DNA of 29,417 nucleotides from a virus, in the IMG/VR virus record IMGVR_UViG_3300027759_000311, positions 1 to 29,417 of that record, one strand, 5' to 3'. Positions 1 to 29,417 of this stretch are shown in pieces (the first letter of the stretch is position 1; every line of letters begins with the position of its first letter). The position numbers were made by a program, and so were the translations under genes. A model generated the notes under the pieces. The model was given only the letters and a program-made list of their open reading frames with translations. It searched no databases and was not told the origin of the DNA.

Positions 1-55
1 GTGCCTTGATGTGGGCTGCTGGGACTTGTGTGTGATCGATAGTTTGTGTAGTCAT
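1..55 (-). CDS. Partial gene, N-terminus only (18 codons)
   Basis: An ATG at 55 opens a frame that runs off the left edge after 18 codons, beginning MTTQTIDHTQVPAAHIKA. The start is well supported: TAAGGAGCAG, a good Shine-Dalgarno, lies 7-10 nt upstream, and a near-consensus sigma70 promoter lies 30-60 nt upstream at 87-115. Too little is visible to assign a product. Confidence 0.75.
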   Translation of the reverse strand, partial: MTTQTIDHTQVPAAHIKA

Positions 56-86
56 TGCGTCTGCTCCTTAGTGTGTGTATGTGTTA

Positions 87-115
87 ATTATACTGTCAAA
101 CGCCCAAAGTGTCAA
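87..115 (-). promoter_or_regulatory. Sigma70-type promoter for the gene at 55
   Basis: On the minus strand TTGACA and TATAAT are separated by exactly 17 nt. It overlaps the 3' end of the upstream gene, which stops at 96. Confidence 0.85.
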
Positions 116-359
116 CCAATAACCCTACACTGTGTAGGTGTTTGATCTGTGTGTCTGCGGGCTGTTGCCAGAAGCGATCATCCTGCTTGACAGCCTCTAT
201 GACCCGTGCTGTGATCTCGGGATAGGCCGCTTGGACTCTAGAGAATCGATTATAGATCTCTTGCTGTTGCTCTTGGGTCAAACCATACTCTGATCGTGTG
301 CTGCGTACCTGGAAGGCCAAGAGGGTGATCAAGTGATCGAGCTCACCACTGTATCTCAT
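96..359 (-). CDS. Small hypothetical phage protein
   Basis: Encodes 87 aa, mostly polar and predicted helical, with an EYGLTQEQQQEIYNRF segment near residue 25-38 but no motif I can name. Its ATG overlaps the stop of the gene at 356-580 as ATGA, so it is probably the second gene of a two-gene operon with translational coupling. I do not recognise the family. Confidence 0.75.
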   Translation of the reverse strand: MRYSGELDHLITLLAFQVRSTRSEYGLTQEQQQEIYNRFSRVQAAYPEITARVIEAVKQDDRFWQQPADTQIKHLHSVGLLVDTLGV

Positions 360-580
360 ATACGGCTGTCCGCTTCACGCATTAGCCGGATCGCTGCGCC
401 CAGGTCGGTCTCAGCTTCGTCTTCGTCGGCTTCGCGGATCACCACTTCACCGTCGCTGTCCACGTCAATGAACGGATGGCTGTATCCGTCAAAGGTCTCG
501 TTGCTTCCACGCAAGATCACGCGGGCATCGGGTGGCAACTCTTTGAGTGCCCAAATCAAATCTCTTACTGTTACTGTCAT
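356..580 (-). CDS. Small acidic hypothetical protein
   Basis: Encodes 74 aa with an acidic stretch (about residues 45-58, rich in D and E). The opening MTVTVRDLIWALKELPPDA resembles short phage and bacterial proteins whose first helix is a DLI-x-L-x-x-LP-x-DA motif; their function is not known to me. The start is set by GGAGCGAAGT before ATG and by the promoter at 614-642. It is the first gene of a coupled pair with 96-359. Confidence 0.8.
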   Translation of the reverse strand: MTVTVRDLIWALKELPPDARVILRGSNETFDGYSHPFIDVDSDGEVVIREADEDEAETDLGAAIRLMREADSRI

Positions 581-613
581 ACTTCGCTCCTACTTGTTTG
601 TTGCTATGTGTCT

Positions 614-642
614 ATTATATGCTATTTTGGATTGGATGTCAA
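614..642 (-). promoter_or_regulatory. Sigma70-type promoter
   Basis: TTGACA, 17 nt, TATAAT on the minus strand, upstream of the gene at 580. It overlaps the last codons of the gene ending at 622. Confidence 0.85.
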
Positions 643-849
643 CCGAAACTTAGCTAATACCCTAGCTGCGTCCTGGGTATCTTCTACCTCGTCTCCACCC
701 CAAAGGAACAGCTGGGCGATCGCTCTGGCACGCTGCTGATCTTCCGCAGGGAGGCTCTTCATACGCAGCTCTAGCTCATCACGTGTGCCCGCAGTCCACA
801 GTAAGTCTGCTACTAACTGTTCCCGGTCTGATAGGTTGTTGATCTTCAT
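622..849 (-). CDS. Small hypothetical protein
   Basis: Encodes 75 aa, a likely helical soluble protein (SDREQLVADLLW near the start). Its ATG overlaps the preceding stop as ATGA and has GAGGAT as a weak Shine-Dalgarno. It is the third gene of the operon 1354-622. Function unknown. Confidence 0.75.
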   Translation of the reverse strand: MKINNLSDREQLVADLLWTAGTRDELELRMKSLPAEDQQRARAIAQLFLWGGDEVEDTQDAARVLAKFRLTSNPK

Positions 850-1061
850 ACGATCCTCAGGATAAAACCAATGAAATAGATTGCAAGCAGTGCGGCATTA
901 ACAGCGATCAGGCTGGCTTCCCGCATACGGATCGCAGCGATCAACCAAAGAACAGCTCCCAGATTGAATGCGTAGACATTCACAGGATCTAAGCCTAAGG
1001 TTGTGAACAGAGCTCCCAGGATGGTAAATGTGGTTCCTAACCACTTGAACGCAGTTGTCAT
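846..1061 (-). CDS. Small multi-pass membrane protein
   Basis: Encodes 71 aa forming about three hydrophobic helices: residues 6-23, 28-44 and 51-70, with a short basic turn (IRMREAS) between the second and third. The basic turn and the N/G-rich second helix resemble small three-helix inner-membrane proteins, but I cannot place it in a family. The ATG overlaps the upstream stop (ATGA), so it is coupled to the gene at 1058-1354. Likely location is the host inner membrane. Confidence 0.75.
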   Translation of the reverse strand: MTTAFKWLGTTFTILGALFTTLGLDPVNVYAFNLGAVLWLIAAIRMREASLIAVNAALLAIYFIGFILRIV

Positions 1062-1354
1062 ACAGTCTCCATCTCTAGTTGTTGTGCTGGATAGGCAATA
1101 CAGCCTTCGTAGTCTAGCTGGCTTTGTTCGAACTCTGTAAGGTAGTCATCGCTGACCACTGTGTAACCAATGATGGTCTCTTGGAACTGATCGTTGTTGG
1201 TTTCTACTGTAGTACGGAAGTGTTCAACGATCTCTGCCAGAGCCTCTGCAGTGCGAGCCTGGGAACCCAACGCATACTTGTAGTCGTTACCGCCCTTTGG
1301 TTTCCAACGGTAGCCGTAGTTCTCGTAAACTTGTGTTGTGATTAACAGTTGCAT
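1058..1354 (-). CDS. Hypothetical phage protein (TQVYENYG type)
   Basis: Encodes 98 aa starting MQLLITTQVYENYGYRWK. The TQVYENYG...WKPKGG opening is, in my memory, common in uncharacterised proteins of large phages; no function is known to me. Start fixed by AAGGAGCGAACC before ATG and by the promoter at 1389-1417. It leads a three-gene operon (1354-622) in which each junction is an ATGA overlap. Confidence 0.8.
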   Translation of the reverse strand: MQLLITTQVYENYGYRWKPKGGNDYKYALGSQARTAEALAEIVEHFRTTVETNNDQFQETIIGYTVVSDDYLTEFEQSQLDYEGCIAYPAQQLEMETV

Positions 1355-1388
1355 CTGGTTCGCTCCTTATTTGCTAAACTATGTACAT

Positions 1389-1417
1389 AGTATAACACCA
1401 AAACGGTGCTGTGTCAA
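1389..1417 (-). promoter_or_regulatory. Sigma70-type promoter
   Basis: TTGACA, 17 nt, TATACT on the minus strand, with TG two bases before the -10 hexamer (extended -10). Drives the operon beginning at 1354. Confidence 0.85.
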
Positions 1418-1422
1418 CCAAA

Positions 1423-1626
1423 TTAACGCCTAGTGTAATTTAGTAAATGTATAATGTTTGTGTTGTTTTTGTTTATAATCACACTGTTGTTTTTTTGCAA
1501 TCTGTATGCGCTAACCGCGTAGTCTTTGTCAATTGCAGCCAACATCTGTGTAACAGTCAGTGTAGTGCTTTTTACTTTTAGATAGTGTACGCCTGTCTTG
1601 TATCGGCAGTTAGTGTATGTTAGCAT
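1423..1626 (-). CDS. Small basic hypothetical protein
   Basis: Encodes 67 aa rich in K, N and T (MLTYTNCRYKTGVHYLK). A longer frame reaches 1671, but the ATG at 1626 is preferred: AAGGAGCGCAACT sits directly before it, and the promoter at 1651-1679 would place the transcript start inside the longer version. A-rich codons near the C-terminus (KNNSVIINKNN). No family recognised; single-gene unit. Confidence 0.7.
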   Translation of the reverse strand: MLTYTNCRYKTGVHYLKVKSTTLTVTQMLAAIDKDYAVSAYRLQKNNSVIINKNNTNIIHLLNYTRR

Positions 1627-1650
1627 AGTTGCGCTCCTTGTTAAAAAACA

Positions 1651-1679
1651 ATTATAGCGCAATCTATCCAAAATGTCAA
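1651..1679 (-). promoter_or_regulatory. Sigma70-type promoter
   Basis: TTGACA, 17 nt, TATAAT on the minus strand, 25 nt upstream of the ATG at 1626. Its -35 overlaps the stop codon of the gene ending at 1676. Confidence 0.85.
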
Positions 1680-2071
1680 CTGTTTTGTGTGTTGTTTTTT
1701 AGCAACAGTTCTGCACCCTGATCTTCTTTGATTCTCACGGTGCAGCCGCTGAGTCTGTGCATAAGACTCTTTAGAAGGTCATCTCTGTTAGTTCCCTGAC
1801 CTAGGAATGATTCATCATCGCAGCGATAGGCAAAGATCACTCCCTGATGCTGCTCCAGGCGCACATCTAGAATCTCTTTCTCTGGATCATCACTCACCAG
1901 CCGTTGTTCTAGATCCTCTTGGATCTTCTTCAGTTGCTGCGGAGTGATCTTAAGTGATTCCAGGAGGAACTGTGCCGCAGCGCGATGTAGAGTGGCCGTG
2001 ATCTTTGATCCAAACCAAAACCCCACGAATGCTGCGAGAGTGATCCAACCGATGAATTCTAATGTGTCCAT
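1676..2071 (-). CDS. Membrane-anchored hypothetical protein
   Basis: Encodes 131 aa with one N-terminal hydrophobic segment (about residues 6-22, IGWITLAAFVGFWFG) followed by a soluble part with charged helices (LKKIQEDLEQR) and a beta-rich C-terminal half. An N-in or N-out anchor with a cytosolic domain is likely. It follows the two-helix membrane protein at 2076-2318 by 4 nt, so the two may act together at the membrane. Family not recognised. Confidence 0.75.
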   Translation of the reverse strand: MDTLEFIGWITLAAFVGFWFGSKITATLHRAAAQFLLESLKITPQQLKKIQEDLEQRLVSDDPEKEILDVRLEQHQGVIFAYRCDDESFLGQGTNRDDLLKSLMHRLSGCTVRIKEDQGAELLLKNNTQNS

Positions 2072-2075
2072 ACAG

Positions 2076-2318
2076 TTATTTAAGTGTAGGATTACGCTTT
2101 GTGATCTCGTTCAATCGATCACGTGATTCCAGCTGCCCTAGACGAAGATCGTACATCATCTTCATCGCATAGGCCAAGACCAGGACAGCAAACGCGATCC
2201 CCATCTGTTCCAACGTGGGCTGCAGGTATTCCAGGATGATCTGGACTGTGCCTACTGCTAGGGTGACTGCTACTAGATATAGCACAACGAATGTTGCGGC
2301 TTTTACTCGATTATTCAT
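2076..2318 (-). CDS. Small two-helix membrane protein
   Basis: Encodes 80 aa with two hydrophobic helices (about residues 8-29 and 40-55) and a charged C-terminal tail (YDLRLGQLESRDRLNEITK). The start is supported by AGAGAGCGAAGT before ATG and the promoter at 2349-2377. It heads a two-gene unit with 1676-2071. A holin-like size and topology can be noted, but nothing else supports a lysis role. Confidence 0.75.
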   Translation of the reverse strand: MNNRVKAATFVVLYLVAVTLAVGTVQIILEYLQPTLEQMGIAFAVLVLAYAMKMMYDLRLGQLESRDRLNEITKRNPTLK

Positions 2319-2348
2319 ACTTCGCTCTCTTTCTTAGTTTGTAGTTCA

Positions 2349-2377
2349 ATTATAGCATCAAACGGCACTTGTGTCAA
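2349..2377 (-). promoter_or_regulatory. Sigma70-type promoter
   Basis: TTGACA, 17 nt, TATAAT on the minus strand, with TG-C before the -10 (extended -10). Drives 2318-1676. Confidence 0.88.
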
Positions 2378-2381
2378 CCAT

Positions 2382-2407
2382 AAAAAAAGACCCTAGTTAG
2401 ACTAGGG
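2382..2407 (-). terminator. Rho-independent terminator after the gene at 2442
   Basis: On the minus strand a 7-bp stem CCCTAGT/ACTAGGG with a 3-nt loop is followed by TCTTTTTTT. Confidence 0.88.
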
Positions 2408-2428
2408 CCTTTCAAGTACTACTATCTC

Positions 2429-2440
2429 GGGAGCGAACCG
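2429..2440 (-). promoter_or_regulatory. 3'-UTR anti-Shine-Dalgarno segment
   Basis: Read on the minus strand the segment is CGGTTCGCTCCC, one base after the stop codon at 2442 and upstream of the terminator. It is an exact complement of GGAGCGAACC, the leader of the gene at 1354, and pairs over 8 or more bases with several other GGAGCGAA leaders in the window. A near copy lies at 8404-8415. Regulatory pairing is inferred. Confidence 0.45.
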
Positions 2441-2441
2441 A

Positions 2442-2747
2442 TTAAGCAGCTACAGCAGCCTTCTGTGGGGCAGCTTGTTTTACCACGGGCGCAGCCTCGG
2501 GGTTCTTCTTCGCGATGTAGGCGATAGCTTCGAGTACAGCAGGCTTGCCGCTGCCGAAACCTTGTGCAGTCATATAAGCTGCAATCTCACCTTTGGTCAT
2601 CTCGTTGGGGAGAGTGATCAGATCCACGTCTGTGTGGCCATTCTTAGCCAGGATCTTGATACGCATTGTATCATTCGCGAAACGTACTTTAGTTTTACCG
2701 CTAAGGGTTGAAACACCTGCTACGCTAAATTTCTTCTCTGTTGCCAT
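2442..2747 (-). CDS. Small hypothetical protein with Ala/Pro/Lys-rich tail
   Basis: Encodes 101 aa: a compact N-terminal part (residues 5-75, with KFSVAGVSTLSGKTKVRFAN) and a low-complexity A/P/K/V tail. The start at 2747 is chosen over a longer frame to 2801 because AAGAGGTAATACAA precedes this ATG and the promoter -10 begins at 2802. It is a single-gene transcript with its own strong promoter and terminator, so it may be made in large amounts. I recall similar proteins in marine T4-like phages but no function. Confidence 0.8.
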   Translation of the reverse strand: MATEKKFSVAGVSTLSGKTKVRFANDTMRIKILAKNGHTDVDLITLPNEMTKGEIAAYMTAQGFGSGKPAVLEAIAYIAKKNPEAAPVVKQAAPQKAAVAA

Positions 2748-2801
2748 TTGTATTACCTCTTTCTGTGTGTGTAAAGTGTATGGACATTGTGCCCATAACA
2801 T

Positions 2802-2830
2802 ATTATAGCATCATTATACGGATTGGTCAA
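2802..2830 (-). promoter_or_regulatory. Sigma70-type promoter
   Basis: TTGACC, 17 nt, TATAAT on the minus strand; gives the gene at 2747 a leader of about 48 nt. It overlaps the end of the gene stopping at 2814. Confidence 0.8.
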
Positions 2831-3020
2831 CCAGTTTGTTGTCCAAATTCAGTGGGCTAACCCGTATCGTAACGCTCGTTGTCTCGTCAAGAGCGGCGAT
2901 GAACTCATCGTCGAAGACCAGATCTTGGAAGTGGAGATCCAGCAGTTCTTCCATCCGAACAGTGTCGGCTGCTCCTGCTGAGGGCAGGATGATCTCCAAT
3001 TTGTATTCAAATTTACGCAA
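2814..3020 (-). CDS. Small hypothetical protein, TTG start
   Basis: Encodes 68 aa (LRKFEYKLEIILPSAGAADT...), acidic, with FQDLVFDDEFIAALDE in the middle. The chosen start is a TTG at 3020 that overlaps the upstream stop by 8 nt, with AAAGGAACG at a normal distance. Longer in-frame starts up to 3113 would lie deep inside the upstream gene. Third gene of the operon beginning at 3929. Function unknown. Confidence 0.6.
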   Translation of the reverse strand: MRKFEYKLEIILPSAGAADTVRMEELLDLHFQDLVFDDEFIAALDETTSVTIRVSPLNLDNKLVDQSV

Positions 3021-3309
3021 ACCAACGTTCCTTTGCCAATGTAAAGTTAACCAATGCTGAGTCACGGAAGTAGACGTTGCCATCCATATCCCAACCCCAT
3101 TCTGGCACTTCACGATTCATTGCGCGAAGTGCGCCCGCTTCTTGTATAAAACAGCCAGGGCCGTTCATTTGGGTTAGGTAGGCCCTCATATCGAAGAACG
3201 CTACCAATCCCTTACGTCGGGCCTCGACACCATACCATTGACCAGCATCAAACCTATGGGTGAAGGTTGGATAGCCGTTATAGCGTCCATCCAGTTTGCT
3301 CACCCTCAC
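3013..3309 (-). CDS. Hypothetical protein, GTG start
   Basis: Encodes about 98 aa with an aromatic-rich body (QWYGVEARRKGLVAFFDMR, EVPEWGWDMDGNVYF). The start is uncertain: GTG at 3309 overlaps the upstream stop as GTGA, the same geometry as most junctions here, while a TTG at 3351 would give 14 more residues. The family is not recognised. Its location directly behind the Api92-like gene suggests a joint role. Confidence 0.65.
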   Translation of the reverse strand: MRVSKLDGRYNGYPTFTHRFDAGQWYGVEARRKGLVAFFDMRAYLTQMNGPGCFIQEAGALRAMNREVPEWGWDMDGNVYFRDSALVNFTLAKERWFA

Positions 3310-3929
3310 AGTGCGACTAACCCAGTCTTCTCTGCACCATCCTTGATCCAAGCAGTGAGCTCTTCTTCATTCTCTTCCTCGTATTCTCTGATACACTCTG
3401 AGATTCCAAAGGCCTCATCAAGTTCCGAAGGAAGTTCATCGGCCACTTGATCTGCTGACATTCCCTCTAGGTTGTATTCGTTATCACCTGTTTCGCTGTC
3501 CCAGGTTCCACAGTAGGCCATTCCTGGTTCGTAATACATTGCGCCTACGGTAAAGCCCATCTCAGTCAACTTCTCGTAGGCACGGACCGGAGGAGCCCAG
3601 GCTGAGTCGAAGTAGGTGTGTAGCATCTTGCCATCTGGATGCACATCAGTTGTGCCATCCGCACCTACATCCCACTTTGTGCCCCACTCACCCACGCAGT
3701 AGTCATACCAGTTGCCGTAGCCCAGTTCTTCTACATTGCGTTTAGTCTGTGCTTCCAGTTTGCGTTGCTCATCCGGATCACCCACGCTTCCCGCAACGAT
3801 CTGCAGTTGCTCAGGGACTGGAAGGAACTCTGCTAGGAACTCTCCACGCTCAAGGGCCTCTGCGGCACGAGTGATCATTGCTGGGTCTGCGTGTTGCAGG
3901 GTCAGGTTGTTGTTGCACCAATTTGGCAT
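3306..3929 (-). CDS. Api92-like phage protein (DUF1281, ferredoxin-like domain)
   Basis: Encodes 207 aa. The opening MPNWCNNNLTL, the central YFDSAWAPPVRAYEKL and the following G-x-x-Y-x-E-P-G-M-A-Y-C-G segment are the hallmarks of the Api92-like / DUF1281 family, found in phages and mobile elements; the biochemical role is not established. The C-terminal 50 residues are very acidic (ECIREYEEENEEELTAW). Start fixed by AGGAGCGAACT before ATG and the promoter at 3960-3988. First gene of a three-gene operon. Confidence 0.85.
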   Translation of the reverse strand: MPNWCNNNLTLQHADPAMITRAAEALERGEFLAEFLPVPEQLQIVAGSVGDPDEQRKLEAQTKRNVEELGYGNWYDYCVGEWGTKWDVGADGTTDVHPDGKMLHTYFDSAWAPPVRAYEKLTEMGFTVGAMYYEPGMAYCGTWDSETGDNEYNLEGMSADQVADELPSELDEAFGISECIREYEEENEEELTAWIKDGAEKTGLVAL

Positions 3930-3959
3930 AGTTCGCTCCTATGTGTTGTTAATAAAGTT

Positions 3960-3988
3960 ATTATACAGTCAAACAGTCTCGTTGTCAA
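3960..3988 (-). promoter_or_regulatory. Sigma70-type promoter
   Basis: TTGACA, 17 nt, TATAAT on the minus strand, upstream of the gene at 3929; overlaps the end of the gene stopping at 3969. Confidence 0.87.
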
Positions 3989-4211
3989 CCACTTTGGATT
4001 GGACAAAGACTTCTATCGTCTGAAGATATTTCTTGAATGCGTCCGGGGTTATCAGACGGTATGGACTCTCGTTGTAGAATGCCATTGGCATCACCACGCG
4101 ACGACCATCCTTGTAGCACTCGTGGAAGAGCTTGATGTTGTCTTCCTCACGGTCCTCGATGGCGTAGTATGAGAATCCATCTACGGTATATTGCAAATCT
4201 CTTGGGTGCAT
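3969..4211 (-). CDS. Small hypothetical protein
   Basis: Encodes 80 aa starting MHPRDLQYTVDGFSYYAIED; it reads as a compact alpha/beta protein with a basic RRVVMP turn near residue 37. Start supported by TAGGAGAGCGAG before ATG and the promoter at 4242-4270. Single-gene unit. Family not recognised. Confidence 0.75.
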   Translation of the reverse strand: MHPRDLQYTVDGFSYYAIEDREEDNIKLFHECYKDGRRVVMPMAFYNESPYRLITPDAFKKYLQTIEVFVQSKVVDNETV

Positions 4212-4241
4212 CTCGCTCTCCTAATCTTTCACTGTAACCAT

Positions 4242-4270
4242 AGTATAGCACCTTTTGGACCAGTTGTCAA
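4242..4270 (-). promoter_or_regulatory. Sigma70-type promoter
   Basis: TTGACA, 17 nt, TATACT with an extended TG-C on the minus strand, upstream of the gene at 4211. Confidence 0.87.
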
Positions 4271-4293
4271 CCAAACGATCTATACCCGATCGC

Positions 4294-4332
4294 CCTGTAG
4301 GGTTATTGTACGTACCCCGCAACCGCTACAGG
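4294..4332. other. Imperfect stem-loop in intergenic gap
   Basis: CCTGTAG plus GGTT on one arm pairs with AACC plus CTACAGG on the other, with one bulged base and a 16-nt loop. It lies after the stop at 4349. No T-run follows on either strand, so it is not a standard terminator; it may stabilise the 3' end of the transcript. Confidence 0.5.
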
Positions 4333-4348
4333 CTGCACTCTTCCGGGG

Positions 4349-4675
4349 TTAGGTCCTGCGTGGCTTCTTCAGTGCTGTAGCTTCTTTACGCAGTTGCCCA
4401 GCTTCCTTGTAGAGTCTGTCTGCTTTGTCTATCTTGTGTTGTGCAGACAGTTGCGCCAGCCTAGTGCCACCGAACTCGCGATCTACATAGTGCTGTATCA
4501 ACAGCTTCTGGATCATACCTGGGAGATCAAAGCCGTGATCATCTGGGCAGGCAAACCTCACAGGGCAGCGACCCCAACCACCGTACTCTAGGTACTCTGC
4601 GTAGTAGCGTCTGTGGTCTTTGTTGCTAGGATCAAAGGCCACTAAGGGCCGAGCGAAGAAAGCCAGTTTGCTCAT
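4349..4675 (-). CDS. Hypothetical protein with basic C-terminus
   Basis: Encodes 108 aa. It has an aromatic and charged N-terminal half (DPSNKDHRRYYAEYLEYGGW, GRCPVRFACPDD) and a highly basic helical C-terminus (LRKEATALKKPRRT) that could bind nucleic acid. The two cysteines around residue 37-43 (CPVRFAC) could bind metal, but a full zinc site is not visible. The ATG shares one base with the upstream stop (TGATG). Third gene of the operon starting at 4994. Confidence 0.75.
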   Translation of the reverse strand: MSKLAFFARPLVAFDPSNKDHRRYYAEYLEYGGWGRCPVRFACPDDHGFDLPGMIQKLLIQHYVDREFGGTRLAQLSAQHKIDKADRLYKEAGQLRKEATALKKPRRT

Positions 4676-4869
4676 CAGCTGTTCATTGTGCTGTGCGGAC
4701 TGAACTCTTCTTGGTCCGCATCAACACCTACCTCTTTCAACCAATCATTGACCATCGATAGTGGGATCCCTAGTGTGACCCCGATACGCTGCGGGCTATT
4801 GCCCTCGATGTACAGTTGCTCTATGTCGTAGGACAGATCACTCATTGTGCTTCGTCTCATCACGCTCAT
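4675..4869 (-). CDS. Small helix-turn-helix-like protein
   Basis: Encodes 64 aa. Residues 14-46 (YDIEQLYIEGNSPQRIGVTL then GIPLSMVNDWLKEVG) have the spacing of a helix-turn-helix of the kind found in small recombinase- or sigma-like DNA-binding proteins: helix, SPQRIGVTLGI, then a recognition helix. The start at 4869 overlaps the upstream stop (ATGA); ATGs at 4860 and 4845 are alternatives. It may regulate its neighbours, but this is inference. Confidence 0.7.
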   Translation of the reverse strand: MSVMRRSTMSDLSYDIEQLYIEGNSPQRIGVTLGIPLSMVNDWLKEVGVDADQEEFSPHSTMNS

Positions 4870-4994
4870 TTTGCCAACTCCGTTGATTGTGTTTTAACTG
4901 TGTCTACACCTTTATCAAGCATCTTAGCGATACCTGAGAAGCCAACAGTTGCTAATACCAAACCAAATACAGTACCTAGGATAAATGCTTTCAT
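4866..4994 (-). CDS. Tiny membrane or exported peptide (42 aa)
   Basis: A 42-aa gene easily missed because of its size. It begins MKAFILGTVFGLVLATVGFS, a Lys followed by a hydrophobic helix (residues 3-20), then a polar tail (MLDKGVDTVKTQSTELAK). It could be a single-pass membrane peptide. It has an AAAGGTT ribosome site, its own promoter (5030-5059), and an ATGA overlap with the next gene, all of which support it as real and first in its operon. Confidence 0.78.
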   Translation of the reverse strand: MKAFILGTVFGLVLATVGFSGIAKMLDKGVDTVKTQSTELAK

Positions 4995-5029
4995 CTGGAC
5001 AACCTTTCTTACTTTGTTACAATAGTTAA

Positions 5030-5059
5030 ATTATACAACCAAAACGGCCTATCTGTCAA
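5030..5059 (-). promoter_or_regulatory. Sigma70-type promoter (18-nt spacer)
   Basis: TTGACA, 18 nt, TATAAT on the minus strand, upstream of the 42-aa gene at 4994. It is the only member of the strong series with an 18-nt spacer. Confidence 0.82.
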
Positions 5060-5108
5060 CCTCTTTCTATCTACGTGCATACGTGTAGCAGCGGGGTCTG
5101 TGTGGGTA

Positions 5109-5128
5109 GTGTGGCTTTTATGCCACAC
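5109..5128. other. Short perfect hairpin GTGTGGC/GCCACAC
   Basis: A 7-bp stem with a 6-nt loop lies 15 nt after the stop codon at 5143 (minus strand). No T-run follows. Related hairpins occur at about 8333-8353 and 20889-20906. Confidence 0.5.
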
Positions 5129-5142
5129 CCCCAGGCACTCTG

Positions 5143-6342
5143 CTAGTCCGTTTCCTTTTCGTAGATTATCACTTCACCAAATGGACTCTCTGCGTGTAAG
5201 TTGCCTTTGACAATGAACAGGGTATCGCAGTAGTTCTCATCACCCCACTCACCACAGGGGTAACCATCTGTGAACATAATCAACTTCTTAGGAGTGATGC
5301 CCCGGTCCTTCATAAACTCCCAATTGGCCATAAAGTCTGTGCCACCGCCGCCTTCAGGAACATAGTCTAACAGGTCTTCTGCGTTGTCGTGTGTGATACG
5401 CTGATGATTGTAGATGTCTGTGTCAAAGCACCAAATGTCAATGCCGAAGTCCTGATACTGATCCATAATGCCTTTGATCTCGCTTAGGAAGATAGTTGCA
5501 TCTTCTTCACCGATCGAACCTGACATATCAATCGCAATGGCCACGTCAATGGTAACGTCATTCTTCATACCTGGAAGCACGGCACCTGAGTGCATTGCCT
5601 TACGGTTAGGGCGAGTAAAGGAGTAGTCGTTCTTGATCAAGCTCTGGATGTCCATACGCACGATCTCACGCCAGTTCATCTTAGGCTCAGTCATATCTTT
5701 AATCATACGCTGGATAGCCGCTGGCACTTTGCCTGCACCTGCCGCAGCCGCTGCCTGCACCATAGCCTCTTTGATCTCGTCTTTGATACGCTGAGCATCT
5801 TCTTTGCTCATACCAGGCTTGCCGTCTTTGCCTTCGCCTTCTTTACCTGGAGCTGAACCATCTTCGTTAATGTGCTCATCGAGCAGGTCACCAAGTTGTT
5901 TCAACAGTTCTGGCATCGTGATCTTCTCTGCTTTCTCGTAGAGGATATCGTAGATCTCTTCCCAGGCCAAGCCACGGAACTTAGGGTCCAAACAGATCTT
6001 CACTTCAGTGATCTTCTCACCAATGCGTTCATCTACAAGGATCTGATTGACCGCGTAGTCTTGTGCAATGTTGCAGAGCTGACGATCGCGGCTACCAGCA
6101 CGACCGAAGTGATCGAATACGCAATGGAGGATCTCGTGTGCAAAGAGGAACTCTAGTTTCTTCTCGCTGAGTTTGTTTACGAACTTGGTGTTGTAATAGA
6201 AGTTGCGACCGTTAGTTGCCGCAGTAGGGCACCAATCATCTGCTTCGATCAATTGCATACGAGTTGCCATATTGCCAAAGAACGGAGCCTTTAGCAGTAG
6301 GCCGATTCGTGCAGTTGTTAGTTTCTCTAAAATTGGATCCAT
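5143..6342 (-). CDS. VWA-domain protein with HEXXH metallopeptidase-like N-terminus
   Basis: Encodes 399 aa. Residues about 1-140 carry HEILH (69-73) plus a downstream NIAQDYAVN (D95), the pattern of the DUF2201 N-terminal metallopeptidase-like domain. Residues 150-205 form a Gly/Lys/Ala-rich linker. Residues 262-399 are a VWA-like domain with a MIDAS motif D-M-S-G-S (272-276). Partner of the MoxR ATPase gene directly upstream; MoxR/VWA pairs (RavA-ViaA, NorQ-NorD, CbbQ-CbbO) remodel proteins or help insert metals. The target in this phage is unknown. Start fixed by AAGGAGAGCGAG before ATG and its own promoter. Confidence 0.88.
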   Translation of the reverse strand: MDPILEKLTTARIGLLLKAPFFGNMATRMQLIEADDWCPTAATNGRNFYYNTKFVNKLSEKKLEFLFAHEILHCVFDHFGRAGSRDRQLCNIAQDYAVNQILVDERIGEKITEVKICLDPKFRGLAWEEIYDILYEKAEKITMPELLKQLGDLLDEHINEDGSAPGKEGEGKDGKPGMSKEDAQRIKDEIKEAMVQAAAAAGAGKVPAAIQRMIKDMTEPKMNWREIVRMDIQSLIKNDYSFTRPNRKAMHSGAVLPGMKNDVTIDVAIAIDMSGSIGEEDATIFLSEIKGIMDQYQDFGIDIWCFDTDIYNHQRITHDNAEDLLDYVPEGGGGTDFMANWEFMKDRGITPKKLIMFTDGYPCGEWGDENYCDTLFIVKGNLHAESPFGEVIIYEKETD

Positions 6343-6367
6343 TACTCGCTCTCCTTAGTATGTGTAT

Positions 6368-6396
6368 ATTATAGCATCAATCTACACATCTGTCAA
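6368..6396 (-). promoter_or_regulatory. Sigma70-type promoter
   Basis: TTGACA, 17 nt, TATAAT with an extended TG-C on the minus strand, upstream of the VWA gene at 6342. Confidence 0.88.
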
Positions 6397-6437
6397 CCAA
6401 AAAAGGGTGGACGGGCACCGCTGAGACAGCCCCGTCC
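6397..6437 (-). terminator. Rho-independent terminator after moxR-like gene
   Basis: On the minus strand GGACGGG and CCCGTCC form a 7-bp stem around a 15-nt loop, followed by ACCCTTTTTT. It separates the MoxR transcript from the VWA gene, so the partners are transcribed separately. Confidence 0.82.
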
Positions 6438-6448
6438 TTGCTATGGTC

Positions 6449-6458
6449 GAGGTCTTAA
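6449..6458 (-). promoter_or_regulatory. Anti-Shine-Dalgarno segment at the moxR stop codon
   Basis: The minus strand reads TTAAGACCTC across the stop codon at 6455. This is the exact reverse complement of GAGGTCTTAA in the leader of the same gene (about 7549-7558). Pairing of the mRNA 3' end with the ribosome site is inferred. Confidence 0.4.
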
Positions 6459-7546
6459 TTCTCCATAGCAGACAAAACATACTTACCAAAACGCTTGTGG
6501 AACTCGTTAAACGAGCTCATCTTAGATGCGTCCAAAGGCAAGTCATAATTGGTAAGTGCAGTCTTAGCACCCATCACAACCAACTCAGTTGGGAAATTAT
6601 CCATCATATAGCGGAAGAACGCATCTGCCATAGCATCCCAACCTTTAACCTTTTTCTCACTACGGTCTTTCAACTCATAGCACAGGCTAACGGTCAAAGA
6701 ATACATCGCTGACACTTCTTTGATACTCAAGTCCTTGACCTTACCATCTAGGATGTCTTCTGCCTTAGGCATACGACCTGCGATCTTACGGTGAGCCATA
6801 AACTTAATGCTCAGGCCATCACCGATAGCACCTGCGATCAAGTTGTGAAGAGTGTCAGTGTCAACATCTTCGTCTTTGAGCAGATCGCTAACGAACACCC
6901 AAGAGCGTGGAGTTGCAAATGCTTTAGAGGCACTCTTTGGATCGAAGTCATAGAGGTCTTGCTTGGCAAAGCCTACATAACCTACGACATCTGGATGCAC
7001 CTTGTTAAGGGTAGCCCAGTCCTGGAAGTCATCAAAGTCTACCTTGGCTTCCAAGTGGATGAATCGGTTAGCCAACGGAGCTGGCATACGATAGGTAACG
7101 CCACGATCACCTTCACGGTTACCAGCGGCAACGATGTCAACGCCTGCTGGCAATTGATATGTGCCTACACGACGGTTAAGGATCAACTGATAGGCCGCGG
7201 CCTGGACTGCTGGGGGTGCAGAGTTCAATTCGTCTAGGAAGATGACTGCGGTAGAGTCTGCATTAGTAGGCAGTTCTTGCGGAGGTGCCCAAACCATTGC
7301 ACCCGCATCGGAGTTGTAATAAGGAATACCTTTGATGTCTGTGGGTTCCCACAGGGCTAGACGAACGTCGATAACTTCGCGTCCTGCATCTTCGCCAATC
7401 TGCTTGACGATGTCTGACTTACCAATACCTGGAGGGCCCCAAAGGAACACTGGACGACGCATCTTGATTGCGTGGCGGATTGCCTTCTTGGCACCCTTTG
7501 GACCTACTTGACGAACGCTCTGATCGCCGCTTTGTGCTTTTGCCAT
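6455..7546 (-). CDS. MoxR-type AAA+ ATPase
   Basis: Encodes 363 aa. Walker A is GPPGIGKS (37-44); Walker B is VIFLDE (101-106) followed by LNSAPP, the MoxR signature; sensor-1 is the AAGNREGD segment near residue 142. The C-terminal third (YSLTVSLCYELKDRSEKKVK) is helical. MoxR ATPases work with VWA proteins as chaperone-like machines, and the VWA gene is next door. Start chosen for AAGAGGTC before ATG; promoter at 7599-7627; terminator at 6397-6437. An N-terminal extension of about 14 residues precedes the ATPase core. Confidence 0.92.
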   Translation of the reverse strand: MAKAQSGDQSVRQVGPKGAKKAIRHAIKMRRPVFLWGPPGIGKSDIVKQIGEDAGREVIDVRLALWEPTDIKGIPYYNSDAGAMVWAPPQELPTNADSTAVIFLDELNSAPPAVQAAAYQLILNRRVGTYQLPAGVDIVAAGNREGDRGVTYRMPAPLANRFIHLEAKVDFDDFQDWATLNKVHPDVVGYVGFAKQDLYDFDPKSASKAFATPRSWVFVSDLLKDEDVDTDTLHNLIAGAIGDGLSIKFMAHRKIAGRMPKAEDILDGKVKDLSIKEVSAMYSLTVSLCYELKDRSEKKVKGWDAMADAFFRYMMDNFPTELVVMGAKTALTNYDLPLDASKMSSFNEFHKRFGKYVLSAMEN

Positions 7547-7598
7547 TTTTAAGACCTCTTTAAGTTACGGGTTAAACAATTACTTTCTCAGTATCATA

Positions 7599-7627
7599 AG
7601 TATAACACCAAATTGCTCTGCTGTCAA
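7599..7627 (-). promoter_or_regulatory. Sigma70-type promoter
   Basis: TTGACA, 17 nt, TATACT with extended TG-T on the minus strand; gives the MoxR gene a leader of about 45 nt. Confidence 0.87.
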
Positions 7628-8253
7628 CCGGTTATTTTCACATAGTTTAGGGCTGTTGTTTTATCGCCACGGACGCTCTTGATCTTGCCCTTGATCCTCA
7701 CACTGCCCTCGAGGGGTTTAGTGAACCAGAAGTCTATGAAGCTCTCGCCCATACGCCCTGAGATCTTGAACTTGTTGTACATCTGTGAGAAGGAACTCTT
7801 GACAACAGTGACTTCTCCCACGATGGTATCACCTACATTGCCTACCAGCTGTTCCGAATGGTAGACCTCACGCTTGATCTCTTGATGGTTGCGATCACGT
7901 GCTACCGAGGCAGGCAAGCAGGCCACAACAGCGAAGTCATACATATCGCGGGTGGTGAACTCGTCCTTTTGGGCGATCTTGAGCGCAGTGCGTTCGAAGT
8001 CTGTGATCTTCCCTGATAGCTCTCTCATCAGCCAACCTTTGATGTAGTCACGGCAGGCCTCGCCTTCGGCAATGTCGAGTTCAGTTGTGGGGTTGACTCC
8101 TTCGCGGAGCCATTGCTTGACTAGGGCCTTGTTGGCCTGTTTAACGGGCTTCTGTTGGTCCACGTTAAAATCATAGACGGGTTCTTTGAGGTAGTCCCCG
8201 TTGATTCGCTGTGCTGCTACGGCTAAGGCCCATACGTGACTTGCTGTAAACAT
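7624..8253 (-). CDS. Hypothetical protein, possible OB-fold C-terminus
   Basis: Encodes 209 aa. The N-terminal 130 residues are helical with many charges. Residues about 138-209 (VGDTIVGEVTVVKSSFSQMY...KISGRMGESFIDFWF...KIKSV) read as a run of five beta-strands, like an OB-type barrel, which would fit nucleic-acid binding. I recall similar proteins in large phages without a known function. Start fixed by AGGAGCGAGCT before ATG and the promoter at 8283-8311. Lies just upstream of MoxR. Confidence 0.75.
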   Translation of the reverse strand: MFTASHVWALAVAAQRINGDYLKEPVYDFNVDQQKPVKQANKALVKQWLREGVNPTTELDIAEGEACRDYIKGWLMRELSGKITDFERTALKIAQKDEFTTRDMYDFAVVACLPASVARDRNHQEIKREVYHSEQLVGNVGDTIVGEVTVVKSSFSQMYNKFKISGRMGESFIDFWFTKPLEGSVRIKGKIKSVRGDKTTALNYVKITG

Positions 8254-8282
8254 AGCTCGCTCCTATGTGTTAATATGTCTCT

Positions 8283-8311
8283 ATTATAACACTATGTATC
8301 CAATCTGTCAA
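8283..8311 (-). promoter_or_regulatory. Sigma70-type promoter
   Basis: TTGACA, 17 nt, TATAAT with extended TG-T on the minus strand, upstream of the gene at 8253. Confidence 0.88.
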
Positions 8312-8360
8312 CCCCTTTTGGAGAGTGCCGGCCGGTGTGGCTTTTTTGCAACACAGAGCC

Positions 8361-8387
8361 AAAAAGAAAGGGCCCTTTCAGGCCCTT
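8361..8387 (-). terminator. Rho-independent terminator after the HTH gene
   Basis: On the minus strand AAGGGCC and GGCCCTT form a stem around a 6-nt loop, followed by TCTTTTT. Confidence 0.85.
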
Positions 8388-8403
8388 CCTCAAACTCATC
8401 CCC

Positions 8404-8415
8404 GGGAGCGAATCG
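8404..8415 (-). promoter_or_regulatory. 3'-UTR anti-Shine-Dalgarno segment
   Basis: Minus strand CGATTCGCTCCC, 25 nt after the stop codon at 8441 and before the terminator. It differs by one base from the segment at 2429-2440 and is complementary to the GGAGCGAA core of many leaders in this window. Confidence 0.42.
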
Positions 8416-8440
8416 GATCAGTGTTTGACTGGTTCTCTAA

Positions 8441-8713
8441 TTAAAGAGTAATTCCCATTGCCTTGGCTTTGTAACCAAGTGCTACGATTTCACGTGATGG
8501 CTTACCCATTGCGTATTCAGTAACAGTAACACCGTTACCAGCTGTGCGTGTGTTGCTGTAAACAGCGTAACCGCTTTGACGGATACGTGATGCTTCAGCA
8601 GCGATGTTCTTAACACCGAAACGCTTTTCAGCTTGTGACGCAGTCAATGACTCGCCATTGTACAATGCGTTGAACACCTTGTAAGTCTTAGTTTCTTTTG
8701 AAATGAATTTCAT
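8441..8713 (-). CDS. Small winged-helix/HTH-like protein
   Basis: Encodes 90 aa. Residues 8-50 (YKVFNALYNGESLTASQAEK, FGVKNIAAEASRIRQSGYAV) match the layout of a helix-turn-helix domain in which one helix is followed by SQAEKRFGV, then AAEASRIRQ, then GYAVYS as a wing; such small HTH proteins are common in T4-like phages of bacteria from water. Likely a DNA-binding regulator. Start set by AAAGGAAACTTAA before ATG. Own promoter (weaker than its neighbours) and own terminator. Confidence 0.82.
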   Translation of the reverse strand: MKFISKETKTYKVFNALYNGESLTASQAEKRFGVKNIAAEASRIRQSGYAVYSNTRTAGNGVTVTEYAMGKPSREIVALGYKAKAMGITL

Positions 8714-8758
8714 TTAAGTTTCCTTTGTTATAAAGCTGTGTTCTCACAGCGTTTTATT

Positions 8759-8787
8759 AGTATAACAGCTTCCAATCCCAAGAGCAA
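8759..8787 (-). promoter_or_regulatory. Weaker sigma70-type promoter
   Basis: TTGCTC, 17 nt, TATACT on the minus strand, upstream of the HTH gene at 8713. The -35 departs from the TTGACA of its neighbours. Confidence 0.6.
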
Positions 8788-8804
8788 TACCTCGTCTTAC
8801 CAAA

Positions 8805-9014
8805 CTATTGCTTTTTGGACACCTTCACATCCGAACGCAAGTAGACGCCAAAGATCAAGACGGCTAACCACGTGTAGAATGTGTACGGAATCGTGAACAC
8901 TGGCCCAAACAGTGTGTTCCAAGCCCAAATGACTACCCAGGGCCCTAACACCACCGCCACGATCAACAGCAGCACAAAGGCTACCGCTCCCAATTTACCT
9001 ATAAGACTCATCAT
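8805..9014 (-). CDS. Small two-helix membrane protein
   Basis: Encodes 69 aa with two long hydrophobic helices (residues 8-33 and 41-59) and a basic cytosolic tail (SDVKVSKKQ). Start ATG at 9014, a second ATG at 9011, with GGAGAG 5-6 nt before. The spacing to the upstream stop is 1 nt. Size and topology are holin-like, but so are many phage membrane proteins, and no lysin is adjacent. Confidence 0.75.
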   Translation of the reverse strand: MMSLIGKLGAVAFVLLLIVAVVLGPWVVIWAWNTLFGPVFTIPYTFYTWLAVLIFGVYLRSDVKVSKKQ

Positions 9015-9015
9015 A

Positions 9016-9264
9016 TTAACTCTCCAATGCTTCTGACTCTTGCTCTGCGATCAGCTTCTGCAGTTCGAGATCAGCTAGTTCTTTATCTATCATCTTAGAC
9101 AGTTTGGCCGCCCCAATGTTGGACGAGCCCTTCTTGTACATCTGATGATAGTGCTCTGCGCAGTAGCTCTTGCCCGCGATGCTCTTCTGACCACACATCG
9201 TGTAGGGCCAGTTCTTTTGTTCTGAGCCAATATACTGGCACTCTCTAATTGGGCCGTCTATCAC
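9016..9264 (-). CDS. Small zinc-binding protein resembling the GcrA C-terminal motif
   Basis: Encodes 82 aa from a GTG at 9264 that overlaps the upstream stop (GTGA), with GAGGT before it; a TTG at 9309 is less likely. Residues 9-38 hold C9, C24, C35 and H38 in ECQYIG...YTMCG...GKSYCAEHY, which resembles the C-terminal part of the alphaproteobacterial cell-cycle regulator GcrA (CRW-P...F-C-G...G-x-P-Y-C-x-x-H). The GcrA N-terminal HTH is absent; a helical acidic tail follows instead. It may mimic or compete with GcrA; this is inference from a short motif. Confidence 0.7.
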   Translation of the reverse strand: MIDGPIRECQYIGSEQKNWPYTMCGQKSIAGKSYCAEHYHQMYKKGSSNIGAAKLSKMIDKELADLELQKLIAEQESEALES

Positions 9265-10334
9265 GCTACACCTCGCTTCATAACAGTTACTTCTGCCATC
9301 GCCTTCCAATTGTTGGTAAAGCTCTTACGCAAGTCTGCTACCTTCAAAATAGTACGCAAGCTCAACTCACGCATCTTCATACGATTTTCCATAACAAAGT
9401 CTACGACTTCATCGCGTTGTACATCTTCAAACTCGTATGAGTCTAACATACCGTCTTGAACAATCTGCTTGATGCGCAGGCACTTCTCACGATCTGTATC
9501 CATCTGCAGATCCACGTAGTGACAGCGTGACTCAAGAGCAGCCAAGTGATCCTGCAACTTCTTAGAGCGTACATTCTCGAACTTGATGTTGGTGATAAAG
9601 ATAGCACCTGCTTTGAACTCAAACTTGTCTGGCACACCTTCATTACGCAAGATACGGCTGTCAGTGTTCCAGCTGATAGTACGCTTCTTGGAACTGTCCA
9701 AAGCGGCCTTCAAGATGTTCAGCGACAAGTCATCTAACAGTACTGAGTCACAGTCATCAAACACGATAACATTGCCTTTTTCACTGTACTGATAGAGCTT
9801 AGTATACAGGCCAATGGCACTCATAGCACCCTTGACGATCTCATACTTGGGCTTACGCTCACCCAATTTGTTGAACAAGTCGTCTCTGCTGAGTACTTCA
9901 TCAACACCGAACGACTTACCAACGCCTGGGGGTCCTGTAACGATCATTGCTCGCACGGTACCTTCTTTAACTGCTGAAGTCATATCTTTAAGTACTTCGA
10001 AGCGCAGTCGCAGACGTTCGATGATCTCTTCGTCCGTTTCGCTGGCTACGACAGCATCTGATACCTTGATCTGTTCCAAACTCTTGTCTCCTACGGCACT
10101 CGCGGCAACTTCTGATACTACAGTATAGCTCTGGGCTGAGTGGCACTTGATACGGATTGAACGATCTGGGATACCCGCATTGCTAGGCTGTACTGTGCCA
10201 CCGGCAACAGTAACATAGCCACCTTGGGCACCCTCTTTGAATTGCTCAACGAGTTCAAAGCGCAGACCCGCCATAGACACTTCTGTGCCGCGGATCTTGT
10301 ATGTACCTTCGTTGATTTCGATAATTGCTGGCAT
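9261..10334 (-). CDS. AAA-family ATPase
   Basis: Encodes 357 aa. An N-terminal beta-rich domain (residues 1-80) is followed by an ATPase core: Walker A GPPGVGKS (134-141), Walker B VIVFDDCD (189-196), and a sensor-like IFITN near residue 248. The C-terminal part is helical (ENRMKMRELSLRTILK). The second D of Walker B followed by C rather than E is somewhat unusual. The family occurs in large phages, where its role is not settled. Start set by TTGGAGCGAAACA before ATG. First gene of an operon with the GcrA-like and membrane proteins. Confidence 0.88.
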   Translation of the reverse strand: MPAIIEINEGTYKIRGTEVSMAGLRFELVEQFKEGAQGGYVTVAGGTVQPSNAGIPDRSIRIKCHSAQSYTVVSEVAASAVGDKSLEQIKVSDAVVASETDEEIIERLRLRFEVLKDMTSAVKEGTVRAMIVTGPPGVGKSFGVDEVLSRDDLFNKLGERKPKYEIVKGAMSAIGLYTKLYQYSEKGNVIVFDDCDSVLLDDLSLNILKAALDSSKKRTISWNTDSRILRNEGVPDKFEFKAGAIFITNIKFENVRSKKLQDHLAALESRCHYVDLQMDTDREKCLRIKQIVQDGMLDSYEFEDVQRDEVVDFVMENRMKMRELSLRTILKVADLRKSFTNNWKAMAEVTVMKRGVA

Positions 10335-10366
10335 TGTTTCGCTCCAATGTTAGTTAGTAAGTCTCT

Positions 10367-10395
10367 ATTATATGCTCAAACAAGGCGTTTGTCAA
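10367..10395 (-). promoter_or_regulatory. Sigma70-type promoter
   Basis: TTGACA, 17 nt, TATAAT on the minus strand, upstream of the AAA ATPase gene at 10334. Confidence 0.88.
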
Positions 10396-10398
10396 CCC

Positions 10399-10833
10399 CT
10401 ATTTGAATAACACGGATGCTATCTGGGTTTCTGTTTCTTCTGCCACAGTCTCGCCTATAGCCTCTTTGAGTGCAACCAAACCGTTCTTCACGAGCCCGTC
10501 CACGGGATAGACAGCGCCGACATACCAAACACCGTCCTTCATCACGTAGTAGTACTCACCCCAGCAGTTCTTGACCTGCTCAAGGAACTCTTCGAATGAG
10601 TGTGCTACTTGATAGCCCACATCTTCTTCACCGCGATCTGAGTAGAAGTTCATCTCGTCTAGGGTCTCCTTGACCCCCGAGTTGTCTCCACGTGCTACCA
10701 GAGCATTTGCTGCGGTGCTGTCGTAGTTCTCAAGCAAGATACGTCCTGCGTAGTCCAGATAGCCATCGTAGTGGCAATAGACGCTTTTGCAGACATCCCC
10801 GTGCATTACTGCAACTCTTGATCGTGTACCCAT
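10399..10833 (-). CDS. Conserved hypothetical phage protein (MGTRSRVA type)
   Basis: Encodes 144 aa beginning MGTRSRVAVMHGDVCKSVYC then HYDGYLDYAG. This opening is, in my memory, widespread in uncharacterised phage and plasmid proteins; function unknown. The start at 10833 is preferred over 10896 because AGGAGCGAACACT precedes it and the promoter -10 lies at 10868. Single-gene unit. Confidence 0.85.
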   Translation of the reverse strand: MGTRSRVAVMHGDVCKSVYCHYDGYLDYAGRILLENYDSTAANALVARGDNSGVKETLDEMNFYSDRGEEDVGYQVAHSFEEFLEQVKNCWGEYYYVMKDGVWYVGAVYPVDGLVKNGLVALKEAIGETVAEETETQIASVLFK

Positions 10834-10867
10834 AGTGTTCGCTCCTATTAAGTGTGTGTAAGTGTCT

Positions 10868-10896
10868 ATTATACTGTCAAACTTTGATGTTGTCAA
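10868..10896 (-). promoter_or_regulatory. Sigma70-type promoter
   Basis: TTGACA, 17 nt, TATAAT on the minus strand, upstream of the gene at 10833. It overlaps the last codons of the gene stopping at 10877. Confidence 0.88.
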
Positions 10897-11242
10897 GCTC
10901 TAATTTTAATAGCCCTTCAGTCAGCTTGGGTATTCGTGCCCTAGCTTCAGCCAGTGCTTCCGCGATCATATCTTCGGCTGAGCCATCAGTGAGACACTCT
11001 GTGGGATCTTCGTAGAGCATTCCCCCGAGATAGCTGCTGGCCAGTTCTAGATCTTCAAAGAACACCCGTACCCGCAGCATAAACCAATCTAGGTGACCAC
11101 GCTCGATGTCCTTACGTATAGCGTCGATATCGCTGACAGCATCATCGAAACAGTCTGCGGGATCGATCTCTTCGTAGGTCTTGTCTACGATCACGTTGAA
11201 CCCACCACGGTCCGTTTCTAACAGTGTATCGTAATAGCGCAT
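10877..11242 (-). CDS. Acidic hypothetical phage protein
   Basis: Encodes 121 aa, strongly acidic, with YYDTLLETDRGGFNVIVDKT at the N-terminus and two helices (HLDWFMLRVRVFFEDLELA; AEDMIAEALAEARARIP). Its ATG shares a base with the upstream stop (TGATG) and has GAGGTGG before it, so it is coupled to the 58-aa gene at 11242-11418. Function not recognised. Confidence 0.8.
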   Translation of the reverse strand: MRYYDTLLETDRGGFNVIVDKTYEEIDPADCFDDAVSDIDAIRKDIERGHLDWFMLRVRVFFEDLELASSYLGGMLYEDPTECLTDGSAEDMIAEALAEARARIPKLTEGLLKLELDNIKV

Positions 11243-11418
11243 CAGGCCACCTCACGCTGCTGCTGCGCAACTAGTTCGTGGGCCAAGTTCAGGGCCATCA
11301 TTGCTGAGACCATAGCGATCATACGTTCCTGACCGCTGAACTTCATAATCTGATCCTCCAGCGCCTGCATCGACTCTGGGGTGGCAAAGAAGTTGTTCTT
11401 CTGTATTGGGTTCTGCAT
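11242..11418 (-). CDS. Small helical hypothetical protein (58 aa)
   Basis: A 58-aa gene below common size cut-offs, starting MQNPIQKNNFFATPESMQAL. The middle is a Met-rich amphipathic helix (residues 20-45, many M, A and L); no membrane segment is certain. Strong support from AGGAGCGAGCT before ATG, its own promoter (11445-11473) and TGATG coupling to the next gene. Confidence 0.8.
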   Translation of the reverse strand: MQNPIQKNNFFATPESMQALEDQIMKFSGQERMIAMVSAMMALNLAHELVAQQQREVA

Positions 11419-11444
11419 AGCTCGCTCCTATGTTGTAAAGTTGT

Positions 11445-11473
11445 ATTATACTATCAAGCCGCAGCGTTGTCAA
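11445..11473 (-). promoter_or_regulatory. Sigma70-type promoter
   Basis: TTGACA, 17 nt, TATAAT on the minus strand, upstream of the 58-aa gene at 11418; overlaps the end of the gene stopping at 11454. Confidence 0.88.
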
Positions 11474-11642
11474 CCGGAGCAAACATTGCTGCGCCCGCGA
11501 TCATAAAGACCCTATAGGCAATACGGCTTTCCTTGCTGTACATATCCAAATTGTCTTGCATATCCATCAGCTGCTCTAAGACGGGAATGCCGTTGGCTTC
11601 TGCCAGTGCTGAGACTCGCGTAACTGCTTCTTTGATTTCCAT
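11454..11642 (-). CDS. Small helical hypothetical protein
   Basis: Encodes 62 aa, MEIKEAVTRVSALAEANGIP, mainly helical with a hydrophobic stretch near the C-terminus (YRVFMIAGAAMFAPV). Ribosome site GAGGAG lies 7 nt before ATG. The upstream gene stops 1 nt before, so it is the second gene of a pair with 11644-11964. Function not recognised. Confidence 0.75.
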   Translation of the reverse strand: MEIKEAVTRVSALAEANGIPVLEQLMDMQDNLDMYSKESRIAYRVFMIAGAAMFAPVDNAAA

Positions 11643-11643
11643 A

Positions 11644-11964
11644 TCAATCTCCTCTTGTGTCTGTGTTTAGAATGGGCTGTAGCTGTCTGCGCAACTCTAC
11701 TTCCCTCTTGTGTGCTGCTGCTTTGCCGCGGACGACTTCGTGTACTAGTACTTCGATTTCATCTTTTGAGTTCAGTGAGCGCAGAGCCTGGCATAGCAAC
11801 CACTGCTTGCCTTCTGTCTTAGCGCGATAGAAGTGCTTGGCAGCGCGAGCTAGAACTGACTTATTAATAGTTGTCTCAGTCTTAGCTGTGACACCAATGT
11901 AGTTGAGCCCGTTAACACGTAGCTCGTAGATGATATGATTACGGTCTGTTCTTTTCTTACGCAT
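11644..11964 (-). CDS. GIY-YIG-like nuclease-fold protein
   Basis: Encodes 106 aa. Residues 12-25 (IYELRVNGLNYIGV) match the GIY-YIG core, with N-x-I-x-Y at the first strand and N-Y-I-G at the second; R40 and a later E (E88 or E90) followed by L-x-P-x-L-N (95-100) sit where the catalytic Arg, Glu and closing motif of the family fall. The protein is at the short end for the family, with no extra DNA-binding domain. GIY-YIG proteins in phages include homing endonucleases and repair nucleases. Start set by AGAGGAGCGAGC before ATG. Confidence 0.72.
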   Translation of the reverse strand: MRKKRTDRNHIIYELRVNGLNYIGVTAKTETTINKSVLARAAKHFYRAKTEGKQWLLCQALRSLNSKDEIEVLVHEVVRGKAAAHKREVELRRQLQPILNTDTRGD

Positions 11965-11989
11965 TGCTCGCTCCTCTCACTATGACTAT

Positions 11990-12018
11990 AGTATAGCACC
12001 AAAAAGCCAAACTGTCAA
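11990..12018 (-). promoter_or_regulatory. Sigma70-type promoter
   Basis: TTGACA, 17 nt, TATACT with extended TG-C on the minus strand, upstream of the GIY-YIG-like gene at 11964. Confidence 0.87.
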
Positions 12019-12020
12019 CC

Positions 12021-12047
12021 AAAATCTAAAGGCCCTAAGGCCTGTAG
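12021..12047 (-). terminator. Probable terminator after the gene at 12050
   Basis: Minus strand CCCTA/TAGGG stem with a 7-nt loop (CAGGCCT) followed by CCTTTAGATTTT. The T-run is interrupted. Confidence 0.5.
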
Positions 12048-12049
12048 GG

Positions 12050-12382
12050 TTATGCCTGTTGCATAAAAGTATTAATAAAGCATTCGCCTACATCGCAGCT
12101 AACGTAATTGTCTCCCTGCATACCCTGCTCGCTGTAGTCTACATCGCTGGCGTCAAAGCCCAAGTCCGTAAGCAGCTCGCACAGCTCCTCTAAAAACAAA
12201 CTGTCCGTATATATAAGTCCGTCTTTGCTAACGTTCCAATTTTTAAAGTATACACAGAGCTCGCCGAAGTCCAGCTCGTCGTTTATGTAGCTTAGTTGCA
12301 ATGCTGTGATCTGCACTGCTGCTGCTTTGTTGCTCCAATAGCCGTCTCCAGCTGTATTACACGTTGCGTTTACTTTGTACAT
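12050..12382 (-). CDS. Acidic hypothetical protein
   Basis: Encodes 110 aa starting MYKVNATCNTAGDGYWSNKA, acidic, with a helical centre (LFLEELCELLTDLGFD) and several cysteines that do not form an obvious metal site. The start at 12382 is chosen over 12436 because CAGGAGCAAAG precedes it and the promoter lies at 12404-12432. Single-gene unit. Family not recognised. Confidence 0.8.
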   Translation of the reverse strand: MYKVNATCNTAGDGYWSNKAAAVQITALQLSYINDELDFGELCVYFKNWNVSKDGLIYTDSLFLEELCELLTDLGFDASDVDYSEQGMQGDNYVSCDVGECFINTFMQQA

Positions 12383-12403
12383 CTTTGCTCCTGTTAAAAA
12401 TGT

Positions 12404-12432
12404 ATTGTAACAGCTTCTAGCCAAAATGTCAA
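12404..12432 (-). promoter_or_regulatory. Sigma70-type promoter
   Basis: TTGACA, 17 nt, TACAAT on the minus strand, upstream of the gene at 12382. Confidence 0.82.
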
Positions 12433-12435
12433 CCA

Positions 12436-12475
12436 AAAGACCCTATACCCTAGTAGGCTTTTGGGTCATCCAATT
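12436..12475 (-). terminator. Possible terminator after the tRNA transcript
   Basis: Minus strand GACCC...GGGTC stem with an inner CTA/TAG pairing, followed by TTTT. The loop is large, so the call is tentative. Confidence 0.45.
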
Positions 12476-12652
12476 CTGCCCCGCGGGCGATCGCGAGCAC
12501 ACCGTCCGTGAACCAATGCTGCGGACCCCGCGAAGATCATTCACACTGCTGCACGTGGCGTAGCTGTGGTGTGTAGTGATCACACCTCGTTGCTGCTGCT
12601 GTTAGTGACGAACCCCAGCCACAGTCTGCTGCTGTAGCTAGGGTAACGTTGT
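12476..12652. other. Non-coding trailer between tRNA and terminator
   Basis: No convincing reading frame. On the minus strand it holds repeated CAGCAG/GCAGCA runs and a hairpin GGTGTG/CACACC at about 12571-12589. It may be a processed tRNA trailer; no further tRNA can be folded by eye. Confidence 0.5.
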
Positions 12653-12728
12653 TGGTGGGCCCACTTGGATTTGAACCAAGGACCAAAGGATTATGAGTCC
12701 TCTGCTCTAACCACTGAGCTATAGGCCC
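12653..12728 (-). tRNA. tRNA with anticodon CAT (elongator Met or Ile2)
   Basis: A 76-nt cloverleaf including encoded CCA. The acceptor stem pairs GGGCCTA with TGGGCCC (one T-G pair); the D stem is GCTC/GAGC; the anticodon stem is GAGGA/TCCTT around CTCATAA; the T stem is CTTGG/CCAAG around TTCAAAT. The first acceptor pair is G-C, so it is not a bacterial initiator. CAT could read Met, or Ile AUA codons if the C is modified to lysidine. It lies 20 nt after the gene at 12748 and is probably on the same transcript. Confidence 0.96.
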
Positions 12729-12747
12729 CTAAGCTGTGCTGCTAGTG

Positions 12748-13122
12748 TTAGAGATGGGGTTCCCAGTTTGGGTCTGTGGGATCCGTCTTGCGAGCTGCTG
12801 TGGGATGCTGCTTAATTAATCCTTCCGCAGCGTAGTCCTTGGCCACTGATTCCGCCATCTCGTGCTGCTTGACCATCTTGTACAAGGGTTCCATACGCTG
12901 CTGTATAACGTGTGGGGCATACTGTTCAATCTGATCCAGGTCGTAGTCTCCGGGATAGTGCCGCAACACACGTCGGGCTTCCTCACGTACAGCTTTGGGT
13001 ATTCTAGGGGTAGTGAAAGCCACTTCTTCTAGGAACTTTTTGGCCCACTGTACGGCACGGTATCTTTCATCTGGTAGTGTCATAGAGTCTCGCGATTGTG
13101 ATAGTCTGCGCTTTTTAAGCAT
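12748..13122 (-). CDS. BPSL0761-family-like hypothetical protein
   Basis: Encodes 124 aa. MTLPDERYRAVQWAKKFLEE, REEARRVLRHYPGDYDLD and VIQQRMEPLYKMVKQ match my memory of the small BPSL0761-type proteins of bacteria and phages (PDER-x-RA-V...LRHYP); function unknown. The first ATG (13122) lies 7 nt after the -10 hexamer, so the mRNA would start at the ATG itself (leaderless). An internal ATG at 13083 is the alternative, but its ribosome site is weak. The basic N-terminus (LKKRRLSQSR) is present only with the first start. Confidence 0.8.
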   Translation of the reverse strand: MLKKRRLSQSRDSMTLPDERYRAVQWAKKFLEEVAFTTPRIPKAVREEARRVLRHYPGDYDLDQIEQYAPHVIQQRMEPLYKMVKQHEMAESVAKDYAAEGLIKQHPTAARKTDPTDPNWEPHL

Positions 13123-13129
13123 AGTCTAT

Positions 13130-13158
13130 ATTATACTAGAACTCTTCCGGTTTGTCAA
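13130..13158 (-). promoter_or_regulatory. Sigma70-type promoter abutting a start codon
   Basis: TTGACA, 17 nt, TATAAT on the minus strand. The -10 ends 7 nt before the ATG at 13122, so transcription should begin at or next to the A of ATG. Confidence 0.85.
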
Positions 13159-13161
13159 GAA

Positions 13162-13380
13162 CTATTTTGGTAGCAAGCCCGAGGGTGTATAAGCCTTAGC
13201 AGCGGGGCCTCTTGTTAAAACAGAAGTATTAAGGGTAGGATCTAGCGTAAAAGGCCTAGTAGAAGAAGTCAGTATAGGGTCGTTACTATACTCTGTTACT
13301 GTATAGTGTGCTGAGGCCCTATACGGCTGTGTACATAGTTGCTCGTATAGCGTTTGCATAGCTGAGTCTACTGTGATCAT
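13162..13380 (-). CDS. Small hypothetical protein, possible leaderless late gene
   Basis: Encodes 72 aa rich in T, S, P and Y (MITVDSAMQTLYEQLCTQPY), mostly polar with no motif. No Shine-Dalgarno precedes the ATG, but a TAAATA box ends 6 nt upstream, as at other late genes in this window. A second ATG at 13359 (MQTLYEQ) is possible. Part of the GCAGCGGGGCCT repeat lies in its C-terminal codons. Coding is likely but not certain. Confidence 0.5.
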   Translation of the reverse strand: MITVDSAMQTLYEQLCTQPYRASAHYTVTEYSNDPILTSSTRPFTLDPTLNTSVLTRGPAAKAYTPSGLLPK

Positions 13381-13386
13381 ATAGAG

Positions 13387-13392
13387 TATTTA
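13387..13392 (-). promoter_or_regulatory. TAAATA late-promoter-like box
   Basis: TAAATA 6 nt upstream of the ATG at 13380, in the context AGTAAATACTCTATATG. Confidence 0.55.
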
Positions 13393-13644
13393 CTGTATAG
13401 TATACACTGAGTAGACTCTAACGTAGTCACAGTGTGTATACTCTAGCAGCGGGGCCTATTGTGGGATCACGTGGGGTCGCTGTAGACACCGTGTGTGCAG
13501 GGGCACTCGGTCAAACAGCCACACCTGAGTGCTTGTAGACACCTGTAAATATGGCCATACGGTTCAAAAGAGCTGTGTGCAGAGTAGATCTATATAAGAA
13601 AAAATTATTAAGGATGGTGGAATGACAGGCTATGCTCAAATGGT

Positions 13645-13684
13645 CACACAATTCCACACTTTCTCACACTTTATTGCACTTTTC
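13645..13684. repeat. Four tandem 10-bp units
   Basis: CACACAATTC, CACACTTTCT, CACACTTTAT and TGCACTTTTC follow one another without gaps; a further CACACTTT is at 13759-13766. The 10-bp period would put all units on the same face of the helix, as in protein-binding arrays. Confidence 0.55.
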
Positions 13685-13794
13685 GTATACAGTGTGTACA
13701 CGTAACCCCTGCAGCGGGGCCTATAACGCGGCCTCATTCTCTACTGATGACAGTAAATCACACTTTTCCGTCATTATTCAAATAGACCCAATGT

Positions 13795-14070
13795 TTATGG
13801 CAGTCTCAGCTCAGTAGATTCTATTAATGCTTGTTCATTGCTCTCTACTGTATCCTCTACTATACAGTAAGTGGCCAGTATGCCTTCAGGATAGTCTACT
13901 GTAGCACATAGTTCATATTCTATATCAGCTTCTATTGTTCTCTCTAGACGAAGTCTAAAGCCCAAGCCTGAGTTACGAAGGCGTTGGGCGATACGTGCGC
14001 CTGCACGGGTCTTATAGTACTTTAAGCGTCTACCGCTATCTTTATGTACGATGTAGTATACAGTGTGCAT
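13795..14070 (-). CDS. Hypothetical protein with basic N-terminal half
   Basis: Encodes 91 aa. MHTVYYIVHKDSGRRLKYYK then TRAGARIAQRLRNSGLGFRL is strongly basic and could bind nucleic acid; the C-terminal half is acidic (VEDTVESNEQALIES). The start at 14070 lies 5 nt after the upstream stop; a longer TTG start at 14094 is less likely. There is no Shine-Dalgarno, so it probably relies on coupling to the upstream gene. I recall the KTRAGARIAxRLRN pattern in T4-like phage proteins of unknown role. Confidence 0.72.
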   Translation of the reverse strand: MHTVYYIVHKDSGRRLKYYKTRAGARIAQRLRNSGLGFRLRLERTIEADIEYELCATVDYPEGILATYCIVEDTVESNEQALIESTELRLP

Positions 14071-14075
14071 ATAGT

Positions 14076-14261
14076 TTATAGTGTACAGAGCCAACCTAAC
14101 AGTAAGCCAATGGCAAATGAGTTAGCCGATACAGCTAGTAGAGTTACCGTATAGTATAAGTCATCATCTAGCACTGTCAGTAGCCAGCGAGGATAGTCTA
14201 GCTCAAAGTCATTATACTCTGCTAGTACTCGTTCTTTTATAGCCAATTTCAAGTTTTGCAT
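14076..14261 (-). CDS. Small protein with C-terminal membrane helix
   Basis: Encodes 61 aa: an amphipathic N-terminal part (LKLAIKERVLAEYNDFELDY) and a hydrophobic C-terminal helix (residues 38-60, with YTVTLLAVSANSFAIGLLLG), a tail-anchored layout. There is no Shine-Dalgarno; a TAAATA box ends 5 nt before ATG. It is the first gene of a pair with 13795-14070. Confidence 0.68.
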   Translation of the reverse strand: MQNLKLAIKERVLAEYNDFELDYPRWLLTVLDDDLYYTVTLLAVSANSFAIGLLLGWLCTL

Positions 14262-14266
14262 ACTTG

Positions 14267-14276
14267 TATTTAAATA
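14267..14276. promoter_or_regulatory. Palindromic two-way TAAATA box
   Basis: TATTTAAATA is a perfect palindrome. Its two overlapping TAAATA boxes each end exactly 5 nt before an ATG: minus strand at 14261, plus strand at 14282. A single site therefore appears to serve divergent leaderless genes. Confidence 0.65.
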
Positions 14277-14281
14277 GAGTT

Positions 14282-14500
14282 ATGCATCGAGAGAACATAA
14301 CTTTATACTGTGTACTATACGATCCCTTTTACTGTACAGTAGATCCAGAACAGATATGGCAGTTAATACGTGATATAGGAGGGGGAGCCACGGCCAGTGT
14401 GGCGGGTGCCATCGACTTCTATGTACCTGTCAGTGTGATCTCTCTAGTACTATTAATGGATAGTAAGCTGAAGGTTAACTGGCGGAAGAGCTACGTATAG
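14282..14500 (+). CDS. Small hypothetical protein
   Basis: Encodes 72 aa. DPFYCTVDPEQIWQLIRDIG then GGATASVAGAIDFYVP has strong protein-like composition; a Gly/Ala-rich hydrophobic centre and SVISLVLL suggest a buried core or short membrane segment. The ATG at 14282 is chosen because a TAAATA box lies 5 nt upstream; a TTG at 14264 would fall inside the shared promoter. Function unknown. Confidence 0.7.
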   Translation: MHRENITLYCVLYDPFYCTVDPEQIWQLIRDIGGGATASVAGAIDFYVPVSVISLVLLMDSKLKVNWRKSYV

Positions 14501-14546
14501 TACGTATAATATGCGCAGATAATGTTTGACTTCTGCTGAAAATTTT

Positions 14547-14572
14547 TGCGCTTCGCGCACATCTTCGATGTG
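14547..14572. other. Two adjacent TTC-loop hairpins between convergent genes
   Basis: TGCGC-TTC-GCGCA and CACATC-TTC-GATGTG lie back to back, sharing two bases. They sit between the plus-strand stop at 14500 and the minus-strand stop at 14597. No clean T-run follows on either side, so a bidirectional stabiliser or weak terminator is the best reading. Confidence 0.55.
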
Positions 14573-14596
14573 CCCCGATAGCACGGCGTCGCCAAA

Positions 14597-15169
14597 TTAT
14601 GCCCAATCAAACAGAGTATTCTTAGGACTAGGCTTTGGTGTGTACACACTGGGATGTGAGATCGTGCTGGGCAGCTTGGCCAGTGTTTCAAAGTCTTTGA
14701 CACGGAACTGTTCCCACTTGGTATAGTAGCCCCAATCTATATTGTATTTGGTACGCAGTATGCTGTCGTTGGCCTGTCCGTATTCACGCATCACTTCCCA
14801 TTCACGCTTGGGCATAAAGAAGTAGTCTAAACAGCCTGTAAACTCGTTGTAGATCACAGCACGTATGTCGCCTGCTTTGGGTGTCTTTGTGTGCCTGCTG
14901 ATGATGCCTGAGATAGTGGCTGTTCGATCGTGCGTTCGCAGTGTGCCTGTTTTGGTTTCTGAATAGTCACTGTTGTCATAGTGATCTTGGTCTACATATT
15001 GGTAACCGCCCACGTGAGCCATAGCATCTTCCACTATGTGCTCTACAGCATAGTGACGACTGCGTGTCATTAGTTCGGGCAACCTGCGGGGGTCTTGATA
15101 CTCGGGCAGATATTGATGTGCGATATCTAATAGTATACGCTGATGTTTGTTAAGCGGTTTCTGTTGCAT
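14597..15169 (-). CDS. Hypothetical protein, leaderless start
   Basis: Encodes 190 aa beginning MQQKPLNKHQRILLDIAHQY. The centre (KAGDIRAVIYNEFTGCLDYF then FMPKREW) reads as a beta-hairpin followed by an aromatic loop; I do not recognise the family. The ATG at 15169 lies 7 nt after a TATAAT -10, so the mRNA is predicted to be leaderless; a longer frame to 15205 would begin within the promoter. The C-terminus SPKNTLFDWA is short and polar. Confidence 0.75.
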   Translation of the reverse strand: MQQKPLNKHQRILLDIAHQYLPEYQDPRRLPELMTRSRHYAVEHIVEDAMAHVGGYQYVDQDHYDNSDYSETKTGTLRTHDRTATISGIISRHTKTPKAGDIRAVIYNEFTGCLDYFFMPKREWEVMREYGQANDSILRTKYNIDWGYYTKWEQFRVKDFETLAKLPSTISHPSVYTPKPSPKNTLFDWA

Positions 15170-15176
15170 AGCTACT

Positions 15177-15205
15177 ATTATACAGTCAACTGGGCTAGGA
15201 GTCAA
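15177..15205 (-). promoter_or_regulatory. Sigma70-type promoter abutting a start codon
   Basis: TTGACT, 17 nt, TATAAT on the minus strand; the -10 ends 7 nt before the ATG at 15169. Confidence 0.78.
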
Positions 15206-15212
15206 CTGCCAA

Positions 15213-15218
15213 TAAATA
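15213..15218 (+). promoter_or_regulatory. TAAATA late-promoter-like box
   Basis: AATAAATACAATATG: the box ends 4 nt before the ATG at 15223, with no Shine-Dalgarno. Confidence 0.65.
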
Positions 15219-15222
15219 CAAT

Positions 15223-15702
15223 ATGAGCCAAATTACTACACTTGCCGATCTAGTGGCAAACATTACTACTACTACCTATAACACCCAAAGTGCTAGAGAT
15301 GGTACTTCGGTTACCACTCTGCGTATCAACCCTACTAGCTATGCTTTGGCTGGTTCAACTACGGCCACAGCAGGCACAGCCACAACAGTCTCTACTGCCA
15401 TAGCAGCTGACACAACATCAACCCTGGCCACATATACCATAAACGGTACGGCTGTGGTGGTAGTACAAGGACCGCAGGGTCAACAGGGTGCGCAGGGTCT
15501 ACCTGGGCCTCAGGGTGCTACAGGAGCCCCTGGGAGTGATGCTTCCAGCATCTTGCCCGCAGAGGATGGCCCTGCTGGTGCGGTATTGGCCACTGATGGC
15601 AACGGTAACCTAGCTTGGTCTGAAGTTAACTTAGACTTCACAGCACAGTTAAACAAGTTTAAGAAAGAATCATTAATTAACAATATCATATTCGGAGCTT
15701 AA
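15223..15702 (+). CDS. Virion-type protein with collagen-like repeat
   Basis: Encodes 159 aa. Residues 1-80 are Thr/Ala-rich and probably beta-structured; residues 83-106 form a collagen-like Gly-x-y run (GPQGQQGAQGLPGPQ and on), which would build a trimeric stalk; the end (LDFTAQLNKFKKESLINNII) is helical. Collagen-like stretches are common in phage tail-fibre and capsid-decoration proteins. It opens the plus-strand late operon 15223-17794 from a TAAATA box. Confidence 0.82.
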   Translation: MSQITTLADLVANITTTTYNTQSARDGTSVTTLRINPTSYALAGSTTATAGTATTVSTAIAADTTSTLATYTINGTAVVVVQGPQGQQGAQGLPGPQGATGAPGSDASSILPAEDGPAGAVLATDGNGNLAWSEVNLDFTAQLNKFKKESLINNIIFGA

Positions 15703-15705
15703 ATA
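15700..15705 (+). promoter_or_regulatory. TAAATA late-promoter-like box overlapping a stop codon
   Basis: The TAA stop of the preceding gene is the first half of TAAATA; the box ends 4 nt before the ATG at 15710. Confidence 0.6.
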
Positions 15706-15709
15706 CAGT

Positions 15710-16099
15710 ATGAAAAGAATAATTGTTCTATTAGCCCTTCTAGCTCTCACAGGCTGCTCCACAGTGGCCGGTTGGATTCCCAGCTTTAACGACCCTAATC
15801 AATCAGCAAAGATCATTGATGTGCGCCAGGCAGTTGAGTCGATTGATTGCTCACAGCCACAGTTGGTTCAGGCACAGCGAGTACAGCGTGACCTACAGTG
15901 GTTCCACTTGTACAGTGAAAGCTCAGGTTTCCGCCACAACGATGTACTACGCTTGATAGCACCAATGGAAGAAGCAGTAAAGGATTGGGCGGATCGTGCC
16001 GCTAAAGAACAGCCCAGCAAGATCTACTGCGAAGTTAAAAAGAACATACTACGTGAACAGGCCCGGTCAGCGGCTCGTGCCGTTATTGGGAGATTCTAA
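15710..16099 (+). CDS. Lipoprotein
   Basis: Encodes 129 aa with a classic bacterial lipoprotein signal: MKRIIVLLALLALTGCS, with lipobox LTGC and Cys16. The mature part is helical and charged (VQRDLQWFHLYSESSGF, MEEAVKDWADRAAKE) with two further cysteines. Signal peptidase II would process it and anchor it to a membrane. An outer-membrane spanin is one option for a phage lipoprotein, but it is not proline-rich and no inner-membrane spanin is adjacent. Second gene of the late operon. Confidence 0.85.
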   Translation: MKRIIVLLALLALTGCSTVAGWIPSFNDPNQSAKIIDVRQAVESIDCSQPQLVQAQRVQRDLQWFHLYSESSGFRHNDVLRLIAPMEEAVKDWADRAAKEQPSKIYCEVKKNILREQARSAARAVIGRF

Positions 16100-16335
16100 T
16101 GACACAACAACTACAAGAAATAGCCCTGAGCAACGAACCCTGGGCTGCTCAACGTGCTCAGTATGCCCTACAGATCTGTGAAGCAGTCAACAAGGGTGAG
16201 ATGACAGCAGACGAAGGCCAAGAGCTCCTACGTGATCTAGTGCGTATGGATAGGCTGGACTCTGAGTCTAGTGATATGAGATTAAAGGCAGCACTGGTCA
16301 GTGCTGTCTACATAGCAGCGAACCTACCAATATGA
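16099..16335 (+). CDS. Small hypothetical late protein
   Basis: Encodes 78 aa, helical: MTQQLQEIALSNEPWAAQRA then ALQICEAVNKGEMTADEGQE. The region around GEMTADEGQELLRDLVRMDR is typical of short structural or chaperone-like phage proteins, but the function is not known to me. Its ATG shares a base with the upstream stop (TAATG), and the next ATG overlaps its stop (ATGA). Confidence 0.82.
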   Translation: MTQQLQEIALSNEPWAAQRAQYALQICEAVNKGEMTADEGQELLRDLVRMDRLDSESSDMRLKAALVSAVYIAANLPI

Positions 16336-17228
16336 AAATAAAAGAACTAATACAAGAAGCCCCAGCAGCTGGACCCGAAGGTGCAGAACAACGTATGTTG
16401 GACCGTATGGGGGCACGTTTTGGCCTACCCCCAGGGTCTAGTCAAGAACAGGTACAGGCTGCACAACAGGCTCACTTAGACAAGAACGATCCAGCTGCCG
16501 CAGCACAATACAAACAGAATATGTCTAACATAGATGCTGGGGGCACACAGGCTGACAACAAACCTGTACAACTGGCACCTAAGGCAGCACCTGCTGCTCC
16601 TGCCGCTGCTAATCCAGATGCCGCAGGCGGCCAAGCTGCTGCTAAAGCAAACAAGAGCCCAATCGCTATTATGTTAGCACAGCCGACTATCGGTAACAAT
16701 CAGGCTATGCTAGATGTTATTGCACCCACAGTAGGCCTACCAGTTGGGTCAAGTGCTGCTGATATTCTAGCAGCCGATGATGCTAGGAATGCCAAAGCGG
16801 GTGGTAAGTATGCTCCAGCCACCCCAGCCCCTGCAACAGAAAGCGTAGGCCGTGCAACAGATTCAAAAGGACGTACACAACAAGATTGGCTACGTCTAGT
16901 TAAAGCAAAGTTCCCAGATGCAAAGATTATGCAGGCAAAAATGATAGATGGTCCTATTCGTGTCACTTTACCTGATGGTAGAACACTATCCTGGAACAAA
17001 GCAGTATCCGAAAGCGTAGTAGACGAAGAGCCAGCAAGCCGTTCACTATGTCAAAGCGGCAAGCCAGACAGTGCTCTAGGTGCTAGCCAATTGAGCAGTT
17101 GCAAGAGTCAGGGCTATCGCAGCCGTGATGGTGGCAAGAGTCACAAAGTGGGTCACGAACGAGTTAAGGTTCGTGGCAAGAAAATCAAAGGCAAAAAGTA
17201 CGGCGGTCCATTACCTGATTGGAGTTAA
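16332..17228 (+). CDS. Candidate internal head protein with capsid-targeting-like N-terminus
   Basis: Encodes 298 aa. MKIKELIQE|AP resembles the T4 capsid-targeting peptide (IPIII begins MKTYQEFIAE|A) and ends in IQE, fitting the (L/I)xE rule of the T4 prohead protease. Residues 22-46 and 126-150 are an internal duplication (MLD-x5-x-x-GLP-x-GSS), each followed by Ala/Pro-rich linkers. Residues 170-230 form a small folded part (QQDWLRLVKAKFPDAKIMQA). The last 60 residues are basic with LCQSGKPDSALGASQLSSCK and end GGPLPDW, a tail I recall from other phage proteins. Role inferred: packaged or assembly protein. Confidence 0.75.
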   Translation: MKIKELIQEAPAAGPEGAEQRMLDRMGARFGLPPGSSQEQVQAAQQAHLDKNDPAAAAQYKQNMSNIDAGGTQADNKPVQLAPKAAPAAPAAANPDAAGGQAAAKANKSPIAIMLAQPTIGNNQAMLDVIAPTVGLPVGSSAADILAADDARNAKAGGKYAPATPAPATESVGRATDSKGRTQQDWLRLVKAKFPDAKIMQAKMIDGPIRVTLPDGRTLSWNKAVSESVVDEEPASRSLCQSGKPDSALGASQLSSCKSQGYRSRDGGKSHKVGHERVKVRGKKIKGKKYGGPLPDWS

Positions 17229-17233
17229 GTAAT

Positions 17234-17794
17234 ATGGTAATTCTAGAAAGCGGCGATCTATTAATAGCACCTCCAAAGATGCCTGATCCAAGATTTCGTA
17301 AGACTGTGTTGATGATGACACACGAACACGAAGTTGGCACTATCGCATTATGTGTTAATAAGCCTACCCCACATACCCTACAGGATCTAGTTAAAGAACT
17401 AGACATTGACATTGATGTCAGTCTAAACTTTCCCTTATATTGGGGTGGCCCTATCAGTCACGGCACAGTATGGATGCTGCATTCTAGTGAATGGCGCTGT
17501 GAGGCCACTATTGAGATCTCCACAGATTGGGCTATGACATCCAATGAAGAAATGTTCCACAGTCTAGCAGATGGCGATTGCCCTATTAACTTCCGTATGA
17601 TGTTTGGCTATTGCTCCTGGGCACCTGGGCAGCTGGAAGCAGAGCTACGTGGTACTCCACCCTGGCATCATCAGAGCAGCTGGCTAACGGCCAAGAACCC
17701 AGGGCCTGAGTGGCTGTTGGAACAACCAGAAGAATTACTATGGGAACGTTCGACTGAACTCTGTGCGCATCAAGCAGTGGCTAGTTGGATTTAA
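17234..17794 (+). CDS. YqgE/AlgH family protein (DUF179, UPF0301)
   Basis: Encodes 186 aa. SGDLLIAPPKMPDPRFRKTV, then HEHEVGTIALCVNKPT, PLYWGGPI and FGYCSWAPGQLEAEL are hallmark segments of the YqgE/AlgH family. Cellular AlgH is linked to alginate regulation in Pseudomonas, but the biochemical role is unsettled. The length matches bacterial members. The ATG at 17234 is preferred over a TTG at 17219; GGAG within the end of the upstream gene is its ribosome site. Its end overlaps the minus-strand gene at 17781 by 14 nt. Last gene of the late operon. Confidence 0.92.
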   Translation: MVILESGDLLIAPPKMPDPRFRKTVLMMTHEHEVGTIALCVNKPTPHTLQDLVKELDIDIDVSLNFPLYWGGPISHGTVWMLHSSEWRCEATIEISTDWAMTSNEEMFHSLADGDCPINFRMMFGYCSWAPGQLEAELRGTPPWHHQSSWLTAKNPGPEWLLEQPEELLWERSTELCAHQAVASWI

Positions 17795-18029
17795 GCCCGT
17801 CTATCACCATACGTTTGGCACGTTCATCTAATTCAAGCTCATCGCTGGCCAGCATCATTTGACTGTTGGCCTGCATAAACTCTAGCAGTGCTGCTTGACC
17901 CTCTTCGGTCCAATGATTATAGGTATGGTTAACGGTACTGGTATAATAGAAGCGTTCGTTACGCATCAACTCCAGTAGACCCCCGTAGATCACATCCTTG
18001 ACAGCCTGCTTTTTCAATGAGTATTTCAA
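17781..18029 (-). CDS. Small hypothetical protein, TTG start
   Basis: Encodes 82 aa (KYSLKKQAVKDVIYGGLLEL then MRNERFYYTSTVNHTY). The start is a TTG that overlaps the upstream stop (TTGA); no clear Shine-Dalgarno, so coupling is likely. Basic N-terminus, helical body. Last gene of the eight-gene operon 20818-17781. Family not recognised. Confidence 0.72.
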   Translation of the reverse strand: MKYSLKKQAVKDVIYGGLLELMRNERFYYTSTVNHTYNHWTEEGQAALLEFMQANSQMMLASDELELDERAKRMVIDGLKSN

Positions 18030-18385
18030 TGGATTACTGCCTTGGTGGTATTGCGATCACTGAAGACCTTGGCATAGTGGTTCTCACGAACAAAGTCAGC
18101 CAAGCCCTGAGGGTCACGTTCAGCCCACCCACGTATGAGTTCACTATCAACGTTAGCGTCTGTTGACTGTATGTAGATTTCATAGTGGCGCTGTGGGTTA
18201 TATCTAGCCCGTAGTTCCATTGCAAAGATCTGCTGAGCCAGAGGGTTCTTAGAAGCTTCTTTACCCTTGAGTATTTCCATTAGATTAGTCTTAGACCAAT
18301 TGTCAGGGTGCAGGGCTGTGATGTCCTGTACACATTCAAAACCAGTGTTGTCCCAGCTTAAGAGAAAATAACGTTCTTTGTTCAT
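18026..18385 (-). CDS. Hypothetical protein
   Basis: Encodes 119 aa beginning MNKERYFLLSWDNTGFECVQ, soluble alpha/beta with SKTNLMEILKGKEASKNPLA and HYEIYIQSTD. Both start and stop overlap the neighbouring genes by 4 nt. Function not recognised; expression is tied to the ligase operon. Confidence 0.78.
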   Translation of the reverse strand: MNKERYFLLSWDNTGFECVQDITALHPDNWSKTNLMEILKGKEASKNPLAQQIFAMELRARYNPQRHYEIYIQSTDANVDSELIRGWAERDPQGLADFVRENHYAKVFSDRNTTKAVIH

Positions 18386-18621
18386 TTGCGCAGTCCTTTA
18401 ATGTCTTTATATGTCACACGGATAATGTTATGTAATACAGAATCAATCTTTATGGGTAGGTCTAGGTGTACACTGACCATAGGGCCCTCAGCTTCATTAC
18501 GCATATTGTCTGTATAGGCCGTACCTACAAAAGGTATCTTCATATAAGTGCCTTCGACCCTGTCCCCAAAACTGTACTTGGGCTTGGGACGGTTAGCTTC
18601 AAAATATTCAGCTAGGGTCAT
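18382..18621 (-). CDS. Small hypothetical beta-rich protein
   Basis: Encodes 79 aa. MTLAEYFEANRPKPKYSFGD then RVEGTYMKIPFVGTAY suggests a small barrel: YSFGDRVEG...PFVGTA...VSVHLDLPI...IIRVTY resembles short SH3-like or hypothetical barrel proteins of phages. ATGA overlaps on both sides. Confidence 0.78.
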   Translation of the reverse strand: MTLAEYFEANRPKPKYSFGDRVEGTYMKIPFVGTAYTDNMRNEAEGPMVSVHLDLPIKIDSVLHNIIRVTYKDIKGLRK

Positions 18622-18815
18622 TTTTGAAACCTCGGCATAACATTGTGTCCGGTATATTGAAACGAGTCCAGCATAGGTAGCAAGTCTGATAACTTATCAG
18701 CAGGATGTCGTTGTATCACGGGATGACCATCACCATCAGTCAGCATAAAGTACAGTTTTTCTGTGCCTTCTTCGATTTGATATTCGAAGATATATTGTAA
18801 GTCTTCAAGAGTCAT
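18618..18815 (-). CDS. Small hypothetical protein
   Basis: Encodes 65 aa: MTLEDLQYIFEYQIEEGTEK then LYFMLTDGDGHPVIQRHPAD. The N-terminus (MTLEDLQ) parallels the next gene's MTLAEYF. ATGA overlaps on both sides. Function not recognised. Confidence 0.75.
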   Translation of the reverse strand: MTLEDLQYIFEYQIEEGTEKLYFMLTDGDGHPVIQRHPADKLSDLLPMLDSFQYTGHNVMPRFQK

Positions 18816-18937
18816 CGTGATCCAATCCTACGCCATACAGTTTCAAATGTAGTTGGCTTTAACATAACTTCCCAACCCTTGGGAATATGCTCAGGGAAGA
18901 TACTGGTCTTACCCGTGCTGTGTTTGTACAGTTTCAT
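18812..18937 (-). CDS. Tiny hypothetical protein (41 aa)
   Basis: A 41-aa gene, MKLYKHSTGKTSIFPEHIPK then GWEVMLKPTTFETVWRRIGS, basic and aromatic. It is short, but it fills exactly the gap between two neighbours with ATGA overlaps at both ends, which strongly supports it. Function unknown. Confidence 0.78.
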   Translation of the reverse strand: MKLYKHSTGKTSIFPEHIPKGWEVMLKPTTFETVWRRIGSR

Positions 18938-19167
18938 TCTTCAACTCCAAAATGTTCTTTAACAAACAATTTAATTTCCTGAATCGGTAACTCGTCATCG
19001 TCACCGTATCGTTTTATCATACTATCAATTAAATCTTGAACAATCAACTGGGCGAACTTTTCTTCAAACTTTTCACTATTGACTGATAACACGATATTTG
19101 ATACAGGATGCCGTGTAGTAGCAAACTCCCTAGCCTGTTCAGCAAGTTCTCGAATTCGTTCGTTCAA
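18934..19167 (-). CDS. Small helical hypothetical protein, TTG start
   Basis: Encodes 77 aa starting (TTG)NERIRELAEQAREFATT, then KFEEKFAQLIVQDLIDSMIK. The NERIRELAEQA...EKFAELIV pattern is very common among uncharacterised proteins of T4-like phages. The TTG start overlaps the ligase stop (TTGA) and has AGGAGAAAA at good spacing. Function unknown. Confidence 0.82.
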   Translation of the reverse strand: MNERIRELAEQAREFATTRHPVSNIVLSVNSEKFEEKFAQLIVQDLIDSMIKRYGDDDELPIQEIKLFVKEHFGVEE

Positions 19168-20480
19168 ATCTTTTCTCCTGCCATAAAGCCACGGAATCGC
19201 ATAAAGCGTGGAAAGCGTAGGCTGTATGTACCATCCTGATTCTGGGTAATAGCATCAGCACGTACTTCAACTACCTGCCCTAGCACAGTGGTACGACCAT
19301 CCCAATACTCGCTACGGTTACCGTCAGTGAAGCCTGAGCCCACGTTAACTTTAATTGTTTTGCCGTCATCAACACCCTCACAGACGAACGCACCCAATTT
19401 GCCCACGTTACGGCCTGTGCCTTCTTCAACGTCCTTGATCTCCAAAGAGACTTCAATAAAGGGCTTCTGTTTGAGCCAGCTGGTACTCCGCTTGCATTCG
19501 TATTTGGCATCAGGGTCTTTGATCATAATGCCTTCAAAGCCAGCGGCTACCATTTCTTTGTTGTAGTCTTTGTATTCGATCTCGCCCAAGAACTCATCTA
19601 GGTTAACTTCCTTCTGCGGAATGATATCCACACAGTTAGTCTGTTCAAAGATTGGAGCAAATGAACGCAGTAGATTAGAGCGTCGACGCTGACCCATCAC
19701 ACTCTGACCGCTTTTGAATTCTACCAGTGGAACAGCATCGAACAACATAAGACGGGCATCCTGTGCCTGTACATCACCCTTGCGATGAACTTGTGTCATC
19801 AGCTCTTGGAAGCTGTTAGATACAACTTCACCGTCTAATACATAACTGCGAGCCAGCTCATCAATTTGTGCTAGGATAGCATCTGTGATATGGCTGAAGT
19901 TTTCTAGTACTTTACCATTACGTGTGTACATTGTAACAGTACGGCTTTCAAAGTCTACAACTGTGACAGCACGAACACCGTCCAATTTAGGCTCTAAGAG
20001 TTTCTTGCCTGTGATCTTCTTCTCGTGATTGGCTCCATCGTGCGCCAGCATACATTCAAATACGGGCACACTGTATTCGGACTTCTTGGTCTTCTTGGCC
20101 ACAGTGTTCACAGTCTTTTCTGAAACACCGCAACGTAGATCTTTAATAAGGATACGGCGATACCAGTCGTTCCATTGCGCCTTTGTGGCAATGTCCATTG
20201 CCAATTTAATAGCATCACGGGCATCGTGTCCTGTGATCGTACGTTTACGCAGAGCTTCTGCTAGGTCTTTAAAGTTAGTCCAGCTTAGGCCTTGCCCATC
20301 AGCTTCGCTAACAGGTACCTGCTTAACACCAAATGTGTACAGCTTGTCCAAACACATAGCCACACCCTCAAAGAACTCTGTGAGTCCTGCTTCCATAGCT
20401 GACTCTAGGATGGCTTCTTTGGCTAGACGACTGTTGTCTGCTTCTAGTTCTTGGATGATTGTTTCTGGTTGCTTACGCAT
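19164..20480 (-). CDS. ATP-dependent DNA ligase
   Basis: Encodes 438 aa. The adenylation motif is EPKLDGVR with Lys165 as the nucleophile; later motifs are VLDGEVVS (about 210-217), FEGIMIKDPDAKY (motif IV/V) and WLKQKP (motif V). A helical N-terminal domain precedes the core and an OB domain follows (GKLGAFVCEG...KVNVGSGF). Size and layout match T4 gp30-type ligases (about 490 aa), slightly shorter. It seals nicks in replication and repair. Its ATG overlaps the upstream stop by one base; GGAGACAGC is the ribosome site. Confidence 0.95.
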   Translation of the reverse strand: MRKQPETIIQELEADNSRLAKEAILESAMEAGLTEFFEGVAMCLDKLYTFGVKQVPVSEADGQGLSWTNFKDLAEALRKRTITGHDARDAIKLAMDIATKAQWNDWYRRILIKDLRCGVSEKTVNTVAKKTKKSEYSVPVFECMLAHDGANHEKKITGKKLLEPKLDGVRAVTVVDFESRTVTMYTRNGKVLENFSHITDAILAQIDELARSYVLDGEVVSNSFQELMTQVHRKGDVQAQDARLMLFDAVPLVEFKSGQSVMGQRRRSNLLRSFAPIFEQTNCVDIIPQKEVNLDEFLGEIEYKDYNKEMVAAGFEGIMIKDPDAKYECKRSTSWLKQKPFIEVSLEIKDVEEGTGRNVGKLGAFVCEGVDDGKTIKVNVGSGFTDGNRSEYWDGRTTVLGQVVEVRADAITQNQDGTYSLRFPRFMRFRGFMAGEKI

Positions 20481-20818
20481 TATGCTGTCTCCATTTCGTT
20501 GATGTGTTTACAAGCGCCACGGAACGTAAAGCCCGGGCAGGTACAGGTATTGGCTTCTAGGTCTACACTATATGTATTGCCCTTGCTGCCTTGCACTGTT
20601 TTAATATGAGCCAATGGCTTTGCTGTTTGGAAAGGGTTTGGTGTTACTTCTACAAACTTACGACCACGCTTGTCGAATCCTTTAATTGGATTCTTAAAGT
20701 AAAATGGTGTAGTGTCGCCTTGCTTAATATAAGCAAGAAGGTTGTTACCGTCTATTAGATAGACGTGATTAGGCGCTTTGTGATTACCCCAATCTGTAGT
20801 TTCTTGTAGAGCCTGCAT
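20480..20818 (-). CDS. SWIM zinc-finger protein
   Basis: Encodes 112 aa. C92-x-C94-x8-C103-x-H105 in TCTCPGFTFRGACKHI is a SWIM zinc finger (CxCxnCxH), which binds DNA or proteins. The N-terminal part is beta-rich (VYLIDGNNLLAYIKQG). Leads the operon into DNA ligase with a 1-nt overlap, so a DNA repair or replication role is likely. Ribosome site AAAGGCAGCG; promoter at 20850-20878. Confidence 0.85.
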   Translation of the reverse strand: MQALQETTDWGNHKAPNHVYLIDGNNLLAYIKQGDTTPFYFKNPIKGFDKRGRKFVEVTPNPFQTAKPLAHIKTVQGSKGNTYSVDLEANTCTCPGFTFRGACKHINEMETA

Positions 20819-20849
20819 CGCTGCCTTTCATTGCCTGTTTAATAGTTAT

Positions 20850-20878
20850 ATTATACAGTAAATCTAGATAGATGTCAA
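20850..20878 (-). promoter_or_regulatory. Sigma70-type promoter for the ligase operon
   Basis: TTGACA, 17 nt, TATAAT on the minus strand. Its -35 overlaps the stop codon (20875-20877) of the preceding gene. Confidence 0.87.
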
Positions 20879-22329
20879 GTGTTTTTGATGTGTGGCAAAG
20901 ATGCCACAGATTGTACTGCTGGTTTATTTGCTTCGGTTTCTGCTTTTTGTACTAGCTCTAATAGATCATCTAACTCAAAGAAGAAAGCGATCCTCTCTGC
21001 TTTTGAAACCATCAGCCTAATATGGAAAAGAGACTTTCCAGAATTACGATCTCTAATATACAGATATGATACCCCACGTTCTGTAACTTTTGGATCACAA
21101 TACAGATCTACACTTTGTGCCAGATGTTGAATCTTTCTTGGATTTAACTTATTATAAGTACCGTTGGCATTGAATTCTACATAGATCAATGACTCTTCTT
21201 TAGTCATTGCTTTAGTTAGATTACGTAAAAAATCAGAAACGAATGCTGCTTCGCCTTGATCATTCTTAGCAAAGTATTTTGCTTCTAGATTCTTTCCTGC
21301 TATTTCTAGTATTTTCTTGCTGGCCTTTACCCTAGCCATATGCTCTTTTGGAGTTTGTACCTTGTTACCAATTTTGCCTCGATATTTTGATTGAGTTATG
21401 GCAGCAATGGCCTGCGCATCGTCGAGACCTAAAATATGGAAAAACTTGTTTATACCGATATCGTTAGTTCCTGGTGCTTGATCAAGGGTAGCACCCTTCC
21501 CGGCTTTTAGACTCATCGAAAGATTCTTTAATGTTCTTTCTTGTTTTGTTCCAGGATCAATATAGGTAGTTTTAACATCGGTTTTATTACCTTCTCCTCC
21601 CACAACAGATATGTTTAGACTATCTATCCTATTATTAGTTGAAAAGAATTTGTTGTATCTAGATAGGTCGTGCTCGGAGTTAACATATTTTAACACAGCA
21701 TTAACTATACCTTGTAACTGAGTATCTTCGGAACTCATTTTAAGAGCTCTTAAGAATGGCCCTTCGTTGGCACTTACTGTTAAATGAACTGTGTCTCGAA
21801 CCTTGTTACCTACATCGGATACTTCTTTAGACATCTGCCCTTGATATATCTCTACTTTTGATTTTACGCTAGATTTTTCTAGGTTAATGTGACTCTTAAG
21901 AGCATTGAGGGTGGCCATCAGTTGATCAGCGGTAATAGCGTTCCCTGTACGATCAGTGAGTTTTGTAAAGATAGCCGCAGCCTTCAGTACTTCAACAGCA
22001 GGTCCGATATTAGCTTTTTCTATATTATGTGCGCCACGACCACCGAATTCACCAGTCTTAGCAATTCTTGAAAGCTCAACGCCGCCAATAGACTTTGGAA
22101 GATTGGCTATTGCTGTAGACTTACGTGTCTCTCCTTGATCATTGTAAAACTGATAAAAGTTTTTGAGTACCGCTAGTTCTTTTCTATTTGGTTTTAATTT
22201 AGTTGGTTGTCGATCAACTATGAAATCGTCATTGTTTTTTAGTTTAGATAGCAGAGCATCCAGACGAGCTTTTTTATAAAAATCGCCTGGAGATAGGTTT
22301 TTTTCTATTAAAAACTCAAATGCTCTCAT
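20875..22329 (-). CDS. Large candidate packaged protein with capsid-targeting-like N-terminus
   Basis: Encodes 484 aa from an ATG at 22329; a longer frame to 22431 would overlap the upstream gene and lose the promoter box. MRAFEFLIE|KN parallels T4 capsid-targeting peptides and ends in LIE, a fit to the (L/I)xE cleavage rule. Residues 90-125 (KTGEFGGRGAHNIEKANIGP then AVEVLKAAAIF) and 250-280 (D251, then NLSMSLKAGKG with K275) could be a degenerate PD-(D/E)XK nuclease core with E113, D251 and K275. Nuclease assignment is low-confidence inference. A perfect hairpin TGTGGCA/TGCCACA lies in the last codons. A TAAATA box is 5 nt before ATG. Confidence 0.8.
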   Translation of the reverse strand: MRAFEFLIEKNLSPGDFYKKARLDALLSKLKNNDDFIVDRQPTKLKPNRKELAVLKNFYQFYNDQGETRKSTAIANLPKSIGGVELSRIAKTGEFGGRGAHNIEKANIGPAVEVLKAAAIFTKLTDRTGNAITADQLMATLNALKSHINLEKSSVKSKVEIYQGQMSKEVSDVGNKVRDTVHLTVSANEGPFLRALKMSSEDTQLQGIVNAVLKYVNSEHDLSRYNKFFSTNNRIDSLNISVVGGEGNKTDVKTTYIDPGTKQERTLKNLSMSLKAGKGATLDQAPGTNDIGINKFFHILGLDDAQAIAAITQSKYRGKIGNKVQTPKEHMARVKASKKILEIAGKNLEAKYFAKNDQGEAAFVSDFLRNLTKAMTKEESLIYVEFNANGTYNKLNPRKIQHLAQSVDLYCDPKVTERGVSYLYIRDRNSGKSLFHIRLMVSKAERIAFFFELDDLLELVQKAETEANKPAVQSVASLPHIKNT

Positions 22330-22334
22330 AGCTA

Positions 22335-22340
22335 TATTTA
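22335..22340 (-). promoter_or_regulatory. TAAATA late-promoter-like box
   Basis: GTTAAATATAGCTATG on the minus strand; the box ends 5 nt before the ATG at 22329. Confidence 0.6.
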
Positions 22341-22348
22341 ACTTATTC

Positions 22349-24007
22349 TCAGTTAAATGAGTAGTGGAAGCCTGGTGCGTTTGCGTTAACTGTATCAGTA
22401 CCTGCGTGATATTGATACCCAAATGTTGCACTACTAAACGGTTGTTTTTTAATTTTAATAATTCCCTGAGGAGTTATCTCAATATGAGCTACAGTAGCAT
22501 CTTTCTTGCTCATAATAGCCTTTAGAGTGTCCTGCATTTCTTTAGACGATTCTTCATTGTCAACAACAAAGTTTTTAAAACCCATACCTAACATATAAGT
22601 CAACTGTCTGCTGGCAGCACGAACAAAGTTAGCATCAAACTTTTTCTTACCGGCTGCTCTGCTAGATTCTTCTGCGTTTGCCTCACCATTTGCCTGAACG
22701 TATTTTGTCCAATCTTTAGGAAGGCCGACTGGCTTAACCTTAGGATTCTTTTTAGTACCTCCCATACGCTGGGCTGCTGTACTTGCAGGATATACTGTTT
22801 CTAGATATCGTTTATATAAATCTGCTGTGCCGTCTACTGATAACTTTGATACTAACTGTTGTACAGCAGTTTCAAGTGCAGCATAGGTCATCGGTTCAGT
22901 GCCCAATATTTCGTTTAACTTTATGGCTTCTGGTACTTGTGCTTTCTGTGCCGCACGTATTAGTTTGTCAGTAGTCCTTCCGTCGTCACCAACGAGATCT
23001 TTTAGAATAGCAAATGTTGTGCTTTCTTTGTAATTGGGATCTTGTTGCATTTCTTGTTCGTAGGTAGCGATAAGATCCTTAATTGCGGCAAAACTATTTC
23101 CACTTCCTCCGAGGCTCTTGACAGCTACAGGTTTTCCACCAACGTGTACATCAATCAGGGGTGAATTAGATTCTCTTGAAAACTGTATAATATCACTGTC
23201 TGACTCCATTGCAAGTGGTGTTAGTATTTCACCAAAGTCCTGGGCTATGTAATTTAATCTAGAAGAAATATGGGTCATTAGCTCTGCATCAACTTTTGGT
23301 CTAGCTCCAACAGCTACATCTACTAGCTGAGATAATGCAGATGCAAGTTGTGGATCTTGCCCAAACAATGACGGAATCTTTGCTTTAACATCTGCAGCCA
23401 ATGCTTGTCTAGTCATTTCAGAACCTAATAGACCAAACTTCTCTGGACGCAACATCTGGATACCAATTTGGGCCCCTTCGTCGTCCTTGGCTCGCTTACC
23501 TGCAATAACAATCGTGTACACAATATTATTTTCAGTGTAAGAATAGATATCACCTGTATATGTGCCTGATACCTTTTGTATAGGTTTGTTTGTGAGTGTC
23601 AACTGAATATTGTTATTAGCTAATAAATCAATTACATTTTGTTTTGGTAACGCATTCAATATTCGTATGCTGGGAATCGCTTTGGCAGCGTCTGCATCTT
23701 CAACATCATTTCTAACATTGACGACTGGAAACATCGGTTTGAGTATGCTTATTAATTTTGCTCTTAGTGTTTCTTGTTGAGCTTTATTAGCATAGGTAAC
23801 ATTATCAAACACAAAAGGTCCTGTGCCCTTAACTACCCTTTTAGGTTTGGCCAGAACTTTAGCTGCTGGTTGTTCGTCTGCAGGATGCGCTGCTTTTACA
23901 GCCGCAGGATCGGGCTGTCCAGCAGGAGCAGCAACTCTAGGACCCTGGGTCTGTAGAGCTGCTGTTTCATCTTCTGTGAGTTTGAATTCGTAATAACGCA
24001 TCTTCAT
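22349..24007 (-). CDS. Large candidate packaged protein with capsid-targeting-like N-terminus
   Basis: Encodes 552 aa from ATG 24007; a second ATG at 24001 gives MRYYEFKLTE|DE, which resembles T4 capsid-targeting peptides and ends in LTE. After a Pro/Ala/Lys-rich linker (to about 60), residues 60-230 form a folded domain. Residues 253-310 (IAQDFGEILTPLAM, then PLIDVHVGGKPVAVKSLGG) hold E260, D286 and K297 with the order of a PD-(D/E)XK nuclease core, although the acidic residue before K is missing. Nuclease function is a guess. It lies just upstream of the other large candidate, 22329-20875. Confidence 0.8.
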   Translation of the reverse strand: MKMRYYEFKLTEDETAALQTQGPRVAAPAGQPDPAAVKAAHPADEQPAAKVLAKPKRVVKGTGPFVFDNVTYANKAQQETLRAKLISILKPMFPVVNVRNDVEDADAAKAIPSIRILNALPKQNVIDLLANNNIQLTLTNKPIQKVSGTYTGDIYSYTENNIVYTIVIAGKRAKDDEGAQIGIQMLRPEKFGLLGSEMTRQALAADVKAKIPSLFGQDPQLASALSQLVDVAVGARPKVDAELMTHISSRLNYIAQDFGEILTPLAMESDSDIIQFSRESNSPLIDVHVGGKPVAVKSLGGSGNSFAAIKDLIATYEQEMQQDPNYKESTTFAILKDLVGDDGRTTDKLIRAAQKAQVPEAIKLNEILGTEPMTYAALETAVQQLVSKLSVDGTADLYKRYLETVYPASTAAQRMGGTKKNPKVKPVGLPKDWTKYVQANGEANAEESSRAAGKKKFDANFVRAASRQLTYMLGMGFKNFVVDNEESSKEMQDTLKAIMSKKDATVAHIEITPQGIIKIKKQPFSSATFGYQYHAGTDTVNANAPGFHYSFN

Positions 24008-24008
24008 A

Positions 24009-24014
24009 TATTTA
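24009..24014 (-). promoter_or_regulatory. TAAATA late-promoter-like box inside a sigma70-like promoter
   Basis: The last T of TATAAT starts TAAATA (TATAATAAATATATG). The box ends 7 nt before the second ATG (24001) of the gene. Confidence 0.5.
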
Positions 24015-24042
24015 TTATAACGCAGTTTGGAGACTGCGTCAA
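24014..24042 (-). promoter_or_regulatory. Sigma70-type promoter with palindromic spacer
   Basis: TTGACG, 17 nt, TATAAT on the minus strand. The spacer holds ACGCAGT-N6-ACTGCGT (24020-24039), a perfect 7-bp inverted repeat placed like a repressor operator. Confidence 0.7.
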
Positions 24043-24548
24043 CCTAAAAAGTCACTCCAGCTGGGATGTGCTAGGCCGTAGCCCAAAGACTTGCGTTTGT
24101 TTGCCAATTCCCAAAAGTCGGGCTTGTAAGGCAAAGTTTTTGGCTTCATCTTTGTTTTGTCCGCTTTTAGATAGTTACAGCGTTTGCAGGCTGTGGTTAG
24201 GTTCGCCCAGGTGCTTTTGCCGCCTTGGCTAACTGGCTGTATGTGATCCAATGTGGCATTATCAGTGCCACAATGTATGCCGCAGTATTGACAGAGATAG
24301 CGATCACGTAAGAATACATTACGCTTGGTCAAGCGAACATAGCTTTTGGTCTTTTGATACTCATTAAGCATAATGATCGCGGGCACTTTGGTTTCCCAAC
24401 GTGCGGACCTTACGATCCAATCGTCATACCAAGAGATCACACGGACCTTGTCTAGGACCATATATCTGATGGCTTCTTGCCAATCCACTGTGCTTAAAGG
24501 TAGCAGGCTCACTGGCTGTGCGTCTGCGTTCAAAACTAGAGTTGTCAT
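24039..24548 (-). CDS. HNH endonuclease
   Basis: Encodes 169 aa. CQYCG (C86, C89), LDHIQPVSQGG (D101-H102), WANL (N116) and ACKRCNYLKAD (C121, C124, N125) form a complete HNH nuclease with a zinc ribbon. The N-terminal part (VLNADAQPVSLLPLSTVDWQ, then WYDDWIVRS) is the conserved leader domain of a common phage and bacterial HNH family. Free-standing HNH genes are often homing endonucleases; no interrupted gene or intron is seen nearby. Weak ribosome site (AAAGAAGTG); TAAATA box 20-25 nt upstream and a TTGCGG/TATAAT promoter. Confidence 0.93.
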   Translation of the reverse strand: MTTLVLNADAQPVSLLPLSTVDWQEAIRYMVLDKVRVISWYDDWIVRSARWETKVPAIIMLNEYQKTKSYVRLTKRNVFLRDRYLCQYCGIHCGTDNATLDHIQPVSQGGKSTWANLTTACKRCNYLKADKTKMKPKTLPYKPDFWELANKRKSLGYGLAHPSWSDFLG

Positions 24549-24568
24549 CGTGATTCACTTCTTTAGAG

Positions 24569-24574
24569 TATTTA
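24569..24574 (-). promoter_or_regulatory. TAAATA box with normal leader
   Basis: AGTAAATACTC on the minus strand, ending 20 nt before the HNH ATG at 24548. Unlike the other boxes it leaves room for a leader. Confidence 0.4.
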
Positions 24575-24585
24575 CTTCATCAATC

Positions 24586-24614
24586 ATTATATGCTCATTA
24601 AACGGTTTCCGCAA
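24586..24614 (-). promoter_or_regulatory. Sigma70-type promoter
   Basis: TTGCGG, 17 nt, TATAAT on the minus strand, upstream of the HNH gene and back to back with the ClpP promoter. Confidence 0.6.
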
Positions 24615-24641
24615 GAGCTAAATGACTAATTATAATACAGG

Positions 24642-24670
24642 TTGACTAATTTCAACAACTGCTATACAAT
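24642..24670 (+). promoter_or_regulatory. Sigma70-type promoter for clpP
   Basis: TTGACT, 17 nt, TACAAT on the plus strand, 28 nt before the ATG at 24699. It is the only clear sigma70-type promoter on the plus strand in this window. Confidence 0.78.
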
Positions 24671-24698
24671 AACTAAATCAACTCAAAAAGGATCGAGA

Positions 24699-25289
24699 AT
24701 GGCATTAGTACCAATGGTAATTGAAACCACAGCAAAAGGTGAACGAGCCTACGACATCTACAGTCGCTTGCTCAAAGAGCGTGTGGTAATGTTCGAAGGT
24801 GAAGTACACGACCAAATGGCTAACTTGATTGTGGCCCAATTATTGTTCTTGGAGTCAGAGAACCCAGACAAAGACATTTCACTGTTTATTAACAGCCCAG
24901 GCGGATCAGTGACTGCAGGTATGGCAGTCTACGACTGTATGCAGTTCATCAAGTGTGACATCGCTACCTATGTAATGGGACAGGCCTGTTCAATGGGCAG
25001 TCTGTTAGCACAAGCCGGCGCAAAGGACAAACGCTTTATGTTGCCCAATGCTCGCCATATGATACATCAACCCTCGGGTGGTGCTCGTGGGCAGGCCACA
25101 GACATCCAGATCCAGGCACGTGAGATTCAAAAGATGAAAGAGAATCTCACACAGCTCTATGTCAAACACAACAGCAAGGGCAAGACCTATGCTGAGTTTG
25201 CAGCCGATATGGAACGTGACTTCTTTATGAGTGCAGAGGAAGCATTGGCCTACGGCCTGATTGACAAAGTTATTGATAAGAGGCCATAA
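24699..25289 (+). CDS. clpP: ClpP-type serine protease (S14)
   Basis: Encodes 196 aa, the length of housekeeping ClpP. The catalytic triad is visible as S98 (GQACSMGS), H123 (HMIHQPSGG) and D170 ([14 protein letters not shown]); [12 protein letters not shown] and [11 protein letters not shown] are also conserved. It looks like a full active ClpP subunit rather than a head-maturation variant. ClpP needs a Clp ATPase partner, presumably the host's, or could act on other targets. The ATG at 24699 has AAAGGATCGAG; a longer frame to 24642 would start inside the promoter. First gene of a pair with the cupin (TAATG overlap). Confidence 0.95.
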
Positions 25290-25684
25290 TGCAAGAACTA
25301 GGAAGAATTGAAAAGGGTTGGGGATTCGAAATAGTCTGGACCAACAATGAACAGTACTGCGGCAAGCTGTTAGTGTTCAACAAGCCAGGCGCAAAGACTT
25401 CTATGATCTATCACAGGGATCGTAAAAAGAGTTGGTTTGTTAACGAAGGACGCTTTAAGTTAGTCTACTGTAATACCAAGACAGGTGAGTATCACGAAGC
25501 TAATCTAGAAACAGGTGCAGCCTTTGAAGTCAATGCTCTAGTTCCTCATCAACTGGAAAGCCTAGAACCTGACTCTATTATATTTGAAGTGTCAACTCCG
25601 GATGACGGAGAAGATCGATATCGTATCAGTCCCGGTGATACTCAAACACTTCTTTCAGCGCAACAACAAGATCCTCAATCATAG
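25289..25684 (+). CDS. Cupin-fold protein
   Basis: Encodes 131 aa. [56 protein letters not shown] and [10 protein letters not shown] read as a beta-barrel of the type found in sugar-phosphate isomerase-like cupins (the GWG-E-x-x-W opening and the PHQL metal motif). H42 and H91-type ligands are plausible. The substrate is unknown; in phages such cupins have been linked to sugar or nucleotide-sugar metabolism. The ATG shares a base with the clpP stop; its end overlaps the 5-aminolevulinate synthase gene by 59 nt on the other strand. Confidence 0.85.
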
Positions 25685-26831
25685 CATCTGTATGGAACGG
25701 CGATGGCGCAAACCTTAGTCGTTCTGTTCCTACATCAACTGTGGGATAGTTAATTGGCTGTACATAGATACTGTGTTCGTGTAACAGTCTATCACTCATT
25801 GCTTTACACTTCTTAGCATCCCCTACAAGTACAGGAACAATGTGACTGGTTGAACATTCCATAACTTGGATGCCAGCTGCGTTTAATCTATGCTTTAGTT
25901 TGCGAGCACGTTCTTGATGCTTCACACGTACTTCATTGTGATCCTTAAGATACTTGACAGCAGCCAGCGCACCACTACAGGATACTGGGCTCATACTTGT
26001 TGTGAATATAAATCCTGCTGCCATTGAACGAATGGCATCGATGACGTCACTATCGGCAGCTATATAGCCACCTTGGACCCCATAGGCTTTCCCTAATGTA
26101 CCATTGACTATGTCAATACGGGATTCTAGCCCAAGCTCTTCAACCTTGCCACCACCGTGGACACCATAGAGCCCTACTGCGTGAACCTCATCGATGTATG
26201 TCATTGCGCCGTGCTTGTCAGCAAGGTCACAAATTTCTTTAATCTTTCCTACGTCCCCGTCCATTGAATACACTGATTCAAATACAATGCAGGGTATGTG
26301 TCCAGTTAACTGTGCGTTAACCAGTTTGTCTTCTAGATCTTGTAGATCGTTATGCTTGAATATCTGCTTGGCGGCTTTACTGTGACTGATACCAACAATG
26401 ATCGAGTTATGATTGTTTTCATCGCTGATAAACTGTATGTTTGGTATGATCTTTGCCAGTGCGATCAAGCTCCACTCGTTAGCCACATAAGCAGATGAGA
26501 ACAACAGAGCTTTGGCCTTATTGTGCAGTGTGGCCAGCTCGTGCTCCAGGGCCACGTGATAGTGACTGGTTCCGCCTATGTTGCGTGTGCCACCCGAGCC
26601 CGACCCTGTATGGTCCAGAGCTGTGTGCATAGCATCTAGTACAACCTTGTGCTGGCCCATACCTAGATAGTCGTTTGAACACCAGTTTACGATGTTCTTG
26701 ATGTTGTAGGGCCCGTACCAAATGGCTGTGGGAAACTTACCTGCTTCTCGTACAATGTCGTTAAAAACACGGTATTTGCCGTTGTCTTTCATCGTCTGTA
26801 GTAGTTCTGTAAAGGGCTTTTTGTTGATCAT
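25626..26831 (-). CDS. hemA: 5-aminolevulinate synthase
   Basis: Encodes 401 aa, full length for the bacterial enzyme. It condenses glycine with succinyl-CoA to 5-aminolevulinate, the first step of heme and other tetrapyrroles by the Shemin route. [41 protein letters not shown] and NGTLGKAYG (PLP lysine K248) are specific to this enzyme among alpha-oxoamine synthases; BioF, KBL and serine palmitoyltransferase differ at GGTRNI. There is no Shine-Dalgarno; a TAAATA box ends 8 nt before ATG, suggesting late leaderless expression. The bacterial genes are mostly alphaproteobacterial. Confidence 0.95.
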
Positions 26832-26839
26832 AGTAAACG

Positions 26840-26845
26840 TATTTA
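26840..26845 (-). promoter_or_regulatory. TAAATA late-promoter-like box for 5-aminolevulinate synthase
   Basis: GGTAAATACGTTTACTATG on the minus strand; the box ends 8 nt before the ATG at 26831. It is only 5 nt from the box serving the divergent plus-strand gene. Confidence 0.55.
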
Positions 26846-26850
26846 CCAGC

Positions 26851-26856
26851 TAAATA
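26851..26856 (+). promoter_or_regulatory. TAAATA late-promoter-like box
   Basis: GCTAAATATTAGACTATG on the plus strand; the box ends 7 nt before the ATG at 26864. Confidence 0.6.
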
Positions 26857-26863
26857 TTAGACT

Positions 26864-27100
26864 ATGGATATTATTAAACTCGACGTGCCCCTATTCATTC
26901 GCCTGCTAGAACTAGCCCGCGAAGAAATCAAAGACGATGCTGACATCCACGATGTTACAGAAATCGTTACAAAACTCAGCCAACAGGGTGTTGTTGGTAT
27001 GGACAAATACAACGAAATCGTCCGCTTTATGAGCAAACAGGGTGACGATTCCGAGTTAGAAAGAATACGCAAACTCAGTGGGATGAACAGCAATGACTAA
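26864..27100 (+). CDS. Small hypothetical late protein
   Basis: Encodes 78 aa, helical and charged: MDIIKLDVPLFIRLLELARE then DDADIHDVTEIVTKLSQQGV. The pattern of a leading LDVPLFIRLLE followed by two helices is, in my memory, common in uncharacterised proteins of T4-like marine phages. It overlaps the tail-fibre-like gene by 8 nt and lies next to it on the same transcript, so a structural or chaperone role is plausible. Leaderless start. Confidence 0.82.
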   Translation: MDIIKLDVPLFIRLLELAREEIKDDADIHDVTEIVTKLSQQGVVGMDKYNEIVRFMSKQGDDSELERIRKLSGMNSND

Positions 27101-29417
27101 ACAGATAATCAATACCGGAACAGCCGCAAACTCAAAGAACGGTGACAGTTTACGAACTTCGTTTACAAAAATAAATTCAAACTTTACTGAGTTATATACT
27201 GCACTGGGAATAAATGCAGACGTCACGTTAAATCTAGGTGCATTTGAATTTGTGGGCAGCACACTGAGTACCACAGATAGTTCAGCCATCGTGATTGATC
27301 AGGCAACTACTATTACCAGCAACCTGTCAGTGGGTGGAGATGTTTTGCCCAGTGTGGCTCGTGGTGGAGATCTAGGTTCAAGCACATTGCCTTGGCGCAG
27401 TCTGTATGTGAGCAACAACACAATTTTCTTAGGTGGCACAGCATTATCCATAGACGGCAGCGGCAATCTAATAGTTGGTGGCAGTAGAGTCGGTGTCGAC
27501 TGGCCAGTGACTAATACCAGTGGTGCAAGTGGTCCGACTAAAATAGCAATTGGTGCCAATGCTGGACTGACTTCACAAGCTGCTGGCGGAGTCGCTATTG
27601 GAAATATTGCTGGGGTGACCAATCAGGGTCAGGTTGCTGTAGCCATTGGTATGAATGCCGGCAAAACCAATCAAGGCGGTTGGGCAACTGCTGTTGGCGG
27701 CGCCGCAGGGTATAACGCACAAGGTACCTATGGAGTGGCCGTTGGCTATCTCTCAGGGTATACAGATCAAGGCAGTTATGCAGTGGCAGTTGGTGCTGGT
27801 GCAGCCAATGGCTCACAAGGCGCAAATGCCGTGGCCATTGGTAACGGTGCCGGGAATCAAAATCAAGGTGCCCAATCTATAGCAATTGGCGCCAATGCGG
27901 GTGCTACTAGCCAAGCGGCCAACACAATCATACTAAATGCCACTGGCTCAGCAGTCAATGGCGTTGCAGCTCAAACAGATAGTTTCTATGTGGCACCAAT
28001 TAGAACAAGCGCCACCCCCGGCAATATATTATTTTACAACACCACAACTAAAGAAATTACATCAGGTGGTGTATTAACATTAACAAACAGCGGCGAACTA
28101 CGCCCAAGCACTGCCGCCTATGACGCAGCATTGGCTGGATGGGAAAGTATTCGCGGCGGAGAGATTGCAAGTAGGATTGCCAACGGTCAGGCACTTGTTC
28201 AATATTACCCAATGGTCAACTGGTATCCAACTGGCGCCACTGCTCAAGGCTATATTGACTTCTTGTTAAATGCTTGGACTATACAAAATACTGGTGGTGC
28301 AACATTGATTATTCAGCCACCAATGTCGTCAGCATTCTATGCTCAATTGAGAGCTGTTCTAACTCTTATTCGTGATAGTTATAACGCTAGTACCAAGGCA
28401 GTTTCACTTTCTTCAGCGTACGGTCAGTCTTGGAACTTTGGCGCAGATGGTAGTTTACAAATACCAGGCGATATCAAGAGCAACAGCAACATCAACATTG
28501 ACATCAACTTGGCAGACTCAACACTGCGCAGATGGCAGTTCGGTGAGGATGGCATATTGACTTTGCCGTCAACAGGTAAGATTAATAATGGTAATAATAC
28601 TTGGACCTTTGGATCTACCGGCACGCTGACATTGGCCAATGGTACTACTATCAGCGATCAACAAGTGAATCTGACAAAAGGGCCGGCATTAAATTCATTC
28701 GGCAGCAACAGTTACACAGGCACGTTCACTACACTGAACTATACTGGTCTTGATACCACTTGGATTGTAAACGGTCCTGGCGTTGTTAACGGCACTATAC
28801 AAAGCATTGACGCGGCTGGGAAGACCATAATTTTAAGTAGTTCAGGCGGGCCACAATTCCAAAATGGTCGAAGCTATACATTTACCGGACCACTAGTTAG
28901 CGTAGGTTCTAAACTCACAGTAAACAGTAATAATTGGCTGTTTGGTACAGATGGTAACTTAACTGCTCCTGGAAACCTTATGGTTCAAGGTGGAAGGGTA
29001 AGTCTAAACCAAGGCGGCAATGCCTACATTGAATCAGTTGATTACGGAGTCGAAAGTGCCAATAGTGCAATAAATATTTTTGCAAGCCCCAACCAAAAAA
29101 TTAAACTACGAGCCGGGTTTGGCGGGACTGAAAAGTTCTGGACGTTTGGCACAGATGGTACTACAACATTCCCAGATAACAAAATTTCACAAGTTTTAGA
29201 TTCTAATTTAGGTATTCAAACAAGTAAAACTTTAACTACTGATAATATCATAAGGAATGGGTTTGAGTTTTCAACCGACCAAACTGTTATTGGATTTGGT
29301 GTTATCCCTGGATGGAGTCAACGTAATAGTCAGCAAATCGAAGTTAATCTGTTTGTGGCTCCTGCTCCTGTATATGCTTTATTAACTAGTCTAGCTTTGG
29401 GAAGAACAGTTATTGTT
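27093..29417 (+). CDS. Partial tail-fibre/adhesin-like protein with YadA-like and W-x-F-G repeats
   Basis: Open for 775 codons to the right edge; the C-terminus is missing. The N-terminus (NTGTAANSKNGDSLRTSFTK then INSNFTELYT) is the typical start of many T4-like marine phage tail-fibre and adhesin proteins. Residues 151-277 are eight repeats of about 16 aa with the core (V/I)A(I/V)G-x-x-AG-x-x-x-QG, the YadA head-repeat pattern of trimeric adhesins. Further on, W-x-F-G-x-D/T-G-x-L/T-x-x-P occurs five times (near residues 448, 484, 507, 613 and 685). A receptor-binding or virion fibre role is likely; the protein should form a trimeric beta-roll or beta-prism. Confidence 0.88.
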   Translation, partial: MTKQIINTGTAANSKNGDSLRTSFTKINSNFTELYTALGINADVTLNLGAFEFVGSTLSTTDSSAIVIDQATTITSNLSVGGDVLPSVARGGDLGSSTLPWRSLYVSNNTIFLGGTALSIDGSGNLIVGGSRVGVDWPVTNTSGASGPTKIAIGANAGLTSQAAGGVAIGNIAGVTNQGQVAVAIGMNAGKTNQGGWATAVGGAAGYNAQGTYGVAVGYLSGYTDQGSYAVAVGAGAANGSQGANAVAIGNGAGNQNQGAQSIAIGANAGATSQAANTIILNATGSAVNGVAAQTDSFYVAPIRTSATPGNILFYNTTTKEITSGGVLTLTNSGELRPSTAAYDAALAGWESIRGGEIASRIANGQALVQYYPMVNWYPTGATAQGYIDFLLNAWTIQNTGGATLIIQPPMSSAFYAQLRAVLTLIRDSYNASTKAVSLSSAYGQSWNFGADGSLQIPGDIKSNSNINIDINLADSTLRRWQFGEDGILTLPSTGKINNGNNTWTFGSTGTLTLANGTTISDQQVNLTKGPALNSFGSNSYTGTFTTLNYTGLDTTWIVNGPGVVNGTIQSIDAAGKTIILSSSGGPQFQNGRSYTFTGPLVSVGSKLTVNSNNWLFGTDGNLTAPGNLMVQGGRVSLNQGGNAYIESVDYGVESANSAINIFASPNQKIKLRAGFGGTEKFWTFGTDGTTTFPDNKISQVLDSNLGIQTSKTLTTDNIIRNGFEFSTDQTVIGFGVIPGWSQRNSQQIEVNLFVAPAPVYALLTSLALGRTVIV
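27543..27923 (+). repeat. Eight 48-nt coding repeats (YadA-like)
   Basis: Each unit encodes about 16 residues with an AIG or AVG core and a QG near its end. Nucleotide identity is modest, while the amino-acid pattern is clear. Confidence 0.8.

Follow-up and report, generated by a model that had tools for sequence, protein, structure and literature searches.

In phage T4, the internal head proteins IPI, IPII and IPIII carry a short N-terminal capsid-targeting sequence (MKTYQEFIAE↓A, the arrow marking the cleavage site) in front of unrelated mature parts. In IPIII, 10 residues suffice, residues 4/7 serving in targeting and residues 8/10 in processing; in T4, a D at the last position blocks cutting but not targeting (PMC9026906). 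The known roles of injected head proteins are anti-restriction or anti-defence, as for IPI (PMC3012670), IPIII (PMC9391042) and, in phage P1, DarB (PMC9024508). A different use of packaging is known from the chloroviruses, which package restriction enzymes but not their methyltransferases (PMC7019647).

Examination of a 29,417-nt fragment of an uncultured giant T4-superfamily phage (IMG/VR record IMGVR_UViG_3300027759_000311; hereafter, the window) revealed three proteins that begin in a similar manner: protein A (16332-17228, + strand, 298 aa; MKIKELIQE↓AP), protein B (20875-22329, − strand, 484 aa; MRAFEFLIE↓KN) and protein C (22349-24001, − strand, 550 aa; MRYYEFKLTE↓DE). The initial annotation claimed that these are T4-like targeting peptides, that their proteins are packaged and possibly injected, and that together they form a new cargo set. 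Our analyses support this interpretation, although the novelty holds for the proteins and not for the targeting principle, which is that of T4; and the annotation missed that the family of protein C usually sits beside a DNA methyltransferase.

A recurrent N-terminal tag

In the window and eleven related contigs, the criterion implicit in the initial annotation (M[KR] followed by (L/I)xE with the E at position 9 or 10) was satisfied at 64 of 3039 start-proximal methionines but at only 14 of 8230 internal ones (p = 3e-24). A stricter motif, which was shaped after seeing the hits, occurred at 49 of 2824 start methionines and 1 of 8230 internal ones (shuffle mean 0.5), and was distributed among 15 families that are unrelated by homology of residues 13 onward. 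As a positive control, a slightly widened motif applied to T4 recovered only IPII, IPIII and gp61.1, and none of 829 internal methionines, although it missed IPI. Despite the shortness and loose definition of the motif, an origin by chance is very unlikely. Not every look-alike qualifies: a fourth candidate in the window (11242, − strand; MRYYDTLLE↓TD) is not supported, since its homologues do not keep the spacing and it lacks a late box, and a DNA ligase (19164, − strand; MRKQPETIIQE) was likewise set aside.

The tagged families include LysM+GH19 endolysin-like proteins, DUF6267 proteins, a cytidylyltransferase with a looser form of the motif, and one with an HELNH metallopeptidase-like motif. 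One family of the relatives starts MKTFKEYLAE↓S, which is nearly identical to the T4 sequence. The usual consensus here is, however, a 9-mer, M[KR]xxE[FIL][IL]xE; and the cargo is larger than that of T4 (about 300-550 aa), includes apparent enzymes, and belongs to at least a dozen families instead of a few.

Processing by a T4-type mechanism requires a prohead protease. Although none was found within the 29-kb fragment, which also lacks capsid genes, nine of the ten largest relatives encode a gp21-type protease (Peptidase_S77; PF03420), and gp23 was found in eight of nine tested; the tail sheath family PF04984 was not detected in the relatives. The gp23 of relatives has KYL(A/S)E↓SATAGATSAGN at the place of T4's FLTE↓AEIGG, and small tagged proteins read MKIKEILE↓SATAGATSAGS, i.e., the same junction.

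Conservation and gene context of the three proteins

The tag of protein A (16332-16358, + strand), with a predicted cut after E9, precedes a Pro/Ala-rich middle and a conserved, basic, Cys-containing C-terminal region of about 80 aa. This C-terminal region is 68-94% identical in 22 of 35 relatives, but has no match among isolated phages. All 20 relatives examined start M[RK]I.[ED] or M[RK]IFE, though the middle differs or is absent, and [LIV]xE ending at residue 9 is kept in 16 of the 20, the other four lacking the E. Protein A lies within a run of overlapping genes (15710-16099-16335-17228), and a TAAATA late-type box (15700-15705, + strand) is situated 4 nt before the first gene of this run (15710).

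The evidence is thinnest for the tag of protein B (22303-22329, − strand; predicted cut after E9), which rests on one sequence. Behind it lie about 100 aa and then a domain distantly related to phrog_33928 (2.4e-10) and to the cyanophage protein Syn19_172; homologues in Syn19, Syn2 and S-RIM8 are 29-33% identical over about 140 aa, but these lack the tag. Near-identical starts (MRAFEFL.E) do occur on unrelated proteins of four of the related contigs (G009, G015, G019 and G033). The longest open reading frame for B begins at a GTG (22431) inside gene C; but because a TAAATA box (22335-22340, − strand) lies 5 nt before the ATG at 22329, the latter start is favoured. The AlphaFold model of B was unusable (pLDDT 45.5), and B and C are not detectably homologous (hhalign probability 0.5).

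Single-sequence scans found no close relatives of B or C, and alignments were needed; these yielded 50 relatives of protein C in IMG/VR. Its tag (23972-24001, − strand; predicted cut after E10) is followed by a disordered linker (to about residue 55) and two or more folded domains (AlphaFold pLDDT 82.4, pTM 0.78). Of 33 distinct family members, 24 have [LIMVF]xE with the E at positions 7-13, against 7.8% in linker windows, and the tag is kept down to about 30% identity, although some homologues (MRFFEIQD and MRFNEIKNR) lack the E. In both A and C, the tag is conserved while the sequence behind it changes. An in-frame ATG lies 6 nt upstream of the start of C (24007), but since a TAAATA box (24009-24014, − strand) lies 7 nt before 24001, and relatives mostly show a spacing of 4-8 nt, the start at 24001 is favoured. 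Overlapping this late box is a sigma70-like promoter, identified by eye (24014-24042, − strand; TTGACG-17-TATAAT; the only copy in the window, 0.05 expected), the spacer of which lies within a perfect 7-bp inverted repeat (24020-24039) that is operator-like. Directly upstream of C is an HNH endonuclease gene (24039-24548, − strand; PF01844, 9e-15), a neighbour that recurs at several C homologues.

Taken together, these observations suggest that A, B and C are internal head proteins, in which a 9-10 residue peptide, M[K/R]xx[E/D][hydrophobic]..(L/I)xE, docks each protein on the prohead core, after which a gp21-type protease cuts behind the E and the mature protein leaves with the DNA at infection. 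The tag itself is real, is shared by many unrelated proteins and is kept under selection in the A and C families. In the absence of mass spectrometry for this phage or any close relative, packaging and cleavage of these three proteins are inferred, as is their injection, and we assign this reading a probability of about 0.77. An alternative is that the tagged proteins are prohead core components that are cut up or leave the head during maturation, like T4 gp67/gp68, and so are not cargo. The substrates of gp21 do include core proteins (PMC9026906), and some tagged families lie near the head genes (cluster 0, about 7-9 kb upstream of gp21). But A, B and C do not lie beside head genes, tagged proteins elsewhere include enzymes, and a tagged cyanophage cytidylyltransferase was recovered in purified virions (PMC3037559), making this alternative unlikely.

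A possible role for protein C

The gene context of the C family offers a clue to its function. In 20 of 31 distinct loci, a DNA methyltransferase (PF01555) lies directly downstream, and an unrelated, D12-type methyltransferase (PF02086) adjoins the homologue in Atu_ph07; however, the remaining 11 loci and the window itself lack the adjacent methyltransferase. The family also contains the invariant residues DFGE258...D284V...K295xLxGSGxS, whose E/D/K pattern occurs in a helix-strand-strand-strand-helix order. It is therefore plausible, though still tentative, that C is a restriction-type endonuclease: the methyltransferase would mark phage DNA early, and the nuclease would be made late, packed, and on entry attack unmarked host or rival DNA. 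The E/D/K reading rests on conservation and order only, and no activity is known. Structural searches with Foldseek and VIA gave no convincing nuclease match (best Foldseek match in the PDB, E 0.13), residues 55-168 only weakly resembled nucleotidyltransferases (Z about 7), C belongs to no Pfam family, and profile searches against PDB sequences, Pfam and PADLOC returned nothing credible.

Another possibility, to which we give only slightly less weight, is that C (and perhaps B) is an injected anti-restriction protein, like T4 IPI or P1 DarB, that does not cut DNA, the neighbouring methyltransferase being simply a second anti-restriction measure. The known roles of injected head proteins, the failure to detect a nuclease fold and the lack of a methyltransferase beside C in the window favour this view, whereas the invariant E/D/K pattern suggests an enzyme, and directly adjacent methyltransferases of two unrelated families better fit a nuclease-methyltransferase pairing. 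It is also conceivable, but unlikely, that C, the methyltransferase and perhaps the HNH gene constitute a selfish restriction-modification or homing cassette, whose tag only marks its use of phage late expression. The HNH gene beside C in several loci and the patchy distribution of C (2 of 35 VWA-selected relatives) accord with such a cassette; but no relative of C was found among 84,980 bacterial and archaeal species genomes, in a pattern-limited search, and the tag is retained among divergent members of the family.

Comparison with known packaged proteins

The cyanophage cytidylyltransferase T4-GC190 (Syn19_174, SSM1_190) provides a link between such a tag and the virion: the S-SM1 protein starts MKKFSAFLNE↓A, and its cluster was detected in S-SM1 virions (PMC3037559). 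It has not been shown to be homologous to A, B or C, but in Syn19 it is encoded two genes after a B-family homologue. P1 DarB is similarly a large head protein that is targeted by an N-terminal signal and is believed to enter the cell (PMC9024508), although P1 belongs to a different phage lineage and its signal shows no consensus among Dar proteins.

Relative to T4 itself, the present findings extend the head-loading code from a few small proteins to at least a dozen protein families in uncultured giant phages, and give a sequence rule for listing likely injected effectors in uncultured genomes. The resemblance to the chloroviruses (PMC7019647) is that, in the C family, a nuclease candidate is usually encoded next to a DNA methyltransferase, and only the nuclease candidate carries the packaging tag; it differs in occurring in a bacteriophage and in involving an N-terminal head tag. 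If C is indeed a packaged restriction enzyme with a methyltransferase partner, which at present is no more than a tentative proposal, giant T4-superfamily phages would share with algal viruses a way of using restriction-modification as a weapon, in which host or rival DNA is attacked the moment that phage DNA enters.

Genomic context and enrichment of the N-terminal tag

The 29,417-base IMG/VR virus record encodes a MoxR-type ATPase with a VWA/metallopeptidase protein, an ATP-dependent DNA ligase, ClpP, AlgH and, near ClpP, an aminotransferase class I/II protein (25626-26831, minus strand) that resembles 5-aminolevulinate synthase and is possibly a host-metabolism gene. These genes fit a giant myovirus of the T4 superfamily. 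The VWA protein has 486 relatives in IMG/VR, the best of which is about 80% identical, and we read eleven related contigs (38-353 kb) in full.

The initial annotation had described T4-like capsid-targeting peptides ending in (L/I)xE at the N-termini of three proteins, which we refer to as A, B and C, and this observation holds. To ask whether such peptides arise by chance, we called genes with a simple ORF caller and compared methionines near the start with internal ones. The criterion implied by the initial annotation (M[KR] plus (L/I)xE with the E at residue 9 or 10) is met at 64 of 3039 start-proximal and at 14 of 8230 internal methionines, and a stricter motif is met at 49 of 2824 against 1 of 8230, with 0.5 expected from shuffles. 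Although the strict motif, unlike the original criterion, was shaped after seeing the data, the two agree. The strict hits fall in 15 families that are unrelated beyond residue 12. In T4, a slightly widened motif finds IPII, IPIII and gp61.1 and nothing internal, but it misses IPI. Tagged proteins in the related contigs (G030:28254, G030:30223, G009:9314 and G018:36675) include a LysM+GH19 endolysin-like protein, one with an HELNH metallopeptidase-like motif, and DUF6267 (KWDG motif) and DUF6321 proteins, and several share small basic Cys-containing modules.

Conservation of the tag, and the processing machinery in relatives

The tag is kept where the neighboring sequence changes. Members of family A share a C-terminal 80 aa domain, and in front of it the relatives have different middles or none; yet all 20 start M[RK]I with an acidic residue at position 5, and 16 keep [LIV]xE ending at residue 9. 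Family C (50 relatives, down to about 30% identity) has unalignable linkers after the tag, yet 24 of 33 distinct members have [LIMVF]xE with the E at 7-13, against 7.8% in linker windows. Because these sequences are related, a nominal p-value for this difference would be too small, but the contrast is large. B is a single case, in that its distant cyanophage relatives lack the tag.

Nine of the ten relatives of 119 kb or more carry Peptidase_S77, the T4 gp21 family; the exception, contig G019, also lacks a gp23 match, so its record probably misses that region. Eight of nine relatives tested carry gp23. The relatives' gp23 reads ...TRKYL(A/S)E followed by SATAGATSAGNVATL, where T4 gp23 reads ...SFLTE followed by AEIGG...GQTSGAVTQ. 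Small tagged proteins (81-87 aa) of three relatives (G018:202505, G025:14207 and G030:31018) copy the mature N-terminus of gp23 after the tag, reading, for example, MKIKEILE followed by SATAGATSAGSIATV, i.e., the same junction behind a targeting peptide. This is indirect support for cutting after the E of the tag. T4 gp61.1 (18966-19130; MKTFKEFIKE...ENISIGTTSGAVV) looks like a parallel to T4 gp23.

Late-type boxes and evidence from virions of other phages

A TAAATA box, the core of the T4 and cyanophage late promoter (NATAAATA in S-PM2; PMC2984593), peaks sharply 4-5 nt before start codons in these phages (46 and 73 cases, against about 2 per position at 9-16 nt). C has the box at 7 nt, B has it at 5 nt, and the gene run containing A starts 4 nt after one. 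Tagged genes carry it within 2-20 nt somewhat more often than do others (11/49 vs. 202/1842; p = 0.017). In roughly 190 genes of the window (24014, 22340, 15700, 15213, 26851, 14272, 13392 and 2082) and the related contigs G002-G033, the box lies only 3-8 nt before the ATG, and if transcription starts as in T4, these late mRNAs would be leaderless or nearly so. Directly before gene C there is also a perfect 7-bp inverted repeat (24020-24039) at the spacer of a sigma70-like promoter, which is possibly an operator.

Experimental evidence bearing on packaging comes from the cyanophage cytidylyltransferase T4-GC190, which starts MKKFSAFLNE followed by AE in S-SM1 and Syn19 and was identified in purified S-SM1 virions (PMC3037559); its giant-phage counterpart starts MKLLELFE followed by Q. 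In T4, the first ten residues of IPIII suffice for packaging, and residues 8 and 10 set processing (PMC9026906). Packaging and cleavage are likely for A and C and probable for B, and injection, which the initial annotation had considered possible, is inferred from the T4 precedent. Whereas the principle is known, neither the size of the tagged set nor the methyltransferase-linked cargo was found in the literature that we could search.

A possible role for protein C

In 20 of 31 distinct loci with enough sequence, the C gene is followed at once, on the same strand, by a DNA methyltransferase (PF01555), and such genes are rare in these genomes (0-1 per contig). In Atu_ph07, the C homologue directly follows an unrelated D12-type methyltransferase. 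Most of these methyltransferase genes have a sigma70-like -10 box just upstream, whereas most C genes have the late box. C also has invariant E258, D284 and K295 in an order compatible with PD-(D/E)XK nucleases. That C is a packaged restriction-type endonuclease is a tentative reading and is not proved: the fold search was inconclusive, and the window itself has no methyltransferase near C, where gene B stands instead. The basis for this reading is an analogy to the chloroviruses, which package restriction enzymes but not their methyltransferases, and in which host DNA breaks down within minutes (PMC7019647).
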